From Schaalia hyovaginalis (GTDB taxonomy: Bacteria; Actinomycetota; Actinomycetes; Actinomycetales; Actinomycetaceae): a stretch of DNA of 64,000 nucleotides. The notes under the pieces are model-generated. The model saw nothing but the letters and a program-made list of their open reading frames with translations. It searched no databases and was not told the DNA's origin. Made by a program: the position numbers and the translations under genes. Location: contig NZ_JACHMK010000001.1 in NCBI RefSeq assembly GCF_014208035.1, positions 868,001 to 932,000 of the forward strand, read 5' to 3'. Shown here piece by piece: positions 1 to 64,000 of the stretch (position 1 is its first letter; every line of letters begins with the position of its first letter).

Positions 1-50
1 GATCACCGCGTCCTCGGCGGATCCCCACGGGGGTAATGCTTTCGATGCGG

Positions 51-115
51 AAAAGTGATGATCTCGAGGGAGAAAGGTGATGATCTCGGGGGAGAAAGGT
101 GATGATCTCGGGGGA
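51..115 (+). repeat. Triple 22-bp direct repeat, cluster I
   Basis: Three copies of GTGATGATCTCG begin at 55, 77 and 99, so the period is exactly 22 bp. Each is preceded by AAA(A/G). The same core (consensus AAARGTGATGAYYTCG) occurs as two further clusters of three at 35776-35831 and 36048-36103, also with a 22-bp period. Here the array lies about 55-110 bp upstream of the inferred transcription start of the ABC transporter gene at 164. Two helical turns of spacing suggest protein binding on one DNA face. That role is inference. Confidence 0.8.
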
Positions 116-150
116 GGAGGGGGAGGGGCGAGAACTTCGCCCAGGGCTTA

Positions 151-163
151 TAGGGTGGGAGCC
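151..163 (+). promoter_or_regulatory. Leaderless -10 element of the ABC transporter gene
   Basis: TAGGGT at 151-156 is followed by 7 nt and then ATG at 164. No convincing -35 hexamer is visible. The spacing would place transcription initiation on or next to the start codon. Confidence 0.45.
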
Positions 164-3100
164 ATGCTGGAGCTGCGAGGGATCACCAAGTCGTACACGA
201 CCGCATCGCTCACGCAGGTCGCCCTCGACTCCGTGGACCTCGCCTTCCGCGACAACGAATTCGTCGCGATCCTCGGCCAGTCCGGGTCGGGCAAGACGAC
301 CATGCTCAACATCATCGGCGGCCTCGACCACTTCGACTCGGGCGACCTCGTCATCGACTCGATCCCCACCAAGGACTACCGCGATCGCGACTGGGACGCC
401 TACCGGAACAACCGGATCGGATTCGTCTTCCAGTCCTACAACCTCATTCCGCACCAGTCGGTCCTCGGCAACGTCGAGCTCGCCCTCACCCTGTCCGGCG
501 TCTCCCCCAAGGAGCGCAAGCGCCGCGCCCTCGACGCCCTCGAACGGGTCGGACTGGCCGAGCACGTCGGCAAACGCCCCTCGCAACTGTCCGGCGGGCA
601 GATGCAGCGCGTCGCGATCGCCCGCGCCCTCATCAACGACCCGGAGATCGTCCTCGCCGACGAACCGACGGGCGCCCTGGATTCGAAGACCTCCGTGCAG
701 GTCATGGACCTCCTGCGCGAAGTGGCGCGCGACCGGCTCGTCATCATGGTCACCCACAATCCCGAACTCGCCGAACGCTACGCGACCCGCATCGTCGAAC
801 TCGCCGACGGAAAGATCCTCTCGGACTCCCGCCCCTTCATCCCGGGCGCGGAGGACCGTCGCGAGGGCAGGCCCGCGAAACGGACCTCCATGTCGCCACT
901 GACGGCCCTGTCCCTCTCGGGGAAGAACCTTCTCACGAAGAAGGGGCGCACCCTCATGACCTCCTTCGCCGGCTCCATCGGCATCATCGGGATCGCCGCG
1001 ATCCTCGCGCTCGCCAACGGGGTGAACGCCTACATCGCGGCGACCGAGGAGGACGCCCTCACCTCCTACCCCCTGTCGATCACCGAGTCCGGCGTCGACA
1101 TGAGCGCGATGATGGAAAGCGCCGCCCGGGACGCCCGAGCGGTGAGCGCCCAGTCCGGGAAGATCGCGGCGCGCCCCGCCTTCGCCGCGATGGCCCAATC
1201 CCGATCGAAGAACGACCTCGCCTCCCTCAAGACCTACTTCGACGCCGACGGGGGACGGATCTTCGACCACGTCGCGGCGATCGAGTACGCCTACGGGACC
1301 AAGCCCCTCGTGTACCGCGAGGACACCTCGAAGGGGATCGTCCGCCTCAACCCCGATCAGGCCTTCTCGACCCTGTCCACGGCCTCCCAGGTCAGCCCCT
1401 TCTCCTCCTACATCCAGATGGACGCCTTCACCCAGCTCCCCGCGAACGCGAAGCTCTACGAGGACGCCTACACGGTGCTCGCCGGATCCTGGCCGAAGGA
1501 CGCGCACGACCTCGTCCTCGTCGTCGACTCGGACCGGGCGATGAACGACCTCCTCGAGTACACGCTCGGCTTCAAGGAGCACGCCGAGCTCGACGACCTC
1601 ATGGAGTCCTACTACTCGGGAGCCGGCGGCCCCGGCCGCGCGGAGGAGGGAGCTTCGGGGAACGAGGGCGGAACGGATGACGCGGTCGCGAACTACGACT
1701 ACGAGTCGATCCTCGGCACGCGCTTCTCCCTCGTCCCGGCCCCCTCGCTCTACACCTACGACTCGGAGCACGCGGTGTGGGTGGACCGCTCCGAAGACCG
1801 GACCTACATGGCCGAACAGATCGCGAAGGGGCAGACGCTCACCGTCACGGGCATCGTCGCCGCGAAGGAATCGGACACGGCGATCATCGGACAGGGGCTC
1901 GCCTACACCCCCGAGCTCACCGAGGAGGTCATGCGAAGCGCCGCCTCCGCGGACATCGTCAAAGCCCAGATCGCAGATCCCCTCACCGACGTCTTCACCG
2001 GGAAGCACTTCGACGAGCTCGATGACACGACGAAGTCCGGCTTCGACCTGACCTCCCTCTTCACGATCGACCCGAACGCCCTGCAAGCGGCCTTCCGCGT
2101 CGACCCGAGCGCACTCCAGATGGATCTGTCCGGACTCGACCTGTCCGGCCTCGACCTCAACGCCATCGATCCGGGCGGCTTCTCCATCTTAGGACTCGAC
2201 CTGGCCTCCCTCGGGAACATGGACCTCTCCTCGGCGATCGACCCGTCGGCGATCGCACCCGCCGACCTGGATCTCGCCGCCCTCGCCGCCCGCTACCCCG
2301 AACTCGGCGAGATCGACTGGGCTTCGATCGTCTCGAAGGCGCTCGCCGAGGGCGCGATCTCGCCGACTGCCGGTCAAGCGCTCGCGGGCACGAGCGCCGA
2401 AATCGTCCAGGGCTTCCTCGACTACTACGCCGCCCATTCCGACACGGACGGCGACGGGGCTCCCGATGCGGACCCGATGGGGCTCGCGACCGCCTACATC
2501 ACGAGCCCCGAGGTGAGCGCCCGCCTCAAGGAGGCCCTCGAATCCGGTGAGGTCGTCAATACCGAGGTGCTCTCGGCGAACCTGGCCGCCGCCCTCGGCG
2601 AGGACCGGGCCCTGGGCGAAGTCGCCTCCCGGGCCTCCGCGGAACTCGCGGAGACGATCGGGCGCTCCCTCGCGACGCAGCTCTCCACCGCCCTGTCCTC
2701 TCAGATCTCGCAGATGATCTCAGATTCGCTCTCCCGGACGATGGCGAAGGCGATGTCGCAGATGATGACTCAGCTCCAGAACGCGATCGCACTGCAGATG
2801 GAACGGGCGATGGGGGGCTTCGCCTCCTCCCTCGCCTCCGCCTTCACCATCGACGAATCCGCTTTCGCGAATGCCTTCCGGACGAACACGGATCCCGAGG
2901 ACCTCCAGCGCCTCCTGTCGACGATGATGTCGACGACGCCGACCACCTACGACACGAACCTCGCGAAGCTCGGATGGGCCGATCCCGGCGCGCCCTCGCA
3001 GATCAACATCTATCCCACGACCTTCGCGGACAAGGACGCCGTCAAGGCGATCATCGAGGGCTACAACGAGGCCGCGACGGCCGCCGGGGACGAGGCGAGG

Positions 3101-3565
3101 GTCATCGCATACACCGACATGGTCGGGCTCCTCATGAGCTCGGTGACCAGCATCATCGACATCATCAAATGGATGCTCATCGCCTTCGTGTCGATCTCCC
3201 TCGTCGTCTCCTCGATCATGATCGCGATCATCACCCTCATCTCCGTCCTCGAACGCAAGAAGGAGATCGGCATCCTCCGTTCGATCGGGGCCTCGAAGAA
3301 GGACGTCTCGCGCGTGTTCAACGCGGAGACCTTCATCGTCGGACTCCTCGCAGGGCTCATCGGCGTCGGCATCACCCTCATCCTGACCCTCATCGCGAAC
3401 GTCGTCGTCGAAGCGAAGCTCGAGGTCGCCGACATCGCCCAGCTGCCCGTGAGCGCCGGGGCGATCCTCATCGCCGTCTCCGTCGTCCTCACCCTCATCG
3501 CCGGTCTCCTCCCGGCCCGCAAGGCCGCGAAGGAGGACCCCGTCGAAGCGCTGAGAAGCGAGTAG
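164..3565 (+). CDS. Fused ABC transporter ATPase and FtsX-like permease (MacB-type)
   Basis: A 1133-residue protein that probably uses ATP hydrolysis to move an extracellular or membrane substrate by the mechanotransmission scheme of the MacB/FtsX family; the substrate is unknown. The ATPase occupies about residues 1-240 with Walker [10 protein letters not shown] (38-46), signature LSGGQ (142-146) and Walker B VLADEP (163-168). A first membrane segment follows near 265-290, then an ectodomain of about 700 residues, then three segments after residue 1000. The ectodomain contains an LDL-rich stretch, a DxDGDGxxD calcium-loop-like motif near residue 760, and a Ser/Met/Gln-rich, probably coiled-coil region. 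The frame is open further upstream, but that part is made by the 22-bp repeats, and the ATG at 164 follows a -10-like hexamer, so it is preferred as the start. Confidence 0.85.
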
Positions 3566-3600
3566 TCTCTAAGACGCCGACGATCCGAGAAGGAGGACGC

Positions 3601-4182
3601 ATGCCCGCTCCGGCCGAACCCGCCACCGATGCCTCCGTGGGGGTCCTCCTCGCCCCCGGCTTCGAGGAGGTCGAAGCCCTCGCAGTCGTCGACGCGCTCT
3701 TCCGCGCGGGCGTTCGCGCAGACCTCATCTCCGTCGAGGGCACCGCCGACGTCGTCTCCTCGCACGGGGTGAGGATCGGCTCCGACCTCGCCCTCGACGA
3801 CGCCGACCTCGCCTCCTACGCGATCCTCTTCCTCCCCGGGGGAATGCCCGGAACGACGAACCTCTCGGCGAACCCCGTCATCGGAGCCGAGATCGACCGT
3901 CGGGCCCGAGCCGGCCTGCCGATCGCCGCGATCTGCGCCGCGCCCTCGATCCTCGCCGAACGCGGACACCTCGCGGGCCGTACCGCAACGGCGAATCCCG
4001 GATTCATGAACGTCCTCGAAGACGCCGGTGCGCATACGGTTCTCACGCCGGTCGCCCTCGACGGGCGGATCTTCACGAGCCGCGGAGCGGGGACCGCCCT
4101 CGAGCTCGGGATCGCCCTGGTCGCCCTCCTGCGCGGAGAGGCGGAGGCCGAACGCGTCGCGAACGCCCTCGTCCACCGCTGA
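3601..4182 (+). CDS. DJ-1/PfpI (ThiJ) family protein
   Basis: 193 residues matching the single-domain DJ-1/YajL family, whose members act as glyoxalases, deglycases or redox-sensing chaperones in the cytosol. The nucleophile-elbow cysteine is Cys112 in AAICAAPS, and the N-terminal GVLLAPGFEEVEA motif with its conserved Glu is typical of the YajL/DJ-1 branch. The start is supported by a GGAGG-type ribosome binding site within 36 nt of the upstream ABC transporter stop, so the two may be cotranscribed. The exact substrate cannot be told from sequence. Confidence 0.85.
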   Translation: MPAPAEPATDASVGVLLAPGFEEVEALAVVDALFRAGVRADLISVEGTADVVSSHGVRIGSDLALDDADLASYAILFLPGGMPGTTNLSANPVIGAEIDRRARAGLPIAAICAAPSILAERGHLAGRTATANPGFMNVLEDAGAHTVLTPVALDGRIFTSRGAGTALELGIALVALLRGEAEAERVANALVHR

Positions 4183-4207
4183 GCGGCGCGCCCTCGGCGC
4201 CCCGACG

Positions 4208-4219
4208 TAGGCTGAAGGC
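4208..4219 (+). promoter_or_regulatory. Leaderless -10 element of the nitroreductase gene
   Basis: TAGGCT at 4208-4213 lies 6 nt before ATG 4220, and no Shine-Dalgarno sequence is visible. This is consistent with a leaderless transcript. Confidence 0.45.
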
Positions 4220-4912
4220 ATGACGAACGAGGATTCCGCACCTTCCTTCTCCCGCCTCGCAGCCGAGCGGCACTCGGTGCGCGCCTTCTCGGACCGCCCG
4301 GTCGCCCCGCAGGTGCTCGACGCGATCCTGAAGGACGCGAGCGCCTCGCCCAGCTGGTCCAACACCCGTCCCTACCGGCTCGCACTCGCGGCGGGCGAGG
4401 ACGCCGATGCGCTGCGCGCCGCCTACTGCGAGGCCTTCGACGCCGAGGCCGGGACCGGCCCCCGCGCCGACGGGGACTTCGAGGTGCGCCGACGCTACCC
4501 GGACGAGCTCAGGGAGCGCTCGGTGCGGCTCGGCAAGGCGCTCTACGCCGAGCTCGGCATCGGGCGGGACGACGCGGCGGCGCGCGATGCGTGGAGCCGC
4601 AGGAACGTCGAAGCCTTCTCCGCTCCCGTCATCGGGCTCCTCTACGTCCACGAGGGCCTCATGCCCTTCTCCGCGATGGACGCGGGGATCCTCCTCGGGC
4701 ACATCTTCCTCGCGGCCAAGGCCAGGGGAGTGGACTCCTGCGCCCTCGGGACGCTCGCCATCTGGCGGGGCCCCGGGGACCGCTTCTTCGACGTGCCGGA
4801 GGACTACCGCCTCATCACGGGCTTCGCGCTCGGATATGCGGAGGAGGACCCGGTGAACGCCTTCCGGGCCGAGCGCGCGCCCATCCCCCGCGTCGGCCGG
4901 AAGGGGCGGTGA
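4220..4912 (+). CDS. Nitroreductase family protein
   Basis: 230 residues with the NfsB/FRP-type nitroreductase fold, expected to bind FMN and reduce nitro compounds, quinones or related substrates with NAD(P)H. The N-terminal RHSVRAFSDRPV stretch is the usual FMN-phosphate-binding start, and ASPSWSNTRPYR corresponds to the second FMN loop. The C-terminal half has the GILLGHIFLAAKARG helix and the ALGT segment. The stop is 1 nt from the TatD start, so the two genes form an operon from a leaderless promoter. The physiological substrate is unknown. Confidence 0.85.
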   Translation: MTNEDSAPSFSRLAAERHSVRAFSDRPVAPQVLDAILKDASASPSWSNTRPYRLALAAGEDADALRAAYCEAFDAEAGTGPRADGDFEVRRRYPDELRERSVRLGKALYAELGIGRDDAAARDAWSRRNVEAFSAPVIGLLYVHEGLMPFSAMDAGILLGHIFLAAKARGVDSCALGTLAIWRGPGDRFFDVPEDYRLITGFALGYAEEDPVNAFRAERAPIPRVGRKGR

Positions 4913-4913
4913 C

Positions 4914-5822
4914 ATGGCGCGCAGGACGCGGACCTGGCCCGAAGCGCCCCGCCCCCTCGACGGCGAGGTCATGGACAATCACACGCACCTGCCGGTCGTC
5001 CCGGCCCAGATCCCGAGGGCGGACGGCGTCGCGATGCCCCTCGACGAGCAGATCGCCAGGGCGCGCGCAGCGGGGGTCTCCCGGCAGGTGACCAGCGCCT
5101 GCGAACTCCCCGAATTCGCCCCCATGATCGGGGTCGCCTCGGCGTACGAGGGCGTGCGGGTCGCCCTCGCCCTGCACCCCAATGAGGCCGCCCTCCACGA
5201 AGGCTGCGTCGACCCCTCCCCGGACGGGCTGACTCCCCGGCTCAGCGATCATCACATCCCCCTCGATGAGGCGCTCGCCGTCCTCGAGGAGGCGGTGGAG
5301 AATCCGATGGTCGTCGCGGTCGGCGAATCGGGGCTCGACTACTTCCGCACGGCCGAACCCGGCCGCGAGGCCCAGAAGCGCTCCTTCGCCGCTCACATCG
5401 ACCTCGCGGTGCGCAAGGGACTGCCCCTGCAGATCCACGACCGCGAGGCGCACGCCGACTGCCTCGAGGTCCTCGATCGCGCCGGCCGCATCGATGTCCC
5501 CGTCGTCTTCCACTGCTTCTCCGGTGACGCGCAGTTCGCGCGTGAACTCGCCGAACGCGGCTTCTACGCCTCCTTCGCCGGCCCCATCACCTATCCGGCG
5601 AACGCCCACCTGCGCGAGGCGCTCATCGAGATGCCCCGCGAACTCGTCCTCGTGGAGACGGACGCCCCTTATCTCACGCCCGTTCCGCACAGGGGATCCC
5701 CGAACGCCTCCTATGCGATGGCCCACAGCGTCCGCCGGATCGCCGAGCTCTGGGATCTTCGCGAGGATCTGGCGTGCGCCCAGCTCATGGAGAATTCCAG
5801 GCGCGTCTACGGCGACTGGTGA
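4914..5822 (+). CDS. tatD: TatD family metal-dependent hydrolase (DNase)
   Basis: 302 residues of the TatD amidohydrolase-like family, metal-dependent 3'-5' exonucleases linked to DNA repair and oxidative damage. Metal ligands are visible as the HxH motif in DNHTHLP (His23, His25), Glu in GESGLDYF, His in the LQIHDREA and FHCFSGD blocks, and Asp in ETDAPYLTP. Length is normal for the family. Only one nucleotide separates it from the nitroreductase stop. Tandem rpf genes, ksgA and ispE follow, the same order as tatD-rpfB-ksgA-ispE in M. tuberculosis, which supports the assignment. Confidence 0.9.
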   Translation: MARRTRTWPEAPRPLDGEVMDNHTHLPVVPAQIPRADGVAMPLDEQIARARAAGVSRQVTSACELPEFAPMIGVASAYEGVRVALALHPNEAALHEGCVDPSPDGLTPRLSDHHIPLDEALAVLEEAVENPMVVAVGESGLDYFRTAEPGREAQKRSFAAHIDLAVRKGLPLQIHDREAHADCLEVLDRAGRIDVPVVFHCFSGDAQFARELAERGFYASFAGPITYPANAHLREALIEMPRELVLVETDAPYLTPVPHRGSPNASYAMAHSVRRIAELWDLREDLACAQLMENSRRVYGDW

Positions 5823-5869
5823 CGAGGGCGCGCGGACCGCGATCGCCGGAGCGCGCCTTAGCATTCGCG

Positions 5870-5883
5870 GTGATAGGCGTCAC
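5870..5883. promoter_or_regulatory. CRP/GlxR-like palindrome upstream of rpf
   Basis: GTGA-N6-TCAC (GTGATAGGCGTCAC) is a perfect half-site palindrome of the CRP/GlxR class, TGTGANNNNNNTCACA. It is centred about 50 bp upstream of a start expected from a possible -10 TACGGT at 5914-5919. CRP/GlxR control of rpf genes is known in mycobacteria and corynebacteria. Binding here is inferred. Confidence 0.5.
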
Positions 5884-6004
5884 GAAATCGAGCACGAAGG
5901 GTCACGGATTGATTACGGTAGGGGAGTCAGTCCGCCGGGATCCGGGGATCCCCCTAGGGGAGCCCCCGCGGATGCGAGGCGGAACCTACGAAGTCTGGAG
6001 TCGC

Positions 6005-7168
6005 GTGAATCTTCACCCCTCACGACGCACCGTCGTCGCCACAGCCTCGGCACTCGCCCTCATGATGACTGCGACCGCCGGGACCGCCGTGGCCGCCGCC
6101 CACCACGAAGTCCTTCTCGAGATCGACGGCGTGTCCAGGCCCGTCGACGGATTCTTCCTGACCGTTGGTGGGGCGCTCGCTTCCGTGGGCGTCGAGGTGG
6201 GGGCGCACGACCTCGTCGCGCCGGCGACCGACGCGCACGTGGCTGACGGGCAGACCATCGTCGTGAGATCGGCGAGCCCCTACGAGGTGACCCTCGACGG
6301 CCAGACGAAGACCGCGTGGTCGACGGCTGATTCGATCGACGGCGTCCTCGACTCGATCGCCGCCTCCGGTTCGGCCGTCATGGCCGCTGATCGCTCCACG
6401 CTCCGCCGTGAGATGTCCGTGATCTCCGTCGACGGTCCCGTCGCGATCCTCGCCGACGGGGCGACGACCACCGTCGACGCGAAGGCGGGCGACACCGTCG
6501 ACGTGCTCCTCGAGAAGGCGGGCCTGTCCCTCGGGGACCTCGATACGGTCGATTTCGTCTTCGAAGCGGGGCGGACCTCGGTCAAGGTGACGCGCATCCT
6601 TCACGGCGACGTCGACGTCGCCACCCCGACCCCCTTCACCACCGAAGAGCGCAGCGACGATTCCCTCTACGAGGGCGAGACGAAGGTGCTGCAGGAGGGG
6701 CAGGACGGCCAGACGCTGACGACCTACTACCGCCACAGCATCGACGGGAAGATCGTGCTCAACGTGCCCATGGCGAAGAAGGTGACCGAACCGGTCGCGA
6801 AGATCGTCGCCGTCGGGACCAAGAAGAAGGAGCAGGAGGCGCCGAGCGCCCCGGCCGTCTCGTACTCGCCGGGCTCCGCGCAGGCCATCGCGCAGGAGAT
6901 GATCACCGCCCGCGGATGGTCGGACTCCGAATTCCAGTGCCTCGTCACCCTGTGGAACCACGAGTCCGGCTGGAACGTCAGCGCCGCCAACCCCTCGGGC
7001 GCCTACGGGATCCCGCAGGCCCTCCCCGGTTCGAAGATGGCGAGCGTCGGCGCCGACTGGCAGACGAACCCGGCCACCCAGATCACCTGGGGCCTGGGAT
7101 ACATCTCAGGGCGCTACGGAACCCCGTGCGGCGCTCTGGCCTCGTGGAGCGCGAAGGGCTGGTACTGA
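6005..7168 (+). CDS. Resuscitation-promoting-factor-like muralytic protein (DUF348-G5-LT)
   Basis: 387-residue secreted peptidoglycan hydrolase related to RpfB, which cleaves glycan strands and promotes regrowth of dormant cells. After an N-terminal signal peptide or anchor (hydrophobic stretch about residues 10-32) come two DUF348-like repeats (about 35-75 and 140-180), a G5-like domain (about 200-275), a linker, and a C-terminal lytic-transglycosylase-like domain from about 300 with Glu320 in NHESGW as the candidate catalytic acid. GTG 6005 is chosen because a GGAG precedes it and the signal peptide starts there. An ATG at 5972 in frame is the alternative. A paralogue follows directly, separated by a strong terminator hairpin. 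Confidence 0.85.
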   Translation: MNLHPSRRTVVATASALALMMTATAGTAVAAAHHEVLLEIDGVSRPVDGFFLTVGGALASVGVEVGAHDLVAPATDAHVADGQTIVVRSASPYEVTLDGQTKTAWSTADSIDGVLDSIAASGSAVMAADRSTLRREMSVISVDGPVAILADGATTTVDAKAGDTVDVLLEKAGLSLGDLDTVDFVFEAGRTSVKVTRILHGDVDVATPTPFTTEERSDDSLYEGETKVLQEGQDGQTLTTYYRHSIDGKIVLNVPMAKKVTEPVAKIVAVGTKKKEQEAPSAPAVSYSPGSAQAIAQEMITARGWSDSEFQCLVTLWNHESGWNVSAANPSGAYGIPQALPGSKMASVGADWQTNPATQITWGLGYISGRYGTPCGALASWSAKGWY

Positions 7169-7190
7169 GCCGCCCCGAATGAGCTGAAAC

Positions 7191-7224
7191 GGTGTGCCGG
7201 CCCTCATGCGCGGGCCGGCGCACC
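7191..7224 (+). terminator. Hairpin terminator between the two rpf-like genes
   Basis: GGTGTGCCGGCCC (7191-7203) pairs with GGGCCGGCGCACC (7212-7224). The stem is 13 bp with one G-U pair and an 8-nt loop, and it lies 22 nt after the first rpf stop. There is no long T tract, as is common in high-GC actinobacteria. Confidence 0.7.
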
Positions 7225-7321
7225 GCCTTCAGCGCCCCTGTTCACATCGACCCGTTGACGTTTCGGCGCCGCGTCCATTCATCGCGTACCGTTGACGCGT
7301 CCAACCGAAGGAGCACCCGCA

Positions 7322-8731
7322 GTGGATCACCACCGATCGGAGCATCCGCTCGGCCGGAGGCGCCAGGAGCACCGCTCCTTCACCCCGAGCCGCCGCGCCG
7401 TTCTGACGAGCGCGTGCGCGAGCGCCGCGGCCGTCGTCCTCGTCGCCGCGGGGGCGGTCGCCAGCTCGCGCGCTGAGGCGACCCTCGAAGTCGACGGCGT
7501 CTCCATGCCGGTCACCGCGTGGGGCGGCACCGTCGCCTCGCTCCTGAGCTCGACCGGCGTCGAAGTCGGAGCGCACGACCTCGTCCAGCCCGCCCTCGAT
7601 TCGCGGGTCCCCGACGGGGGCACCGTCATCGTGCGCACCGCGCACCCCTACACCCTGGAGGTTGACGGCGCAGAGAGGACCGTCTGGTCGACCTCTGCCA
7701 GCGCCGATGCGGTCCTCGCCGACACCGCCGCTCTCGGCGACTCCGTCGCCCTCGCCGCCGATCGCTCCGGCGCCCGGGGCGAGGCCCTCCCCGTCGTCTC
7801 GCGCTCCCGCGAGGTCACCGTCCTCGCGGACGGCCTGGAGCGGCGGGCCCGGGCCGAGGGCGGGGAGAGCGTCGACGAGATCGTCGAGAAGGCCGGAGTG
7901 GCCCTCCATCCCATCGATCGCGTCGCCCTCGCCGCGGGCGAGGGCGGATCGCTCGAGGTGCGCGTCTCCCGCGTCGTGCGCGGGGAGTCATCCGGGGAGG
8001 TCACGATCCCCTTCACCGAGATCGAGGAGGAGAGCCCCGACCTCTTCGAAGGCGAATCGAAGATCACCCGCCCCGGCTCCGACGGGCTCGCCGCGCGCAC
8101 CCAGTGGGCTGAGACCGTCGACGGGGTCGCCACCTCATCGGCGACCACCGGCGAGGAGACCCTCGTCCAGCCCCTCGACCAGATCCGCTCCAAGGGCACG
8201 AAGAAGGCGACGCCCGAGGCCCTCCTCCTCGCGGGAGTCGACCCGAAGGCGAGCCTCGAATCCGGAACGGACGAGAACGGCTTCCCCTACACCGCCTACA
8301 AGGCCCCGATCGGCTCCCTGTCCTCGCGAGCGGACGTTGAAGCCCTCATCAACGCGATGAGCGAGCAGTCCGACAAGATCAAAGCGGCGGGCGCAGCGCT
8401 CAAAGCGGGGATGAGCGTGACCTACACGGGCCAGGACCCCCAGGAGATCGCGCACGTCCAGGTCGCCGCCCGCGGATGGTCGGACGCCGAATTCCAATGC
8501 CTGGTCAACCTGTGGAACCGCGAATCCCGCTGGAACCCGTACGCCCAGAACGCCTCCTCGGGCGCGTACGGGATCCCGCAGGCCCTCCCCGGTTCGAAGA
8601 TGGCGAGCGCCGGCGCCGACTGGCAGACGAACCCGGCCACCCAGATCACCTGGGGCCTGGGCTACATCGCGGGCCGCTACGGCACGCCGTGCTCGGCCTG
8701 GGGGCATTCGAACGCCGTCGGCTGGTACTGA
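7322..8731 (+). CDS. Second Rpf-like muralytic protein (DUF348-G5-LT)
   Basis: 469 residues and paralogous to the preceding gene. A signal or anchor segment (about residues 25-48) is followed by DUF348-like repeats, a G5-like domain, an extra helical insertion (about 290-365), and the lytic-transglycosylase-like domain with Glu401 in NRESRW. GTG 7322 is preferred because AAGGAG lies 8 nt upstream; a TTG at 7292 is also in frame. A TTGACG -35-like hexamer is at 7255-7260, but the -10 is unclear. The insertion and longer N terminus distinguish it from its neighbour, while a 92-bp block near the 3' end is almost identical in DNA, which suggests recent duplication or gene conversion. Confidence 0.85.
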   Translation: MDHHRSEHPLGRRRQEHRSFTPSRRAVLTSACASAAAVVLVAAGAVASSRAEATLEVDGVSMPVTAWGGTVASLLSSTGVEVGAHDLVQPALDSRVPDGGTVIVRTAHPYTLEVDGAERTVWSTSASADAVLADTAALGDSVALAADRSGARGEALPVVSRSREVTVLADGLERRARAEGGESVDEIVEKAGVALHPIDRVALAAGEGGSLEVRVSRVVRGESSGEVTIPFTEIEEESPDLFEGESKITRPGSDGLAARTQWAETVDGVATSSATTGEETLVQPLDQIRSKGTKKATPEALLLAGVDPKASLESGTDENGFPYTAYKAPIGSLSSRADVEALINAMSEQSDKIKAAGAALKAGMSVTYTGQDPQEIAHVQVAARGWSDAEFQCLVNLWNRESRWNPYAQNASSGAYGIPQALPGSKMASAGADWQTNPATQITWGLGYIAGRYGTPCSAWGHSNAVGWY

Positions 8732-8743
8732 GCCCCGAGCCAC

Positions 8744-8755
8744 TAGACTTCACTC
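8744..8755 (+). promoter_or_regulatory. Leaderless -10 element of ksgA
   Basis: TAGACT at 8744-8749 is followed by 6 nt and GTG 8756. No Shine-Dalgarno sequence is present, so a leaderless transcript is likely. Confidence 0.5.
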
Positions 8756-9760
8756 GTGACCCGATCCTCGAAGAACGCTCCCGCCTCCCGTCTCGATCCG
8801 AAGCTGCCCGAAGGGGCCGTGCCTTCGGACTCGGGCCTCCTCGGCCCGATCGAGGTCAAGGCGATCGCCGACGCGCTCGGCATCCGGCCGACGAAGGTCC
8901 TCGGTCAGAATTTCGTCCACGACGCGGGAACCGTCCGCAGGATCGTCAGGGCCGGCGGCGTCGAGGCGGGCGACGAGGTCGTCGAGGTCGGGCCCGGACT
9001 TGGCTCCCTCACCCTTGCGATCCTGGAGGCCGGCGCTAGGGTCCGCGCCGTCGAAATCGACCCCCCTCTGGCCGCGGCCCTGCCCGAGACCGTGCGCTCG
9101 CGCATGCCCGAAGCGGCCGAGCGCTTCCACGTGGTGACGATGGACGCGACGGCGCTCAGGGGGGTGGAGGACTTCGGGGTCGACTGGCCCGCGCCGACGA
9201 AACTCGTCGCGAACCTGCCCTACAACGTCGCAGTCCCGGTCCTGCTCGCCATGCTCGAGTCCTTCCCCTCGCTCACCGATCTCCTCGTCATGGTCCAGTC
9301 CGAAGTCGCCGACAGGCTCGCCGCGGCCCCGGGATCGCGCACCTACGGCGTCCCCTCGGTCAAGGCCGGGTGGTACGGCAGGGTCGAACGGGCCGGAACG
9401 ATCGGGCGCACCGTCTTCTGGCCGGTTCCGAACGTCGACTCCGCCCTCGTGCGCATCTCGCGCTCGGCCGAGCCCCGCGGCGATGAGCCGCTCCGGCGCG
9501 CGACCTTCGAGGTCTGCGACGTCGCCTTCGGCCAGCGCCGCAAGACGCTGCGCGCCGCCCTGAAGAACTGGGCGGGCTCGGCCGGGGGAGCGGGCCTCCT
9601 CCTCGAGCGGGCGGGCATCGACCCGGGCCGGCGCGGGGAGACCCTCGACGTCGACGAATTCGTCGCGCTCGGCCGCGCAGTCCTCGAGCTCCGCGCCGCC
9701 GAGCTCCTGCCGCGCCGCATCGACCCGAGGCGCGCGCGTTTGGAGGAAGCCGATGCGTGA
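8756..9760 (+). CDS. ksgA: 16S rRNA dimethyladenosine transferase
   Basis: 334-residue RsmA/KsgA, which dimethylates two adjacent adenosines near the 3' end of 16S rRNA during small-subunit assembly. The SAM-binding entry LGQNFVHD (about 49-56), motif [10 protein letters not shown] (77-85) and the catalytic NLPYN (153-157) are all present. The protein carries about 30 extra N-terminal residues compared with E. coli. GTG 8756 is supported by the -10 hexamer just upstream. The stop overlaps the ispE start by 8 nt, as in other actinobacteria. Confidence 0.95.
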
Positions 9761-10733
9761 GGCCACCGCCTCCGCGCCCGGGAAGATCAATCTCGCACTC
9801 CGCGCCGGAGCCCCCGCCGAGGACGGCTATCACCCGCTCGTCACCGTCTTCGAAGCGCTGAACCTGCGCGAAACCGTTCGTGTCCGCACGAGCCGCGCCC
9901 CCGGGATCAGGGTCACCACCACGGCCCACCGGCCCGACGGCTCAGTCGATGAGCTCACGACCCGGGCGATGCGCGACCTCGACCCGACGACGCACCTGGC
10001 CTACCGGGCGGCGCGGATCCTTCAGAAGCTCGCCGCCGCCGGCCCCTGGGCCGCGACGGCCGCGGGCATCGAGATCGAGGTCGACAAGCGCGTCCCCATG
10101 GCCGGGGGAATGGCCGGGGGCTCGGCGGACGCCGCCGCCGCCCTCGTCGCCTGCAATGCGCTGTGGGGGCTCGGCCTCGATGCGAAGCGCCTCGAACTCA
10201 TCGGACGGACACTCGGAGCCGATGTCCCTGCGTGCCTGGCCGGGGGGATCTCGCTCGGCACCGGGCGTGGCGATGAGATGGAGTCCCTGGACCGGGGCGG
10301 AGTCGAGGCCCGTCATCATTGGGCGATCGCACTCGCGCATGAGGGCCTGTCCACTCCGGAGGTCTTCCGCGCGCTCGATCGAGCAGGAGGCCCGGCGGGC
10401 CGGTGGCGCGATCTGCCCGACCCCTCGAGGATCCGCGCGCTGCCCTTCACGGGCGGGGCCGCAGAACTCGCCCCCCACCTGTCCAACGATCTTCAGGACA
10501 CGGCCCTGCGCCTCCGGCCCGAGCTCGGCCGGACTATCGCGGCCGCCGAGGAGGCGGGCGCGCTCGCCGTCCTGCTCTCCGGCTCGGGCCCCTCGATCGG
10601 GGCGCTCGCAGCCGATGCCGAATCGGCGCGCGCGATCGCCTCGGCCCTCGCGGGGCTCGACTCGGTCGCCGAAGCCTTCACCACTTTCGGACCCGTCCCG
10701 GGTGCCCGGCTCGAATCAGGAGAATCCCGCTAA
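9753..10733 (+). CDS. ispE: 4-diphosphocytidyl-2-C-methyl-D-erythritol kinase
   Basis: 326 residues of the GHMP kinase superfamily. IspE phosphorylates CDP-methylerythritol in the non-mevalonate isoprenoid pathway. The N-terminal [10 protein letters not shown] motif and the ATP-binding [16 protein letters not shown] loop (about 115-130) are diagnostic, and a third GHMP motif appears as [12 protein letters not shown] near the C terminus. It overlaps ksgA by 8 nt, and its stop codon abuts the ATG of the ABC-F gene, so these genes are translationally linked. Confidence 0.95.
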
Positions 10734-12599
10734 ATGGCGCATCTTCTCGGCACGCAGTCCCTCGCCGTCCTCGCGGGTTCGCGCAGACTCCTCGAAGACG
10801 TCACGCTCGGCATCGAGGACGCTTCGCGCGTCGGGATCCTCGGGCCCAACGGTGCGGGCAAGTCGACCCTCCTGCGCCTCGTCGCCGGCGTTCAAGAAGC
10901 CGCGTCGGGCCTGCTCACCAAGCGCGAGGGCGTGCGCGTGGTCCTCCTCGATCAGAAGGACTCCTTCGACCCGGAGCTCCCCGTCGTGGAGGCCGTGCAC
11001 CCCGGTCTGGCGGAGTACGAGTGGGCTTCGGATCCCCGGGTGCGCGACATCCACGCGGGACTCCTGGCGGACATCGACCTCGCCTCCCGCGTGGGGGACC
11101 TGTCCGGCGGTCAGCGCCGGAGGGTCGCTCTCGCGAGGGTCCTGTGCGCGCCCAGCGAGGTCGTCTGCCTCGACGAGCCGACGAACCACCTCGATGTCGA
11201 GGGCGTCGCCTGGCTCGCCGCGCACCTCAATGCGCGCTTCGCCAGGCCCGGGGCCGTGGGCGCGCTGCTCGTGGTCACCCACGACCGCTGGTTCCTCGAC
11301 GCGGTGTGCGAACACATCTGGGAGGTCGTCCCCGGCATCGACCCCGGAGGCGACCGGCCCCAGATCCCCGGTCGCGTCGAGGTCTACGACGGCTCCTACG
11401 CCGCCTACACGCTCGCCCGCGCCGAACGCCTGCGCCAGGCTGACGTCGCGGCCGTGAAGCGCAAGAACCTCCTCACGAAGGAGCTCGCCTGGCTGCGCCG
11501 GGGCGCGCCCGCCCGCACCTCGAAGCCGAAGTTCCACATCGAGGCCGCCGAGGCCCTCATCGCGGACGTCCCGCCGCCGCGCGACACCGTCGAGCTCATG
11601 AAGACGGCGAGCGCGCGCCTGGGCAAGGACGTCCTCGATCTCGAAGACGTCACCCTCGCCTTCGGGCGCCCGGACGGCTCGACCAACACGATCTTCGACT
11701 CGGTGACCCTCCGGCTCGCCCCGGGTGAACGCGTCGGCGTCGTCGGCGTGAACGGCGCCGGGAAGACGAGCCTGCTCAATCTTCTCCGCGGCGATCTGGC
11801 CCCCGATTCCGGGCGCGTCAAACGGGGGAAGACCGTCGAGGTCGCGACCCTGTCCCAGGACACGCACGAACTCGACGCGCTCGCGGACGTGCGCGTCGTC
11901 GAGGCCGTCGCCGCAGTCGCGCAGACCTGCATCGTCGAGGGCAGGGAACTCACCGCTTCGCAGATGACCGAGCGCATGGGGTTCACCCGTCAGCGCGCCT
12001 ACACGCGGATCAGGGAGATCTCGGGCGGCGAGCGCCGACGCCTCCAGCTCATGCGCCTGCTCATGGCCTCCCCGAACGTCCTCCTCCTCGATGAGCCGAC
12101 GAACGACCTCGACACCGATACCCTCGCCGCGATGGAGGACCTGCTCGATTCCTTCCCCGGGACCCTCGTCGTCGTCTCGCACGACCGCTACCTGCTCGAG
12201 CGCGTGACCGATCACCAGGTGGCGCTGCTGGGGGACGGGACGATCCGCGCCCTGCCCGGCGGGGTCGAGCAGTACCTGCGCCTGCGGTCCGAGGGCGGGG
12301 CCGCGCAGACCCCGCAGCCGACGCCCGCCGAAGCGCTGCCGCAGGCCCCGGCGCTGAGCGACGCCGCCGCGCGGCGGGCCGCGAAGAAGGAGGCGGATCG
12401 GATCGAGCGGCGCCTGGAGAGGCTCCGGAGCGAAGCGGGGGGTCTCGAGGCGCGCCTGGAAGCGCTCGGGCACGAGGTCGCATCGGATCCTTCCGCGGTG
12501 TCGGAGCTCCAGGAGGCGTCGGCACGGCATTCCCGTGTGCTGTCCGAGATTGCCGAGCTCGAGGACGCGTGGCTTCAGGCCGCCGAGCTCCTCGAATAG
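10734..12599 (+). CDS. ABC-F family ATPase (Uup-like)
   Basis: 621-residue soluble protein with two ABC domains and no membrane segment, the layout of the ABC-F translation factors that act on the ribosome. Walker A motifs are GPNGAGKST (37-45) and GVNGAGKTS (about 338-346). Signatures are LSGGQRRR and ISGGERRR, and both DEPTNHLD/DEPTNDLD Walker B boxes are intact. The C-terminal 60-70 residues form a charged coiled coil as in Uup. It starts directly after the ispE TAA with AGGAGA upstream. Its exact ribosomal role, and any link to antibiotic resistance, cannot be decided from sequence. Confidence 0.9.
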   Translation: MAHLLGTQSLAVLAGSRRLLEDVTLGIEDASRVGILGPNGAGKSTLLRLVAGVQEAASGLLTKREGVRVVLLDQKDSFDPELPVVEAVHPGLAEYEWASDPRVRDIHAGLLADIDLASRVGDLSGGQRRRVALARVLCAPSEVVCLDEPTNHLDVEGVAWLAAHLNARFARPGAVGALLVVTHDRWFLDAVCEHIWEVVPGIDPGGDRPQIPGRVEVYDGSYAAYTLARAERLRQADVAAVKRKNLLTKELAWLRRGAPARTSKPKFHIEAAEALIADVPPPRDTVELMKTASARLGKDVLDLEDVTLAFGRPDGSTNTIFDSVTLRLAPGERVGVVGVNGAGKTSLLNLLRGDLAPDSGRVKRGKTVEVATLSQDTHELDALADVRVVEAVAAVAQTCIVEGRELTASQMTERMGFTRQRAYTRIREISGGERRRLQLMRLLMASPNVLLLDEPTNDLDTDTLAAMEDLLDSFPGTLVVVSHDRYLLERVTDHQVALLGDGTIRALPGGVEQYLRLRSEGGAAQTPQPTPAEALPQAPALSDAAARRAAKKEADRIERRLERLRSEAGGLEARLEALGHEVASDPSAVSELQEASARHSRVLSEIAELEDAWLQAAELLE

Positions 12600-12669
12600 G
12601 CGTTCCCGCAGTCGGCGAGTCCGCGTCCTCGATGAATTAGTTGATGGAAGTGCTTGGAAAAAACGCGTA

Positions 12670-12693
12670 TTCCGCACCTTGCCCGGTGCGGAA
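12670..12693 (+). other. Perfect hairpin in an AT-richer intergenic leader
   Basis: TTCCGCACC (12670-12678) pairs perfectly with GGTGCGGAA (12685-12693) around a 6-nt loop. An A-run precedes it, and there is no T-run after it. It lies between the ABC-F stop and the DUF1540 gene, in about 240 bp of noncoding DNA that is visibly poorer in GC than its surroundings. It may be the ABC-F terminator or a leader structure. Confidence 0.5.
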
Positions 12694-12837
12694 TCGGTCT
12701 GGGCGAGACTCGTATTGAATGCCTCTTGACCTGCGTGAATAGAGCCTTTCTCGACGCCTGTCGTTTTTCGCGCTCCAATGGGGTCATCCGCCTCGAAGGA
12801 ATGGGATCGAGGCCCCGGATCATGAGGAGAGATCGAG

Positions 12838-13116
12838 ATGCCCCTTGAAATGCCCCGAGTCCTGGACTGCTCCGTCGAGAGCTGCTCGTACAACAAGACC
12901 AAGAGCTGCGGCGCCGCCGCGATCACCGTCGGTTTCGCCCAGACCTGCACGACTTTCGTCCCGCTCAACGTCAAGGGCGGCCTCGAGACGGCGGCCCCCT
13001 TCGTCGGCGCCTGCCAGAAGGCCGACTGCGTCCACAACTCCGCGCTCGAATGCACCGCCGAGGCGATCCGCGTGGGCGCCACCACCGCGGACTGCCTGTC
13101 CTACGCCGCCCGCTGA
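12838..13116 (+). CDS. DUF1540 cysteine-rich protein
   Basis: 92 residues that contain two related cysteine-rich segments, with Cys pairs in DCSVESCSYN and ACQKADCVHN and further Cys at KSCGA, TCTTF, LECTA and ADCLS. This pattern matches the uncharacterised DUF1540 family, small cytosolic proteins thought to bind a metal. The ATG is preceded by GAGGAGAG. It is monocistronic and is separated from the ABC-F gene by a noncoding leader with a hairpin. No experimental function is known to me. Confidence 0.8.
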   Translation: MPLEMPRVLDCSVESCSYNKTKSCGAAAITVGFAQTCTTFVPLNVKGGLETAAPFVGACQKADCVHNSALECTAEAIRVGATTADCLSYAAR

Positions 13117-13131
13117 GCGGGGGCCGAGGAG

Positions 13132-13151
13132 CCGCCGTCCGGACGCGGCGG
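13132..13151. terminator. Short hairpin between convergent genes
   Basis: CCGCCG (13132-13137) pairs with CGGCGG (13146-13151) around an 8-nt loop, in the 48-nt gap between the convergent DUF1540 and DUF4298 genes. The stem is short, so terminator function is tentative. Confidence 0.35.
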
Positions 13152-13164
13152 GGCGCTCGGCGCC

Positions 13165-13473
13165 TCAGGCCCCGCGGGGCGAGAAATGCTCGGCGGCGAG
13201 GCGCAGCATCCCCTGGGCGAGTCCGTGCTGGTCGGTGTGCAGGTCCCAGACGGCGTCCTCGCCCAGGACCGCGAGGGCCGGCGCGTCCTCCTCGGCGACG
13301 GCTTCGCGGTCGGCGAGCCATGTCGTCCCGTAGGCGTCCATGAGGGGGCGCATCGCCTCGAAGAAGTCCTCGATCGCCTTCAGCCCCGCCTCGGCGGCTT
13401 CGACGCGCGCGAGGGCGCTGCGGTAGTGCTCCTCCATCCGCTCGAGTCGTTCGAGCGCCTCCGATCCGCTCAC
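13165..13473 (-). CDS. DUF4298 domain protein
   Basis: 102 residues, mostly helical and acidic, matching the DUF4298 family by the ERMEEHYRSAL start, the YGTTWLADREA centre and the LGEDAVWDL block near the end. The function is unknown. GTG 13473 overlaps the upstream MarR stop as GTGA, so translation is coupled to the regulator. It is the last gene of a TetR-MarR-DUF4298 operon. Confidence 0.75.
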   Translation of the reverse strand: MSGSEALERLERMEEHYRSALARVEAAEAGLKAIEDFFEAMRPLMDAYGTTWLADREAVAEEDAPALAVLGEDAVWDLHTDQHGLAQGMLRLAAEHFSPRGA

Positions 13474-14036
13474 TCCGCCGCCCTCCCGCGCCCCTTCTCG
13501 CAGACCGGGGCCTCGAAGGGGAGGAGGAGCGGGGTGAGGAGATCCGCGAGGCGGTCGCGCGCCTCCTCGTCGAGCGGGGCGAGGATCGCCTCCTCGCAGG
13601 CCAGGAGTGAAGCGAGGGCGCCGTCGACGCGCGTGCGGCCCGGCTCGGTGAGGGTGACGAGAACGACCCGCCGGTCCTGGGGCGAGGGCGAGCGCGAGAC
13701 GAGGCCCTTCGATTCGAGGCGGTCGATCCGGTTCGTCATCGTCCCGGAGGAGACGAGGAGCTCGGCCATGAGGGCGCCGGGGGTCAGGCCCGAAGCGCTG
13801 CCCGCCCTGCGCAGGGAGGACAGGACGTCGAACTCCCAGGGCTCGAGCCCGTGATCGGCGAAGGCCTTGCGCCGTTCGAGGTCGAGGCGCCGGGCGAGGC
13901 GGGAGACGCGCGAGAGGACGAGCATGGGGGAGGAGTCGAGGTCCGGGCGCTCCTTCGACCATGCGGCGACGATGCCTGCGACTTCATCCACGAATCTCAC
14001 GCGATTCAAGATACTCGATGTCGAGACTTCGGTCAC
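13470..14036 (-). CDS. MarR family transcriptional regulator
   Basis: 188 residues with the MarR winged-helix domain at about residues 45-165: the LEPWEFDVLSSLRRAG helix, the recognition region LLVSSGTMTNRIDRLESKGLV, and the wing SPQDRRVVLV. MarR dimers usually repress efflux or stress genes and release DNA on binding phenolic ligands. GTG 14036 overlaps the TetR stop as GTGA, which supports this start and translational coupling. Its target is not evident; the operon itself is a candidate. Confidence 0.85.
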   Translation of the reverse strand: MTEVSTSSILNRVRFVDEVAGIVAAWSKERPDLDSSPMLVLSRVSRLARRLDLERRKAFADHGLEPWEFDVLSSLRRAGSASGLTPGALMAELLVSSGTMTNRIDRLESKGLVSRSPSPQDRRVVLVTLTEPGRTRVDGALASLLACEEAILAPLDEEARDRLADLLTPLLLPFEAPVCEKGRGRAAE

Positions 14037-14674
14037 TCCTTCGCCGCGCCGGGCTCCTGGCACACGAGCAGAGTCGGCTTCGGCTGCATGTGCCGCACGC
14101 CGTTCCACACGAGGTTCACCACGTGCGCGGCGACTTCGTCCTTCTTCATGCGGCGCTCATCGAGCCACCATTGACCGACCTGGGCGATGAGGCCCACGAG
14201 CATCTGCGCGTACAGCGGGGCGAGGGCGGGCGAGATGTCGCCCTTGGCGAACTGCTCGGCCAGGAGATGCTCGACCCTCGACGCGACATCGCCGAGGACC
14301 GAGGAGAAGGAGCCCTGCGTCCGATCCTTCGGCGCATCGCGCACGAGGACGCGGAAGCCGTCGGAATTCGATTCGATGTACTCGAGCAGGGCGAGCGTGG
14401 CGTTCTCCAAGAGGATCCGAGGGCGATCGGACGACTCCAGGGAGGAGTGGAGGGAGGTGACGAGGGACTGGACTTCACGGTCCACGACCACCGCGTACAG
14501 GCCCTCTTTGCCGCCGAAGTGCTCGTAGACGACGGGCTTGGACACCTTCGCCTTCGCGGCGATCTCCTCGACGCTCGTCGCGTCGAAGCCCTTGAGCGCG
14601 AAAAGCGAGCGCCCGACCTCGACGAGCTGCTCCCGGCGCGCGAAACCGCTCATCCGTGTGCGCTTCTGACCCAT
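14033..14674 (-). CDS. TetR family transcriptional regulator
   Basis: 213 residues. The N-terminal helix-turn-helix reads SVEEIAAKAKVSKPVVYEHFGGKEGLY, typical of TetR proteins, and is followed by a ligand-binding helical domain. ATG 14674 sits 7 nt after a good -10 hexamer GATAAT on the minus strand, so a leaderless transcript is likely; a second ATG 21 nt downstream is the alternative. It is divergent from tRNA-Gln and glmU, the position of the TetR-like Rv1019 beside glmU in M. tuberculosis. The effector is unknown. Confidence 0.88.
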   Translation of the reverse strand: MGQKRTRMSGFARREQLVEVGRSLFALKGFDATSVEEIAAKAKVSKPVVYEHFGGKEGLYAVVVDREVQSLVTSLHSSLESSDRPRILLENATLALLEYIESNSDGFRVLVRDAPKDRTQGSFSSVLGDVASRVEHLLAEQFAKGDISPALAPLYAQMLVGLIAQVGQWWLDERRMKKDEVAAHVVNLVWNGVRHMQPKPTLLVCQEPGAAKE

Positions 14675-14687
14675 GCTCCGGATTATC
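14675..14687 (-). promoter_or_regulatory. Leaderless -10 element of the tetR operon
   Basis: On the minus strand GATAAT (14682-14687) is followed by 7 nt and the ATG at 14674. The -35 region is weak. Confidence 0.55.
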
Positions 14688-14818
14688 CCACGCGAGCGCA
14701 GGGCCGATCCGCGGCGAGGGGCGGCGCGGCTCGCCCGCGGCCGAGGCCGTGCCCTCGCGCCGCCCGAAGTCGCGCTTTCGGTGAACGGGGGCTGACTGTG
14801 GCAGAATCGAAGCGCTAT

Positions 14819-14889
14819 TCCGCCCTGGTGTAACGGCAGCACATGGGTTTTTGGTGCCTTTGGTCCGGGTTCGAGTCCTGGGGGCGGAG
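14819..14889 (+). tRNA. tRNA-Gln (TTG anticodon)
   Basis: A 71-nt cloverleaf. The acceptor strands TCCGCCC (14819-14825) and GGGCGGA (14882-14888) pair perfectly. The T arm is CCGGG-TTCGAGT-CCTGG with one G-U pair. The 7-nt anticodon loop TTTTGGT at 14849-14855 puts TTG at 14851-14853, reading Gln CAA codons and, by wobble, CAG. The anticodon stem is weak, with two wobbles and one mismatch. The 3' CCA is not encoded. A CAGAAT -10-like hexamer lies at 14802-14807, and a small GGAGC/GCTCC hairpin follows at 14892-14905. Confidence 0.88.
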
Positions 14890-14933
14890 CAGGAGCGCCC
14901 GCTCCTTCCTCCTCGCTCGACGGAAGGCGAACA

Positions 14934-15974
14934 ATGACCGTCCCCGCAGCCGCCATCGTCCTCGCAGCAGGCAAGGGCACCCGAATGCTCTCGGCGGTCC
15001 CCAAGGTCGTCCACCCCGTTGCGGGCCTGTCCATGATCGGCCACGCGCTGCGAGCCGCCCAGGGCACCCGTCCCAAGACCCTCGTCGCCGTGGTGCGCCA
15101 CGAACGCGAACTCGTGGTCGAGGAGATCCGGAAAGTCGCGCCCGACGCCTTCATCGCCGATCAGGATGAGATCCCCGGAACCGGCAGGGCCGTGCTGTGC
15201 GCCCTCGAGGCCCTCGCCGCCGCGCACGGCCCGATCAGCGGCCCCGTCCTCGTCACCTCGGGCGACGTCCCCATGCTCTCGACCGCCACGCTCGAACGCC
15301 TCCTCGACCTCCACGAGGCCGAGGGGCGCGCGGTCACGGTCCTCACCTCGATCGCGCCCGACCCCACCGGCTACGGCCGCATCGTGCGCGCCGAGGACGG
15401 GCGCGTCATCAGGATCGTCGAGGAGAAGGACGCCGACGAGGCCGAGCGCGCCATCACAGAGGTCAACGCGGGCGTCTACGCCTTCGACGGGGCCTTCCTC
15501 CACGACACCTTGAAGTCGGTCGGAACGGACAACGCCCAGGGTGAGGTCTACCTCACCGACGTGCTCGCGGCCGCCGAACCCGCCGGTCGGACGGCGGGCG
15601 CCCTCGTCCTCGCCGATCCCTGGGAGGCGCAGGGCTGCAACGACCGCGTTCAGCTCGCCGAACTCGGAGCCGAGATCAACAAGAGGATCTGCGAGCGCCA
15701 CATGCGCCGGGGGGTGTCCATCGTCGACCCGGCATCCACCTGGATCGGCATCGACGTCGAGATCGGCGCCGACACGACGATCTGGCCCGGAAGCGTCCTG
15801 CGGGGCGCCACGACCGTCGGGAACGGGTGTGAGATCGGTCCCGGAACGACGCTCGATTCGGCGCATGTGGCCGATCGCGCCCGGGTCGCAAGCGCCTGGG
15901 TGGTCGAGGCGAGCGTTCCAGCCGATACGATGGTGGCACCATTCAGCGTCATCGGGCAGCCCGAATCGGACTGA
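14934..15974 (+). CDS. glmU: GlmU-type UDP-GlcNAc pyrophosphorylase, C-terminally short
   Basis: GlmU normally has two activities: uridylylation of GlcNAc-1-phosphate and acetylation of glucosamine-1-phosphate. Here the pyrophosphorylase domain is complete, with LAAGKGTRM (10-18), PKVVHPV, GDVPML, GYGRIVR, NAGVYAF and the NDRVQLAEL helix. The protein stops at 346 residues instead of about 450-490. Only the first coils of the left-handed beta-helix remain, and the region that holds the acetyltransferase catalytic Lys/His/Tyr/Asn residues is absent. Only 36 nt follow before prs, so there is no room for a frameshifted remainder. GAAGG precedes the ATG. It probably acts as a uridylyltransferase only. 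Confidence 0.88.
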   Translation: MTVPAAAIVLAAGKGTRMLSAVPKVVHPVAGLSMIGHALRAAQGTRPKTLVAVVRHERELVVEEIRKVAPDAFIADQDEIPGTGRAVLCALEALAAAHGPISGPVLVTSGDVPMLSTATLERLLDLHEAEGRAVTVLTSIAPDPTGYGRIVRAEDGRVIRIVEEKDADEAERAITEVNAGVYAFDGAFLHDTLKSVGTDNAQGEVYLTDVLAAAEPAGRTAGALVLADPWEAQGCNDRVQLAELGAEINKRICERHMRRGVSIVDPASTWIGIDVEIGADTTIWPGSVLRGATTVGNGCEIGPGTTLDSAHVADRARVASAWVVEASVPADTMVAPFSVIGQPESD

Positions 15975-16010
15975 CCCGCCGGGTTCTCAGGGCAAGGGGA
16001 GGAACACCGC

Positions 16011-16982
16011 ATGAGCGGATTGGTGACCAGCGGGGAGAAGAGCCTCGTCCTCGTTTCAGGCAGGGCGCATGTCGAGCTCGCCCAGCAAGTCGGTGAGGAG
16101 ATCGGGTGCGGGGTCTCGCCGGTGACCGCCTACGACTTCGCGAGCGGTGAGATCTACGTCCGTTTCAACGAGTCCGTCCGCGGCGCCGACGTCTTCGTCC
16201 TCCAGTCCCACACCGGGCCGATCAACAAGTGGCTCATGGAGCAGCTCATCATGATCGACGCCGCGAAGCGCGCCTCCGCCAAGCGCATCACCGCGGTCTC
16301 GCCCTTCTACCCCTACGCGCGTCAGGACAAGAAGCACCAGGGGCGCGAGCCGATCTCGGCCCGCCTGGTCGCCGACCTGTACAAGACCGCCGGCGCCGAC
16401 CGCGTCATGAGCGTCGACCTGCACGCCTCGCAGGAGCAGGGCTTCTTCGACGGCCCCGTCGATCACCTCTTCGCGATGCCGGTCCTCGTCGACTACGTGC
16501 GCTCGCGCCTCGACCTGTCGAACACCGTCATGGTCTCCCCGGACGCCGGCCGCATCCGCGTCGCCGAGAAGTGGTCCTCCAAGCTCGGCGGGGTCCCGCT
16601 GGCCTTCGTCCACAAGACGCGCGACACGACCCGGCCGAATGTCGCGGTGGCGAACCGCGTCGTCGGCGATGTCGCAGGCAAGCAGTGCATCCTCGTCGAC
16701 GACATGATCGACACGGCGGGCACCATCACCGAGGCCGTCAAGGTCCTCAATGACGCCGGAGCCCAGAAGGTCATCATCGCCGCCACCCACGGCATCCTCT
16801 CCGAGCCGGCCGTCCGCCGACTGACGGAATGCGGGGCCGATGAGGTCGTCGTCACCGACACGCTGCCGATCCCGCTGGAGAAGCGATTCCCGAATCTCAC
16901 GATCCTCTCGATCGCCCCGCTCCTCGCGCGCGCGATCAAGGAGGTCTTCGAAGACGGATCGGTCACATCCCTCTTCGACTGA
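16011..16982 (+). CDS. prs: Ribose-phosphate pyrophosphokinase
   Basis: 323-residue class I PRPP synthetase, which makes PRPP from ribose-5-phosphate and ATP for nucleotide, histidine and tryptophan synthesis. The flexible ATP loop RQDKKHQGREPIS, the metal-binding VDLHASQ block, and the PRPP loop VDDMIDTAGTI (about 229-239) are intact. It lies 36 nt after glmU with GGGGAGG upstream. The glmU-prs-rplY order is conserved in actinobacteria. Confidence 0.95.
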   Translation: MSGLVTSGEKSLVLVSGRAHVELAQQVGEEIGCGVSPVTAYDFASGEIYVRFNESVRGADVFVLQSHTGPINKWLMEQLIMIDAAKRASAKRITAVSPFYPYARQDKKHQGREPISARLVADLYKTAGADRVMSVDLHASQEQGFFDGPVDHLFAMPVLVDYVRSRLDLSNTVMVSPDAGRIRVAEKWSSKLGGVPLAFVHKTRDTTRPNVAVANRVVGDVAGKQCILVDDMIDTAGTITEAVKVLNDAGAQKVIIAATHGILSEPAVRRLTECGADEVVVTDTLPIPLEKRFPNLTILSIAPLLARAIKEVFEDGSVTSLFD

Positions 16983-17007
16983 CTCGCACTCGGCCGCCCT
17001 CGTCGGG

Positions 17008-17129
17008 TACCCTCAAGGGGTTGCTCCGGCGAGGGCGGATCTGTATCCGCCGTGATCGACAGGGCCGAAGGGGAATCCACCTCCTTGAGGTTCATCGCGC
17101 CGAAGCGGAAGAACCAGAACAACAGGAGG
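17008..17129 (+). promoter_or_regulatory. Structured leader of the L25 gene with a possible SD-sequestering pair
   Basis: A possible -10 TACCCT is at 17008-17013. Downstream, GGCGGAT (17034-17040) pairs with ATCCGCC (17045-17051) around CTGT. CCTCCT at 17080-17085 is exactly complementary to the Shine-Dalgarno AGGAGG at 17124-17129. In transcripts that come from prs, CCGCCCTCG (16994-17002) can instead pair with CGAGGGCGG (17030-17038), excluding the first hairpin. Regulation is inferred. Confidence 0.45.
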
Positions 17130-17135
17130 CATCTC

Positions 17136-17714
17136 ATGAGCGACACCCCGATTCTTGACGCGCAGACCCGTTCCGAGTTCGGCAAGGGAGCTGCCCGCCG
17201 CGCCCGCCGCGCCGGCCTCGTTCCCGCCGTCGTCTACGGACACGGCGGCGAGCCGGTCCACGTGGACGTCCCCGGGCACGACCTCTTCCTCATCGTCCGC
17301 GGCAACAAGAACGCCCTCGTCGACCTCAAGATCGACGGGAAGAGCCAGCTCGTCCTCGTCAAGGACGTCCAGCGCCACCCCGTGTCCCGCAACCTCCTCC
17401 ACGCCGACTTCCTCGCCGTCAAGGCGGGCGAGAAGGTCGACGTCGAGGTCGCGATCGTCGTCGTCGGCGAGCCGGTCCCCGGCACCCAGGCCACGGTCGA
17501 AGAGCACACCGTGACCGTCAAGGCCTCGGCGACCGCCATCCCCGAGTCGATCGAGGTCGACGTGACCGGCATCGAGGCGGGAACCGTCATCCGCGCCGCC
17601 GATCTCGTCCTTCCCTCCGGCGTCGAGTCCGAGCTCGACCCCGAGCGGGACATCGTCGTCGTCACCGAGATCGAGGCAGAGGCCGAAGAGGCCCCCGCCG
17701 TCGAGGCGGAGTGA
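17136..17714 (+). CDS. rplY: 50S ribosomal protein L25 (general stress protein Ctc)
   Basis: 192 residues, the two-domain L25/TL5/CTC form. It binds 5S rRNA through its N-terminal domain (about residues 1-95, with RSEFGKGAARRARRAGLVPAVVYG) and has a C-terminal beta domain with an acidic tail. ATG 17136 follows AGGAGG at 7-nt spacing. It comes after prs, as in M. tuberculosis. The peptidyl-tRNA hydrolase gene (pth), which often follows rplY, is not found next to it here. The leader may sequester the ribosome binding site. Confidence 0.93.
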   Translation: MSDTPILDAQTRSEFGKGAARRARRAGLVPAVVYGHGGEPVHVDVPGHDLFLIVRGNKNALVDLKIDGKSQLVLVKDVQRHPVSRNLLHADFLAVKAGEKVDVEVAIVVVGEPVPGTQATVEEHTVTVKASATAIPESIEVDVTGIEAGTVIRAADLVLPSGVESELDPERDIVVVTEIEAEAEEAPAVEAE

Positions 17715-17741
17715 CCCCGCTCCTGCCGATCGCATGTCTTC

Positions 17742-17767
17742 GGGCGGGCCGCGTGAGCGGCCCGCCC
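17742..17767 (+). terminator. Terminator hairpin after L25
   Basis: GGGCGGGCCGC (17742-17752) pairs perfectly with GCGGCCCGCCC (17757-17767) around GTGA. The 11-bp stem starts 27 nt after the L25 stop. Confidence 0.75.
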
Positions 17768-17810
17768 CATGCGTATCACCGGCGGGGGACCCGTTGAAGG
17801 AGGGCGCCCG

Positions 17811-18401
17811 ATGATCAGCCCCTACCCCGCGCGAGCGCCGCTCCCCGCCAGCGAAGAGCCCGCTCCCCGCACCTACCCGGCGCAAGTCGACCCGACGACC
17901 TGCGGGATCGCGGTCCTATCGCTCCTGGCGGCGCGCGCCGGAGCCGATCCTCACTACCTCGACCCCGACGCGGATGTCGAGGCCGAGCAGAAGCACCTCC
18001 ACGCCCTCGCGGCCAGGGTTGGGACCCCCTGGCCCCAGGCCCTGGGCACCTCGCCCTGGGCGCTCGCGCGCCTCGCGCGCCACGCCACGGGCCGTCGACA
18101 CCGCATCGCCTTCAACGGCCCGGGCCTGCGCGCCCGGATCGACACGGCCCTCGCCTCAGGATGGGACGTGCCCGTCTACACGGGCGGGGCGCGGACGGCC
18201 CTGAGCGCGCTCATCCCCCGCCACGTCGTCCTCATCCTCGCCCACGAGGGGGCGCCCGCGCGCTACGCGGTCTTCGAACCCTCCTCGGGCCGCGTGTTCA
18301 CCCTCGGCCCCGACGAGTTCCTCCTCGGAGCGGACTCGGCCAGACCGGCCCTGGGCCATTGGAGGCGCGTCCTCTTCGCCCTCGTCCCCTCGGCGCACTA
18401 G
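17811..18401 (+). CDS. Putative C39-like cysteine-peptidase-fold protein
   Basis: 196 residues, not assigned to a named family. The DPTTCGIAVLSLLAARAG segment near residue 25 resembles the Gln/Thr-Cys-Gly nucleophile region of papain-like C39-type domains, and PRHVVLILAHEG could carry the His. A third catalytic residue might be in FEPSSGRVF. There is no signal peptide, so it is probably cytosolic. ATG 17811 has GGAGGG upstream. It is convergent with the purine nucleoside phosphorylase gene, with an 8-nt gap. A function in peptide processing is only a guess. Confidence 0.5.
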   Translation: MISPYPARAPLPASEEPAPRTYPAQVDPTTCGIAVLSLLAARAGADPHYLDPDADVEAEQKHLHALAARVGTPWPQALGTSPWALARLARHATGRRHRIAFNGPGLRARIDTALASGWDVPVYTGGARTALSALIPRHVVLILAHEGAPARYAVFEPSSGRVFTLGPDEFLLGADSARPALGHWRRVLFALVPSAH

Positions 18402-18409
18402 CCCCCGGC

Positions 18410-19237
18410 TCAGTCCCTCGGCCACACCCGGACGATGCGGGCGAGCAGTTCGGCGAGACGCTCCTTCGAGGATGCGCCCTGCTCGAGCACCTCCTCGTGC
18501 GACAGGGACTCGCCCGGCGTCGTACCCGCCGCCGCGTTCGTGATGAGGGACAGCCCCAGCACCTCCAGCCCGGCCTCGCGCGCCGCGATCGTCTCGAGGG
18601 CGGTCGACATGCCCACGAGGTCGGCACCGAGCGCGACCGCCATGCGCACCTCCGCGGGCGTCTCGTACTGGGGCCCGGGGAACTGGGCATACACGGCCTC
18701 GAGGATCGTCGGATCCACCGAGTTCACGAGGCCCCTGAGACGGGGCGAATACGCGTCGGAGAGATCGACGAAGCTCGCCCCGTGCAGGGGGGTCGCGGCC
18801 GTCAGATTGACATGATCGGCGATGAGGGCCACGGAACCCGGCCCGATCCGCGGATTCGCCGACCCGCATCCGTTCGTCAGGATGGCCCTCGCGATGCCGA
18901 GGGCCGCAGCGACCCGTACCGCGTGCGCGACGGCATCGGCTCCGCGCTCCTCGTAGAAGTGCGTCCGGGGCAGCAGCAGCGCGTGGAAGGGGCGCCCGTC
19001 CTCATGATCGAGTGCGAGCAGCTGGATCCGGGCCGTGTGACCGGCGACCGGCGAGTCCGCGAAACCGGGAATCGAGGCCGCCGGAACCGAAAGGACTTCA
19101 CGGCCGATCGAATGCGCGGCCGAACCCCAGCCCGAACCGGGAACGAGCAGGACATCCGGGACGATCCCGTCGAGCAGGGGGCGCAGCGCCCGCACGGAAT
19201 CATCGACCATTGCGCGAATCTGAGAAGGAAGAGTCAT
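18410..19237 (-). CDS. Purine nucleoside phosphorylase
   Basis: 275 residues of the trimeric PNP/MTAP family, which cleaves purine nucleosides with phosphate for salvage. Visible motifs are the phosphate loop VPGSGWGSAA, the PRTHFYEERG block, the ADHVNLTAATPL segment, GPQYETPAEVRM, and GMSTALETIAAR. The family's usual TNAAGG reads TNGCGS here, a conservative difference near the purine pocket. The ATG at 19237 is 7 nt from TATCCT on the minus strand and lacks a Shine-Dalgarno sequence, so a leaderless mRNA is likely. It is divergent from dapE. Confidence 0.88.
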   Translation of the reverse strand: MTLPSQIRAMVDDSVRALRPLLDGIVPDVLLVPGSGWGSAAHSIGREVLSVPAASIPGFADSPVAGHTARIQLLALDHEDGRPFHALLLPRTHFYEERGADAVAHAVRVAAALGIARAILTNGCGSANPRIGPGSVALIADHVNLTAATPLHGASFVDLSDAYSPRLRGLVNSVDPTILEAVYAQFPGPQYETPAEVRMAVALGADLVGMSTALETIAAREAGLEVLGLSLITNAAAGTTPGESLSHEEVLEQGASSKERLAELLARIVRVWPRD

Positions 19238-19250
19238 GAGGACAAGGATA
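19238..19250 (-). promoter_or_regulatory. Leaderless -10 element of the PNP gene
   Basis: On the minus strand TATCCT (19245-19250) is followed by 7 nt and ATG 19237. Confidence 0.5.
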
Positions 19251-19324
19251 GCCGCCGCGCGCGCTCCGAGCCGGAAGCCGGATCCGGAAGATGCGTGAGA
19301 ACGGCGCGCAGGGCCCCGAACGCG

Positions 19325-19330
19325 TATTCT
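19325..19330 (+). promoter_or_regulatory. -10 element of dapE
   Basis: TATTCT lies about 55 nt upstream of GTG 19384 in the 146-nt divergent region. The -35 is not clear. Confidence 0.4.
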
Positions 19331-19383
19331 GGCGGCGTCGCCCGGTCCGCCGACCAACCGCGCGATGGAACGAGAGGAGCCGC

Positions 19384-20502
19384 GTGGTCCGAGAACTGCG
19401 AACCGACGACGTCGTCGACCTCGCCTGCGATCTCATCGACATCCCCTCGGTGTCCGGAGATGAGAAGGCGATCGCCGATGCCGTCGAGGCCCGCCTCCGA
19501 CGCGCCCCCCACCTCGAAGTCCTGCGCGACGGGGATGCGATCGTCGCGAGGACCCGCCTCGCACGAGCGCATCGCGTGCTCATCGCCGGTCACCTCGACA
19601 CCGTCCCGATCGCCGGCAACGTCCCCGCCGTGCGGAGCCTCGTCAACGGGATCGACACCGTGCGCGGCAGGGGAGCGGTCGACATGCTCGGAGGCGTCGC
19701 CGTCGCCCTGCGCGCGGCCCTCCTCCTCACGGCGCCCAAGCACGATGTCACCTGGGTGTTCTACGACCATGAGGAAGTCGAGGCGAGCCTCAACGGCCTC
19801 GGCCGTCTCATGCGCAATCACCCGGGCCTCCTCGGCGCCGACTTCGCGATCCTCGCAGAGCCGACCTCGGCGCACATCGAAGGCGGCTGCAACGGAAGCG
19901 TTCGGGTCATCGCGACGATCCCGGGGAAAGCGGCCCATTCCGCGCGCTCGTGGCGCGGCGACAACGCCATCCACAAGGCCGCGCCCGTCATCTCGAGGAT
20001 CGCCTCCTTCGGCAACCCGACAGTCAACGTCGACGGCCTCGACTACCGCGAGTCCCTCCTCGTCGTCGCCGTCTCGGGCGGGAAGGCGAAGAACGTCGTG
20101 CCCGACGAGGTCGAGCTCGTCATCAACTACCGCTTCGCCCCCTCCAAGAGCACGGACGAGGCGATCGCCCTCGTCACCTCGTACTTCGCGGGAACAGGGG
20201 CGCGGATCGAAGTCGACGACCGCTCCCCGGGCGCGCGGCCGGGAGCCGATTCGCCGATCGCCCGCGACTTCATCGCCCACGCCGGCGCCATCGCCGAGGC
20301 GCACGGGGAGGAACTGCGCGTCGTCGCCAAGCAGGGGTGGACGGACGTCGCACGATTCTTCGATCTCGGGATCCCCGCGGTGAACTTCGGCCCCGGCGAC
20401 CCCCTGCTCGCCCATACCGACGAAGAAGCCGCACCCGCGGCGGACATGACCAGGTGCCTGGACGCGCTCCTCGCCTGGCTCGACGACAAGGAGAAGGAAT
20501 GA
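19384..20502 (+). CDS. dapE: Succinyl-diaminopimelate desuccinylase
   Basis: 372 residues of the M20 metallopeptidase family. DapE hydrolyses N-succinyl-L,L-diaminopimelate in lysine and cell-wall diaminopimelate synthesis. Zinc ligands are in AGHLDTVP (His, with the catalytic-support Asp) and GRGAVDMLGG, followed by the general base in FYDHEEVEA and a Glu/Asp ligand at ILAEPTSAHIEGG; a final His is in LLAHTDEE. GTG 19384 is preferred for AGGAG 7 nt upstream. The stop overlaps the next start as ATGA. Confidence 0.92.
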   Translation: MVRELRTDDVVDLACDLIDIPSVSGDEKAIADAVEARLRRAPHLEVLRDGDAIVARTRLARAHRVLIAGHLDTVPIAGNVPAVRSLVNGIDTVRGRGAVDMLGGVAVALRAALLLTAPKHDVTWVFYDHEEVEASLNGLGRLMRNHPGLLGADFAILAEPTSAHIEGGCNGSVRVIATIPGKAAHSARSWRGDNAIHKAAPVISRIASFGNPTVNVDGLDYRESLLVVAVSGGKAKNVVPDEVELVINYRFAPSKSTDEAIALVTSYFAGTGARIEVDDRSPGARPGADSPIARDFIAHAGAIAEAHGEELRVVAKQGWTDVARFFDLGIPAVNFGPGDPLLAHTDEEAAPAADMTRCLDALLAWLDDKEKE

Positions 20503-21233
20503 CCTCCGATCAGCCGACCCGCAGGACCTACCAGCGCGGCCCCGTGATCCTGCGCGGCACCGCGATCCCCGAGGAGACCTCGGACACGCGCCTCCTCGAA
20601 GCGCAGGAATCCGCCGACTGGCTGCACGAGGACCCCTGGCGCGTCCTGCGCATCCAGGCCGAATTCGTCGAGGGCTTCGGCGCGCTGTCCGAAGTCGGCC
20701 CGGCCGTATCCGTCTTCGGCTCGGCGCGCACCCGTGAGGACTCCAAGTACTGGACGATCGCCTATGAAATCGGCAGGCTCCTCGTCGACGAGGGCGCCGC
20801 AGTCATCACCGGTGGCGGTCCCGGGGCGATGGAAGCGGCGAACAAGGGGGCCTGGGACGCAGGGGGCAAATCGATCGGGCTGGGCATCGAGCTCCCGCAC
20901 GAGCAGTCGATGAACCCCTGGGTGAACATCGGGATCAACTTCCGCTACTTCTTCGCCCGTAAGACCATGTTCGTCAAGTACTCCTCCGGATTCATCGCGA
21001 TGCCCGGCGGCTTCGGCACGATGGACGAGCTCTTCGAAGCGCTCACGCTCGTCCAGACATCGAAGATCCACTCCTTCCCGATCGTCCTCGTCGGCAGCGA
21101 CTACTGGCGCGGACTGGTCGATTGGGTCGCCGGATCCATGGTCGCCGAGGGCACCCTCGATGAAGCCGAGCTCGATCTCATTCACCTGGTGGACGAGCCC
21201 GAAGAGGCCGTCCGCTTCGCCCTCGGCCGCTGA
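20499..21233 (+). CDS. LOG family (TIGR00730) Rossmann-fold protein
   Basis: 244 residues of the lysine-decarboxylase-like / LOG family, several members of which hydrolyse cytokinin or nucleotide monophosphates to base and ribose-5-phosphate. The two hallmark motifs are present: GGGPGAMEAANKGA and PGGFGTMDELFE. The N-terminal 60 residues are an actinobacterial extension. The ATGA overlap with dapE shows translational coupling, and dapE-LOG-DUF3117 is the order seen around Rv1202-Rv1211 in M. tuberculosis. The actual substrate is unknown. Confidence 0.88.
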   Translation: MTSDQPTRRTYQRGPVILRGTAIPEETSDTRLLEAQESADWLHEDPWRVLRIQAEFVEGFGALSEVGPAVSVFGSARTREDSKYWTIAYEIGRLLVDEGAAVITGGGPGAMEAANKGAWDAGGKSIGLGIELPHEQSMNPWVNIGINFRYFFARKTMFVKYSSGFIAMPGGFGTMDELFEALTLVQTSKIHSFPIVLVGSDYWRGLVDWVAGSMVAEGTLDEAELDLIHLVDEPEEAVRFALGR

Positions 21234-21270
21234 GCTCCGCGCCCGTCGTGTGATTCGGCACGATTCCGGC

Positions 21271-21276
21271 TAAAAT
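21271..21276 (+). promoter_or_regulatory. -10 element of the DUF3117 gene
   Basis: TAAAAT lies 60 nt upstream of ATG 21336. The gene also has a strong AAGGAGCGG ribosome binding site. No -35 consensus is obvious. Confidence 0.5.
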
Positions 21277-21335
21277 GGGGGCGTCACTGCCGCGCGACAC
21301 GCGCGTGCAGACGAAAAAGGGACAAGGAGCGGTAC

Positions 21336-21500
21336 ATGGCAGCGATGAAGCCGAGGACCGGTGACGGCCCGCTGGAGGCCACGAAAGAGGGACGCGGAAT
21401 CGTCATGCGCATCCCGAGCGAGGGGGGCGGCCGCCTCGTCATCGAGCTCACTCCCGATGAGGCAAGCGAACTGGCGGCGGCGCTGAGCGCTGCGGTCTGA
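21336..21500 (+). CDS. DUF3117 small actinobacterial protein
   Basis: 54 residues, almost identical in layout to the conserved actinobacterial DUF3117 family. It starts MAAMKPRTGDGPLEATKEG, has the GGGRLVIELTPDEA centre, and ends in a short helix. The function is unknown, but strong conservation suggests a housekeeping role. It is too short to be found by length filters. AAGGAG is 7 nt before ATG, a TAAAAT -10 is upstream, and a perfect 13-bp terminator hairpin follows. Confidence 0.92.
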   Translation: MAAMKPRTGDGPLEATKEGRGIVMRIPSEGGGRLVIELTPDEASELAAALSAAV

Positions 21501-21521
21501 GGTTCTTCCGATTATCTTTGC

Positions 21522-21554
21522 GGGGCGCCGTGGCGGGCACAGCCACGGCGCCCC
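21522..21554. terminator. Bidirectional terminator hairpin after DUF3117
   Basis: GGGGCGCCGTGGC (21522-21534) pairs perfectly with GCCACGGCGCCCC (21542-21554) around a 7-nt loop. It lies between convergent genes. Confidence 0.85.
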
Positions 21555-21589
21555 GCGCTCGTCGAGGGCGCCTTCGGCCGCTTGGGGGA

Positions 21590-22219
21590 TCAGCGCTTGA
21601 CCGCGACGGCGAGGCCGTCGCCGACCGGCAGCAGCGCCGGGGTGAAATCGGGCGACTCCGCCAGGAAGCGGACGACCTCGCGGCAGACGACCGTCTCCGA
21701 ATCACGTCGGGCCGGATCGGCGACCTGATCGCCCCAGAGGGCGTGGACGAAGGCGATGAAGCCCCCCGGGCGCAGGACGCGCACCGCATGATCGAGGTAC
21801 TCCGGGGTCTCCTGAACGTCCGCGTCCAGGACCATCATGTCGTAGCCCCCCACCGCCATGCGCGGCAGGACGTCCAGGGCGCGGCCAGCGATGAGGCGGG
21901 TCCGCTGGGGCGAGACCTGGGCCTTCGTGAAGGCGCGGCGGGCCTGCTTGTGGAACTCGACTTCGGAGTCGATGGAGGTGAGGACCCCGTCGGCGGGCAT
22001 CCCGTCGAGGAGCCACAGGCCCGAAACCCCCGCGCCCGTCCCCACTTCGAGGACGGCCTTGGCCCCCGCGACCGCGGCGAGCATCCGCAGGGCGGCGCCC
22101 GTGCCGGGGGAGACGGGGTCGGCCCCGAGCTCGACCGCGGCGGCGCGCGCCTCGCGGACGGGCTCGGACTCGGGGATGTAATCCTCGACGAATACCCAGG
22201 CCTGGGCCTTGTCAGCCAT
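21590..22219 (-). CDS. SAM-dependent O-methyltransferase (class I, COMT-like)
   Basis: 209 residues with the O-methyltransferase family 3 fold. SAM motif I is VLEVGTGAGVSGLWLL, an acidic residue follows in LTSIDSEVEF, and the metal/substrate block is YDMMVLDADVQETPEYLDHA. The family uses a divalent metal and methylates small hydroxyl substrates; the substrate here is unknown. The position between DUF3117 and mrp is the same as that of Rv1220c. The ATG has GGAGAAG upstream, and a TACTCT -10-like hexamer lies about 30 nt further. Confidence 0.85.
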   Translation of the reverse strand: MADKAQAWVFVEDYIPESEPVREARAAAVELGADPVSPGTGAALRMLAAVAGAKAVLEVGTGAGVSGLWLLDGMPADGVLTSIDSEVEFHKQARRAFTKAQVSPQRTRLIAGRALDVLPRMAVGGYDMMVLDADVQETPEYLDHAVRVLRPGGFIAFVHALWGDQVADPARRDSETVVCREVVRFLAESPDFTPALLPVGDGLAVAVKR

Positions 22220-22290
22220 GTCTTCTCCGATGCTGGTGTCTTTCAGTGGCCTTCAGAGTATCGCCCCCGTGCGTCGCGCGGGGGCGGGGC

Positions 22291-23421
22291 TCAGCGAGTG
22301 ACGGGGGAGACGCCGAGCGGGCGGCCCGCGAGGCCCCGCGCTCCGGCTCCGAGAGTCCGGCCGAGCGAGGTGAGGACCTCGCTCGCGGGGCCCTCATCGA
22401 GCGCCACGGGCCGACCGGCGTCCCCGCCCTCGCGAAGGGCGATGTCGAGCGGAACCTGCGCGAGGAGCGGAACCTCGTATCCGAGCTGCGCGGTCAAGCG
22501 CGAGGACACCGAGGTCCCGCCGCCGTTCCCGAAGATCTCCAGGCGCGAGCCATCGGCCTGCGGCAGGAAGGACATGTTCTCGACGACGCCGATGACGCGC
22601 TGCTGGGTCTGCGCGGCGATGGAGCCCGCGCGCTCGGCGACCTCCGCGGCGGCGACCTGCGGGGTGGTGACGACGAGGATCTGCGAGTTCGGGATGAGCT
22701 GCGCGACCGAAATGGCCACATCGCCGGTCCCGGGCGGCATGTCGATGAGGAGGACGTCGAGGTCCCCCCAGAACACGTCGGCGAGGAACTGCTGGAGGGC
22801 CCTGTGGAGCATGGGTCCGCGCCAGATGACGGGCTGGCCGTCCGGCACGAACATGCCGATGGACATGACCTTCACCCCGGCCGCTCCGACCGGCGGGATG
22901 ATCATGCCGTCGATGACCTGCGGGTCGTGGGCGACGCCGAGCATCCGGGGGATGGAGAAGCCGTAGATGTCTGCGTCCATGACGCCGACCTTGAGGCCGG
23001 ACGAGGCCATCGCGGCCGCGAGGTTCGCCGTCATCGAGGACTTGCCGACGCCGCCCTTGCCGGAGGTGACGGCGATGACGCGGGTGAGGGAGCCGGGCTG
23101 GGCGAAGGGGATCTCCTTCTCGGGGCGCCCCCCGTTGAGCTTCTCGCGCAGCGCCTTCTTCTGCTCGTCGTCCATGACGCCCGTCTCGACGGTCACGGCC
23201 TCGACGCCGTCGAGCGCGCCTACGGTCTTCTCGATGTCGGCGGCGATCGTGTTGCGCAGCGGGCATCCGGCGGTCGTGAGGAGGACGCGGACGCTCACGG
23301 TCGCCCCGTCGATGGTGACGAGGTCGGGGGAGACCATGTCGAGGTCGGTGATCGGGCGGCGGATTTCGGGATCGATGACGGTGCCGAGGGCGGTCATCAC
23401 CTGGTCGATTGAGACGGACAT
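22291..23421 (-). CDS. mrp: Mrp/NBP35 family iron-sulfur carrier ATPase
   Basis: 376 residues. An N-terminal MIP18 (DUF59) domain (about 1-85, with conserved Cys53 in TTAGCPLR) precedes the P-loop ATPase, with the deviant Walker A GKGGVGKSS (121-129) and switch LIDMPPGTGD. Mrp/ApbC proteins carry Fe-S clusters to apo-targets. The CxxC that normally follows the VVENMS motif is not present: the sequence reads VVENMSFLPQADG. ATG 23421 is 6 nt from TAGAAT on the minus strand, so the mRNA is probably leaderless. Confidence 0.9.
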   Translation of the reverse strand: MSVSIDQVMTALGTVIDPEIRRPITDLDMVSPDLVTIDGATVSVRVLLTTAGCPLRNTIAADIEKTVGALDGVEAVTVETGVMDDEQKKALREKLNGGRPEKEIPFAQPGSLTRVIAVTSGKGGVGKSSMTANLAAAMASSGLKVGVMDADIYGFSIPRMLGVAHDPQVIDGMIIPPVGAAGVKVMSIGMFVPDGQPVIWRGPMLHRALQQFLADVFWGDLDVLLIDMPPGTGDVAISVAQLIPNSQILVVTTPQVAAAEVAERAGSIAAQTQQRVIGVVENMSFLPQADGSRLEIFGNGGGTSVSSRLTAQLGYEVPLLAQVPLDIALREGGDAGRPVALDEGPASEVLTSLGRTLGAGARGLAGRPLGVSPVTR

Positions 23422-23433
23422 GCTGTGATTCTA
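23422..23433 (-). promoter_or_regulatory. Leaderless -10 element of mrp
   Basis: On the minus strand TAGAAT (23428-23433) is followed by 6 nt and ATG 23421. This is one of the best -10 matches in the window. Confidence 0.6.
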
Positions 23434-23543
23434 CGCAGCGCCGCCCGTGACTTCGCATCCGGCGGGGCGTCTGAACGAAAGTGAAGGCGCGCCGCTCGCC
23501 AGGTGGCGGATGCCCGGCCGCTAAGGCCGCGAGGGCGGGGCCC

Positions 23544-24158
23544 TCAGCTCCGTGCGGCGGGGAGGGACGGGCCGTCGCCCGCCCCGTCGCCCTCGGCTCC
23601 GTTCCGCGTCCGATCCGGGTCGGCGGCGGCGTCGGCCTTCCGGGCGTACTCCTCCTCCAATTCGGCGCGGACCTGCGCGCGGATGTCCTCGCGCAGGTCA
23701 TCGAGGAGATCGCGCAATTCCGAGCGGACGAAGTCGCGGGTGGCGATCTCCTGGACGGACAGGCGCAGGCTCGCGATCTCGCGCGTGAGGAACTCCGTGT
23801 CGGCCAGGTTGCGCTCGGCGCGCTGGCGGTCCTGCTCGGCCTGCACGCGGTCGCGGTCGGCCTGACGGTTCTGCGCGAGGAGGATGAGGGGCGCCGAGTA
23901 GGAGGCCTGCGTCGAGAAGGCGAGGTTGAGAAGGATGAAGGGGTACTCGTCCCAGGCGTATGCGCGGGCGACCTGGTGGAGGACGACGTTCGCCGCGATC
24001 CAGGAGACGACGAAGATCGTCATGTAGAGGATGAAGCGCGGCGAGCCCATGAAACGGGCGGTCGCCTCGGCGAAGCGGCCGAAGCCGTCGGAGGAGCGCG
24101 TCCGACGGCGGAACCACGAGAATCCGCGCTCGCGGGGCGTGTCGAGACGATCAGCCAT
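23544..24158 (-). CDS. DUF1003 membrane protein
   Basis: 204 residues. Two membrane segments, FILYMTIFVVSWIAANVVL and the FILLNLAFSTQAS...LILLAQ region, give the DUF1003 pattern. A long charged helical or coiled-coil tail (about residues 115-185) is rich in Arg and Glu. The function is unknown. The start overlaps the preceding MgtE-N/CBS gene by 8 nt, so the two proteins are likely made together, perhaps as a transport-linked pair. Confidence 0.85.
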   Translation of the reverse strand: MADRLDTPRERGFSWFRRRTRSSDGFGRFAEATARFMGSPRFILYMTIFVVSWIAANVVLHQVARAYAWDEYPFILLNLAFSTQASYSAPLILLAQNRQADRDRVQAEQDRQRAERNLADTEFLTREIASLRLSVQEIATRDFVRSELRDLLDDLREDIRAQVRAELEEEYARKADAAADPDRTRNGAEGDGAGDGPSLPAARS

Positions 24159-25455
24159 CGATGCTCCTCGCCATGATCCTGTCGGCGACCTCGTCGTCGT
24201 AGTCGCGCCAGTCCTCGGGCAGGAGCTCGTCGAGGACGTCGTCGGCGGAGACCGCGCCGAGCAGGTGGCCGTCCTCGTCGACGACGGGAAGGACGGTGAG
24301 GTTGTAGGTGGCGAGGAGGCGGGTCACGGTGGCGACGTGGGCCTCGGCTGACACCGCTTCGATGTCGGAGTCGAGGATCGTGCCGAGGAGGGTCTGCGGG
24401 GGTTCGCGCAGCGCCCGCTGAAGATGGACCATCCCGAGGTACTGGCCGGTGGGGGTCTCCTCGGGGGGGCGGGTGATGAAGGCGACGGTCGCCAGCGATA
24501 CCGGCAGGTCCTCGCGGCGCACGGATGCGAGCATCTGGGCGACGGTCGCACCGGGGCCGAAGATCACGGGCTCGGTCGTCATGAGGGAGCCGGCGGTGGA
24601 TTCCTCGTAGGTGAGGAGGCGGCGGACGTCCTCGGCCTCTTCGGGCTCCATGAGGGCCAGGAGCGCCTGCGCCTTCGCCTCGGGGAGCTCGGAGACGAGG
24701 TCGGCGGCGTCATCGGGCTGCATGACGTCGAGGACGTCGGCGGCCCGTCCGGCCTCCAGGGCGGAGACGATGGCGACCCGGTCGTCGTCGCCCAGCTCTT
24801 CGAGGACGTCGGCCAGCCGGGCGTCGGGGAGCTCCTGCGCGATCGCCATCCGGCGGTCGCGCGGCAGGTCGTGGAGCAGGTCCGCGAGGTCGGCGGGGCG
24901 CATGTCCTCGGTCTGGGCGAGGAGCGAGGTCGCGGCCTGGTTGGAGTCGGTCTTGAGCAGGCCGCTCACTTCGAAGACGGAGACGTTGAGGGTCTCGCCC
25001 GACCGGATGAAGCCGAGCGAGGTGGTCCTCTGGCGCTGCACGTGGAGCTTGGAGATCACCCAGTCCTTCGGTCGGCGCCGCTCCATGGCGACGTCGAGGA
25101 TCCTGACCTCTCCGGAGCCGTCGTTGAGGGTGACCACGCGATCGAAGAGCTCGGCGAGGACGAGGGTCTCGACGGGGCGCTGCGTGAAGGTCCGCATGTT
25201 GAGCAGGCCGGTCGTGATGACCGACCCCGATTCGATCGAGGTGATGCGGGTCAGGGGCAGGAAGACGCGCTTGCGCGGACCGACTTCGACGACGAAGCCG
25301 ATGACGTTCGCGATCCCCGAGACCCTGAAGGTGACAACGACGTCATGGATGCGGCCGACCTGATCGCCGAGGGGGTCGAAGACCGAGGTCCCGGCGAGCC
25401 TACCGATGTACACGCGGCGTCCTGCGGTTCCGACGCCCATCTGTTCGTTGCTCAC
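24151..25455 (-). CDS. MgtE N-domain/CBS protein without a transport domain
   Basis: 434 residues. The N-terminal half has PRC-barrel-like segments (about 12-60 and 95-145), followed by an MgtE intracellular N domain of helical repeats (about 180-290) and a CBS pair (about 295-425). The membrane domain of the MgtE Mg2+ channel is missing, as in the actinobacterial homologue Rv1232c. It may sense Mg2+ or nucleotides for another membrane partner such as the coupled DUF1003 protein. GTG 25455 is 6 nt from TAGGCT, which suggests a leaderless start. Confidence 0.82.
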   Translation of the reverse strand: MSNEQMGVGTAGRRVYIGRLAGTSVFDPLGDQVGRIHDVVVTFRVSGIANVIGFVVEVGPRKRVFLPLTRITSIESGSVITTGLLNMRTFTQRPVETLVLAELFDRVVTLNDGSGEVRILDVAMERRRPKDWVISKLHVQRQRTTSLGFIRSGETLNVSVFEVSGLLKTDSNQAATSLLAQTEDMRPADLADLLHDLPRDRRMAIAQELPDARLADVLEELGDDDRVAIVSALEAGRAADVLDVMQPDDAADLVSELPEAKAQALLALMEPEEAEDVRRLLTYEESTAGSLMTTEPVIFGPGATVAQMLASVRREDLPVSLATVAFITRPPEETPTGQYLGMVHLQRALREPPQTLLGTILDSDIEAVSAEAHVATVTRLLATYNLTVLPVVDEDGHLLGAVSADDVLDELLPEDWRDYDDEVADRIMARSIDG

Positions 25456-25467
25456 GAGGACAGCCTA
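25456..25467 (-). promoter_or_regulatory. Leaderless -10 element of the MgtE-N/CBS gene
   Basis: On the minus strand TAGGCT (25462-25467) is followed by 6 nt and GTG 25455. Confidence 0.5.
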
Positions 25468-25529
25468 GGCCCCGGGGTGGGAGGATGGCATCTAGGATCT
25501 CTTCGGGTTTCGACCATGGAAGGAAGATG

Positions 25530-26165
25530 ATGGCTGCCCGCACCGCCTCCCCGCAGTTCCAGATGCCCGTCATGCCCTCGGGCACCGAGGTCGCTTCGTA
25601 CCGCACCTACGTGGAGGCGCAGGGAGCCGTCGACTACCTCGCCGACCGGGAATTCGACGTCAAGTCGATCACGATCGTCGGCACGGACCTCCACCTCGTG
25701 GAACGCGTGACCGGCCGTTTGACGATGGGGCGGGCGGCCCTCTCCGGCGCCTCCTCGGGAGCCCTGTGGGGCGCCTTCATGGGGCTCATGATGTCTTTCG
25801 CCGCCCCGAGCCGATCGGCGCTCCTGTGGGTGATGTTCGGAGTGGCCGGCGGTGCTCTCGCGGGGATCGTGATGTCGGGCCTGCTGTACGCGATGACCGG
25901 GGGCCGCAGGGACTTCACCTCCTCCTCGCAGGTGGTCGCCTCCCGCTACGCGGTCCTGGCTTCGGCCGACGTCGACCGGGCCTTCCAGATGCTGCAGAAG
26001 ACGCCCGGCAATCAGATGCGCCCCCGGCCCGCGCGGGTGCGCCCCGAGGAGGAGGGGCCGACCGAGTACGGTTCGCGCCCCGATGAGCAGCCGCGATTCG
26101 GCGTGCGGCTGAGCGACGCGTCGGAGCGAACCCGGGAATCGGACGGTTCCGGAACAGTGTCATAG
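25530..26165 (+). CDS. YflT/GSP17M-like membrane protein
   Basis: 211 residues. The N terminus (about 15-70) resembles the general stress protein 17M/YflT domain with SYRTYVEAQGAVDYLAD and an ITIVGTDLHLVERV strand. Two glycine-rich membrane segments follow (about 80-135), then a polar, Arg-rich tail. Its role is unknown; homologues lie beside the mgtE-like gene in other actinobacteria. ATG 25530 is preferred over 25527 for spacing from the GGAAGG site. It is divergent from the MgtE-N/CBS gene. Confidence 0.75.
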   Translation: MAARTASPQFQMPVMPSGTEVASYRTYVEAQGAVDYLADREFDVKSITIVGTDLHLVERVTGRLTMGRAALSGASSGALWGAFMGLMMSFAAPSRSALLWVMFGVAGGALAGIVMSGLLYAMTGGRRDFTSSSQVVASRYAVLASADVDRAFQMLQKTPGNQMRPRPARVRPEEEGPTEYGSRPDEQPRFGVRLSDASERTRESDGSGTVS

Positions 26166-26178
26166 CGCCTCGGGGCGC
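26165..26178 (+). terminator. Short terminator hairpin after the YflT-like gene
   Basis: GCGCC-TCGG-GGCGC at 26165-26178 is followed by TTT and begins at the last base of the stop codon. Confidence 0.45.
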
Positions 26179-26214
26179 TTTCGCCTTGATTGGCCCGCGA
26201 TCCCGTTCGCGACC

Positions 26215-26243
26215 TTGACCGCAATAAGGGGAGTGCCTAGCCT
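26215..26243 (+). promoter_or_regulatory. Promoter of the small secreted peptide gene
   Basis: TTGACC (26215-26220) and TAGCCT (26238-26243) are separated by exactly 17 bp. The expected start near 26250 gives a leader of about 60 nt before ATG 26312. This is the best -35/-10 pair seen on the plus strand. Confidence 0.65.
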
Positions 26244-26265
26244 GGATCATGGGCCTGGACCTCGT

Positions 26266-26297
26266 GGATCTCAAGGGGGAGATCCGGTTTCCCCCTT
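26266..26297 (+). other. Two mutually exclusive leader hairpins
   Basis: GGATCTC (26266-26272) pairs with GAGATCC (26279-26285). Alternatively AAGGGGGA (26273-26280) pairs with TCCCCCTT (26290-26297). Both stems are perfect and share bases, so only one can form. The second ends 6 nt before the AAGGAG ribosome binding site of the peptide gene. An attenuation or translation switch is plausible but unproven. Confidence 0.5.
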
Positions 26298-26311
26298 ATC
26301 GCGAAGGAGCG

Positions 26312-26500
26312 ATGACAGTGAACATGAAGAAGAGGGTTGTCGGGGTGTTCGCCGCTGCGGCATTGGCTTCGGGCGGTTTCCTTGCGGTTCCGGCGCTGGC
26401 GTCGAGTCCTCACACGAGCGCCCAAGCATTCACATGCGTTCATTCGGTCTTGTACTCGGGAGGTTATTCCCTGGCCGACGGATGCAGCGCGTCCAATTAA
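26312..26500 (+). CDS. Small secreted peptide, frame interrupted by TAA
   Basis: 62 residues to the first stop. MTVNMKKR is followed by a classical signal peptide with a likely cut after PALA, leaving about 32 residues (SSPHTSAQ to CSASN). AAGGAG precedes the ATG. The reading frame stays open for 38 more codons beyond TAA (26498-26500), encoding a Trp-, Gln- and Arg-rich tail with one Cys, and ends at TGA 26615-26617, which overlaps the lipoprotein ATG. The family is not recognised. GC content is visibly lower than in neighbouring genes. It could be an exported bacteriocin or signal peptide; the tail may be lost, recoded, or hidden by a base-call error. Confidence 0.65.
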   Translation: MTVNMKKRVVGVFAAAALASGGFLAVPALASSPHTSAQAFTCVHSVLYSGGYSLADGCSASN

Positions 26501-26617
26501 AAGGAGAAGGTCAACGGCACGTGGCGAAGTGCCGGTTGGCAACCCCGAGGAACTAAATCGCGTTTCTGGCAGTGTTTCAGCGGATGGCAGCAGAGTTCCT
26601 ATGATCAGAGGCTGTGA
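26501..26617 (+). pseudogene. In-frame continuation of the peptide gene past TAA
   Basis: 38 sense codons follow the TAA in the same frame. They read KEKVNGTWRSAG, then WQPRGTKSRFWQCF, then SGWQQSSYDQRL, ending in TGA at 26615-26617. The TGA shares its last base with ATG 26617 of the next gene (TGATG), the usual arrangement for coupled translation. This fits a once continuous gene of about 101 codons. An internal AAGGAG at 26501-26506 has no convincing start downstream. Confidence 0.5.
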
Positions 26618-27222
26618 TGAGGGAGGGCCTTCTTTCGTGCGCCTTCATAGGTGCTGCGACTCTCCTTTTGTCTTCCTGTACATACTTTGATTCGTACAGT
26701 CAGTCGGCGATGTCTGGCCAGTCAGAGGTGGTGTCGCAGTTTACGGGCCCTTATGGCCCAGAGCTCGCTCAAGCCTACCGGGATTCTGAGTCGGAGTATT
26801 TCCGTGAAGCGGTGCGTGACGGAACGATTACCGATTCGGAGTATTTCGAAGCTCAAAATCGATCGCGTCAATGCCTGGAGGAGAACGGCTTCACTGGAAT
26901 CGTCATGAATCCCGATGGGACGGGCAGTATCGATGCTCGGACGGACATCAGTGAAGAGGAGGAATCTCGCCTTAAGGTCGACTGCGATACGAAATCAGGG
27001 CTTATCGACACGGAGATCTGGTACCGCTCTTTGAAAGCGAATCCTGAGAATGTCGATTGGCCGAGTGCGGAGAGGGATTGTCTGGTGCGGGCGGGGCTTC
27101 TTGAGGCGGGTGCCACGGTTGAGGAGATGAATGAGTGGTATATGAGCGGTGATCCGGCGTCGCAGTCGCGTGCCGCGTATGTCTGCTCGCAGGACGCTCT
27201 CGGGCACCTCAGCCTCCAGTGA
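26617..27222 (+). CDS. Secreted lipoprotein, unknown family
   Basis: 201 residues. The N terminus MREGLLSCAFIGAATLLLSSC carries a lipobox (LSSC, lipidated Cys21), so the mature protein is tethered outside the membrane. The rest is acidic and helical, with five Cys: RQCLEEN, KVDCDTK, RDCLVRA and YVCSQ after the lipid Cys. Codon use is richer in A/T than in the flanking genes. It overlaps the peptide frame's TGA, and GTG 26614 is an alternative start. Its position suggests an immunity, sensor or export accessory protein for the peptide, by inference only. Confidence 0.75.
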   Translation: MREGLLSCAFIGAATLLLSSCTYFDSYSQSAMSGQSEVVSQFTGPYGPELAQAYRDSESEYFREAVRDGTITDSEYFEAQNRSRQCLEENGFTGIVMNPDGTGSIDARTDISEEEESRLKVDCDTKSGLIDTEIWYRSLKANPENVDWPSAERDCLVRAGLLEAGATVEEMNEWYMSGDPASQSRAAYVCSQDALGHLSLQ

Positions 27223-27235
27223 AGCGCATGATGCC

Positions 27236-27265
27236 GCGGGCCCGACGCGCAGACGTCGGGCCCGC
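27236..27265 (+). terminator. Terminator-like hairpin after the lipoprotein
   Basis: GCGGGCCCGACG (27236-27247) pairs perfectly with CGTCGGGCCCGC (27254-27265) around a 6-nt loop, 14 nt after the lipoprotein stop and 21 nt before the adaptor gene. It may limit read-through from peptide to transporter genes. Confidence 0.65.
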
Positions 27266-27286
27266 AGCATGCGGGAGGGAGAAACA

Positions 27287-28327
27287 ATGACACGAGCACT
27301 TCTGGGAATCGCGGCCCTTGTCGTCGCCATCGGCGCGGGAGCCGCCCTCGGGGCGCTCCTCTTCCGACCTGTTTCCCCCCGGGGGCTCGAAGAAACGCCT
27401 GCCGTCGTCGACACCCCCGTCGTCCAGCGCACCATCGACGACAGAAGGAGCATTCGCCTGGCGCTCGAACTCGGGCCGAGCGCATCCCTCAAATCTCCGA
27501 GCGACGGCCTCATCACCGAATCGGCGTGTCAGGCGGGCCAAGCGATCGCCTCCGGCGACCATATGATGACCCTCGGCGACCAGAGGCTCTACGCGCTGGC
27601 CACCGCCATCCCCCTGTGGCGCGACCTGGGTCCGGGCGATCAAGGCGACGACGTCACTGCCCTGCAGGCGGAGCTTCAACGCCTCGGATACCTCGTTGAC
27701 GCCGACGGGCGTATCGGTCCGCAAACCCTGCGCTCCGTCGCCGACCTCGTCGGCCTGAGCGGCACCCCCGCGTTCTCCTCCTACGCGCTGATCCCCCGGG
27801 CCTCCTTCGTCTGGCTCCCCGAGCCGAGCGTCGTTCCCTCCTCCTGCGCCGCATCCGCCGGGGAGGGCATCGTAGAGCACGATGAAATCGCCGTACTCGA
27901 TCGCACCCTCGTGCGCGCGCGAGTCGTCGACATGCCCGCCGATCTCCTGCCCGGACAGCGACTCCTGACGGTCGATGGACGCGACTTCCCCGTCGAGGAA
28001 GCCGGGATCCTCGAAGACCCGCAAGCCCTCGCCGAGTTGCAAACCACCTCCTCGTACCAGCACTGGTTATCGGCGCAAAATGATGAGCCCGCTCCGAATC
28101 TCGACGCCTCACTCAGCCTCGCCGAGCCGACCCTCGTTCACGCGGTCAGCCCATCAGCGATCTACGAGGTCGACGGGGCCGATGCCTGCGTCCTCGACAA
28201 CGGCCTCCCCAGACCGGTGAAGATCCTCTCCTCCGAACTGGGGCAGACCCACATCCTGTTCCCGGACGGGGCGCCCGCACCCGCCTCCCTGCCCGCCCCG
28301 CCCCGAAACGCCGCATCATGCAGGTAG
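27287..28327 (+). CDS. Membrane adaptor with peptidoglycan-binding domain (HlyD-like export subunit)
   Basis: 346 residues. An N-terminal membrane anchor (about 3-27) is followed by a barrel-sandwich-like segment (LKSPSDGLITESAC), then a PG_binding_1 domain at about residues 110-150 (GDDVTALQAELQRLGYLVDADGRIGPQTL), then beta-rich domains resembling periplasmic adaptor proteins. Such adaptors pair with MacB-type ABC exporters in actinobacteria, linking the pump to the cell wall. GGGAGGGAG precedes the ATG. The stop overlaps the ATPase start by 10 nt. It probably belongs with the peptide and lipoprotein upstream. Confidence 0.8.
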   Translation: MTRALLGIAALVVAIGAGAALGALLFRPVSPRGLEETPAVVDTPVVQRTIDDRRSIRLALELGPSASLKSPSDGLITESACQAGQAIASGDHMMTLGDQRLYALATAIPLWRDLGPGDQGDDVTALQAELQRLGYLVDADGRIGPQTLRSVADLVGLSGTPAFSSYALIPRASFVWLPEPSVVPSSCAASAGEGIVEHDEIAVLDRTLVRARVVDMPADLLPGQRLLTVDGRDFPVEEAGILEDPQALAELQTTSSYQHWLSAQNDEPAPNLDASLSLAEPTLVHAVSPSAIYEVDGADACVLDNGLPRPVKILSSELGQTHILFPDGAPAPASLPAPPRNAASCR

Positions 28328-29043
28328 TCATCGATTCCGTCGGACATCGTTTCGCCGGAGGCCCCTGGCTGTTCAAAGGATTGAGCGCGCGCCTCGTCCC
28401 CGGGCAGATCTACGCCCTCGTCGGCCCCTCGGGAAGCGGCAAGAGCACGCTGCTCAGTCTCATCGCCGGATGGACGGCCCCCGCCGAAGGGACGATCGCG
28501 CGCCAGGGGGAGGGGAGGACCGCATGGGTGTTTCAAAACCCCCACGGGACGCCCAGTCGGAGCGTCCTCGATCACGTCGCCTTCCCCCTTCTCGCTGCGG
28601 GCGCCCGCCGCTGCGAAGCCGAAGCAGAAGCATTCGACCTGCTGCGACGATTCGGATTGGACCCGCTCGCCCATCAAGGCTTCCACAGCCTCTCCGGGGG
28701 AGAAGCGCAGCGTCTCATGCTCGCACGAGCCGCGGCCTCCCGCCCCGCCCTCTTCCTCATCGACGAACCGACCGCCCAACTGGACCTGCTCACCCGCAAG
28801 GACGTCAACACGACGATCGCCGCTCTAGCTGACCCCTCAACGATCGTCGTCATCGCCACCCATGACGAGGCGACTCGGGACATGTGCACCCGAGTCATCG
28901 ACCTGCGCGCGCACCAGGAAGGACCGGAAGCCGCGCAAGCGGGCGACGGAGGCCCGGCAGCCGACGAGGGCGCCGAAAGCGCCTCCGATTCCTCTCAGCC
29001 CCGCACGCCGCAGGGCCTCCGTCGGCGATGGGGGCTCCGATGA
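28318..29043 (+). CDS. ABC transporter ATPase (MacB/LolD type)
   Basis: 241 residues. Walker A GPSGSGKST near residue 40, Q-loop VFQNPHG, signature LSGGEAQR, Walker B LFLIDEP and switch His in VIATHDE are all intact, so it should be an active ATPase. The C-terminal 45 residues are a low-complexity Gln/Ala/Ser tail. The length and the LolD-like signature match exporters of peptides or lipids. It overlaps both neighbours (10 nt upstream, ATGA downstream), so the three proteins form one complex. Confidence 0.9.
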   Translation: MQVVIDSVGHRFAGGPWLFKGLSARLVPGQIYALVGPSGSGKSTLLSLIAGWTAPAEGTIARQGEGRTAWVFQNPHGTPSRSVLDHVAFPLLAAGARRCEAEAEAFDLLRRFGLDPLAHQGFHSLSGGEAQRLMLARAAASRPALFLIDEPTAQLDLLTRKDVNTTIAALADPSTIVVIATHDEATRDMCTRVIDLRAHQEGPEAAQAGDGGPAADEGAESASDSSQPRTPQGLRRRWGLR

Positions 29044-30113
29044 GATGGACGTCCATCCTGAGCGAGAGCTGGCGGGACACGGTCAGCGGGACGAGCCGGG
29101 CGCTCGTCTGGGGGATCGCAGTCCTCGCCCTCGTCACGGCCGCAGTGAGCGCCGAGATCCTCCAATCGCACGCCGTCAGCCTCGCGGCCCGCGAATACAC
29201 CGCCAAAGGCGCATCCATCATCACTCTCCAAGCACCCGGACAGATCGATCCGACGGCGTGCGAAGCACTCAATGAGGTCCAGGGCGTCCGCGCCGCAGGC
29301 GCCCTCGCGATCGAAGAGGAACGGTTGCGCCTGTCCGTCCTGCCCTCGGCGCCGGTCCCCGTCGCGACTGTCACCGCCTCCTTCCCCACCCTCCTCCTCC
29401 CCGATTCCGGTTTCCGGCCGGGAGCAGTGATATCCGACCAAGTCGCCGAGGCGACAGGGGCTGTACCCGGGGACACGATCGCGAGCGATCAGGGCGGACT
29501 CGTCGTCTCCGGCGTGTACCCCTATCCGGACGACGGGAGGGCCTCCGGATACGGGTACATGATTCTCGTGCCCTCGAACACGAGGAGCGTCTACGACGAG
29601 TGCTGGGTCGATGCCTGGCCCCAATCCGATCTGGTGACCGGTCTCGTCTACTCCGCCCTCGTCCCTGCGAAGGACTCGCAGGAAGCGACTGCGAGACTCG
29701 GTCAGCTCAACCCCGTCCTCGGCGCGCGATTCGCGGGCAAAGATCAATTCGACGCCAGAATCACCCGATTCTCCCCGATCGGAGTCGCTGCGGCCTGCCT
29801 GGTGCTCGGTTTCGCCTCCGTACGGCTGCGGCGCCTCCAACTGGCCTCGGGCCTGCATGCGGGCGCCTCGAGAAGAGACATGGCCGGGATCGTGCTCGTC
29901 GAAACCCTGTGGTGGCTCGGCCCTGCGATGCTGCTGTCCGAGTCGGCGGCGATCATCCTCATGGCCGGGCTCGGCGTGATCGATGATCCCGCGCCGTTGA
30001 TCCTGACGAACCGCATCATCTGGGCGGCAACGGTCGCATCCCTTGCGGGAGCCGCCATCGGCTGGTCAGCGACGCGCGAAGATCACCTCTTCTCCTACTT
30101 CAAGACGCGATGA
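29040..30113 (+). CDS. FtsX-like ABC permease
   Basis: 357 residues with the MacB/FtsX topology: one N-terminal membrane segment (about 18-40), an extracellular domain of about 210 residues, and three C-terminal segments (about 250-272, 290-320 and 330-352). ATG 29040 is chosen for the ATGA overlap with the ATPase stop; an upstream ATG at 29028 is also in frame. With its adaptor and ATPase it should make a tripartite-like exporter. The neighbouring aminopeptidase gene is convergent, 18 nt away. Confidence 0.85.
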   Translation: MRWTSILSESWRDTVSGTSRALVWGIAVLALVTAAVSAEILQSHAVSLAAREYTAKGASIITLQAPGQIDPTACEALNEVQGVRAAGALAIEEERLRLSVLPSAPVPVATVTASFPTLLLPDSGFRPGAVISDQVAEATGAVPGDTIASDQGGLVVSGVYPYPDDGRASGYGYMILVPSNTRSVYDECWVDAWPQSDLVTGLVYSALVPAKDSQEATARLGQLNPVLGARFAGKDQFDARITRFSPIGVAAACLVLGFASVRLRRLQLASGLHAGASRRDMAGIVLVETLWWLGPAMLLSESAAIILMAGLGVIDDPAPLILTNRIIWAATVASLAGAAIGWSATREDHLFSYFKTR

Positions 30114-30131
30114 GGACGATGAGACGAGAGC

Positions 30132-31664
30132 TCAGCATCCCTGAGCCGCGGCGATCCAGGCCTCGACCTCGGCGATGGTGCGCGGGATGTCCTCGGAGAT
30201 CCTGGTGACGCTCCCGTCCTCGTTGACGATGACATCGTCTTCGATGCGCACGCCGATCCCGCGGTATTCGGCGGGGATCAGCTCGTCATCGGCGCGGAAG
30301 TACAATCCCGGTTCGATCGTGAAGGCCATCCCCGGTTCGAGCAGGGCCTCCTGATACATCTCGCGGCGGGCCTTGGCGCAGTCGTGCACGTCGAGGCCGA
30401 GGTGGTGGCAGGTGCCGTGAGGCATCCAACGGCGGTGCTGCTGACCGGCGGGGGACAGGGACTCCTCGACGGTCACCGGCAGCAGGCTCCATTCGCGCAA
30501 ACGGGCCGCGATGACCCGCATGGCCGCGTCATGGACGTCCTGGAAGCGGCAACCCGGCTCGTTGGCCCTGGCGAGCGCCGCCTCGCAGGCATCGAGAACG
30601 GCCTGGTAGACGCGGGCCTGCACCTCGCTGAACGTCCCGTTGACCGGGAGGGTGCGCGTGATATCGGCGGTGTAAAGGGAATCGACTTCGACGCCCGCAT
30701 CGACGAGGACGAGGTCGCCCTCGTTCACCGGGCCGTCGTTGTCGATCCAGTGGAGCGTGTTCGCGTGATTGCCCGAAGCGGCGATCGTGTCGTAGCCGAG
30801 GCCGTTGCCCTCCTCGCGCGCGACCGCGCCGAACGCTCCCTCGATGACGCGCTCCCCGCGGCGGTGGCCGACGGCCCGGGGCAGGGCCTTGAGGATGTCG
30901 TCGAATCCGAGCTTCGTCGCCTCGACGGCGCGGCGCAGCTCGGCGCGCTCGAAGGGATCCTTGCGCAGGCGGATCTCCGAGAGGCGCTCTTCGAATCTCT
31001 CATCCTCGTGCCGGGCGTCCTCGCCGACGGGCAGGCCGGCCTGGGAGCGGACCTCTTCGACCATGGACTCGACATTCGAGTCGACTCCGCGCACGATCCG
31101 CAGATCGACCTGACCCGCATCCTTGGCGAGCGCGTCGCGCAGGGTATCGATGTGGGCGCAGCGCAGGCCCGTCTGGGCGCTGACCTCCTCCAGAGAGGGG
31201 CGCGCCCCCACCCAGAACTCGCCGTAGCGCGAATCCGCGTAGAACTCCTTCGAGGTGCGCGAGGCGCGCGGCTTGAAGTAGAGGACGGCCTCGTGCCCGC
31301 CGGCCTCCCGGGGTTCGAGGACGAGCACCGCGTCGGGCTCGCGCTCGCCCCCCAGGCCCGTGAGGTGGGCGAAGGCCGAGTGCGCGCGGAAGCGGTAATC
31401 GCAGTCGTTGTTGCGCACCTTGAAAGTGCCGGCCGGAACGACGAGGCGCTGTCCCGTGAAGGGCTCGCCCGCGGCGACGGCACGGGCGGGAAGATGCTCG
31501 GCGGCGCCGGAGCGTTCGACCGGCGCCGTGACGCGCTCGCCCCAGCCCGAGGCCATGAAGGCGCGGAAGGCGTCCGAATCGGGTCGCCTGGAACGGGTGT
31601 CGCCCCTGTCGGCCATCGACTGGGGCGCGGATTCTTCGGGAGAGGTGCTGGGCGAATCAGTCAT
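30132..31664 (-). CDS. pepP: Xaa-Pro aminopeptidase (M24B)
   Basis: 510 residues. Aminopeptidase P removes an N-terminal residue preceding proline using two Mn2+ ions. The N-terminal creatinase-like domain (about 50-240) precedes the pita-bread catalytic domain. Ligands are visible as VDAGVEVDS, YTADITRTLP, HGTCHHLGLDVHD, FTIEPGLY and IRIEDD-type blocks. The first 40 residues are a polar extension. ATG 31664 is 6 nt from CACAAT on the minus strand, giving a leaderless start divergent from the PHP gene. Confidence 0.93.
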   Translation of the reverse strand: MTDSPSTSPEESAPQSMADRGDTRSRRPDSDAFRAFMASGWGERVTAPVERSGAAEHLPARAVAAGEPFTGQRLVVPAGTFKVRNNDCDYRFRAHSAFAHLTGLGGEREPDAVLVLEPREAGGHEAVLYFKPRASRTSKEFYADSRYGEFWVGARPSLEEVSAQTGLRCAHIDTLRDALAKDAGQVDLRIVRGVDSNVESMVEEVRSQAGLPVGEDARHEDERFEERLSEIRLRKDPFERAELRRAVEATKLGFDDILKALPRAVGHRRGERVIEGAFGAVAREEGNGLGYDTIAASGNHANTLHWIDNDGPVNEGDLVLVDAGVEVDSLYTADITRTLPVNGTFSEVQARVYQAVLDACEAALARANEPGCRFQDVHDAAMRVIAARLREWSLLPVTVEESLSPAGQQHRRWMPHGTCHHLGLDVHDCAKARREMYQEALLEPGMAFTIEPGLYFRADDELIPAEYRGIGVRIEDDVIVNEDGSVTRISEDIPRTIAEVEAWIAAAQGC

Positions 31665-31709
31665 GGCCCCATTGTGGCACTCGATCGGGGCAGCCTATAC
31701 CCTCGAGGC
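31665..31709. promoter_or_regulatory. Divergent leaderless promoter pair
   Basis: The 45-nt gap holds two -10 elements: CACAAT on the minus strand (31671-31676), 6 nt from ATG 31664, and TACCCT on the plus strand (31698-31703), 6 nt from ATG 31710. Neither gene has a Shine-Dalgarno sequence. Confidence 0.5.
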
Positions 31710-32555
31710 ATGCTCCGGATCGACCTTCACACTCATTCGTCATGCTCAGACGGCACCGACGCCCCCGCTGAACTCCTCGCCGCGGGCGCGGACGCGGGCC
31801 TGGACGTCCTCGGCCTCACCGACCATGACACTTTCGAGGGCTGGGCCGAAGCGGAAGCGGCCGTGGCGGACACGGGCGTCGCCCTCGTGCGCGGGGTGGA
31901 GATGAGCTGCTCGGCCGAGGGCGTCACCGTGCATCTGCTCGGACTGCTGCCGGACCCGGATTCTGCGCGCCTTGTCGCCGCTCTGGACAAGTCGCGCACG
32001 AGCCGCAGGACGCGCGCCAAGGCGATGGTCGAGCGCCTCGCGGAGGACTTCCCGATCACCTGGGAGGACGTCCGTTGCCGTGCGGCCGAGGACGGTCCCG
32101 TCGGCCGGCCGCACATCGCCGACGCGCTCGTCGAGGCGGGGGCCTTCGAGGATCGCTCGGCGGCCTTCCGCGGCGCCCTGCATCCCTCGGGGCCCTACTA
32201 CGTCCATCATTGGGCTCCCGATCCCGTCGAGGCTGTTGAGATCGTCCTGGAGGCCGGCGGGGTCCCGGTTCTCGCCCATCCCAGGGCGAGGGCGAGGCAG
32301 CGCCTCCTGCCCGAGGAGACGATCGCGGCGATGGCCGAGGCGGGGCTCTTCGGGATCGAAAGGGATCATCGCGATCACGCCGCCGAAGACCGGGTGGCCG
32401 TCGATGCCCTCGCACGCGGGCTCGGACTCGCTCTTTTCGGCTCCTCGGACTATCACGGGGCCGGCAAGCCGAACCGACTGGGCGAGAACCTCACCTCGCC
32501 GGAGGTCTTCGACGAGGTCGAGGCGCGCGGCCGCATCGAGGTGGTCCGTCCGTGA
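31710..32555 (+). CDS. PHP domain phosphoesterase
   Basis: 281 residues of the polymerase-and-histidinol-phosphatase metal-dependent family. Motif I is DLHTHSSCSDG, motif II LTDHDTFEG, then His in VLAHPRAR and the final GSSDYHG. The size and motifs match the TrpH/YciV-like group, which dephosphorylates AMP or nucleoside 3',5'-bisphosphates or trims RNA ends. It starts at a leaderless promoter, and its stop overlaps marC as GTGA. Confidence 0.88.
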   Translation: MLRIDLHTHSSCSDGTDAPAELLAAGADAGLDVLGLTDHDTFEGWAEAEAAVADTGVALVRGVEMSCSAEGVTVHLLGLLPDPDSARLVAALDKSRTSRRTRAKAMVERLAEDFPITWEDVRCRAAEDGPVGRPHIADALVEAGAFEDRSAAFRGALHPSGPYYVHHWAPDPVEAVEIVLEAGGVPVLAHPRARARQRLLPEETIAAMAEAGLFGIERDHRDHAAEDRVAVDALARGLGLALFGSSDYHGAGKPNRLGENLTSPEVFDEVEARGRIEVVRP

Positions 32556-33184
32556 GCGCCGTCTTCGATGTCGCGCTCTTCGCGACGACCTTCACCACGC
32601 TCATCGTCATCCTCGACCCCTTCGGAACGATCCCCGTGTTCCTGTCGCTGACGGGCCGCATGACGCCGGCCCGGCAGAAGCGGGCGGCGATCCAGGCGAC
32701 CCTCGTCTCCTCCTCGGTCATCCTGGTCTTCGCGGTGCTCGGCCAGTCGATCCTCCACCTCTTGCAGATCTCGATGGAGGCCCTCAAACTGTCCGGCGGC
32801 GTCCTCCTCTTCCTCGTCGCGATGGAACTCCTCATGGGCTCCGACAGCGAGGAGCCCGACACCGGTGATGAGTCGGTGAACGTCGCCCTCGTCCCCCTGG
32901 GGACGCCGCTGCTCGCCGGGCCCGGTGCGATCGTCGCGGTCATGGTCTCGGTCGCCCAGGCGAAGGCCTCGGTCGGGGGCTGGGTCGGTGCGATCGTCGC
33001 CGTGGTCCTCGCTCATCTCGTCATGTGGGCGACGATGCGCTTCTCGATGCTGCTGTCGAAGCTCTTGGGCCCCGGGGGCATCATGCTGCTCACGAAGATC
33101 ATGGGCCTGCTCCTGGCGGCGATCGCCACCCAATTGGTCATGGGAGGGATCTTCGATTTCATCGCGAGCTCCTGGCCTTTGTAG
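32552..33184 (+). CDS. MarC family integral membrane protein
   Basis: 210 residues with six predicted membrane segments and the MarC hallmarks LDPFGTIPVF near residue 22 and PLGTPLLAGPGAI near residue 110. The family was once linked to multiple antibiotic resistance in E. coli, but that link was withdrawn, so the function is unknown. GTG 32552 overlaps the PHP stop as GTGA, showing coupled translation. Confidence 0.88.
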   Translation: MSAVFDVALFATTFTTLIVILDPFGTIPVFLSLTGRMTPARQKRAAIQATLVSSSVILVFAVLGQSILHLLQISMEALKLSGGVLLFLVAMELLMGSDSEEPDTGDESVNVALVPLGTPLLAGPGAIVAVMVSVAQAKASVGGWVGAIVAVVLAHLVMWATMRFSMLLSKLLGPGGIMLLTKIMGLLLAAIATQLVMGGIFDFIASSWPL

Positions 33185-33212
33185 GCCCTGGGAAAGCCGC
33201 ATGAGAACGGGG

Positions 33213-33226
33213 CGGAAACGTTTCCG
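33213..33226. promoter_or_regulatory. LacI-family-type operator upstream of glycogen phosphorylase
   Basis: CGGAAACGTTTCCG is a perfect 14-bp palindrome with the central CG typical of LacI/GalR/MalR operators. It overlaps the -35 position for a possible -10 TAGAGT at 33238-33243. Repression of glgP by a sugar-responsive LacI protein is inferred; no such regulator lies in the window. Confidence 0.6.
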
Positions 33227-33374
33227 TGATTTCGCGGTAGAGTGAGCACGACGGGAACGTCCACCGACGGGCGCAAGGCGGCGACGCGCGTCGCCCCAGA
33301 ACGCGTCGGCGGCCCTTCCCGTAGTGTCCGTTCTCAGCGGGCGCGCCGCTTCAACGTTCAACACTGGAGTACTC

Positions 33375-35759
33375 ATGACGCAGAACCTCCCCGAGACCTT
33401 CGCGACCCAGGTGCGCGCCGTCTCCGGCCGTCCCGTCGCAAAGTCGACGACCATGGAGCTGTGGCAGGGCCTGTCCGCTGCCGTCGTCGATCAGATCGCC
33501 GACCGCTGGTCCGAAACGACCGAGACCTATGCGAAGGGCCGCCAGGAGCACTACTTCTCCGCCGAGTTCCTCATGGGACGCGCCCTCCTCAACAACCTCT
33601 CCAACCTCGGCCTCGTCGACGACGCCCGCTCCGCCCTCGCCGAATACGGACAGGACCTCTCCCTCGTCCTCGAAGAAGAAGCGGATGCGGCGCTGGGCAA
33701 CGGCGGCCTCGGGCGCCTGGCCGCATGCTTCCTCGACTCCTGCGCGACCCTCGACCTGCCGGTCGCCGGCTACGGCATCCTCTACCGCTACGGCCTGTTC
33801 AAGCAGCTCTTCAACAACGGCTTCCAAACCGAGCACCCCGACCCCTGGATGGAGGAGGGCTACCCCTTCGTCATCCGCCGCGAGGAGGAGGCCCGGATCG
33901 TCTCCTACGCCGACCTCACCGTGCGCGCCGTCCCCTACGACATGCCGATCACCGGCTACGGCACGCGCAACGTCAACACCCTGCGCCTGTGGAAGGCCGA
34001 ACCCATCGAGGAGTTCGACTACGACGCCTTCAACTCCCAGCGCTTCACCGACGCGATCGTCGACCGCGAGCGGACGAACGACATCTCACGCGTCCTCTAC
34101 CCGAACGACACGACCTTCGAGGGCAAGGTCCTGCGCGTCCGCCAGCAGTACTTCTTCTGCTCGGCCTCCCTCCAAGCGATCGTCGACAACTACGTCGCCC
34201 ACCACGGCGAGGACCTCCGCGGCTTCGCCGCCTACAACGCCATCCAGCTCAACGACACCCACCCGGTGCTCGCGATCCCCGAGCTCATGCGCCTCCTCAT
34301 GGACGTCCACGGGCTCGGCTGGGAGGACGCCTGGGAGGTCGTGTCCAAGACCTTCGCGTACACGAACCACACGGTCCTCGCCGAGGCCCTCGAGACCTGG
34401 GAGATGACGATCTTCGATCGCCTCTTCCCGCGCATCTGCGAAATCGTCCGCGAGATCGACCGCCGCTTCCGCATCGACATGGCCGAACGCGGCATCGACC
34501 AGGGAGTCGTCGACTACATGGCCCCCGTGTCGGGCAACACCGTCCGCATGGCGTGGATCGCCTGCTACGCCTCCTACTCGATCAACGGCGTCGCCGCCCT
34601 CCACACCGAGATCATCAAGCGCGAGACCCTCAAGGAATGGCACGCGATCTGGCCCGAGCGCTTCAACAACAAGACGAACGGCGTGACGCCGAGGCGATGG
34701 CTCAAGCAGTGCAACCCGCGGCTCGCGGCCCTGCTCGACGAGGTCACCGGCTCGGACGCATGGGTCACCGACCTCGCCGTCCTCGGCGATTTCACGGATG
34801 CCGCGACCGATGCGGTCCTCGACGCGCTCACCGAGATCAAGCGCGAGAACAAGGTCGACTTCGCCGCCTGGGTGAAGGAGCGCGAGGGGATCGACATCGA
34901 CCCGGACGCGATCTTCGACGTCCAGATCAAGCGCCTCCACGAGTACAAGCGCCAGCTCCTCAACGCTTTCTACGTCCTCGACCTGTACTTCCGCCTCAAG
35001 GAGAACCCGGGCCTGGACGTCCCCAAGCGAGTCTTCATCTTCGGCGCGAAGGCGGCCCCGGGCTACATCCGCGCCAAGGGCGTCATCAAGCTCATCAACA
35101 CGATCGCCGAGCTCGTGAACAACGACGCGGACATCGACGGGCGCATCAAGGTCGTCTTCATCCACAACTACAACGTCTCGCCGGCCGAGCACATCATCCC
35201 GGCCGCCGACGTGTCCGAGCAGATCTCGACGGCCGGCAAGGAGGCCTCGGGAACCTCGAACATGAAGTTCATGATGAACGGCGCGCTCACGCTCGGCACC
35301 CTCGACGGCGCGAACGTCGAGATCCTCGACGCGGTCGGCCCCGAGAACGCCTACATCTTCGGCGCCACCGAGGATGAGCTGCCCGAGCTGCGCAAGAACT
35401 ACGATCCGCGCTGGCACTACGAGAACGTCCCCGGTCTCAAGCGGGTCCTCGACGCCCTCGTCGACGGCACCCTCGACGACCGGGGGTCGGGCTGGTTCCA
35501 CGATCTGCGCTGGTCGCTCCTCGAGTCGGGGTATGAGCCCGCCGACGTCTACTACGTCCTCGGCGATTTCGCGGCTTACCGCGAGGCGAAGGACCGTATG
35601 GCCGCCGATCATGCGGACGCGCGCGCCTGGGCGCGCAGGACCTGGGTGAACATCACTCAGTCGGGGCGCTTCTCCTCCGACCGCACGATCCGCGATTACG
35701 CGGACGAGGTGTGGAAGCTGGAGCCGACGCCGATCGCCAACCCGGCAGACGAGGCCTGA
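33375..35759 (+). CDS. glgP: Glycogen/maltodextrin phosphorylase
   Basis: 794 residues, the normal size for GT35 phosphorylases, which release glucose-1-phosphate from alpha-1,4-glucans using pyridoxal phosphate. The PLP lysine is Lys631 in EASGTSNMKFMMNG. Other conserved blocks are GNGGLGRLAACFLDS, GYGIRY-like GYGILYRYG, IQLNDTHP, NGVTPRRW and VQIKRLHEYKRQ. ATG 33375 has GGAG 6 nt upstream; an earlier in-frame start at 33324 lacks this. A LacI-type operator controls the upstream region. A strong hairpin follows 100 nt after the stop. Confidence 0.95.
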   Translation: MTQNLPETFATQVRAVSGRPVAKSTTMELWQGLSAAVVDQIADRWSETTETYAKGRQEHYFSAEFLMGRALLNNLSNLGLVDDARSALAEYGQDLSLVLEEEADAALGNGGLGRLAACFLDSCATLDLPVAGYGILYRYGLFKQLFNNGFQTEHPDPWMEEGYPFVIRREEEARIVSYADLTVRAVPYDMPITGYGTRNVNTLRLWKAEPIEEFDYDAFNSQRFTDAIVDRERTNDISRVLYPNDTTFEGKVLRVRQQYFFCSASLQAIVDNYVAHHGEDLRGFAAYNAIQLNDTHPVLAIPELMRLLMDVHGLGWEDAWEVVSKTFAYTNHTVLAEALETWEMTIFDRLFPRICEIVREIDRRFRIDMAERGIDQGVVDYMAPVSGNTVRMAWIACYASYSINGVAALHTEIIKRETLKEWHAIWPERFNNKTNGVTPRRWLKQCNPRLAALLDEVTGSDAWVTDLAVLGDFTDAATDAVLDALTEIKRENKVDFAAWVKEREGIDIDPDAIFDVQIKRLHEYKRQLLNAFYVLDLYFRLKENPGLDVPKRVFIFGAKAAPGYIRAKGVIKLINTIAELVNNDADIDGRIKVVFIHNYNVSPAEHIIPAADVSEQISTAGKEASGTSNMKFMMNGALTLGTLDGANVEILDAVGPENAYIFGATEDELPELRKNYDPRWHYENVPGLKRVLDALVDGTLDDRGSGWFHDLRWSLLESGYEPADVYYVLGDFAAYREAKDRMAADHADARAWARRTWVNITQSGRFSSDRTIRDYADEVWKLEPTPIANPADEA

Positions 35760-35775
35760 CCCCTCCTCCTCTCGG

Positions 35776-35831
35776 CGAGGTCATCACCTTTCTCCAACGA
35801 GGTCATCACCTTTTGACGGCGAAGTCATCAC
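35776..35831 (-). repeat. Triple 22-bp direct repeat, cluster II
   Basis: CGAGGTCATCAC at 35776 and 35798 and CGAAGTCATCAC at 35820 repeat with a 22-bp period. They are the reverse complement of the core seen in clusters I and III. The last unit also forms a CGAAG/CTTCG stem. Confidence 0.8.
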
Positions 35832-35860
35832 TTTTCTTCGTCGAGGAGATCTGAATGCGC

Positions 35861-35896
35861 CGCCGGGGGCGGGCTTTTGAAGCTCCGCTCCCGGCG
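35861..35896 (+). terminator. Long GC hairpin downstream of glgP
   Basis: CGCCGGGGGCGG (35861-35872) pairs with CCGCTCCCGGCG (35885-35896) with one G-U, and GCTT/AAGC extends the stem around TTG with a bulged T. It is a likely glgP terminator, or a structural part of the repeat-flanked element. Confidence 0.6.
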
Positions 35897-36047
35897 GTTC
35901 GTCATACCCGGGGTCCTCTTGTCTGCGCCGCCCGGTGCGCTCGGCTCGCGGGGCGGTGCGCGCTTTCGCCAAGGTTGCCGAGGGCGGGTCGGGCCGCGTG
36001 CGGGAGGAGTCGTGGAATCGGAGGGCGCATCCCCTCGGTGAGGGAAG

Positions 36048-36103
36048 GTGATGACTTCGCCGTCAGAAGGTGATGACTTCGGCGAAGAAAAGTGATGACC
36101 TCG
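36048..36103 (+). repeat. Triple 22-bp direct repeat, cluster III
   Basis: GTGATGACTTCG at 36048 and 36070 and GTGATGACCTCG at 36092 repeat with a 22-bp period, in the same orientation as cluster I and inverted to cluster II. The array lies about 70-120 bp upstream of the TTGACA promoter of the YtrA-type regulator operon. Confidence 0.8.
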
Positions 36104-36170
36104 ATGAGGGGGGATGCGGCGGCGCCATCGGGCCCGAAGGCCTCTTGAGGCGGCGAACTGTATGAAGGGC

Positions 36171-36223
36171 TTGACACAGCTCCTTCCGCGTGTCACTGTG
36201 TTAGCGAGTTAATACAGTGACAC
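36171..36223 (+). promoter_or_regulatory. Promoter and inverted-repeat operator of the YtrA-type operon
   Basis: A consensus -35 TTGACA is at 36171-36176, with CACTGT as -10 at 17-bp spacing. GTGTCACTGT (36190-36199) is inverted as ACAGTGACAC (36214-36223) with a 14-bp spacer. The left arm covers the -10, so autoregulation by the encoded GntR protein is likely. Confidence 0.65.
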
Positions 36224-36238
36224 ATGGAAGGAGCGCCG

Positions 36239-36619
36239 ATGGATTTCGATGACACGCGGCCGATCTGGCTCCAACTCGCCACCGCCTTTCGCGCGCGCAT
36301 CGCCTCGGGCGCATGGCCCCCGGCCTCGAAGATCCCGAGCGTGCGCGAACTCGCCCTCGCCGAAGGCGCCAACCCCAACACGGTGCAAAGGGCGCTCGGC
36401 GAGCTCGACCGCGAAGGCCTCACCCTCGCCGAACGCGCCCAGGGCCGCTTCGTCACCGACGACGACAGCCTCATCGGCGCGGCCCGCGCACAGCTCGCCC
36501 GAGAAGCGACCCTCCATCACCTCGCGCAGCTGCGCGCCCTCGGACTCGGACTCGACGACGCCCAGTCCCTCTTGACCGCACTCTGGAACGACACTCCCAT
36601 CGAAGGACGGACACGATGA
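36239..36619 (+). CDS. GntR family regulator, YtrA subfamily
   Basis: 126 residues: an N-terminal winged helix (about 8-75, with ASKIPSVRELALAEGANPNTVQRALGELDREGL) and only a short helical tail, the hallmark of the YtrA group that controls adjacent ABC transporters in response to cell-wall-active agents. ATG 36239 follows AAGGAG at 7-nt spacing; the ATG at 36224 overlaps the operator. It is translationally coupled (ATGA) to the ATPase. Confidence 0.9.
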   Translation: MDFDDTRPIWLQLATAFRARIASGAWPPASKIPSVRELALAEGANPNTVQRALGELDREGLTLAERAQGRFVTDDDSLIGAARAQLAREATLHHLAQLRALGLGLDDAQSLLTALWNDTPIEGRTR

Positions 36620-37323
36620 ATCAGACCCCGACCCCGCTCGTGAGAATCGAAGGGCTCATCAAGGCCTACGGGAAGACCCGGGCCCTGCACGGACTCAGCC
36701 TCGACATCGCGCCGGGCCGCATCATCGGCCTCGTCGGCGAGAACGGCTGTGGGAAGACGACGCTCATGAAGATCCTCGCCGGAGTCCTGGCCGAATGGCA
36801 GGGCAGGGTCGAGATCAACGGCCGAGCCCCCGGAGTGGAGACCAAAGCGGAGATCGCCTTCCTCCCCTGCGCGGACTTCCTCGACACCTCCCTCACCATC
36901 GAGAAGGCAATCGCCCTCTACGAGCGCTTCTTCGCCGACTTCGACGCCGACAAGGCCCGCAGAACGATCGACTACTTCGGCCTTCCCAAGGACCGCACTC
37001 TCAAGGAGATGTCCCGCGGCATGGGCCAAAAGCTCCAGATCGCCCTCGTCATGGCGCGCAAGGCGCGCCTCTACGTCCTCGACGAGCCGATCTCCGGCGT
37101 CGACCCGGCGGCCCGCGACATCATCCTCGAAGGGATCCTGCGCGACTTCGACCCGGACTCCTCGATGCTCCTGTCCACCCACCTCATCTCCGACGTCGAG
37201 CCGATCCTCGACGAGGTCATCATGCTCAAGGAGGGCCGTTTGCTCCTCGCCGGAAACGCCGACGACCTGCGCGACGAGCACGGCATGTCCCTCGACCAGC
37301 TCTTCAGGAAGGAATACCGCTGA
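36616..37323 (+). CDS. ABC transporter ATPase (YtrB-like)
   Basis: 235 residues. Walker A GENGCGKTT near residue 40 and Walker B LYVLDEP with GVDPAAR are intact. The signature is the degenerate SRGMGQK instead of LSGGQ, as is usual for YtrB/BcrA-like ATPases. Partners are the membrane protein directly downstream (TGATG overlap) and the YtrA-type repressor upstream. A role in antibiotic or cell-envelope stress is inferred from family context. Confidence 0.88.
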   Translation: MNQTPTPLVRIEGLIKAYGKTRALHGLSLDIAPGRIIGLVGENGCGKTTLMKILAGVLAEWQGRVEINGRAPGVETKAEIAFLPCADFLDTSLTIEKAIALYERFFADFDADKARRTIDYFGLPKDRTLKEMSRGMGQKLQIALVMARKARLYVLDEPISGVDPAARDIILEGILRDFDPDSSMLLSTHLISDVEPILDEVIMLKEGRLLLAGNADDLRDEHGMSLDQLFRKEYR

Positions 37324-38123
37324 TGTTCGCCACACTCTTCGCCCAGGAATTCCGCGAGAACGGGAAGAAGATCGCCGCAGTCCTCGGCGTCGGTCTGCTC
37401 GTCGTCGCCGTCTCCGCCGGGGGCGTGCTCCTGAAGATCCCCCTCGTCTCGGGAGTCCTGAAGGCCACGCTCGTCATCGCCTCAATCGCGGTCCCCTTCG
37501 TCATCGTCGTCCAGCTGGCCTCGGCCTATTGGACGAGCATGTACGGCTCCCGCGGCTACTTCACCCACACGATCCCCGCGCGCGGACGGGACCTGTACTG
37601 GGCGAAGACCCTCTTCGCAATGCTCTTCGGGCTGATCGGCCAGCTCTTCGCCGTCTTCGGCCTCCTCGTCTCCCACATCCTGATGAGCCGTGAGGCGGGG
37701 ATGGGCCTCGCCGAGAGCCTGCGCGCGCTCATCGAGATCGCGGGCACGGTTCCGACGATCGTCATCGTCATCTTCGGCGCCGGCCTCCTCCTCTCGCTCG
37801 CGCAGTGGGTCTTCGGCGGAGCCGCAGTCATGAGCATCGGGGCGGAAGGACGCTGGAACCGCCAGGGCTTCACCGTCCCGGCGATCGGCCTCGTGCTCCT
37901 CTACCTCGTGGGTCAAGCCCTCAGCTTCCTCGGAATGCTCCTGCCCGGGTCGATCGATCTTGAAACGCTGAGCTTCAGCTGGTCCTCGATGCTCGCCGAC
38001 TTGTACAACGGAGCGGAGAATCCGCACATCGGCCTCGGGATGATCCCGATGACCTTCCTCCTCACGATCGTTCTGGCCCTCTTCGGCATCCGTTCGATCG
38101 AGCGGCGCACCTCCTTGCGCTAG
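37323..38123 (+). CDS. ABC transporter membrane subunit
   Basis: 266 residues with about six membrane segments and no extracellular domain of note, resembling ABC-2-type permeases found with YtrB ATPases. The ATG overlaps the ATPase stop as TGATG. A 14-bp hairpin terminator follows. The substrate is unknown. Confidence 0.82.
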   Translation: MFATLFAQEFRENGKKIAAVLGVGLLVVAVSAGGVLLKIPLVSGVLKATLVIASIAVPFVIVVQLASAYWTSMYGSRGYFTHTIPARGRDLYWAKTLFAMLFGLIGQLFAVFGLLVSHILMSREAGMGLAESLRALIEIAGTVPTIVIVIFGAGLLLSLAQWVFGGAAVMSIGAEGRWNRQGFTVPAIGLVLLYLVGQALSFLGMLLPGSIDLETLSFSWSSMLADLYNGAENPHIGLGMIPMTFLLTIVLALFGIRSIERRTSLR

Positions 38124-38137
38124 GACCGCTCGCGCTC

Positions 38138-38173
38138 CGGCCCCGTCCTCGTTCATCGACGAGGGCGGGGCCG
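38138..38173. terminator. Bidirectional terminator between convergent genes
   Basis: CGGCCCCGTCCTCG (38138-38151) pairs with CGAGGGCGGGGCCG (38160-38173) with one G-U pair and an 8-nt loop. Confidence 0.8.
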
Positions 38174-38262
38174 GGGCGTTCACGGGAGGGAGGAGGAAAC
38201 GGGTCCGCCCGTGAGGCGGCGCAGCGCCGTGAGCCTCCCTCAAGAGGCGGTGATCACTCCGA

Positions 38263-39966
38263 TCACTCCGCGGACTTGTCGCCGCCCTTGCGGCGGCGCA
38301 CCCGCTGACGAGGGGCCTTCGCCGCCTTCGGCGCGCCCTCGGCGGGCTGGGTGTGATTGCCACGACCGCGACCCCGTGTTCCGCGATCAGAGCGCCCCTG
38401 CTGGCCGGCCCGGGGCTCGCGATCCCCGTCCTTGGAACGGCGATTGCGCTCGCCCGAGTGGGCGCGTCCCCGGCCTCCCCTGTCGAGACCGCGGCCCCGC
38501 CCTCGTCCCTCCGAGCGGGGACGGGGGCCGCCGAGATCCTCCAGGACCTCGGCGTCCAGGCCGGCGAGGGTGCGCTTGGCGCGCGGGAGGCGCCCCGTCG
38601 TCCCGGCGGGGATGTCCAGGTCGGTGTAGAGGTGGGGCGAGGTGTGGTAGGTCTCGAGGGGTTCGGGCACGCCGAGCCCCAGGGCCTTGGAGATGAGCGA
38701 CCAGCGCGGGGTGTCGTCCCAGTCCACAAAGGTGACGGCCGTGCCGGAGTTGCCCGCGCGGCCCGTGCGGCCGATGCGGTGGATGTAGATCTTCTCGTCC
38801 TCGGGGCACTGGTAGTTGATGACGTGCGTGACCTCGTCGACGTCGATGCCGCGGGCCGCGACGTCGGTGGCGACGAGGACGTCGACCTTGCCCTTGCGGA
38901 AGGCGCGCAGGGCCTGCTCGCGGGCGCCCTGGCCGAGGTCCCCGTGCAGGGAGCCGACCGCGAAGCCGCGATCGGTGAGGTCCTCGCCGAGGCGGGCCGC
39001 CGTGCGCTTGGTCCGGCAGAAGATGATCGAGCGCCCGCGCCCCTCCGACTGGAGGATCCGTGCGACGACCTCGACCTTGTTCATCGCATGAACCCGGTAG
39101 ATCACCTGCTTGACGGTGTTCACCGTCTGGTTCTGGTCCTCGGGGTCCTGGGCGCGGATGTGGGTCGGGTGCTCCATGAATCTGCGGGCGAGCGCCACGA
39201 CGGGTCCGGGCATCGTCGCGGAGAACAGCATCGTGTGCCGGTTCGCGGGAACGCGCGACAGGAGGGTCTCCACATCGGGGAGGAAGCCGAGGTCGAGCAT
39301 CTCGTCGGCCTCGTCGAGGACGACGGTCTCGACGCCGTTGAGGTGGAGGACGCTCTTGCGGAGGAGGTCGATGAGGCGGCCGGGAGTGCCGACGACGATG
39401 TCCGCGCCCTTCTCCAGGGCCTCGATCTGCGGTTCGAATGCGACGCCGCCGTAGATCTCGACGATGCGGGTCGACAGGTACTTCGCGGCTTCGCGCAGGT
39501 CCTGGGCGACCTGCTTGCACAGTTCGCGGGTCGGCAGGACGATGAGGGCCTGCGGCCTGTTCGGGTTGAGGAGCTCGTCGTAGCCCTCTTCGTCGGGCGC
39601 GATGACGTCCTCGAGGACGGGGATGCCGAAGCCGAGGGTTTTGCCGGTTCCGGTCTTCGCCTGGCCGATGATGTCATGGCGGTCGAGGGCGGGCGGCAGG
39701 GTGAGCGCCTGAATCGGGAAGGGGTGCGTGATCCCCTTGTCGGCGAGGGCGTCGACGATCGGGTCGGTGACGCCGAAGTCGGCGAAGGTCTTGTGCTCGA
39801 GGTCCTCATCGCCGGTGTCGACGATGTCGGGGGTGGCTTCCGGCTCGGCGGCAACGGGGACGATGCTGCCGAGCCTGACGACGCCCGCGGAGTATTCGAC
39901 GGGGGCGTCGGTCGTGGTCATGGGTGTTTCGGGCGCATTCGCACCCTCGTTCGTCGTGGTCGTCAC
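38263..39966 (-). CDS. DEAD-box RNA helicase (RhlE/CsdA type)
   Basis: 567 residues. All helicase motifs are present: Q motif around FADFGVTDPIVDAL, AKTGTGKT, PTRELCKQ, TPGRL, VLDEADEMLD, SAT, ATDVAARGID and HRIGRTGRAG. The last 90 residues are an RG-rich basic tail for RNA binding. It probably aids ribosome assembly or mRNA decay. GTG 39966 is preferred, with GGAGGAAAGG upstream. The longer frame's ATG at 40089 lies inside a TACAAT -10 element and so cannot be the start. The gene order DEAD helicase-ferritin-fold-DUF3107-adnAB resembles Rv3211-Rv3201c, with a sugar-acid operon inserted. Confidence 0.93.
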   Translation of the reverse strand: MTTTTNEGANAPETPMTTTDAPVEYSAGVVRLGSIVPVAAEPEATPDIVDTGDEDLEHKTFADFGVTDPIVDALADKGITHPFPIQALTLPPALDRHDIIGQAKTGTGKTLGFGIPVLEDVIAPDEEGYDELLNPNRPQALIVLPTRELCKQVAQDLREAAKYLSTRIVEIYGGVAFEPQIEALEKGADIVVGTPGRLIDLLRKSVLHLNGVETVVLDEADEMLDLGFLPDVETLLSRVPANRHTMLFSATMPGPVVALARRFMEHPTHIRAQDPEDQNQTVNTVKQVIYRVHAMNKVEVVARILQSEGRGRSIIFCRTKRTAARLGEDLTDRGFAVGSLHGDLGQGAREQALRAFRKGKVDVLVATDVAARGIDVDEVTHVINYQCPEDEKIYIHRIGRTGRAGNSGTAVTFVDWDDTPRWSLISKALGLGVPEPLETYHTSPHLYTDLDIPAGTTGRLPRAKRTLAGLDAEVLEDLGGPRPRSEGRGRGRGLDRGGRGRAHSGERNRRSKDGDREPRAGQQGRSDRGTRGRGRGNHTQPAEGAPKAAKAPRQRVRRRKGGDKSAE

Positions 39967-40087
39967 GATCTGCCTTTCCTCCCGGGATCGTCCGGGGGTG
40001 GGGGTGGCAGCCGATCGCGCAATATCCGGGGTGCGCCTCGGGCGCAGAAGAAAGCTTCGAAGCGACCGGTCAGCCGTGGTCGTCCCC

Positions 40088-40093
40088 ATTGTA
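40088..40093 (-). promoter_or_regulatory. -10 element of the DEAD-box helicase gene
   Basis: TACAAT on the minus strand (plus-strand ATTGTA) gives an expected 5' UTR of about 115 nt before GTG 39966. Long leaders are common for cold-shock helicases. Confidence 0.5.
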
Positions 40094-40159
40094 CGAGGGC
40101 GAGCACGGCTGACCGAGCGGGTATGGCGTCACTCACTCATTTCGGGCGCCCCGGTGCCC

Positions 40160-42007
40160 TTAGAAGGCCCCGACCTGTCCGCCCACCATCATCCAGGCGA
40201 AGAGCGCGGCTCCGACGGTGGAGGCCACCCAGATGGAGCGCGTGCGCACCTGCATCCAGACGTTGAGGGCGACGAGGACCGTGAACTGCGGGATGATGAC
40301 GTTGAGCATCATCATCCACCTTCCCCCGAGTTTCGTGAGCCCGATGACGTCCATCCCGGGCCCGATGCCCATGTAGCCGGGGACGAAGTGGAAGAGCCAC
40401 AGGAGGCACAGGCCGAGGACGGCGCAGACCCAGGCGTATCCGAAGCGCTTGGCCCACAGGACGAGATCCCGTTGACCGTCCCGCGCCGGGATCCTCGACA
40501 TCGTATTGAGGCCAAGACCGTTGACCACGAAGAAGAACGCCCAGATCACGAGGAAGTAGGGGAGGAGGATGAGGGCGCGTTCGGGAGTCAGGGTCTTGAG
40601 CATCGGCCAGAGGACCCGGAACTCCGGGCCCCGGAAGAAGGCCGTGAGGCTCACGACGATGACGGGCCAGGCGATGAGCGCCGCCGACAGGGCGAGCGCG
40701 CGGAGGATCCCATGGCGTGCGCCCTGCGCCGGTACCACCCCGAGGTCGGACCAGCTCTGCTCCTTGCCGGCTCCGGCCTTCTTCCACACGAGGAAGGCGA
40801 TGAGGGTCAGGAGGGTCGTCACGAGCAGCCAGGTCGCGATCCCGTTGCCCATCTGCAGCGGCAGGAAGGGGACTGCCGCGGAGATCGGATCATCGCCGCC
40901 GCCCTTTAGGGTGAACAGGGGGTAGAGGAGGATCGTCGTGATGATGCTCACGACGGCCGACACGGCGAGTCCCTTCCGGCCGCTTCCCGCGTACGGGCCC
41001 TCGGAGCGGTGCATGGAGCCGAAGGCCGGGAGCCTCAGGAGGAGGCCCAGCAGGGGGATGAGCGAGGCGACGAGCGAGAAGAGGGCGATCGCGCCGCCGA
41101 TCTCCTTCCACTGGTAGACGTGGGAGTCGGCGGGGATCCAGTGGGGATCCTCCTGCCCGCCCCGAAGCGCCGCGTTGAACCAGTCGACCACGGCGGTGTT
41201 CGAGGCGCCGGAGGTCATGACGCCGAGGTGGGTGCCTGAAACGAGTTCGGCCCGTCGGGCGCTGCCGTCGGCGAAGTCGCCGTAGGTGCGGTTCCATTCG
41301 ATCGTCTCACCGGGGGCGAGGCCGAAGGCCTCGAGCCGCGCGGGGTGGGTGTTGAGCGACGAGACCGGGAAGGTCGCTTCGCGGTATCCGCCGATCTCCT
41401 CGTTGTCGCCCTGGACGAGCAGGTAGTTGCGGACGTCGAGGATGTCCGGATCCCCGCCGTTGCCCGACAGGGCGACGATCGCTCCGACGGACTCGTCGGC
41501 CTTGGCGAGTTTGAGGGCGTAGATCGAAACGGTGGAGTGCCCGAATGCGCCGAGTCGGGTCGCGTCGACGATATCGAGGGACTTGAGGTAGGCCAGGCCG
41601 TTCGCCGCGCCCGACATGATCTGCGGATCGACGCCGTGCTGAGTGGAGTATCCGTGGCCGAACTGGTCGATGCTGAGGACGACGAAGCCTCGGCGCGCGA
41701 GTTCGATCGTCCCGAATGTCGTGGTGGCCTCCTTGTCGGATTGATAGCCGTGAAGCGCGAGAAGGCCGGGCGCGGGGTTCTCGGCCGTCACCCACGTCGG
41801 GCGGTAGATCTTCGCGACCATCGGCTCATTCGAATCGGTCATGAACTCGACTCGTGTGACCTCGACCCTGCCGAATCCGGAGTCGGCGGATTTCGCGATG
41901 AGGCCGCCGCACAGGGCGAGGATCGTCAGGAGGATGAGCGAGAGCCACAGGGCTCGAGCGGAGGTCGAGGAGCGGGAGGAGCGGTCGTGGGGCGCAGGCG
42001 TCGTCAT
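40160..42007 (-). CDS. Membrane-anchored alpha/beta hydrolase with C-terminal membrane domain
   Basis: 615 residues. An N-terminal membrane segment (about 20-40) is followed by an extracytoplasmic alpha/beta-hydrolase domain (about 50-290: LLALHGYQSD oxyanion region, SIDQFGHG, and nucleophile elbow GHSTVS where the last Gly of GxSxG is replaced). After that, about nine membrane segments run to the end. The substrate is unknown. ATG 42007 is chosen over 42016 for spacing from GGAG. It follows the SMP-30 lactonase by 19 nt, so it may serve the same sugar-acid pathway. Confidence 0.7.
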   Translation of the reverse strand: MTTPAPHDRSSRSSTSARALWLSLILLTILALCGGLIAKSADSGFGRVEVTRVEFMTDSNEPMVAKIYRPTWVTAENPAPGLLALHGYQSDKEATTTFGTIELARRGFVVLSIDQFGHGYSTQHGVDPQIMSGAANGLAYLKSLDIVDATRLGAFGHSTVSIYALKLAKADESVGAIVALSGNGGDPDILDVRNYLLVQGDNEEIGGYREATFPVSSLNTHPARLEAFGLAPGETIEWNRTYGDFADGSARRAELVSGTHLGVMTSGASNTAVVDWFNAALRGGQEDPHWIPADSHVYQWKEIGGAIALFSLVASLIPLLGLLLRLPAFGSMHRSEGPYAGSGRKGLAVSAVVSIITTILLYPLFTLKGGGDDPISAAVPFLPLQMGNGIATWLLVTTLLTLIAFLVWKKAGAGKEQSWSDLGVVPAQGARHGILRALALSAALIAWPVIVVSLTAFFRGPEFRVLWPMLKTLTPERALILLPYFLVIWAFFFVVNGLGLNTMSRIPARDGQRDLVLWAKRFGYAWVCAVLGLCLLWLFHFVPGYMGIGPGMDVIGLTKLGGRWMMMLNVIIPQFTVLVALNVWMQVRTRSIWVASTVGAALFAWMMVGGQVGAF

Positions 42008-42026
42008 GGTGTGCATCTCCTGTCGG

Positions 42027-42920
42027 TCATGCCCGTCCGGAGGCCCTGCGGCAGTCGCGCGTCAGGGTCGGGATCATGTAGAGGGAGGAAGTGGCGGCGA
42101 TGTAGAGGTCGGATCCGTCGCTTCCGCCGAAGCAGAGGTTCCCGACCTTCTCGGGGACGGGGATCCTGCCGATCTCCTCGCCCTCGGGCGAGTAGATGAT
42201 GATTCCGTCGAGGCAGGAGCTCCACACGTTGCCCAGCTCGTCGACTTTGATGCCGTCGGGGACTCCGGGGGAGACTTCGGCGAAGTCCTCGCCGGCCTTC
42301 GCCCGCCAATCGTCGATGAGGTAGCGGCGGATGTGGTGGCGCCCCATGAGGCCGTCGCGGTTGAGGGCGGCGGAGTCGGCGACGTAGAGGACGGACTCGT
42401 CGGGGGAGAAGGCGAGTCCGTTGGGTTCGACGACATCGGTGATCGCGACCGTGAGGCGTCCTTCCGGGGTGATGCGGAAGACCCAGTGGTCGGCGTATTC
42501 GCGTCTTCCGGGGTGGCCCTCCTCCGGGTAGATGATCCCGTAGGCGGGGTCGGTGAACCAGATCGAGCCGTCGGAGGAGACGACCACGTCATTCGGGGCG
42601 TTGAACCGGTGCTCCTGCCAGCGGTCGACGATGACGCAGATCTCGCCGTCGGTGTCGCGTTCGAGGCGGCGCCCGCCGTGGGAGCATTGGATGACGGTGC
42701 CGTCGAGATCGACGGCGCGTCCGTTGACGTGATCGGGCGAGTCCAGGTGGACGACGGCTTCGGAGGTCTCCGGGGAGTAGTCCCAGACCTTGTCGCCGAT
42801 GACGTCGGAGAAGCGCAGGGTGTTGGAGCGCGGGATCCAGCAGGGGCCTTCGAGCCATCGGCCCCCTGTGAAGACTCGTTCGAGCGCCGATTCGTCGGCG
42901 ATCAGGTCTGACATTCTCAT
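42027..42920 (-). CDS. SMP-30/gluconolactonase family lactonase
   Basis: 297 residues of the six-bladed beta-propeller SMP-30 family, which hydrolyses sugar lactones with a divalent metal. Metal-site residues are seen in GGRWLEGPCW (Glu), FNAPNDVVV (Asn) and SPGVPDGIKVDELGN (Asp). GGAG lies 7 nt before ATG 42920. In this operon it probably opens a lactone to the sugar acid used by the dehydrogenase and kinase upstream. The specific sugar is unknown. Confidence 0.88.
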   Translation of the reverse strand: MRMSDLIADESALERVFTGGRWLEGPCWIPRSNTLRFSDVIGDKVWDYSPETSEAVVHLDSPDHVNGRAVDLDGTVIQCSHGGRRLERDTDGEICVIVDRWQEHRFNAPNDVVVSSDGSIWFTDPAYGIIYPEEGHPGRREYADHWVFRITPEGRLTVAITDVVEPNGLAFSPDESVLYVADSAALNRDGLMGRHHIRRYLIDDWRAKAGEDFAEVSPGVPDGIKVDELGNVWSSCLDGIIIYSPEGEEIGRIPVPEKVGNLCFGGSDGSDLYIAATSSLYMIPTLTRDCRRASGRA

Positions 42921-42963
42921 TGTCGTCTCCTCGTGGGTGTCACGTCGTTGTGGCTGCGGTCTG

Positions 42964-43848
42964 TCAGGAGCGGGGGTTGAGGACGCGGATCACGGTTGAA
43001 TCGTCATCGGTGCCCCGGCCCTGCGCGTTGCCGAGGATGAACAGCTGCTCGGCGGCGGCGGCGACGGGGATGGCGATGCCGGCGCGTTTGGCGGCCTCCG
43101 TCACGATCCCCATGTCTTTGACGAAGATGTCGAGGCGCGAGAGCACTTCGGGATCGCGCCCCTCGTCGGCTTCGATGGCCCTGGGGCCGCGGTTGCCGAG
43201 CATGAAGGATTCGGCTGCCCCGGCCATGAGCGCGTCGAGTGCGGTGCGCTGGTCGAGTCCGAGTCTGCCGGCGAGGGCGAGGGCCTCTGCGGCTGCTGCG
43301 ATGTGGACGCCGCAGAGCAGTTGGTTGACGGTCTTCATCGCCTGCCCCTTGCCCGGTTCGTCGCCGATGCGGACGAGGGTGCCGGCCATCGCGCGCAGGA
43401 TCGGTTCGGCGCGCTCCCAGACCGAGGGGGCGGCCGCCGCGGTGACGAGGAGTTCGCCCTTCCCGGCTCGGAGGGGACCCCCTGAGATCGGGGCGTCGAC
43501 GAGGCCGATGCCGGATTTCGCGAGCCGGGCGGCGAGGGCTTCAACGGCCCCGGTGCCGACGGTCGAGGTGAGGATGACGGCCGCGCCCTCGGGGAGGATC
43601 CGGATGACGCCCTGTTCGCCGTAGAGGAGGTCTTCGAGTTGGGCCGCATTGCGGACGGCGACGAGGAGGAAGTCGGCTTCGGCTGAGGCGGCGAGGGCGC
43701 TGTCGGCGATGGCGATTCCTCGGGAGGCGGCCAGGGCGCGGCGCTCCTCGGAGGGGTCGAAGCCGATGACCTCGAAGGTCTGCGCGAGGTGGGCGGCCAT
43801 GGGCAGGCCCATGGCGCCGAGGCCGAGGACGGCGATTCTGAACGGCAT
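42964..43848 (-). CDS. 3-hydroxyisobutyrate dehydrogenase family oxidoreductase (L-threonate dehydrogenase-like)
   Basis: 294 residues. The Rossmann start VLGLGAMGLPMAAHL binds NAD(P), the substrate motif is VDAPISGGPLRAGKG, and the catalytic lysine is in GKGQAMKTVNQLLCG. Pairing with a DUF1537 kinase is the hallmark of LtnD/OtnK pathways for L-threonate or D-erythronate, where the dehydrogenase forms a 2-keto or 3-keto acid that is then phosphorylated. AGGAGAAG precedes the ATG. The specificity is inferred from context. Confidence 0.85.
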   Translation of the reverse strand: MPFRIAVLGLGAMGLPMAAHLAQTFEVIGFDPSEERRALAASRGIAIADSALAASAEADFLLVAVRNAAQLEDLLYGEQGVIRILPEGAAVILTSTVGTGAVEALAARLAKSGIGLVDAPISGGPLRAGKGELLVTAAAAPSVWERAEPILRAMAGTLVRIGDEPGKGQAMKTVNQLLCGVHIAAAAEALALAGRLGLDQRTALDALMAGAAESFMLGNRGPRAIEADEGRDPEVLSRLDIFVKDMGIVTEAAKRAGIAIPVAAAAEQLFILGNAQGRGTDDDSTVIRVLNPRS

Positions 43849-43896
43849 TGTTCTTCTCCTGTCGGATGGGATGGGGCGGGTCCGCGTCGGCGGCGC

Positions 43897-45336
43897 CTAC
43901 AGTTCGAGCTTGGTGACGACTTCTGCGAGGGATTCGTCGGTGCCGACGTTGCCGGCGAAGACGATGTAGGGGATCCCCGCCGCGGGACCGTCGATCGCGG
44001 ACCAGAGGGAGACGATCCCGGGGAGCATGGGGCCGATGACGCGGGCGCGGCGGATCTCCAGTCCCTTCGAGGCGACGTCGGAGGATGTGATGCCGCCCTT
44101 GGCGACGACGAATCTCGGGGTCGTCCGTTCGATGACGCCGTGGACGACGGCGACGATCGCGGCGGAGACGGCGCGGGCTTGGGCGAGCGCCGTGTCGGGG
44201 TCGAATCCGGAGAGCATCGCGCGGGAGGTCCGCAGGATCGCGGTCCCGGTCTGAAGCGCGGCCACGGCTTCGTCGATGAGGTCCGCGATGCAGCCCTCGG
44301 GGTCCTCGCCGGTGAGGATGCGGGCGGAGTCGAGGACGAGGACGGGCACGTCCTTCCCGCGGGTCAGGCGGTCGAGCTGGCGGGCGGTCACGCCGACGTG
44401 GGAGCCGACGACGACGAGGCCGCCGGCGGTGCAGGCGCGGCCCGATCGGGAGTGCTCGATCTCGGCGGGGGTGAGAGGGGGGTGGGGCTCTTGGCCGATG
44501 CGCTCGCGGACGAAGGGCGGGCCGACGCGGTAGATGAAGCGCGATCCTGCCTCCTCGGCGCGGATCAGGGCGAGCGCGAGGGCGCGCATGTCGGCGGTCT
44601 CGACGGCGTCGACGGCGATGGGCGTCGAGTTCTTCGCGCTGAGGAGGATGTCGACGGTCCTGTCGGGGTCGGTGCGCAGGGTTTCGATGTCGATGAGGAG
44701 GACGTCGTCGGCGCGTCTGGCGCCGCCGGTTTTCTCTTCGACCCATTCGGCGAGTGAGGAGCGGGAGTAGCCGAAGGTGTTGTCCTCGGCGAATTCGGAC
44801 TCGGCCGCGGGGAGGTACCCGTGGTCGGCCGAGCCCGCGTAGTGGACGCCGCGGATCGTGATCCGTCCGGCTTCGGGGAAGGCCGGGACGAGGACGATCC
44901 CGTCGGCGCCGCGCCCGGTCGCCGATGTCAGGGCGTCGGCGATCGTGTCCGTTTCGAGGGGGTAGTGGCCGCGCAGGGTCGAGTCGGAGCGTGAGACGAA
45001 GTCGATCTCGACACCGAGCCCCCGCGCTGATTCGAGGGCGGCGGCGACGACCTCGCGGGTGATGCCTTCGGCGTTTTCGGGGCTGAGGGAGCGCGAGTTC
45101 GTCATCACGTAGACGGCCGGGGCGCCGGTTCCCAGCGCCCAGGTGAAGTCGTCGATCTGCCAGGAGGTGAGCACCGGGAGGCCGGCGACCGACTGGGTGC
45201 CCGTGGGGTCGTCGTCGAGGACGATGTGAATGGGGGCGTGCGAGGCGGCGGATTGGGCTGCGGCGACCTCGGCGGCGGCGATGGAGGGCGCCGGGGGCAG
45301 TCCTGCGAGCAGATCGGTGCGGGGGATGAGGGGCAT
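43897..45336 (-). CDS. Four-carbon sugar-acid kinase family (DUF1537, OtnK-like)
   Basis: 479 residues with the N-terminal substrate domain (IVLDDDPTGTQ, SRSDSTLRGHYPLE) and the C-terminal nucleotide-binding domain (FVVAKGGITSSDVA, YIVFAGNVG). These kinases phosphorylate 3-oxo-tetronates or related acids. ATG 45336 follows AAGGAG at 6-nt spacing; GTG 45342 lies inside that site and is not used. It is the first gene after a promoter and 22-bp palindrome. The aldolase (OtnC) and isomerase (OtnI) of the known pathway are not in the window. Confidence 0.9.
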   Translation of the reverse strand: MPLIPRTDLLAGLPPAPSIAAAEVAAAQSAASHAPIHIVLDDDPTGTQSVAGLPVLTSWQIDDFTWALGTGAPAVYVMTNSRSLSPENAEGITREVVAAALESARGLGVEIDFVSRSDSTLRGHYPLETDTIADALTSATGRGADGIVLVPAFPEAGRITIRGVHYAGSADHGYLPAAESEFAEDNTFGYSRSSLAEWVEEKTGGARRADDVLLIDIETLRTDPDRTVDILLSAKNSTPIAVDAVETADMRALALALIRAEEAGSRFIYRVGPPFVRERIGQEPHPPLTPAEIEHSRSGRACTAGGLVVVGSHVGVTARQLDRLTRGKDVPVLVLDSARILTGEDPEGCIADLIDEAVAALQTGTAILRTSRAMLSGFDPDTALAQARAVSAAIVAVVHGVIERTTPRFVVAKGGITSSDVASKGLEIRRARVIGPMLPGIVSLWSAIDGPAAGIPYIVFAGNVGTDESLAEVVTKLEL

Positions 45337-45363
45337 GTTCACTCCTTCGTGATGCCGGCTCCC

Positions 45364-45385
45364 GTCTGAGCAACATTGCTCAGAC
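45364..45385. promoter_or_regulatory. 22-bp palindromic operator upstream of the kinase operon
   Basis: GTCTGAGCAA (45364-45373), two central bases CA, and the exact inverse TTGCTCAGAC (45376-45385). It lies between the promoter and the kinase start, an ideal place for repression by the FadR-type protein encoded upstream. Confidence 0.7.
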
Positions 45386-45402
45386 CTCTGATGTTTGATC
45401 TC

Positions 45403-45431
45403 AGGGTATTCCGCCCTCGCCGAATCGGCAA
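45403..45431 (-). promoter_or_regulatory. Promoter of the sugar-acid operon
   Basis: On the minus strand TTGCCG (45426-45431) and TACCCT (45403-45408) are separated by 17 bp. Transcription would start about 10 bp before the palindrome. Confidence 0.55.
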
Positions 45432-45454
45432 GGGCGTCGCAGGAGCGGCGAACC

Positions 45455-46150
45455 TTAGGAGTCGGTGTTCTGCACGAGATCCAGGCGCGTCTGAGTCATA
45501 TGCGCCCGCATGGCGTCCTTCGCGACCTCTTCATCGCGGATCCGAAGCGCGTCGAGGATCGTGCGGTGGTGATTCTGCGCCCGCTTGCGCACTTCGGGAT
45601 GGGAGGCCGTGACGACGCGCGATTCGTGGAGGGCCTTCTCGAGAGGGGACATGACGACGGGGATGAAGGGGTTCGCGGAGGCGAGGAGGATCCGCCGGTG
45701 GAAGGCCAGGTCCTCCTCGATGTGCCGGGACACGTCATCGGCCTCATCGGCCGCCTCCATCGCCGCGATGTGCGACGCGAGGGCGGCGAGATCCGCCTCC
45801 GAGCGATTGCGCGCGGCCAGACCGGCGGCGCCGACCTCGATCATCCGGCGAAGCTCGGTGAGACGAAGGCCGACGTCCCTCGGAGACGAGTCGTGCAGGG
45901 CGCAGGCGACGAGGGTCGACAGGTCGTTCCACTGCGCACGGGGTGCGACGAAGGTGCCCCGGCCCTGGACGACTTCGAGGATCCCGCGGTCCTTGAGGAT
46001 CCTCACCGCCTCGCGGGCGGTCAGCCTCGAGACGTTCAGGCGCGAGGCCAGGCCGCCCTCCGGGGGGAGCGCCTCGCCCTCCTGGTACTCGGCATCGATG
46101 ATCGCCTTGGTGATGTCGTCGACGACCTGTTCGACGAGGTCCCGCTTCAT
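45455..46150 (-). CDS. FadR-type GntR family regulator
   Basis: 231 residues. The winged helix (about 1-70) includes LASRLNVSRLTAREAVRILKDRG, followed by the FCD effector domain with metal-type ligands Asp in IEEDLAFHRRIL and two His further on (NHHRTI and RAHMTQTR). FCD regulators usually respond to organic or sugar acids, which fits the adjacent catabolic genes. A perfect 22-bp palindrome lies 70 bp downstream of its stop, before the kinase. Confidence 0.9.
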   Translation of the reverse strand: MKRDLVEQVVDDITKAIIDAEYQEGEALPPEGGLASRLNVSRLTAREAVRILKDRGILEVVQGRGTFVAPRAQWNDLSTLVACALHDSSPRDVGLRLTELRRMIEVGAAGLAARNRSEADLAALASHIAAMEAADEADDVSRHIEEDLAFHRRILLASANPFIPVVMSPLEKALHESRVVTASHPEVRKRAQNHHRTILDALRIRDEEVAKDAMRAHMTQTRLDLVQNTDS

Positions 46151-46274
46151 TCCAGTGCCCCTCCCGTGGACTCGCCTCCAAGGATCGCACTATTTCGGCG
46201 AGGAGGCGGTGCATGAACGGTCTCGAGCCGCAAGACCGATCGTGAAAGGCGCGGAGGACGCCGCTCCGCGCGAT

Positions 46275-46286
46275 TACGCTGGGGGC
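46275..46286 (+). promoter_or_regulatory. Leaderless -10 element of the ferritin-fold gene
   Basis: TACGCT (46275-46280) is followed by 6 nt and ATG 46287. There is no Shine-Dalgarno-like site at the right distance apart from GGGGG directly before the start. Confidence 0.4.
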
Positions 46287-46916
46287 ATGGACACCGAGTA
46301 CGCACCCGTTCCCCATGAGGACGTTGAAGTCATCGGCCTGCTCGCCTACTCCGCGCTCGCGGTGATGACGCGACTCGCCAAGGACGGCGATCAGGCGCCC
46401 GATATCGAGGCGCACATCGAGCACGCGCGGATGTCGGCGCGCGCTTTCGAGATCTTCGAGCAGCTCGAGGTGTGGGCGGCTCATCGAGGCATCGACCTCC
46501 TCGCCGCCGCGGGCCAGTATTCCGGTCTGTACGACGATCTGGATGCGAGGACGCGGCCCACGACCTGGTTCGAGCGCACGGTGAAGACCTACGTGACCGT
46601 CGGCATCATCGGGGATCTGCTTCTCGAGGTGTCCCAGCGCCACGAGCTCTTCGACGGCGAGGCCGCGCCCTGGGACCTCGCGCAGGGCGAGTGGGAGCGG
46701 ACGCATCTCGCGCCCGTGACCGCTGCTGACCCGCAACTCGCCGCCCGCCTGTCGCTGTGGGCGCGCCGTGTCGCCGGTGAGGTCCTCGGATTGGCGAGGG
46801 CGACCCTGTTCACCCACCCGGACCTCGCTCAGGACCCGGATACCGCCGACGCGATCGCGGCCTTCGTGACGAAGCGCCACGGCGAGAGGATGGCTCAGAT
46901 CAATCTCAAGGCCTGA
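46287..46916 (+). CDS. Ferritin-like fold protein (MiaE-like)
   Basis: 209 residues, all helical. It resembles the actinobacterial ferritin-like/MiaE-type group (Rv3210c family) by length, by helix pattern and by its place next to DUF3107 and adnAB. Possible di-iron ligands are Glu in EAHIEHARMSARAFEIFEQ and later Glu/His residues (EVSQRHELF), but a full set of iron ligands cannot be confirmed by eye. The function is unknown; tRNA hydroxylation is one family role. Confidence 0.65.
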   Translation: MDTEYAPVPHEDVEVIGLLAYSALAVMTRLAKDGDQAPDIEAHIEHARMSARAFEIFEQLEVWAAHRGIDLLAAAGQYSGLYDDLDARTRPTTWFERTVKTYVTVGIIGDLLLEVSQRHELFDGEAAPWDLAQGEWERTHLAPVTAADPQLAARLSLWARRVAGEVLGLARATLFTHPDLAQDPDTADAIAAFVTKRHGERMAQINLKA

Positions 46917-46921
46917 CGGGA

Positions 46922-46959
46922 CGGGGCGGGGCGACGGAGCCTCCCGCCGCCCCGCCCCG
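46922..46959. terminator. Bidirectional terminator between convergent genes
   Basis: CGGGGCGGGGCG (46922-46933) pairs perfectly with CGCCCCGCCCCG (46948-46959) around a 14-nt loop, directly after the ferritin-fold stop. Confidence 0.75.
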
Positions 46960-47003
46960 CTTCGCTGCCGTGCCCGGCGCCTTCGGGGCGAGGGCGCGGT
47001 CCC

Positions 47004-47228
47004 TCAGACGATGGCGAATCCGACGCGGCGCTCGATCTGCTCTCCGATCTGGACGTAGGCGATCGAGCGGGCGGGGACGAGATAGCGCTGGCCCCTGTCG
47101 TCGGTGAGGTCGAGGACGGAGAGGGACTGGACCGCCGCGTTGACGCGCGACACGAGTTCTTCGCGCTCGGTGTCGAGGTCGATGGAGATTTCGCGGGCGG
47201 AGCCGCGGATGCCGATCGTGATGTTCAT
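47004..47228 (-). CDS. DUF3107 small actinobacterial protein
   Basis: 74 residues, matching the DUF3107 (TB9.4-like, Rv3208A) family: MNITIGIRGSAREISID at the start, a central helix with EELVSRVNAAV, and a C-terminal GRxYLVPARSIAYVQIG-like strand pair. The function is unknown. ATG 47228 has AGGAGG 6 nt upstream. It is divergent from adnA with a 76-nt gap, and TAGCAT on the minus strand is a possible -10. Confidence 0.9.
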   Translation of the reverse strand: MNITIGIRGSAREISIDLDTEREELVSRVNAAVQSLSVLDLTDDRGQRYLVPARSIAYVQIGEQIERRVGFAIV

Positions 47229-47304
47229 GTGTCCTCCTGAGGGTTTGGTCCTGGTCCTCATGCTAGGCGCCGCAAACGCCCACGGCCTGAGGGAGGATTG
47301 AGTC

Positions 47305-50300
47305 ATGAGCGAAATCCGTGTTCAGGTGAGGCCCAGGCCCGCGGGGTGGGCCGATGTGCCGAGTCTCGATCGCGCCCAGGAGGCGGTGCGCGATCGTGCC
47401 CGAGTCGCGTCCCTGGTCGTCAGGGGTGCTCCGGGCTCGGGGCGCACCACCTGTGCGCTCGCCGTGATGGAGGACGCGGCCGAGCGCGGTGAACGGGCGA
47501 TTCTCCTCGTCCCGGACCGCGTGAGGGCGGATGCCCTGACTCCGCGCGTCCAGGCCCTCGCACCGCAAACGGTGCGCCCGGTGAGGACGCCCGCCTCCTT
47601 CGCGTACTCGGTGGTGTCGGCCTGGCGCCTGAATCGACACGATCCGCTGGGCCCGGTCGAACTCGTGACGGGCGCCCTCCAGGACGAGCTCATCGCCGAG
47701 CTCCTCGAGGGGGTCCCGGCGCCCTGGCCGGACTCACTGCCCTCCGAGATGCGCGCGATCCCCGCCTTCCGGGACGAGTTGCGCGATCTTTTCGCCAGGG
47801 CCGGTGAGGTGGGTTTCGACGGTGCGGCCCTCGCCGACGCCGGGCAGCGCTTCGCCCGCCCGGAATGGGTGGCGGCGGGCGCGCTCTTGGAGGCCTACCT
47901 CTCGGGCGAGTCCTTCTCGGTCGAGCACCGCGACGTCGTGCGGGTGGATCTGGCCAGGATCCAGTCGCTCGCAGCTGAGCTCATCGATGCCTGGGAGGCC
48001 GATGCTCCTGAGCGCGGCGTCGACGGGGGCTTCGAGGCCCCCGATCTCGTCGTCGTGGACGATCTGCAGGATTGCACGCCCTCGACGATCCGATTGCTCA
48101 CCTCATTGGTGAATGCCGGAAGTCGCGTCATCGCCTTCGCGGACCCGGATGTGGCGATCGCCGGCTATCGCGGGGGCGAGCCCCATCTGGACGGCCGCTT
48201 GACTGCGGCGATCGACGCGGAGGCCATGGACCTCGGGGACGTCCACTGCCAGGGACCGCGTCTGCGCGTCTGCGTGAGCGGGATCGTGGAGCGCATCTCG
48301 CAGACGGGTTCGCCCGCGAGGCGTTCGGCCGGGGGGTGCGGCGCGCCGGACCCCGATGCCGTCCACGCCCATATCGGCGGCTCGAACGCCCAGCTCGGCG
48401 CCCATATCGCCCACGCGCTGAGGCAGCATCGCCTCCACGATTCCATCCCCTGGACCGAGCAGGCCGTCATCGTGCGTTCGGCCGGCCAGGCCGAGGAGTT
48501 CGCCCGCTATCTCCGCCGCGGCGGGGTGCCGGTCGAGGGCGGGGCGCGGGCTTTCGACTTCGCCGCCCACGCGACCACGCGCGCCCTGCTGGAACTCATC
48601 GGCGGGGAGGAGCGCCTCCGTGAGGAACAGCGCGCGCGTCTGCTCGTCTCCTCGCCGCTCATCGAACTCGACGGCCTGGAGCTGCATCGCTTCTTGGCGG
48701 GCCTCAACGCGCTGGCCCCCGCTGCTGGCGATGATGACGACGAGGAGCAGGCGGATTTCCTCATCGGCGTGAGCCGCCTCCTCGACGATCCGTCGCTGTG
48801 GCGGGGCCGTGCGGGCGGAGCACTGCCCGGGGCCCTCGAACGGGCTCACCGCCTCTGGAGGGAACGGGGCGGGGCGGGCTCCCTGAGGCCCCAGGAGGCC
48901 CTGTGGCGGATGTGGGAGCTCGCCGAGCGCGCCGAACCCTGGCGCGAAGGGGCGTTGAAGGGGGATGAGGACTCCGCGTGGTTCGACGACCAGCTCGACG
49001 CGGTCGTGGCCCTCATGCGCGTCGCTGATGTGTGGGAACAGCGCAATCCCTCGGGAACGGCGGCCGAGTTCGCCCGCGGGCTCCTCGACCGCCAGGTGCC
49101 GATCGACACCATCGCCCTCGTCGGCGTGCGGCCGCCCGGAGTCGCGGTGCTCACGCCCGCGCAGGCGATCGGCCGGCACTGGAAGGTCGTCGCCCTCGTC
49201 GGCCTCCAGGACGGCGTCTGGCCGAATACGCGCCTGCGCACCCGCACCCTGCGAGGCGATCTCATCACCGAGCTGGGAACGGGGCGGATCGCGGATTCCT
49301 GGGACGGGTCGGCTTTCCTCGATGACAACCCGAAGAACGCGCGCAAGGAGGTGCTCAACGACGAGCGCCGCCTCCTCGCCGCCGCGGTGTCGCGCTGCAC
49401 GGGGGTGCTCCACATCGGGGCCGTGAGCGCTGAGGACGCCGCGCCCTCGGTCTTCTTCGAGCAGCTTGCGGCGAGCGCGGGCCTCGAAGGCGAAGACGCG
49501 CCGATCCTCTCTCCCGCCCCGGCGCCCCTGAGCCTCTTCGGCCAGGTCGCGGATCTGCGCCGTTGCGCAGCGCGCGGCGATGATGAGGCGGAATGCGAGG
49601 AGGCGGCGCTCCTCCTGGCGCTCCTGTGGCGGGAGGGCGTCGTCTCGGCGGACCCGGCCACCTGGACGGGTGAGGGCCCCCTCTCCTCGAGCGAGCCGAT
49701 CGCCTCGGGAGTCGTCCGATTGAGCCCGTCGAAGTTCGAATCGGCGATGAAGTGCCCGCTCAAGTGGTTCTTCTCCGACATCGGCGCTGAAGGTCCCGCG
49801 GGCGACGCCCAGAGGATCGGCACGCTCATCCACGCGATCGCCGAGAAGGCGCCCCACGGAGACGAGGAGGCGCTCGAAGAGCTCTTCCAGGCCGAGCTCC
49901 GCGAACTCGACATCGACACGGGGACGTGGGAGGGGCAGGCCTTCGTCGAGAAAGCGCATCAGCGCCTTGAGAACCTGGCGTCCTATTTCGTCGGCGTTCC
50001 CGGCGACGTGGACACCGAGACCCCGATCGACGTCCGGATCGGCGATGCGGTGATCGGCGGCAGGATCGACCGCATCGAGAAGGTGGACGAGGGCGTGCGG
50101 ATCGTCGACCTCAAGTCGGGGTCGGCGATCTCTGTGAGCGAGGCGGAGCTCCATCCCCAGCTCGCCCTCTACCAGCTGGCCCTCGCGGAGCTGGGCTTCG
50201 ACGTCGTCGGCGCGAGGCTCGTGTATCTCAACGGCAACAAGCCGGCTGAACGCCGACAGAAGGCCTTCGACGAGGAGACGCGTGAGCACTGGCTCGACGC

Positions 50301-50430
50301 GCTCAAGACCGTGGCGGGGACCCTTCGCTCCAGCTCCTTCGTCGCGAAACCGGATCGGAAGACCTGTCAGCACTGCTCATTCACGAAGGTGTGCCCCGCC
50401 GACGAGCGGGGCAGGAAGACGGTGGACTGA
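47305..50430 (+). CDS. adnA: AdnA-like helicase-nuclease subunit
   Basis: 1041 residues. AdnAB is the actinobacterial end-resecting motor-nuclease for double-strand break repair. The UvrD-like motor (about 1-650) is degenerate: Walker A reads GAPGSGRTT (41-49) with Arg47 in place of the essential Lys, and Walker B is VVVDDLQD. The C-terminal RecB-like nuclease has GGRIDRIEK and VRIVDLKSG, bracketed by AMKCPLKWFF and CxxCx5C (CQHCSFTKVC), an AddB-type Fe-S cluster set. In mycobacteria AdnB supplies the motor activity, which agrees with this degeneration. The next gene starts 1 nt after the stop. Confidence 0.9.
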   Translation: MSEIRVQVRPRPAGWADVPSLDRAQEAVRDRARVASLVVRGAPGSGRTTCALAVMEDAAERGERAILLVPDRVRADALTPRVQALAPQTVRPVRTPASFAYSVVSAWRLNRHDPLGPVELVTGALQDELIAELLEGVPAPWPDSLPSEMRAIPAFRDELRDLFARAGEVGFDGAALADAGQRFARPEWVAAGALLEAYLSGESFSVEHRDVVRVDLARIQSLAAELIDAWEADAPERGVDGGFEAPDLVVVDDLQDCTPSTIRLLTSLVNAGSRVIAFADPDVAIAGYRGGEPHLDGRLTAAIDAEAMDLGDVHCQGPRLRVCVSGIVERISQTGSPARRSAGGCGAPDPDAVHAHIGGSNAQLGAHIAHALRQHRLHDSIPWTEQAVIVRSAGQAEEFARYLRRGGVPVEGGARAFDFAAHATTRALLELIGGEERLREEQRARLLVSSPLIELDGLELHRFLAGLNALAPAAGDDDDEEQADFLIGVSRLLDDPSLWRGRAGGALPGALERAHRLWRERGGAGSLRPQEALWRMWELAERAEPWREGALKGDEDSAWFDDQLDAVVALMRVADVWEQRNPSGTAAEFARGLLDRQVPIDTIALVGVRPPGVAVLTPAQAIGRHWKVVALVGLQDGVWPNTRLRTRTLRGDLITELGTGRIADSWDGSAFLDDNPKNARKEVLNDERRLLAAAVSRCTGVLHIGAVSAEDAAPSVFFEQLAASAGLEGEDAPILSPAPAPLSLFGQVADLRRCAARGDDEAECEEAALLLALLWREGVVSADPATWTGEGPLSSSEPIASGVVRLSPSKFESAMKCPLKWFFSDIGAEGPAGDAQRIGTLIHAIAEKAPHGDEEALEELFQAELRELDIDTGTWEGQAFVEKAHQRLENLASYFVGVPGDVDTETPIDVRIGDAVIGGRIDRIEKVDEGVRIVDLKSGSAISVSEAELHPQLALYQLALAELGFDVVGARLVYLNGNKPAERRQKAFDEETREHWLDALKTVAGTLRSSSFVAKPDRKTCQHCSFTKVCPADERGRKTVD

Positions 50431-50431
50431 A

Positions 50432-53400
50432 ATGGGGGAGAGCATGCTGTCGGCCAAGCGGATCCAAGAGATCGTGGACCCGAAGGTCGTGCCCACGGCG
50501 GAGCAGGAGGCGATCATCGAGGCGCCCCCCGGGCCGCTGCTCGTCGTCGCGGGCGCTGGCTCGGGCAAGACCGAGACGATGGCCATGAGGGTCTTGTGGG
50601 CACTGGCGAATCACGAGGAGCTCACTCCCGGTCAAGTCCTCGGACTCACCTTCACGAAGAAGGCCGCCGGCGAACTCGCCGAGCGGCTCTCGGAGCGCGT
50701 TTGCCTCCTCGCGAAGGCGGTGCCGCGGATCGATGCTGCGGAAGCCCCGGTATCGCTCACCTACAACGCCTTCGCTCAGCGGATCGTCGGGGAGCACGCG
50801 CTGCGCATTGGAGTGGATCCTGACTTCCGCATGCTCGGTGAAGCCGGCTGCGTCCAGCTGATGACGGACATCCTCATGGCCTGGCCGAAGGCCATCGATA
50901 CGGAGATGTCGATCGCCACCGCCGTGAATCAGGCCCTGAGCCTTTCCGGGCAGCTGGCGGAGCACGAGTACGACCTCGAGACGGCGCGCGCACGCCTCGA
51001 GGAGTACTCGGCGGAGCTCGAGGAGATCCCCGCGAGCAACGATGCGATCCGCAACGCGATCCGCGCGAATCGACGGCGCATCGCCCTCCTCGACCCGATC
51101 GGGGAATTCCAGCGCCGGAAGAGGCGGATGGGGGTCCTCGACTTCTCCGATCAGCTCGTCCTCGCCACGCGGATCGTGCACTCGTCGCCCGAGGCGGTCG
51201 CCTCGATCAGGGGCGAGCACCGCTTCGTGCTCCTGGACGAGTTCCAGGACACCTCGGTCATCCAGATGAGTCTGCTGTCGGCCCTTTTCCACGACCATCC
51301 GGTGACGGCCGTCGGAGATCCCAATCAGGCGATCTACGGGTGGAGGGGCGCTTCGGCCTCCTCCCTCGACTCCTTCCTCGACAGGTTCTCCGCGAAGGGC
51401 GCCGGGGGGCGGATGCTCGCCCTGTCCACGGCGTGGCGCAACGACCGCCGGATCCTCACCGCGGCGAACCGGGTCGCCGAGCCGCTGAGGCGGAGCGCGC
51501 GCACCGCCCCCTCGCCCCTGCTCGTCGAATCGCCTTTCGCCGACGAGGGGGATGCGCGCGTCGCCTATTCCTCAACGGTTGAAACCGCAGCCGCCGAGGT
51601 CGCCGAGTACATCGAAGGACTCAGGCGCGCGCATCGGGGCGAGGACTATTCGATCGCGGTCCTCGCGAGGAAACGCAAGCACTTCCTCCCCATCGATCAC
51701 GCCCTGCGCGATCGCGGGATCCCGACGCAGATCATCGGTCTGGGCGGTCTGCTCGACCAGCCCGCCGTCTCCGACCTGAGATCGGCCCTCGAGATCACCG
51801 AGGACGTCCAGAATTCCCCCGCGCTCCTCCGCCTCCTCGTCAGACTCGATCTCGGAGCGGCCGATCTGGCGATCCTCGGCAAATGGGCCGGGGAGCTCGC
51901 GGTCCGGCAGGGGCGCGACCGGCATTCGGCCTTCCTCCTCGAAGCCGTCGACAATCCGCCCGAACCCGGATGGCGGCGCTCGAAGGAGTCTCCCGCCTTC
52001 ACCGGAACGGCGTGGCGACGGGTGAGTCTTCTCGGTTCCCGCCTCAGGGCGCTGCGCTCCCTGAGAGGACGCGGACTCGTCGATCTCGCCGAACGTGCGA
52101 TGAGCCTGCTGTCCATCTCCGATGATGCGATCGCCGATCCCCTCGGGGTGGGGGCGCGCGAGGCCCTCGACGCCTTCATCGACGTCATCGCCGATTTCGA
52201 GGAATCCGTTGAGTCACCGACTCTCTCGGGGCTCCTCGCCTGGCTCGCGGCGGCCGAGGAGAACGAGAGGGGCCTGGCGGGCCCCGCGGTCGAGGCGGAT
52301 CCTCTCGCCGTCCAGATCCTCACGGTCCACCAGTCGAAGGGCCTGGAGTGGGACGGGGTGATCGTCTTCGGCCTCACTGACGGATCCTTCCCCTCGCACG
52401 ACTCATCCAAGAGCATCACGTGGCGCGATGAGCCCCCGGCGACTTCAGGGTGGGTGAATAACCCGGGGGAGCTCCCGCACCATCTCCGCGGGGACGCGAT
52501 CGATCTGCCCGACTCGAGCATCGACCTCACCGCCGGGAGGACTCCCGCGGCCGCGTTCAAGAATTGGCTGGAGGGTAGCTACAAGCCTGCGCTCGGCAGG
52601 CACGCCGAACGCGAAGAACGTCGCCTCGCTTACGTGGCCCTCACCAGGGCGAAGCACGACGAGCTCCTCATCGGATCCTGGTTCGATACCGCGACGAAGC
52701 CCCATCCGCCGTCGCGCTATCTCGAAGAGGCCCGCTTCGCCCTCGTCGACGATGCGAGGACGGTCCTCCAGACCCGGCAGATCGCCTTCGCGAACGGGAG
52801 GAGGGAGGACCTGGACGATGAGTCGGCCGAGACCCTCGACCGCCGCCTCAAGGAGCTCGAGTCGGCCGTCCCCCCCTGTCCGCAAGACGAGGAACTGGAG
52901 AACCTGCGCGCGAAGGGCGAGGATCCGCTCTTCCCCGTCGCGCCGGGGCCCTCGCGCGAACTCGTCGCGGAGTCGGCCGAACGGGTCCGCCGCGCTCGAT
53001 CCCAGCTGCATTCGGACGCGGATGTCTTCGCCGTTCTCCTGGACATGGGGGACACGGAACGGGTGCGCGATGTCACGGCCCTGCTCAAGGAGCGTCGCCT
53101 TCGCGCTGAAGAATCCGAGCAGGTGATCTGGAGGGACCGGATTCCCGCGACCTCGGTCTCCTCCCTCTTGGAGGATCCGCGTTCCTTCGCGCTCAAAGCG
53201 CGCCGCCCGATGCCGACCCCGCCCGCGGCGAACTCCTCACTCGGCACGCTGTTCCACCTCTGGGCGGAGCGTCAGCTCCATCAAGCTTCGGGCGAGCTGT
53301 GGGAGGAACCGATCACGGGCCTTGAATCCCTCGACGAAGCCGGGCGCGCCCGCTTCCAGAAGATGACGGACCACTTCGTCCGACTCGAAATCGTCAGGAC

Positions 53401-53785
53401 GGGTTCGCCGATCGCGATCGAAGAGCCCTTCTGCCTCGAGCTCGCGGGAATGAGCATCGCGGGCCGCATCGATGCGGTCTTCTCCGATGCGCAAGGGCGC
53501 ACCGTGATCGTCGACTGGAAGTCGGGGATGACGCCGAATCCGGGAACGGATCCGGCGAAGCTCCGCTACTTCGCGACGCAGCTCAGGCTCTATCGGGCCG
53601 CATGGGCGCGCGTCCGCTCAGTGCCCGAGAGCGAGGTCGATGCGCTGCTCGCCTTCGTCGCAACGGGTGAGGTCATCGATCTGCCGACGATCGAGGGGCT
53701 CGCGGGAGTGGACCCCGAGGTTCCGATCGAGGAACTCGTCAGGCACGCCCTCGAATCCCAGGGGCGCTCGTCCGACGAGGAGTGA
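50432..53785 (+). CDS. adnB: AdnB-like helicase-nuclease subunit
   Basis: 1117 residues, partner of the AdnA-like protein. The UvrD-type motor is intact: AGAGSGKTE (40-48), LTFTKKAAGEL, FVLLDEFQDTS, VGDPNQAIYGWRGAS, VQILTVHQSKGLEWD and YVALTRAKHDELL. The C-terminal nuclease has AGRIDAVF and VIVDWKSG, the PD-(D/E)XK core, without the Fe-S cysteines. ATG 50432 is given, but ATG 50444 with GGGGGAG upstream is equally likely. A 9-bp terminator hairpin follows. Confidence 0.92.
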   Translation: MGESMLSAKRIQEIVDPKVVPTAEQEAIIEAPPGPLLVVAGAGSGKTETMAMRVLWALANHEELTPGQVLGLTFTKKAAGELAERLSERVCLLAKAVPRIDAAEAPVSLTYNAFAQRIVGEHALRIGVDPDFRMLGEAGCVQLMTDILMAWPKAIDTEMSIATAVNQALSLSGQLAEHEYDLETARARLEEYSAELEEIPASNDAIRNAIRANRRRIALLDPIGEFQRRKRRMGVLDFSDQLVLATRIVHSSPEAVASIRGEHRFVLLDEFQDTSVIQMSLLSALFHDHPVTAVGDPNQAIYGWRGASASSLDSFLDRFSAKGAGGRMLALSTAWRNDRRILTAANRVAEPLRRSARTAPSPLLVESPFADEGDARVAYSSTVETAAAEVAEYIEGLRRAHRGEDYSIAVLARKRKHFLPIDHALRDRGIPTQIIGLGGLLDQPAVSDLRSALEITEDVQNSPALLRLLVRLDLGAADLAILGKWAGELAVRQGRDRHSAFLLEAVDNPPEPGWRRSKESPAFTGTAWRRVSLLGSRLRALRSLRGRGLVDLAERAMSLLSISDDAIADPLGVGAREALDAFIDVIADFEESVESPTLSGLLAWLAAAEENERGLAGPAVEADPLAVQILTVHQSKGLEWDGVIVFGLTDGSFPSHDSSKSITWRDEPPATSGWVNNPGELPHHLRGDAIDLPDSSIDLTAGRTPAAAFKNWLEGSYKPALGRHAEREERRLAYVALTRAKHDELLIGSWFDTATKPHPPSRYLEEARFALVDDARTVLQTRQIAFANGRREDLDDESAETLDRRLKELESAVPPCPQDEELENLRAKGEDPLFPVAPGPSRELVAESAERVRRARSQLHSDADVFAVLLDMGDTERVRDVTALLKERRLRAEESEQVIWRDRIPATSVSSLLEDPRSFALKARRPMPTPPAANSSLGTLFHLWAERQLHQASGELWEEPITGLESLDEAGRARFQKMTDHFVRLEIVRTGSPIAIEEPFCLELAGMSIAGRIDAVFSDAQGRTVIVDWKSGMTPNPGTDPAKLRYFATQLRLYRAAWARVRSVPESEVDALLAFVATGEVIDLPTIEGLAGVDPEVPIEELVRHALESQGRSSDEE

Positions 53786-53806
53786 ACGAGGAGGAGCGAC
53801 TGCGGT

Positions 53807-53830
53807 CCGCTGCGGGTGGAACCGCAGCGG
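53807..53830. terminator. Terminator hairpin after adnB
   Basis: CCGCTGCGG (53807-53815) pairs perfectly with CCGCAGCGG (53822-53830) around a 6-nt loop, between convergent genes. Confidence 0.65.
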
Positions 53831-53869
53831 GCTCATCAAGATGCGTGATGCGAGAGGGGGGACGGGGCC

Positions 53870-54964
53870 CTAATCCCGGTCGAAGTCGTTGAGGTCGAGG
53901 CGCTCCGTGGGAGCCTCATCCTCGGAAGCGCTGCGCATCGCCGACGACGAAGCACTGCTCGCCTCCGGTGATGAAGCACTGTGCGCCGCCGACGAATCCG
54001 AGTCGTCAACAGGATCGCTCAGCGCGCGCCTTCGCGGGATCAGATCCGCATCTCCGAGGTCGCGGCTCAGCTCCGACAGCATCTCGCGCGCATCAGCGAT
54101 GATCGAACGATCCTCCGCATGAAGGCCGTGGACGAGCCATCTCACGATGGCGAGCTCCGAGAGCAGCTGGGCGCGGGTGAACAGCTGGAGGTCGCTCCGG
54201 CTGCGCTCCAGGGAATAGGCCTCCTTGAAACGCTCGAGGAAGGCGTCGGAGGCCTGGGCGAGCACCCAGGCGATGTCCTGAGCGGGGTCGCCGAGATGGG
54301 CGGAGGTGAAGCCGGTGAGGGCCCTGACCGTACCGGACTCGACGATCACCGAGTTCCCCTGCAGATCCCCGTGGATGGGGGCGGGGGCGAAGCGCCACAG
54401 CGACACCTCGTCGAGCGCCGCCTCCCAACGGTTCCACAGATTGGCGGGGATGAGGATCTGCGTGGCGGCCTCGTCGAGCAGGGCCAAGAGGCGATCTCGG
54501 CATTCCTGCGTGGTGTATGCGGGCAGGTGGATGCCGGTGTAAACGGCATCGGGCAGATTGTGGAGGGAGGCCAGGGCCTTGCCGAGCGATGCGGGGAGGA
54601 GATGGGGGTCGTTGAAATCCTCGGCTTCCATCATCGCCCCGCCGAGGTCTTGATGGACGATGACCCGGTCGCCCTCGGGAGTGAGGGCGGTCCCGTGGAT
54701 CCTCGGGACGTCGAAGGGGATGCGCTTGGCGTCCTTCGCCTTCGCGAGGCGCGAGAGAACGCCGGACTCGGCGTCGAGGTCGAGTCCGCCGACCGTGTCA
54801 TGCGGGCATACGACGGTCCACTTGTTGCCGGAAACGTCGACGATGCCGGTCACCGACATGACTTCGTCTGAGAACTGCGGGGGGCGCAGCCCGGCGACCC
54901 GGAGTCCGGGGACAGCGGCTGTCGCCAGGGCTGCGAGTTCGAGGGGGGTCTTCGCGCGCATCAC
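53870..54964 (-). CDS. Aminoglycoside/macrolide-phosphotransferase-fold protein with altered metal site
   Basis: 364 residues of the APH/choline-kinase fold. The catalytic loop HGDLQGN (199-205) is complete, with Asp and Asn in place. The following DFG-equivalent motif, normally LDW or IDF before GDP, reads TGF (218-220), so the metal-binding Asp is Gly219; GDPAQDIAW is intact. Activity is therefore doubtful. The last 60 residues are a Ser/Ala/acidic low-complexity tail. GTG 54964 is chosen because TACCGT lies 6 nt upstream; ATG 54961 is the next codon. Its substrate is unknown. Confidence 0.78.
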   Translation of the reverse strand: MMRAKTPLELAALATAAVPGLRVAGLRPPQFSDEVMSVTGIVDVSGNKWTVVCPHDTVGGLDLDAESGVLSRLAKAKDAKRIPFDVPRIHGTALTPEGDRVIVHQDLGGAMMEAEDFNDPHLLPASLGKALASLHNLPDAVYTGIHLPAYTTQECRDRLLALLDEAATQILIPANLWNRWEAALDEVSLWRFAPAPIHGDLQGNSVIVESGTVRALTGFTSAHLGDPAQDIAWVLAQASDAFLERFKEAYSLERSRSDLQLFTRAQLLSELAIVRWLVHGLHAEDRSIIADAREMLSELSRDLGDADLIPRRRALSDPVDDSDSSAAHSASSPEASSASSSAMRSASEDEAPTERLDLNDFDRD

Positions 54965-55158
54965 GCTTCCACGGTACATGCCCGAGGGCCTCGGCGAGAC
55001 GAAGACCCCGAATATGCGGACGCGCATCGGCCTCCGTCCACAATCGGGCGAAACGGCCACACGCACGGCCCCGGATTTGGTACTTTCCGAGCATTCGATG
55101 CGAAGGCGCGTCGAAGCTGACGGTTTCGATGAGTGGGACATCTCATTCGGGAGTGCTT

Positions 55159-56373
55159 ATGGCGGATGAGGCCATTGATGACCACCTGGACTGGATCCGG
55201 GAACGGCTTGCGGCGGGCGGAGTCGATCCGGCGACCTCGCCCGAGACGATCGATCGCATCATCGACGACGCGATCGACATGCTCTCGGGCCCGATGTCCG
55301 TGCCCGAACGCGAGGATCTGGCGCGGAGCCTGCAGGCCGCGATCGTAGGGCTCGGGCCCCTGCAGCCACTCTTGGACGATCCGAGCGTGGAGGAGATCTG
55401 GCTGAACTCGCCCTCCCGGGTCTTCGTCGCGCGCAACGGAGTGCCCGAGCTGACCACGGTGATCCTGTCCGATCAGGAGGTCCGCGATCTCGTGGAGCGG
55501 ATGCTCCACCATTCGGGGCGCAGGCTCGACCTGTCGAGCCCCTTCGTCGACGCGATGCTCTCGGGAGGCGAGCGCCTCCATGCGGTGATCCCGCCGGTGA
55601 CGGCGGGCCACTGGTCGGTCAACATCCGCAAGCACGTCCAGAGGGCCCGATCTCTGGCCGATCTCGTCGAGGCGGGCATGGCGTCCTCGGCGATGGCGGC
55701 CTTCCTGCGGGCGTCGGTGGTGGCGGGGCTGTCGATCGTGGTGTCGGGGGCGACCCAGGCCGGCAAGACGACGCTGGTGCGGGCGCTGCTCGGCGAGGTG
55801 CCGAGGACCCGGCGCGTCATCTCCTGCGAGGAGGTCTTCGAGCTCGGGCTTTCGAATCGGGACTGCGTGTCCTTGCAGACCAGACCGGGCAATCTCGAGG
55901 GACGTGGCGAAGTGACGCTGCGCGACCTCGTGCGCGAGACTCTGCGGATGCGGCCCGAATGCCTCGTCGTGGGAGAGGTGCGCGGCGCCGAGGCGCTCGA
56001 CCTCCTGCTCGCCCTCAATGCGGGCGTGCCCGGGATGGCGACGGTGCACGCGAACTCCGCGAAGGAGGCGCTGTCCAAGCTCACGATGCTGCCCCTGCTC
56101 GCGGGAGAGAACGTCCGCTCCGACTTTGTCGTCCCGACGCTCGCGGCGAGCGTCGACCTCGTGTGCCATGTGGATCGGGATTCTTCGGGGCGGCGCCGCG
56201 TGACGGAGATCCTTCATCTTCCGGGCAGGGTGGAGGCGGATCGGATCGAGACCTCGCTCCTGTGGTCCTTCGACGGCGTCCGCGCGAAGCGCGGTTCGGG
56301 AACTGCTGAGCTGCATGAGCGCTTCGCGGCCGCCGGCGCGGACCTGTCGTCCCTCCTGGGGGCCGAGGCATGA
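55159..56373 (+). CDS. tadA: Tad/Flp pilus secretion ATPase (TadA/CpaF family)
   Basis: 404 residues of the VirB11/GspE-type hexameric ATPases that power Flp pilus assembly. The N-terminal domain (about 1-170) includes GLGPLQPLLDDPSVEEIWLN. Walker A is GATQAGKTT (197-205), the Asp box follows as SCEEVFEL, Walker B lies in PECLVVGEVRGAEALDLL, and the His box is ATVHANS. ATG 55159 has GGGAG upstream; an in-frame ATG at 55129 is the alternative. It starts a seven-gene operon. The neighbouring tadZ gene of many actinobacteria is absent. Confidence 0.92.
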   Translation: MADEAIDDHLDWIRERLAAGGVDPATSPETIDRIIDDAIDMLSGPMSVPEREDLARSLQAAIVGLGPLQPLLDDPSVEEIWLNSPSRVFVARNGVPELTTVILSDQEVRDLVERMLHHSGRRLDLSSPFVDAMLSGGERLHAVIPPVTAGHWSVNIRKHVQRARSLADLVEAGMASSAMAAFLRASVVAGLSIVVSGATQAGKTTLVRALLGEVPRTRRVISCEEVFELGLSNRDCVSLQTRPGNLEGRGEVTLRDLVRETLRMRPECLVVGEVRGAEALDLLLALNAGVPGMATVHANSAKEALSKLTMLPLLAGENVRSDFVVPTLAASVDLVCHVDRDSSGRRRVTEILHLPGRVEADRIETSLLWSFDGVRAKRGSGTAELHERFAAAGADLSSLLGAEA

Positions 56374-57230
56374 GCGCCTATCTCGTGGGACTGGTGATGG
56401 GGGTCGGCTGGGTCCTCATCTTGAGCGCCCTCTTCGGCGCCCCGGCCTTCTCCCCGCCCGCGCCCGGGTGGTATCCGGCCTGGGCCGATCAGGTGACGAG
56501 GGCGAGGATCACGGGATTGACGCCGCTTCGCCTCGTGGGCGTCAGTGCCGCCGTGATGCTCGTCATCGCGCTGGTCGTCTACGCGTGGACGGGCGTGGCG
56601 GCCGTGGCGGGCATCGTCTGCGCGATCTGCGCGCCGGTGCCGCAGATGCTCGTGGCGGCGAGGGCCCGCGCCTGGGCGAAGAAGTCCCGCGAGGCCTGGC
56701 CCGAGGTCATCGATTCGCTCGTGTCGGGCGTGCGCGCCGGGTCCGGGCTGCCGGAACTCCTCGCGGAGCTGGGTGAGACGGGCCCGGAGGAGCTCCGCCC
56801 TGCTTTCGCGAAGTTCGCCCTCGACTATCGGGCGGAGGGCCGCTTCGACACGGCGCTGACACGGCTCAAGGGGCGTTTGGCGGATCCGGTCGCCGATCGG
56901 ATCGTCGAGGCCCTGCGCCTGGCGAGGGAGGTGGGCGGCGCGGATCTTTCGGTGCTGCTCCGGGATCTGGGGGTCCTGCTGCGCGAGGACGCCAGGGTGC
57001 GCGGGGAGCTCGAAGCCCGCCAGTCCTGGACGGTCAATGCGGCGCGTCTGGCGGTGGTCGCGCCGTGGCTCGTTCTCGTGATGATCTCCGCGCAGCCGAG
57101 GGCGGCGGCCGTGTGGAACACCCCCGCGGGGATCCTCATCCTCGTCTCGGGCGCGGGGGTCTGCGTGATCGCTTACCTCGCGATGCGCGCGGTGGGGCGT
57201 TTGTCGTCCGATCCGAGGACTTTGCGGTGA
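56370..57230 (+). CDS. tadB: Tad pilus inner-membrane platform protein TadB
   Basis: 286 residues with a type II secretion F (T2SSF) domain at about 105-235 (WPEVIDSLVSGVRAGSGLPE...) flanked by two N-terminal and two C-terminal membrane segments. It forms the pilus assembly platform with TadC. The start overlaps the tadA stop as ATGA, and its own stop overlaps tadC. Confidence 0.88.
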   Translation: MSAYLVGLVMGVGWVLILSALFGAPAFSPPAPGWYPAWADQVTRARITGLTPLRLVGVSAAVMLVIALVVYAWTGVAAVAGIVCAICAPVPQMLVAARARAWAKKSREAWPEVIDSLVSGVRAGSGLPELLAELGETGPEELRPAFAKFALDYRAEGRFDTALTRLKGRLADPVADRIVEALRLAREVGGADLSVLLRDLGVLLREDARVRGELEARQSWTVNAARLAVVAPWLVLVMISAQPRAAAVWNTPAGILILVSGAGVCVIAYLAMRAVGRLSSDPRTLR

Positions 57231-58129
57231 AGGGCGTGATGGGGGCCCTGGGCGGTGCGAGTCCGGCACTCGTCGGTCTCGCCTTCGGGGCGGGGGTCGT
57301 GCTCGTCGCGGCGGCCATCGCTGCGGGGCGCCCGAACTTCGCCCGGCGGGTGGCGGCCGGCCGTCCTGCGAGCATGCGCGCTCCGGGGAGGGGGAGGGGA
57401 TCCTCCGTCTTCGCGGCTCTGGCGGATTCCCTCGGGTCGACGACGCCGACGGTCGTGCGGCGCCTGGTTCTCCTGGGCGCGGATCCCGATCCGGCCCCCT
57501 TCCGTCTGCGCCAGGCGCTCGCAGGCGGTGCGGGAATGGGGTGCGCGGTCGCTTTCGGCGCGCCTTTCGCGTGGTCGAGAGGGGCGAGCGGTCTCGCCTC
57601 GCTCATCGTCCTCGGAGCGCTCGGCGCCTTGGCGGGCGTCGCCCTGTGGGATCGTCTCCTCACCGTGCGGGCGAATGCGCGCCAGCGCCGGATCGACGCG
57701 CAGGTGCCCGACGCCTCGGAGCTCCTGGCCCTGGCCGTCGGGGCGGGGGAGTCGATTCCTGCCGCTCTGGAGCGGGTGGCGCGGATCTCGAACTCGGATT
57801 TGGCTCATGAGATCGAGGTGACCGTTGCGGAGATCAGATTGGGGCTGCCGAGCACGAGGGCGCTCGGCGAACTGGGCGCGCGCAATGACTCGGCCCCTTT
57901 GGATCGCCTGTGCCAGACGCTGATCACGGCGATCGAGCGGGGCTCCCCGCTCGCCCGGGTGCTTCACGATCAGGCGAGGGACATACGTGAGGCGTCGCGC
58001 CAAAGGCTCTTGGAGGAGGGCGGCAAACGGGAGATCGCGATGCTCCTGCCGGTCGTCTTCCTCATTCTCCCGGTCACAGTGCTCTTCGCGCTGTATCCGG
58101 GGCTGATGGCTCTCGAACTGATGCCCTAG
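57227..58129 (+). CDS. tadC: Tad pilus inner-membrane platform protein TadC
   Basis: 300 residues, a second T2SSF-domain protein. Membrane segments lie near 10-30, 105-145 and 270-295, and the T2SSF helical domain has VPDASELLALAVGAGESIPAALERV and LARVLHDQARDIREASRQ. GTG 57227 overlaps the tadB TGA as GTGA; ATG 57239 is possible. It is followed by a 55-nt gap with a small CCCCG/CGGGG hairpin before the pilin gene. Confidence 0.88.
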   Translation: MKGVMGALGGASPALVGLAFGAGVVLVAAAIAAGRPNFARRVAAGRPASMRAPGRGRGSSVFAALADSLGSTTPTVVRRLVLLGADPDPAPFRLRQALAGGAGMGCAVAFGAPFAWSRGASGLASLIVLGALGALAGVALWDRLLTVRANARQRRIDAQVPDASELLALAVGAGESIPAALERVARISNSDLAHEIEVTVAEIRLGLPSTRALGELGARNDSAPLDRLCQTLITAIERGSPLARVLHDQARDIREASRQRLLEEGGKREIAMLLPVVFLILPVTVLFALYPGLMALELMP

Positions 58130-58184
58130 GTCCGTGGACAGGGGCTTCGTGATTCCCCGTCCGGGGAGGATAAGGAGATGGTAA

Positions 58185-58415
58185 ATGAATGAGTTCAACG
58201 GGATCGGGGCCCGTGCGCGAGGACTGCTCACGGCGTTCCGCGATGGCGTCCTCGCCCGGGCGAGGACGCAGGGCGACCCCGAGCGCGGGGACGTGCCGGG
58301 CTGGGTGCTCATCACCTTGATGACGGCGGCATTGGTCGTCGTGATCTGGGGAGTGGCTTCGGATCGACTCGTGGAGATCTTCAACCGTGCGATGGATTCG
58401 CTCTCTGCGATCTGA
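58185..58415 (+). CDS. Flp-type pilin (DUF4244-like)
   Basis: 76 residues. A basic leader ends at the RGDVPGWVLITLMTAALVV stretch, which forms the single hydrophobic helix of an Flp-type prepilin. Cleavage is likely after Gly in ERG, by a prepilin peptidase not encoded in the window. The Glu5 usual in Flp pilins is not seen; the DVPGW form is common in actinobacteria. AAGGAG lies upstream. It is probably the major structural subunit of the pilus. Confidence 0.75.
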   Translation: MNEFNGIGARARGLLTAFRDGVLARARTQGDPERGDVPGWVLITLMTAALVVVIWGVASDRLVEIFNRAMDSLSAI

Positions 58416-58773
58416 GGAGGGCTCCGAGGTCGTGTCCCACGCCCTCGTGCAGGTCATCGTCCTCATCGTGGTCCTGGCGCTCCTCCAGTTGGCCTTCGCC
58501 TTGCACACGCGGAACATGGCGATCGCGGCAGCGGGGGAGGGCGCTCGTCGGGGAGGGCTCCTCGGGGGCTCTCAGGCCGAGGCGGTCGATCGGACGAGGG
58601 CGCTCTTCACGGACTTGGCCGGTGCTCACGATGCCCGGATCAGAGCGGAGCGGAAGGGCGTCGACGGGGCCGAGGTCCTCGTGGTGACGGTGACGACCAG
58701 GATCCCGATCCTCGTGTCATGGGGGCCGCAGTGGCTCACGGTCTCCGGTTCTTCTCTGATCGAGGAGGGATGA
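58387..58773 (+). CDS. TadE-family pilus protein
   Basis: 128 residues. An N-terminal membrane helix (about 16-40, VVSHALVQVIVLIVVLALLQL) is followed by a small extracellular domain, the layout of TadE-like pseudopilins. GTG 58387 overlaps the pilin gene by 29 nt; no better start is evident because the helix begins soon after. Its stop overlaps the next start. Confidence 0.75.
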   Translation: MRWIRSLRSEEGSEVVSHALVQVIVLIVVLALLQLAFALHTRNMAIAAAGEGARRGGLLGGSQAEAVDRTRALFTDLAGAHDARIRAERKGVDGAEVLVVTVTTRIPILVSWGPQWLTVSGSSLIEEG

Positions 58774-59186
58774 TGAGGCGTTGGGCCCAGGAGGACGGTG
58801 AGGCGACGGTGGAGTTCGTCGGCCTCGTGTTCCTGCTCGTCGTCCCCGTCGTCTACCTCGTGGTGAGTCTCGCGCAGGTGCAGGGCGCTCTTTTCGCCGC
58901 TGAGGCGGGGGCCCGGGAGGCGTCGCGGATCCTCGCGGAGGATTCGGGGGACGAGGCGAGGGCGCTCGCCCAGATCGACCTGGCCTTCGACGACTTCCAT
59001 GTGGCCTCGAGCCCCCGGGCCTCCTTCGGGTGCCGGGTGTGCTCCGGAGCCGATCGTGACGTCGAAGTCGAAGTGTCGGCGCTCGTCCCCCTTCCCTTCG
59101 TCCCGAGGTGGGCTCAGACGCGCCTGGCGATCCCCATCAAGGCCCGTTCGGCGACCCTGGTCGAGGGCGTGCGCCTCGATGAGTGA
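58770..59186 (+). CDS. Second TadE-like pilus protein
   Basis: 138 residues. EDGEATVEFVGLVFLLVVPVVY carries the Glu-containing prepilin-like helix (about 8-32) typical of TadE/TadF. The rest is an extracellular domain with two nearby cysteines (CRVCSG). ATG 58770 overlaps the previous TGA as ATGA; ATG 58773 has better spacing from GGAGG. It overlaps the next gene by 8 nt. Confidence 0.78.
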   Translation: MMRRWAQEDGEATVEFVGLVFLLVVPVVYLVVSLAQVQGALFAAEAGAREASRILAEDSGDEARALAQIDLAFDDFHVASSPRASFGCRVCSGADRDVEVEVSALVPLPFVPRWAQTRLAIPIKARSATLVEGVRLDE

Positions 59187-59667
59187 GAGGGGGAGGCGCG
59201 TGGGCTTCGGGGGGATCGGGGGCCGAGGGGAGGAGGAGGCGGGCCGGATCGGCCTGCTCATGGGCGTCTGCCTCCTCATCGTCGTGTCGTTCCTCTTCGT
59301 TTCGGCGACGGTGACGGCTGTGGCGATCGAGGATCGCCGCCTCCTCGCCTGCGCGGATCGACTGTCGGTGGCGACGGCGGGGATCATCGACGCCTCCGCG
59401 TATTACGGCGGCGCGGGCCGCGTCGAAGTGGTGGTGTCGGCGCGTGCCGCGCGGGGTGCGGCGGAGCGGGCGCTGGAGGCGCTCGAAGGGTCGGTGTGCG
59501 ATGTCGGCGCAGGGGTGTCGATCGTCGAGGTCGAGCGGGAGGCGGCGCGGGTCCGGGTCGGGGTGCGGGCTCGGGCGGTTCTGCCGATCGTGCCCGGGGT
59601 GTTGCAGGGGGTGGGCGCACCGGTTCTCGTGCGCGAGTCCACGGCGAGGGTCGCCATGAACCCCTGA
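59179..59667 (+). CDS. TadE/Rv3654c-like pilus assembly protein
   Basis: 162 residues. EEEAGRIGLLMGVCLLIVVSFLFVSATV gives an N-terminal helix (about 18-48), followed by a Val/Ala/Arg-rich extracellular domain. It matches the third small membrane protein at the end of actinobacterial Tad operons (Rv3654c-like, flp pilus helix). It may be a minor pilin or anchor. The start overlaps the preceding gene by 8 nt. Confidence 0.7.
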   Translation: MSERGRRVGFGGIGGRGEEEAGRIGLLMGVCLLIVVSFLFVSATVTAVAIEDRRLLACADRLSVATAGIIDASAYYGGAGRVEVVVSARAARGAAERALEALEGSVCDVGAGVSIVEVEREAARVRVGVRARAVLPIVPGVLQGVGAPVLVRESTARVAMNP

Positions 59668-59733
59668 GCGCCTTCAGGTGGGGCGCAGGCTTTGAATGGG
59701 TGAAGAGCGTCTATGGTGACGGTCAATGATCGG

Positions 59734-59739
59734 TATAGT
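59734..59739 (+). promoter_or_regulatory. -10 element of gdhA
   Basis: TATAGT is one of the closest -10 matches in the window. The -35 is weak. It lies between GATC repeats, which may belong to a regulator site, and about 80 nt before ATG 59820. Confidence 0.5.
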
Positions 59740-59750
59740 GATCCGCTTGA

Positions 59751-61181
<1,431 letters not shown>

Positions 61182-61195
61182 TCCGATCGCAGCCG

Positions 61196-61231
61196 TCGGG
61201 GGTGGTCCGGGTCCTCCCGGGCCACCCCCGA
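61196..61231 (+). terminator. Strong terminator after gdhA
   Basis: The 16-nt arms 61196-61211 and 61216-61231 pair with a single G-U around TCCT. The stem is very GC-rich and lies 14 nt after the stop, between convergent genes. Confidence 0.85.
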
Positions 61232-61280
61232 TCGTGCATCGCGCGCCGAACGCCGCGCTCGGGCCGTGCTCTCGCCGCGC

Positions 61281-62432
61281 TCAGACCGTGGCGTGCTCTG
61301 AGCGCAAGAGCCAGGCCTTGTCCGACTCGACCGAGAGGCGCACGATCCTGCCCTCGTCCAGGAGCTCGTCCTCGCGAGGATCCGAAACGACGCAGATGAC
61401 CGTGCCGAACTCCGTCTCGATCTCGTACTCGATGGTGTCCCCGTAGAAGACGCTGGTGATGATCTGGCCGAGGTCGCCGGTGAGGGCCTGGGGCTTGTCG
61501 TCGACGGGGCGCAGGCGCAGGGACTCGGGGCGGACCATGAGGACCACCTCCTCGCCGGCGAGGGCAGCGGCGCGCGCTCCGGGCTCGGAGGGAACGAGGA
61601 TCTCCGCGCCGAGCGCGCGCACGCGAACCCTCTCCTGCGAAATCGCATCGAGGACCGCGGTCCTGAGGAAGTTCGCGCGGCCGACGAAGTCGGCGACGAA
61701 GACGGACGCCGGGTGGAGGTAGATCTCCGAGGGCGTGTCCGCCTGCTCGATGCGCCCGGCGTTCATGACGACGATCCGGTCGGACATCGCCATCGCCTCG
61801 GACTGGTCGTGAGTGACGTAGACGGAGGAGATGCCGAGGCGCTTCTGCATGCGGCGGATCTCGATGCGCATCTTGACGCGCAGCTTCGCATCGAGGTTCG
61901 ACAGCGGCTCGTCGAAGAGGAGGACCTTCGGACGGACGACCATGGCGCGGGCGAGGGCGACGCGCTGCTGCTGGCCGCCGGAGAGCTGCGACGGCGCCCG
62001 GTTCGCCATGGCGGTGAGGTTCATCGAGGCCAGGGCGACGTCGACGGCCTCGTCGAGTTGGGCTGCGGGCATCTTCTGGAGCTTGAGGCCGTAGGCGACG
62101 TTGTCCCGGACCGAGAGGTGGGGGAACAGGGCGTACGACTGGAAGACCATGGACATGGGGCGTTTGTTCGGGGGGATGACGACCATGTTCTCGCCGTCGA
62201 GGAGGACCTCTCCGGAGGTCGCGTCCTCGAAGCCCGCGATCATGCGCAGGGTGGTCGTCTTGCCGCAGCCCGAAGGGCCCAGGAGGGTGATGAACTCCCC
62301 GGGTTCGATGTCGAGGTCGATGTGGTCGACCGCGGTGACCCGGTTGTCGCCCTCGCCGAAGGTCTTCGTGAGGGAGACCAGTGAAAGGCGTCCGGTCGGT
62401 GCAGGGGCCTCGAGTGCAGTGCTATCAGTCAT
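61281..62432 (-). CDS. ABC importer ATPase (FbpC/PotA type)
   Basis: 383 residues. Walker A GPSGCGKTT (52-60), signature LSGGQQQR, Walker B VLLFDEPLSNLDAKLR and switch THDQSEAMAMSD are intact. A C-terminal TOBE regulatory domain (about 260-380) follows. It energises the two-domain permease encoded just upstream. The family handles Fe3+, 2-aminoethylphosphonate, spermidine or similar solutes; iron is the likeliest given the fused permease. Its stop is 98 nt from the gdhA stop, converging. Confidence 0.88.
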   Translation of the reverse strand: MTDSTALEAPAPTGRLSLVSLTKTFGEGDNRVTAVDHIDLDIEPGEFITLLGPSGCGKTTTLRMIAGFEDATSGEVLLDGENMVVIPPNKRPMSMVFQSYALFPHLSVRDNVAYGLKLQKMPAAQLDEAVDVALASMNLTAMANRAPSQLSGGQQQRVALARAMVVRPKVLLFDEPLSNLDAKLRVKMRIEIRRMQKRLGISSVYVTHDQSEAMAMSDRIVVMNAGRIEQADTPSEIYLHPASVFVADFVGRANFLRTAVLDAISQERVRVRALGAEILVPSEPGARAAALAGEEVVLMVRPESLRLRPVDDKPQALTGDLGQIITSVFYGDTIEYEIETEFGTVICVVSDPREDELLDEGRIVRLSVESDKAWLLRSEHATV

Positions 62433-62457
62433 TTCGTCTTCCTAAGGTGTGGGGCGC

Positions 62458-64000
62458 TCACAGGCCCGCGCGGTTCTGGGCGGCCGGTGCGTTGTCGCGG
62501 ACGAGGATGTTGGTCAGGCCGATCACGGCCATCACGATGAGGATGAGGATCGTGCAGAACGCGAAGGCGTTGCCGAAGCGCCCCGCATCGACCTCGGAGA
62601 GGATCTGCGAGGTCATGATCTTCGTCTTCGGTGTCGTGATGAAGATGATCGGGGAGAGCGTCGTCATCGAACGCGCGAAGGCGTAGGTCAGGCCCGCGAT
62701 GAATGCGGGGCGGATCAGGGGCATGGTCACGCGGGCGAAGGTCTGCAATCCGGAGGCTCCGAGCGAGGTGGAGGCCTCGTCGATCGACTTGTCGATCTGC
62801 TGGAGGCTGGCGATGCCCGAGCGTTGGCCCGAGGGCATGGATCGTGCGACGTAGACGAGGATGATCGCCAGCGCGCCGCCGAAGACCGCGCTCCCCCCCG
62901 CCAGGGCGGGCATGTACTGCCGTCCGGCGAAGATGATGGGCTGGTTGTAGGTGATGAGGTAGCCGATGCCGAGGACGGTGCCGGGGACCGACAGGCCGAG
63001 CATGCCGAGGAAGTCCATGACGCCCGCGCTCGCCTTGAGGCGGACGACGACGAGCCAGGCGACGACCATGCCGAGGATGCCCGCGATGGGGGTGGCGATG
63101 AGGGCGAGGATCGTCGTGTCGATCATCGCGTCGTTGCCGATGCCGGACAGGACGTAGCGGAAGTTGTCGAGCGTCGGGGTGTTGTCGACTCCGAGGATGT
63201 TGACGAAGGCGCCGACGATCACGGTGGCGTAGATCGTCACGATGAAGAGCGCGACGAGTGCGGTGCCCGCTCCGAGGAGGATGCGGGCGACGGGGGCGCG
63301 GACGAGGCGCACCCGGCCGGCGGGCTTGCCGGTGACGGTGACCGCGGAGGAGCGTCCCGCCCAGTAGCGCTGGATGAGGAAGACGAGGAGCGCGGGCACC
63401 AGCAGGATGAGCGAGTAGGCGCTGCCCGCGGCCGTGTTGTACTCGCCGTTGATCGCGATGTAGGCGCGTGAGGCGAGAACGGTGAAGTCGCCGCCGATGA
63501 CGAGCGGATTCGCCAGGTCGGCGATCGCTTCGACGAAGAGGAGGAGGAAGGATGCGGCGAAGCCGGGGATGAGCATGGGGAGGGTGACGGAGCGGAAGAC
63601 CTTCCACTGGGACGCTCCGAGGGAGGCCGCGGCCTCCTCCATCGCCGGATCGAGGTTGCGGAGCATGCCGAGCATGTTCATGTAGGCGACGGGGAAGAAG
63701 GAGAGGGTGAGGACGAGCGTGAGCCCCGGGAGCCCGTAGATGTTCCACTGCTGGCCGAGGACCTGGGTCGAGATGATCCCGTTGCGCCCGAAGAGGGTGA
63801 TGGACGAGGTCGCCACTGCGAATGGCGGGGAGACGATCGGGATGAGGGCGATGAGGTGGAGGATCTTCTTGCCGGGCAGGGCGACCCGCGCCTGAATGAA
63901 GGCGAGGAAGAAGCCGATGAGCGTTCCGGCGAGCCCGACGACGACGCCGAGGATCACGGTGTTGAGGATGATCGTCCGGTTGGTGGAACTGGCGAAGATC
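62458..64000 (-). CDS. Two-domain ABC importer permease (FbpB-like), 5' end outside window
   Basis: At least 513 residues; the frame runs open to the window edge, so the N terminus is missing. About ten membrane segments form two BPD_transp_1 domains, each with an EAA motif (EEAAASLGASQWKVFRSVTLP and DEASTSLGASGLQTFARVTMP). Fused permeases of this type belong to ferric iron or related importers. The ATPase gene starts 25 nt downstream; the substrate-binding protein presumably lies beyond the window. Confidence 0.85.
   Translation of the reverse strand, partial: IFASSTNRTIILNTVILGVVVGLAGTLIGFFLAFIQARVALPGKKILHLIALIPIVSPPFAVATSSITLFGRNGIISTQVLGQQWNIYGLPGLTLVLTLSFFPVAYMNMLGMLRNLDPAMEEAAASLGASQWKVFRSVTLPMLIPGFAASFLLLFVEAIADLANPLVIGGDFTVLASRAYIAINGEYNTAAGSAYSLILLVPALLVFLIQRYWAGRSSAVTVTGKPAGRVRLVRAPVARILLGAGTALVALFIVTIYATVIVGAFVNILGVDNTPTLDNFRYVLSGIGNDAMIDTTILALIATPIAGILGMVVAWLVVVRLKASAGVMDFLGMLGLSVPGTVLGIGYLITYNQPIIFAGRQYMPALAGGSAVFGGALAIILVYVARSMPSGQRSGIASLQQIDKSIDEASTSLGASGLQTFARVTMPLIRPAFIAGLTYAFARSMTTLSPIIFITTPKTKIMTSQILSEVDAGRFGNAFAFCTILILIVMAVIGLTNILVRDNAPAAQNRAGL

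What the first reader, a model, noticed from the sequence alone, without database searches (positions are those of the whole stretch)
26215..30113. Candidate undescribed peptide-export system: secreted peptide, lipoprotein, wall-binding adaptor, ABC ATPase and FtsX permease
A clear promoter drives a small peptide with a signal sequence, followed by an overlapping lipoprotein gene, a hairpin, and a three-gene exporter whose adaptor carries a peptidoglycan-binding domain. The first kilobase is lower in GC than its surroundings, hinting at acquisition. This resembles bacteriocin-immunity-export logic, but neither the peptide nor the lipoprotein matches a family I recognise.
Basis: partly seen in the sequence, partly recalled or inferred. 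Interest (0 to 1): 0.75.

Follow-up and report, generated by a model that had tools for sequence, protein, structure and literature searches.

The report
Bacteriocin-immunity locus with interrupted peptide gene
This looks like a small bacterial warfare locus, one of a widespread actinobacterial kind in which different secreted peptides sit in front of the same lipoprotein and wall-tethered pump; here the peptide gene carries an early stop, so the strain may keep the shield without the weapon.

Summary
The five genes are real and belong together. Lipoprotein, peptidoglycan-binding adaptor, ATPase and permease form a conserved actinobacterial module: 92 of 100 loci examined hold adaptor plus permease, and 85 of those 92 hold a homologous lipoprotein. 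The position in front is variable: 40 of 92 carry one of four secreted-peptide classes. The commonest (21 loci) is the lactococcin 972 bacteriocin family; the window's three-cysteine class meets no Pfam or NCBIfam cut-off and occurs in four other module loci (Schaalia, Sanguibacter, two Mycetocola). So this is a lactococcin-972-like bacteriocin/immunity locus with an unlabelled peptide and lipoprotein. The window's peptide is not a complete 62-residue gene: its frame continues past the TAA at 26498-26500 for 38 codons that match the family's C-terminal half (40.8 bits; best of 2000 shuffles 11.2). And since the peptides look Sec-exported, while 52 of 92 modules have no recognised peptide, self-protection is likelier than export. 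Function is untested; the lipoprotein does not follow the peptide class more closely than the pump does.

The parts
25485..26165 (+). upstream flank: YflT-domain protein, not part of the system; same neighbour in Actinomyces sp. B33 (G007)
   Evidence: PF11181 E 1.5e-24; synteny with L065
26215..26243 (+). promoter candidate TTGACC-17-TAGCCT
   Evidence: read from sequence; not above the scan threshold
26312..26500 (+). class A peptide gene, part before the in-frame TAA (signal-like sequence plus first half of the mature peptide, two of three family cysteines); ATG with AAGGAG at 26304-26309
   Evidence: matches A4 model positions 5-61, 58.6 bits
26501..26617 (+). remainder of the same frame, 38 codons then TGA: homologous to the C-terminal half of intact relatives; the copy is therefore interrupted
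   Evidence: matches A4 model positions 62-97, 40.8 bits against 11.2 for the best of 2000 shuffles, scored apart from the first piece
26614..27222 (+). lipoprotein gene (GTG 26614 or ATG 26617), lipobox Cys plus four family-invariant Cys
   Evidence: predicted fold mean pLDDT 88
27231..27270 (+). strong hairpin between lipoprotein and adaptor, no T-run
   Evidence: not seen by eye in the corresponding gap of G007
27287..28327 (+). membrane-fusion-like adaptor with peptidoglycan-binding domain (about 27641-27742) between two lipoyl-like half-motifs
   Evidence: profile A2 matches lipoyl-type chains at 61-104 and 181-234 and PG-binding chains at about 118-158
28318..29043 (+). ABC ATPase
   Evidence: PF00005 E 1.8e-28
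29040..30113 (+). MacB/FtsX-like permease
   Evidence: MacB_PCD E 7.1e-4, below cut-off; family alignment A1

Best explanation
The locus is an actinobacterial bacteriocin-and-self-protection locus that works like lactococcin 972 loci. Inferred mechanism: the peptide leaves by the Sec system, its signal is removed, and the three-cysteine mature peptide acts on the envelope of related bacteria (target unknown; the lactococcin 972 parallel suggests cell-wall synthesis). The lipoprotein, anchored outside the membrane, and the MacB/FtsX-type pump, tethered to the wall by the adaptor's peptidoglycan-binding domain, protect the producer by catching the peptide and moving it away from the membrane. 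In this strain the peptide gene has an in-frame stop while the other four genes are open, so the strain is most likely a non-producer that has kept the protective genes. Shown: gene content, conservation of the module, variable peptide position, the interruption in this assembly. Inferred: antibacterial activity, protective role, Sec export, target.
For: Lactococcin 972 peptides sit in the same position of the same module in 21 of 92 loci; 16 of 16 scanned members match PF09683; PF09683 is otherwise rare, 12 of 394 genomes of the class. Four peptide classes share one position, mostly just upstream of the lipoprotein. Lipoprotein homologue in 85 of 92 modules. Of 21 collected small peptides 20 have an AxA motif near the expected place, though they had been picked for a signal-like start. 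Lactococcin 972 is Sec-secreted and its two neighbour genes may be an ABC transporter for immunity (PMC4786598, PMC4055356, passages). YknWXYZ, with adaptor, ATPase and FtsX-type permease, protects Bacillus against the SDP toxin (PMC4887032 abstract; PMC4446572 passages). Pneumococcal scb loci show a similar loss: 157 of 571 genomes keep scbBC without the bacteriocin (PMC11796350, passages). Interruption.
Against: No activity or immunity assay exists. Class A and lactococcin 972 profiles align only in the signal region, and the class A structure model is uninformative (pLDDT 48.8). Of 14 PF09683 places fetched from the class only 1 adjoins the module, so lactococcin 972 peptides do not need it. 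Peptide class changes 6, 5 and 6 times on the lipoprotein, permease and adaptor trees, so specific immunity by the lipoprotein is not shown. 52 of 92 modules have no recognised peptide. PMC11796350 says that the B and C products of lactococcin 972 loci had no verified function, and that strains with scbBC alone are inhibited by producers (it adds that these strains do not express the locus under the tested conditions): keeping such genes need not mean being immune.
Confidence: 0.6

Rival explanations
1. The three-gene transporter is a dedicated exporter of the peptide, and the lipoprotein alone gives immunity.
For: Constant gene order and closeness of peptide, lipoprotein and transporter; the window ATPase scores 105.6 bits on TIGR03608, a putative bacteriocin-export ATPase model.
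Against: The TIGR03608 cut-off is 254.85 bits, not met, and several other ATPase models score higher. Peptides look Sec-exported (by eye and motif). Transporter without recognised peptide in 52 of 92 modules; peptide and lipoprotein without adjacent transporter in G005.
Confidence: 0.15
2. The lipoprotein-adaptor-ATPase-permease set is a general envelope-defence or maintenance pump against many wall-active compounds, and peptide genes settle next to it secondarily.
For: Modules without a recognised peptide are common (52 of 92), among them the Schaalia odontolytica group; peptide class changes 5-6 times on the trees; broad roles of MacB-type pumps (recalled).
Against: Several lipoprotein genes lie beside class B peptide genes in the window's own second locus (L064); the peptide frame overlaps the lipoprotein start by 4 to 25 bases in L064, L078, L079, L080, L100, L110 and L136 (starts are the longest possible, so some overlaps may be overstated).
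Confidence: 0.2
3. The in-frame stop is a sequencing or assembly error, or is read through, and the strain makes the whole peptide.
For: The rest of the frame is open and well conserved, as expected of a very recent event or an error; no second copy of this allele was found.
Against: The assembly is two contigs and rated 100% complete; I know of no read-through signal here and looked for none.
Confidence: 0.25

Closest known systems
Lactococcin 972 loci of Bacillota (Lcn972, streptococcin B)
   Same: Small Sec-type secreted peptide followed by genes ascribed to an immunity ABC transporter; peptide-less copies retained in some strains (PMC4786598, PMC4055356, PMC11796350, passages)
   Different: Window peptide is not in PF09683/TIGR01653; here an extra lipoprotein and a separate peptidoglycan-binding adaptor; ATPase below the TIGR03608 cut-off
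YknWXYZ of Bacillus
   Same: Adaptor, ATPase and FtsX/MacB-type permease that protect against an own peptide toxin (PMC4887032 abstract)
   Different: YknX has an alpha-hairpin (PMC4446572, passage); here a peptidoglycan-binding domain seems to lie in that place; lipoprotein instead of YknW; no sequence comparison with Ykn proteins was run
MacAB tripartite pump
   Same: Permease resembles MacB_PCD weakly, adaptor profile matches MacA chains weakly
   Different: No outer-membrane partner; matches below curated cut-offs
Lipoprotein-plus-pump immunity of lantibiotics (NisI with NisFEG; recalled, named in a reference of PMC4055356)
   Same: Lipoprotein and ABC pump as paired self-protection
   Different: No sequence or fold relation tested directly; the lipoprotein model has no significant PDB match (best E 0.95)

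Membership tests
Lactococcin 972 family | peptide matches PF09683 / TIGR01653 | tested here: not met
   window piece 26312-26500 and piece 26501-26614: no match; 13 class A members: neither PF09683 nor TIGR01653
Lactococcin 972 family | Sec-type signal sequence | tested here: inconclusive
   signal-like N-terminus by eye, AxA motif in relatives; no signal predictor available
Lactococcin 972 family | beta-sandwich fold | tested here: inconclusive
   class A model is strand-rich but pLDDT 48.8; no fold search was made with it for that reason
Lactococcin 972 family | binds lipid II, blocks septum formation | not testable with these tools
   needs assay
Lactococcin 972-type locus (as an arrangement) | bacteriocin gene followed by ABC transporter genes | tested here: met
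   same module carries lactococcin 972 peptides in 21 of 92 loci; in the window the peptide is class A and interrupted, and a lipoprotein gene stands between
TIGR03608 lactococcin 972 group ATPase | score above 254.85 bits | tested here: not met
   105.6 bits
MacB/FtsX-type transporter | permease over the MacB_PCD cut-off | tested here: not met
   20.4 bits, cut-off 27; 3 of 13 family members match at E up to 0.1, best 7.2e-6
MacB/FtsX-type transporter | ABC ATPase partner | tested here: met
   PF00005, 100.3 bits
Membrane-fusion (periplasmic) adaptor | lipoyl/barrel-sandwich domain | tested here: inconclusive
   HlyD_3 17 bits, cut-off 22.2; profile A2 matches lipoyl-type chains in two halves, best 5e-10; no structure predicted
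LppA (PF16708) | lipoprotein over the 26.4-bit cut-off | tested here: not met
   16.5 bits; 1 of 25 family members, the window's own, at E up to 0.1

The most novel reading that the evidence does not exclude
Actinobacteria share an undescribed modular weapon-and-shield locus: a fixed shield (lipoprotein plus a MacB-type pump whose adaptor has a peptidoglycan-binding domain where Gram-negative adaptors have the hairpin that reaches the outer-membrane channel) with an exchangeable weapon slot holding lactococcin 972 or at least three further secreted peptide classes that meet no family cut-off tested, one of them the window's three-cysteine peptide. Anything new in the slot is then a bacteriocin candidate.
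Probability: 0.5. Interest if true: 0.7.

Novelty: new variant of a known kind. Interest (0 to 1): 0.5.

Why it matters
If true, the conserved four-gene module is a handle for finding bacteriocins that share no sequence with known ones: three secreted peptide classes without an assigned family were found simply by looking in its slot. It also gives a testable idea of how a Gram-positive tripartite pump is anchored (wall-binding domain in place of the hairpin), and an actinobacterial example of a strain that seems to have kept the shield genes after losing the weapon.
Full report
WHAT IS THERE. Window 26215-30113 holds, on the + strand, a 62-codon ORF (26312-26500), a lipoprotein gene (26614 or 26617-27222), a hairpin (27231-27270), an adaptor with a peptidoglycan-binding domain (27287-28327), an ABC ATPase (28318-29043) and a MacB/FtsX-like permease (29040-30113). 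The last three overlap end to start. The region 26170-27219 has GC 0.575 against a mean of 0.688; the lowest stretches of the window all overlap it and the lowest elsewhere is 0.645. Adaptor, ATPase and permease have ordinary GC (0.67-0.68). The promoter is only a candidate: nothing on the + strand passed the scan, and TTGACC-17-TAGCCT was read by eye.

THE PEPTIDE GENE IS INTERRUPTED. In the genus (35 genomes) three places match the peptide credibly: the window, G005 (1.5e-13) and G046 (1.2e-10); the next is 0.012. In G005 and G046 the peptide is 98 and 101 aa long and runs past the place where the window has TAA. The 38 codons after the window's stop, in the same frame, match the family profile (built without the window) at positions 62-97 with 40.8 bits, directly after the first piece at 5-61 (58.6 bits); the best of 2000 shuffles of each piece gave 11.2 and 13.0 bits. 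The frame ends in TGA at 26615-26617, overlapping the lipoprotein start. Intact copies therefore exist elsewhere and this one is cut short, losing the third conserved cysteine. Whether the stop is real in the living strain, or read through, cannot be told from one assembly. The 62-aa ORF has no relative at E <= 1 in the protein database of 5.8 billion sequences, within that tool's word-based sensitivity.

THE PEPTIDE FAMILY. The intact Schaalia sp. lx-260 peptide finds only itself; an alignment with the G005, Sanguibacter and Mycetocola peptides finds 12 proteins at E <= 1 among 787 candidates, itself included, among them Mycetocola lacteus, Sanguibacter sp. Leaf3 and sequences without a name. 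Three cysteines, an alanine and a glycine are invariant in 13 sequences. No member was seen to reach a Pfam or NCBIfam cut-off (these summaries give the best E-value per family, and weak hits are told under Tried and rejected). The AlphaFold model is poor (pLDDT 48.8).

THE MODULE. From a permease alignment 80 named loci were taken from genome contigs (144 relatives found, best 80 kept): Actinomyces, Schaalia, Microbacteriaceae, Cellulomonas and relatives, Bifidobacterium, Propionibacteriaceae, Nocardiopsis, Actinoplanes and others. With 28 loci from genomes of the genus they make 108; 7 duplicate records and one locus with neither permease nor lipoprotein were dropped, leaving 100, of which 92 hold adaptor and permease. 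Close relatives were not thinned: about nine of the 92 are near-alike Schaalia odontolytica-type loci. A homologous lipoprotein is present in 85 of the 92; of the other 7, six begin less than 3.6 kb before the permease (lengths), so their upstream part is cut or short. Before removal of duplicates the lipoprotein lies within -200 to 300 bp upstream of the adaptor in 78 of 99 adaptor loci; some of the rest have over-long predicted starts, lie on the other strand or elsewhere in the locus. The lipoproteins share the lipobox cysteine and four more invariant cysteines in 25 sequences, show no Pfam hit over a cut-off in what was printed and only scattered weak NCBIfam hits, and are predicted as a helical domain with pLDDT 88 without a significant PDB match.

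THE SLOT. In 40 of 92 modules a small secreted-looking peptide of four classes lies upstream: lactococcin 972 (21), class C of Nocardiopsis and Actinoplanes type (11), class B of Actinomyces and Schaalia type (4), class A as in the window (4: G046, Sanguibacter inulinus, Mycetocola saprophilus, M. lacteus). One class C peptide (L143) lies 2.3 kb upstream of its adaptor, off the usual place. The window is a fifth class A module locus and is not among the 92. Sixteen lactococcin 972 peptides, 15 of them from module loci, were scanned and 16 of 16 match PF09683. Across 394 genomes of the class PF09683 occurs in 12, so 21 in 92 slots is far beyond background; but of 14 such places fetched only one adjoins the module, so the bacteriocin family does not depend on it. 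In the genus it occurs in 3 of 35 genomes, one of them in a module slot (L070). The other 52 modules have no class A-D peptide; a few have other small signal-bearing ORFs, and some are cut short by contig ends.

PEPTIDE AND SHIELD DO NOT SHARE ONE HISTORY ABOVE OTHERS. On trees of 39 loci the peptide class changes 6 times on the lipoprotein tree, 5 on the permease tree, 6 on the adaptor tree (quick trees, no shuffles). Class A appears in three separate parts of each tree. The slot is thus exchanged now and then, and the lipoprotein does not follow the peptide more closely than the pump does.

THE ADAPTOR. The adaptor profile matches lipoyl-type chains in two halves (61-104 and 181-234) and peptidoglycan-binding chains between them (about 118-158); 11 of 13 members match PG_binding_1 at E up to 0.1. 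In MacA-like adaptors an alpha-hairpin divides the lipoyl domain (recalled; PMC4446572 discusses hairpins in Gram-positive adaptors, passages). The inference is that a wall-binding domain stands in for the hairpin. No structure of the adaptor was predicted.

HOW IT LIKELY WORKS. Lactococcin 972 is Sec-secreted, binds lipid II, and its two neighbour genes are ascribed to immunity (PMC4786598, PMC4055356, passages), though PMC11796350 notes that these products had no verified function, and reports that scbBC-only strains are inhibited by producers while not expressing the locus in the tests made. YknWXYZ protects Bacillus from SDP with adaptor, ATPase and FtsX-type permease (PMC4887032 abstract; PMC4446572 passages). 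With signal-like peptides in all four classes, and pumps kept without peptides, protection is the likelier job of lipoprotein and pump. The nearest relative, Actinomyces sp. B33, has the module at the same chromosomal site with no class A match upstream of the lipoprotein (best 4.6 bits), and the window has a broken peptide: both look like non-producers that kept the shield genes; whether they are protected is untested. All of this is inference from gene order and homology.

VERDICT. Real, coherent, and of a known general kind, with an unlabelled peptide family, an unlabelled lipoprotein family and a broader slot-and-shield pattern that I did not meet in the listings and passages seen (open-licence papers only, few opened).

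Noticed in passing
L064 = G000:C1:1088000-1107900 (same genome, outside the window): A second locus of the same kind: full pump, a class B peptide at 9187-9537, seven lipoprotein-family ORFs including a near-repeat of 9516-10861 from 12988 onward, and short ORFs that end like the class B peptide (for example 12116-12367), which look like peptide remnants.
   Followed up: partly
L066 = G005:C1:882000-896000: Class A peptide and lipoprotein without an adjacent pump; the genome's pump lies about 143 kb away, and a second lipoprotein nearby has a stop inside.
   Followed up: partly
L112, L114, L119, L128, L134, L140, L143, L145, L147, L163, L171: Class C peptides (SYA...HG...W pattern) in Nocardiopsis, Actinoplanes, Plantactinospora and others; 10 of 11 scanned with Pfam, none over a cut-off, DUF7327 nearest. 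Their spacing recalls lactococcin 972 by eye.
   Followed up: partly
L146 and L156: Records titled Xylanimonas cellulosilytica 352_XCEL and Sanguibacter keddieii 250_SKED have the contig lengths of genomes that the genome set places in the window's own genus (G022, G011); the titles look wrong.
   Followed up: no
window 27231-27270: A 17-nt-arm hairpin with one mismatch and no T-run between lipoprotein and adaptor; may set different expression of the two halves.
   Followed up: partly
L071-L075, L091-L094: Schaalia odontolytica-type genomes keep lipoprotein and pump with no class A-D peptide in the fetched stretch.
   Followed up: partly
L193-L203, L205, L206: Lactococcin 972 peptides elsewhere in the class without the module nearby, some in tandem pairs or triplets; what protects those producers was not looked at.
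   Followed up: no
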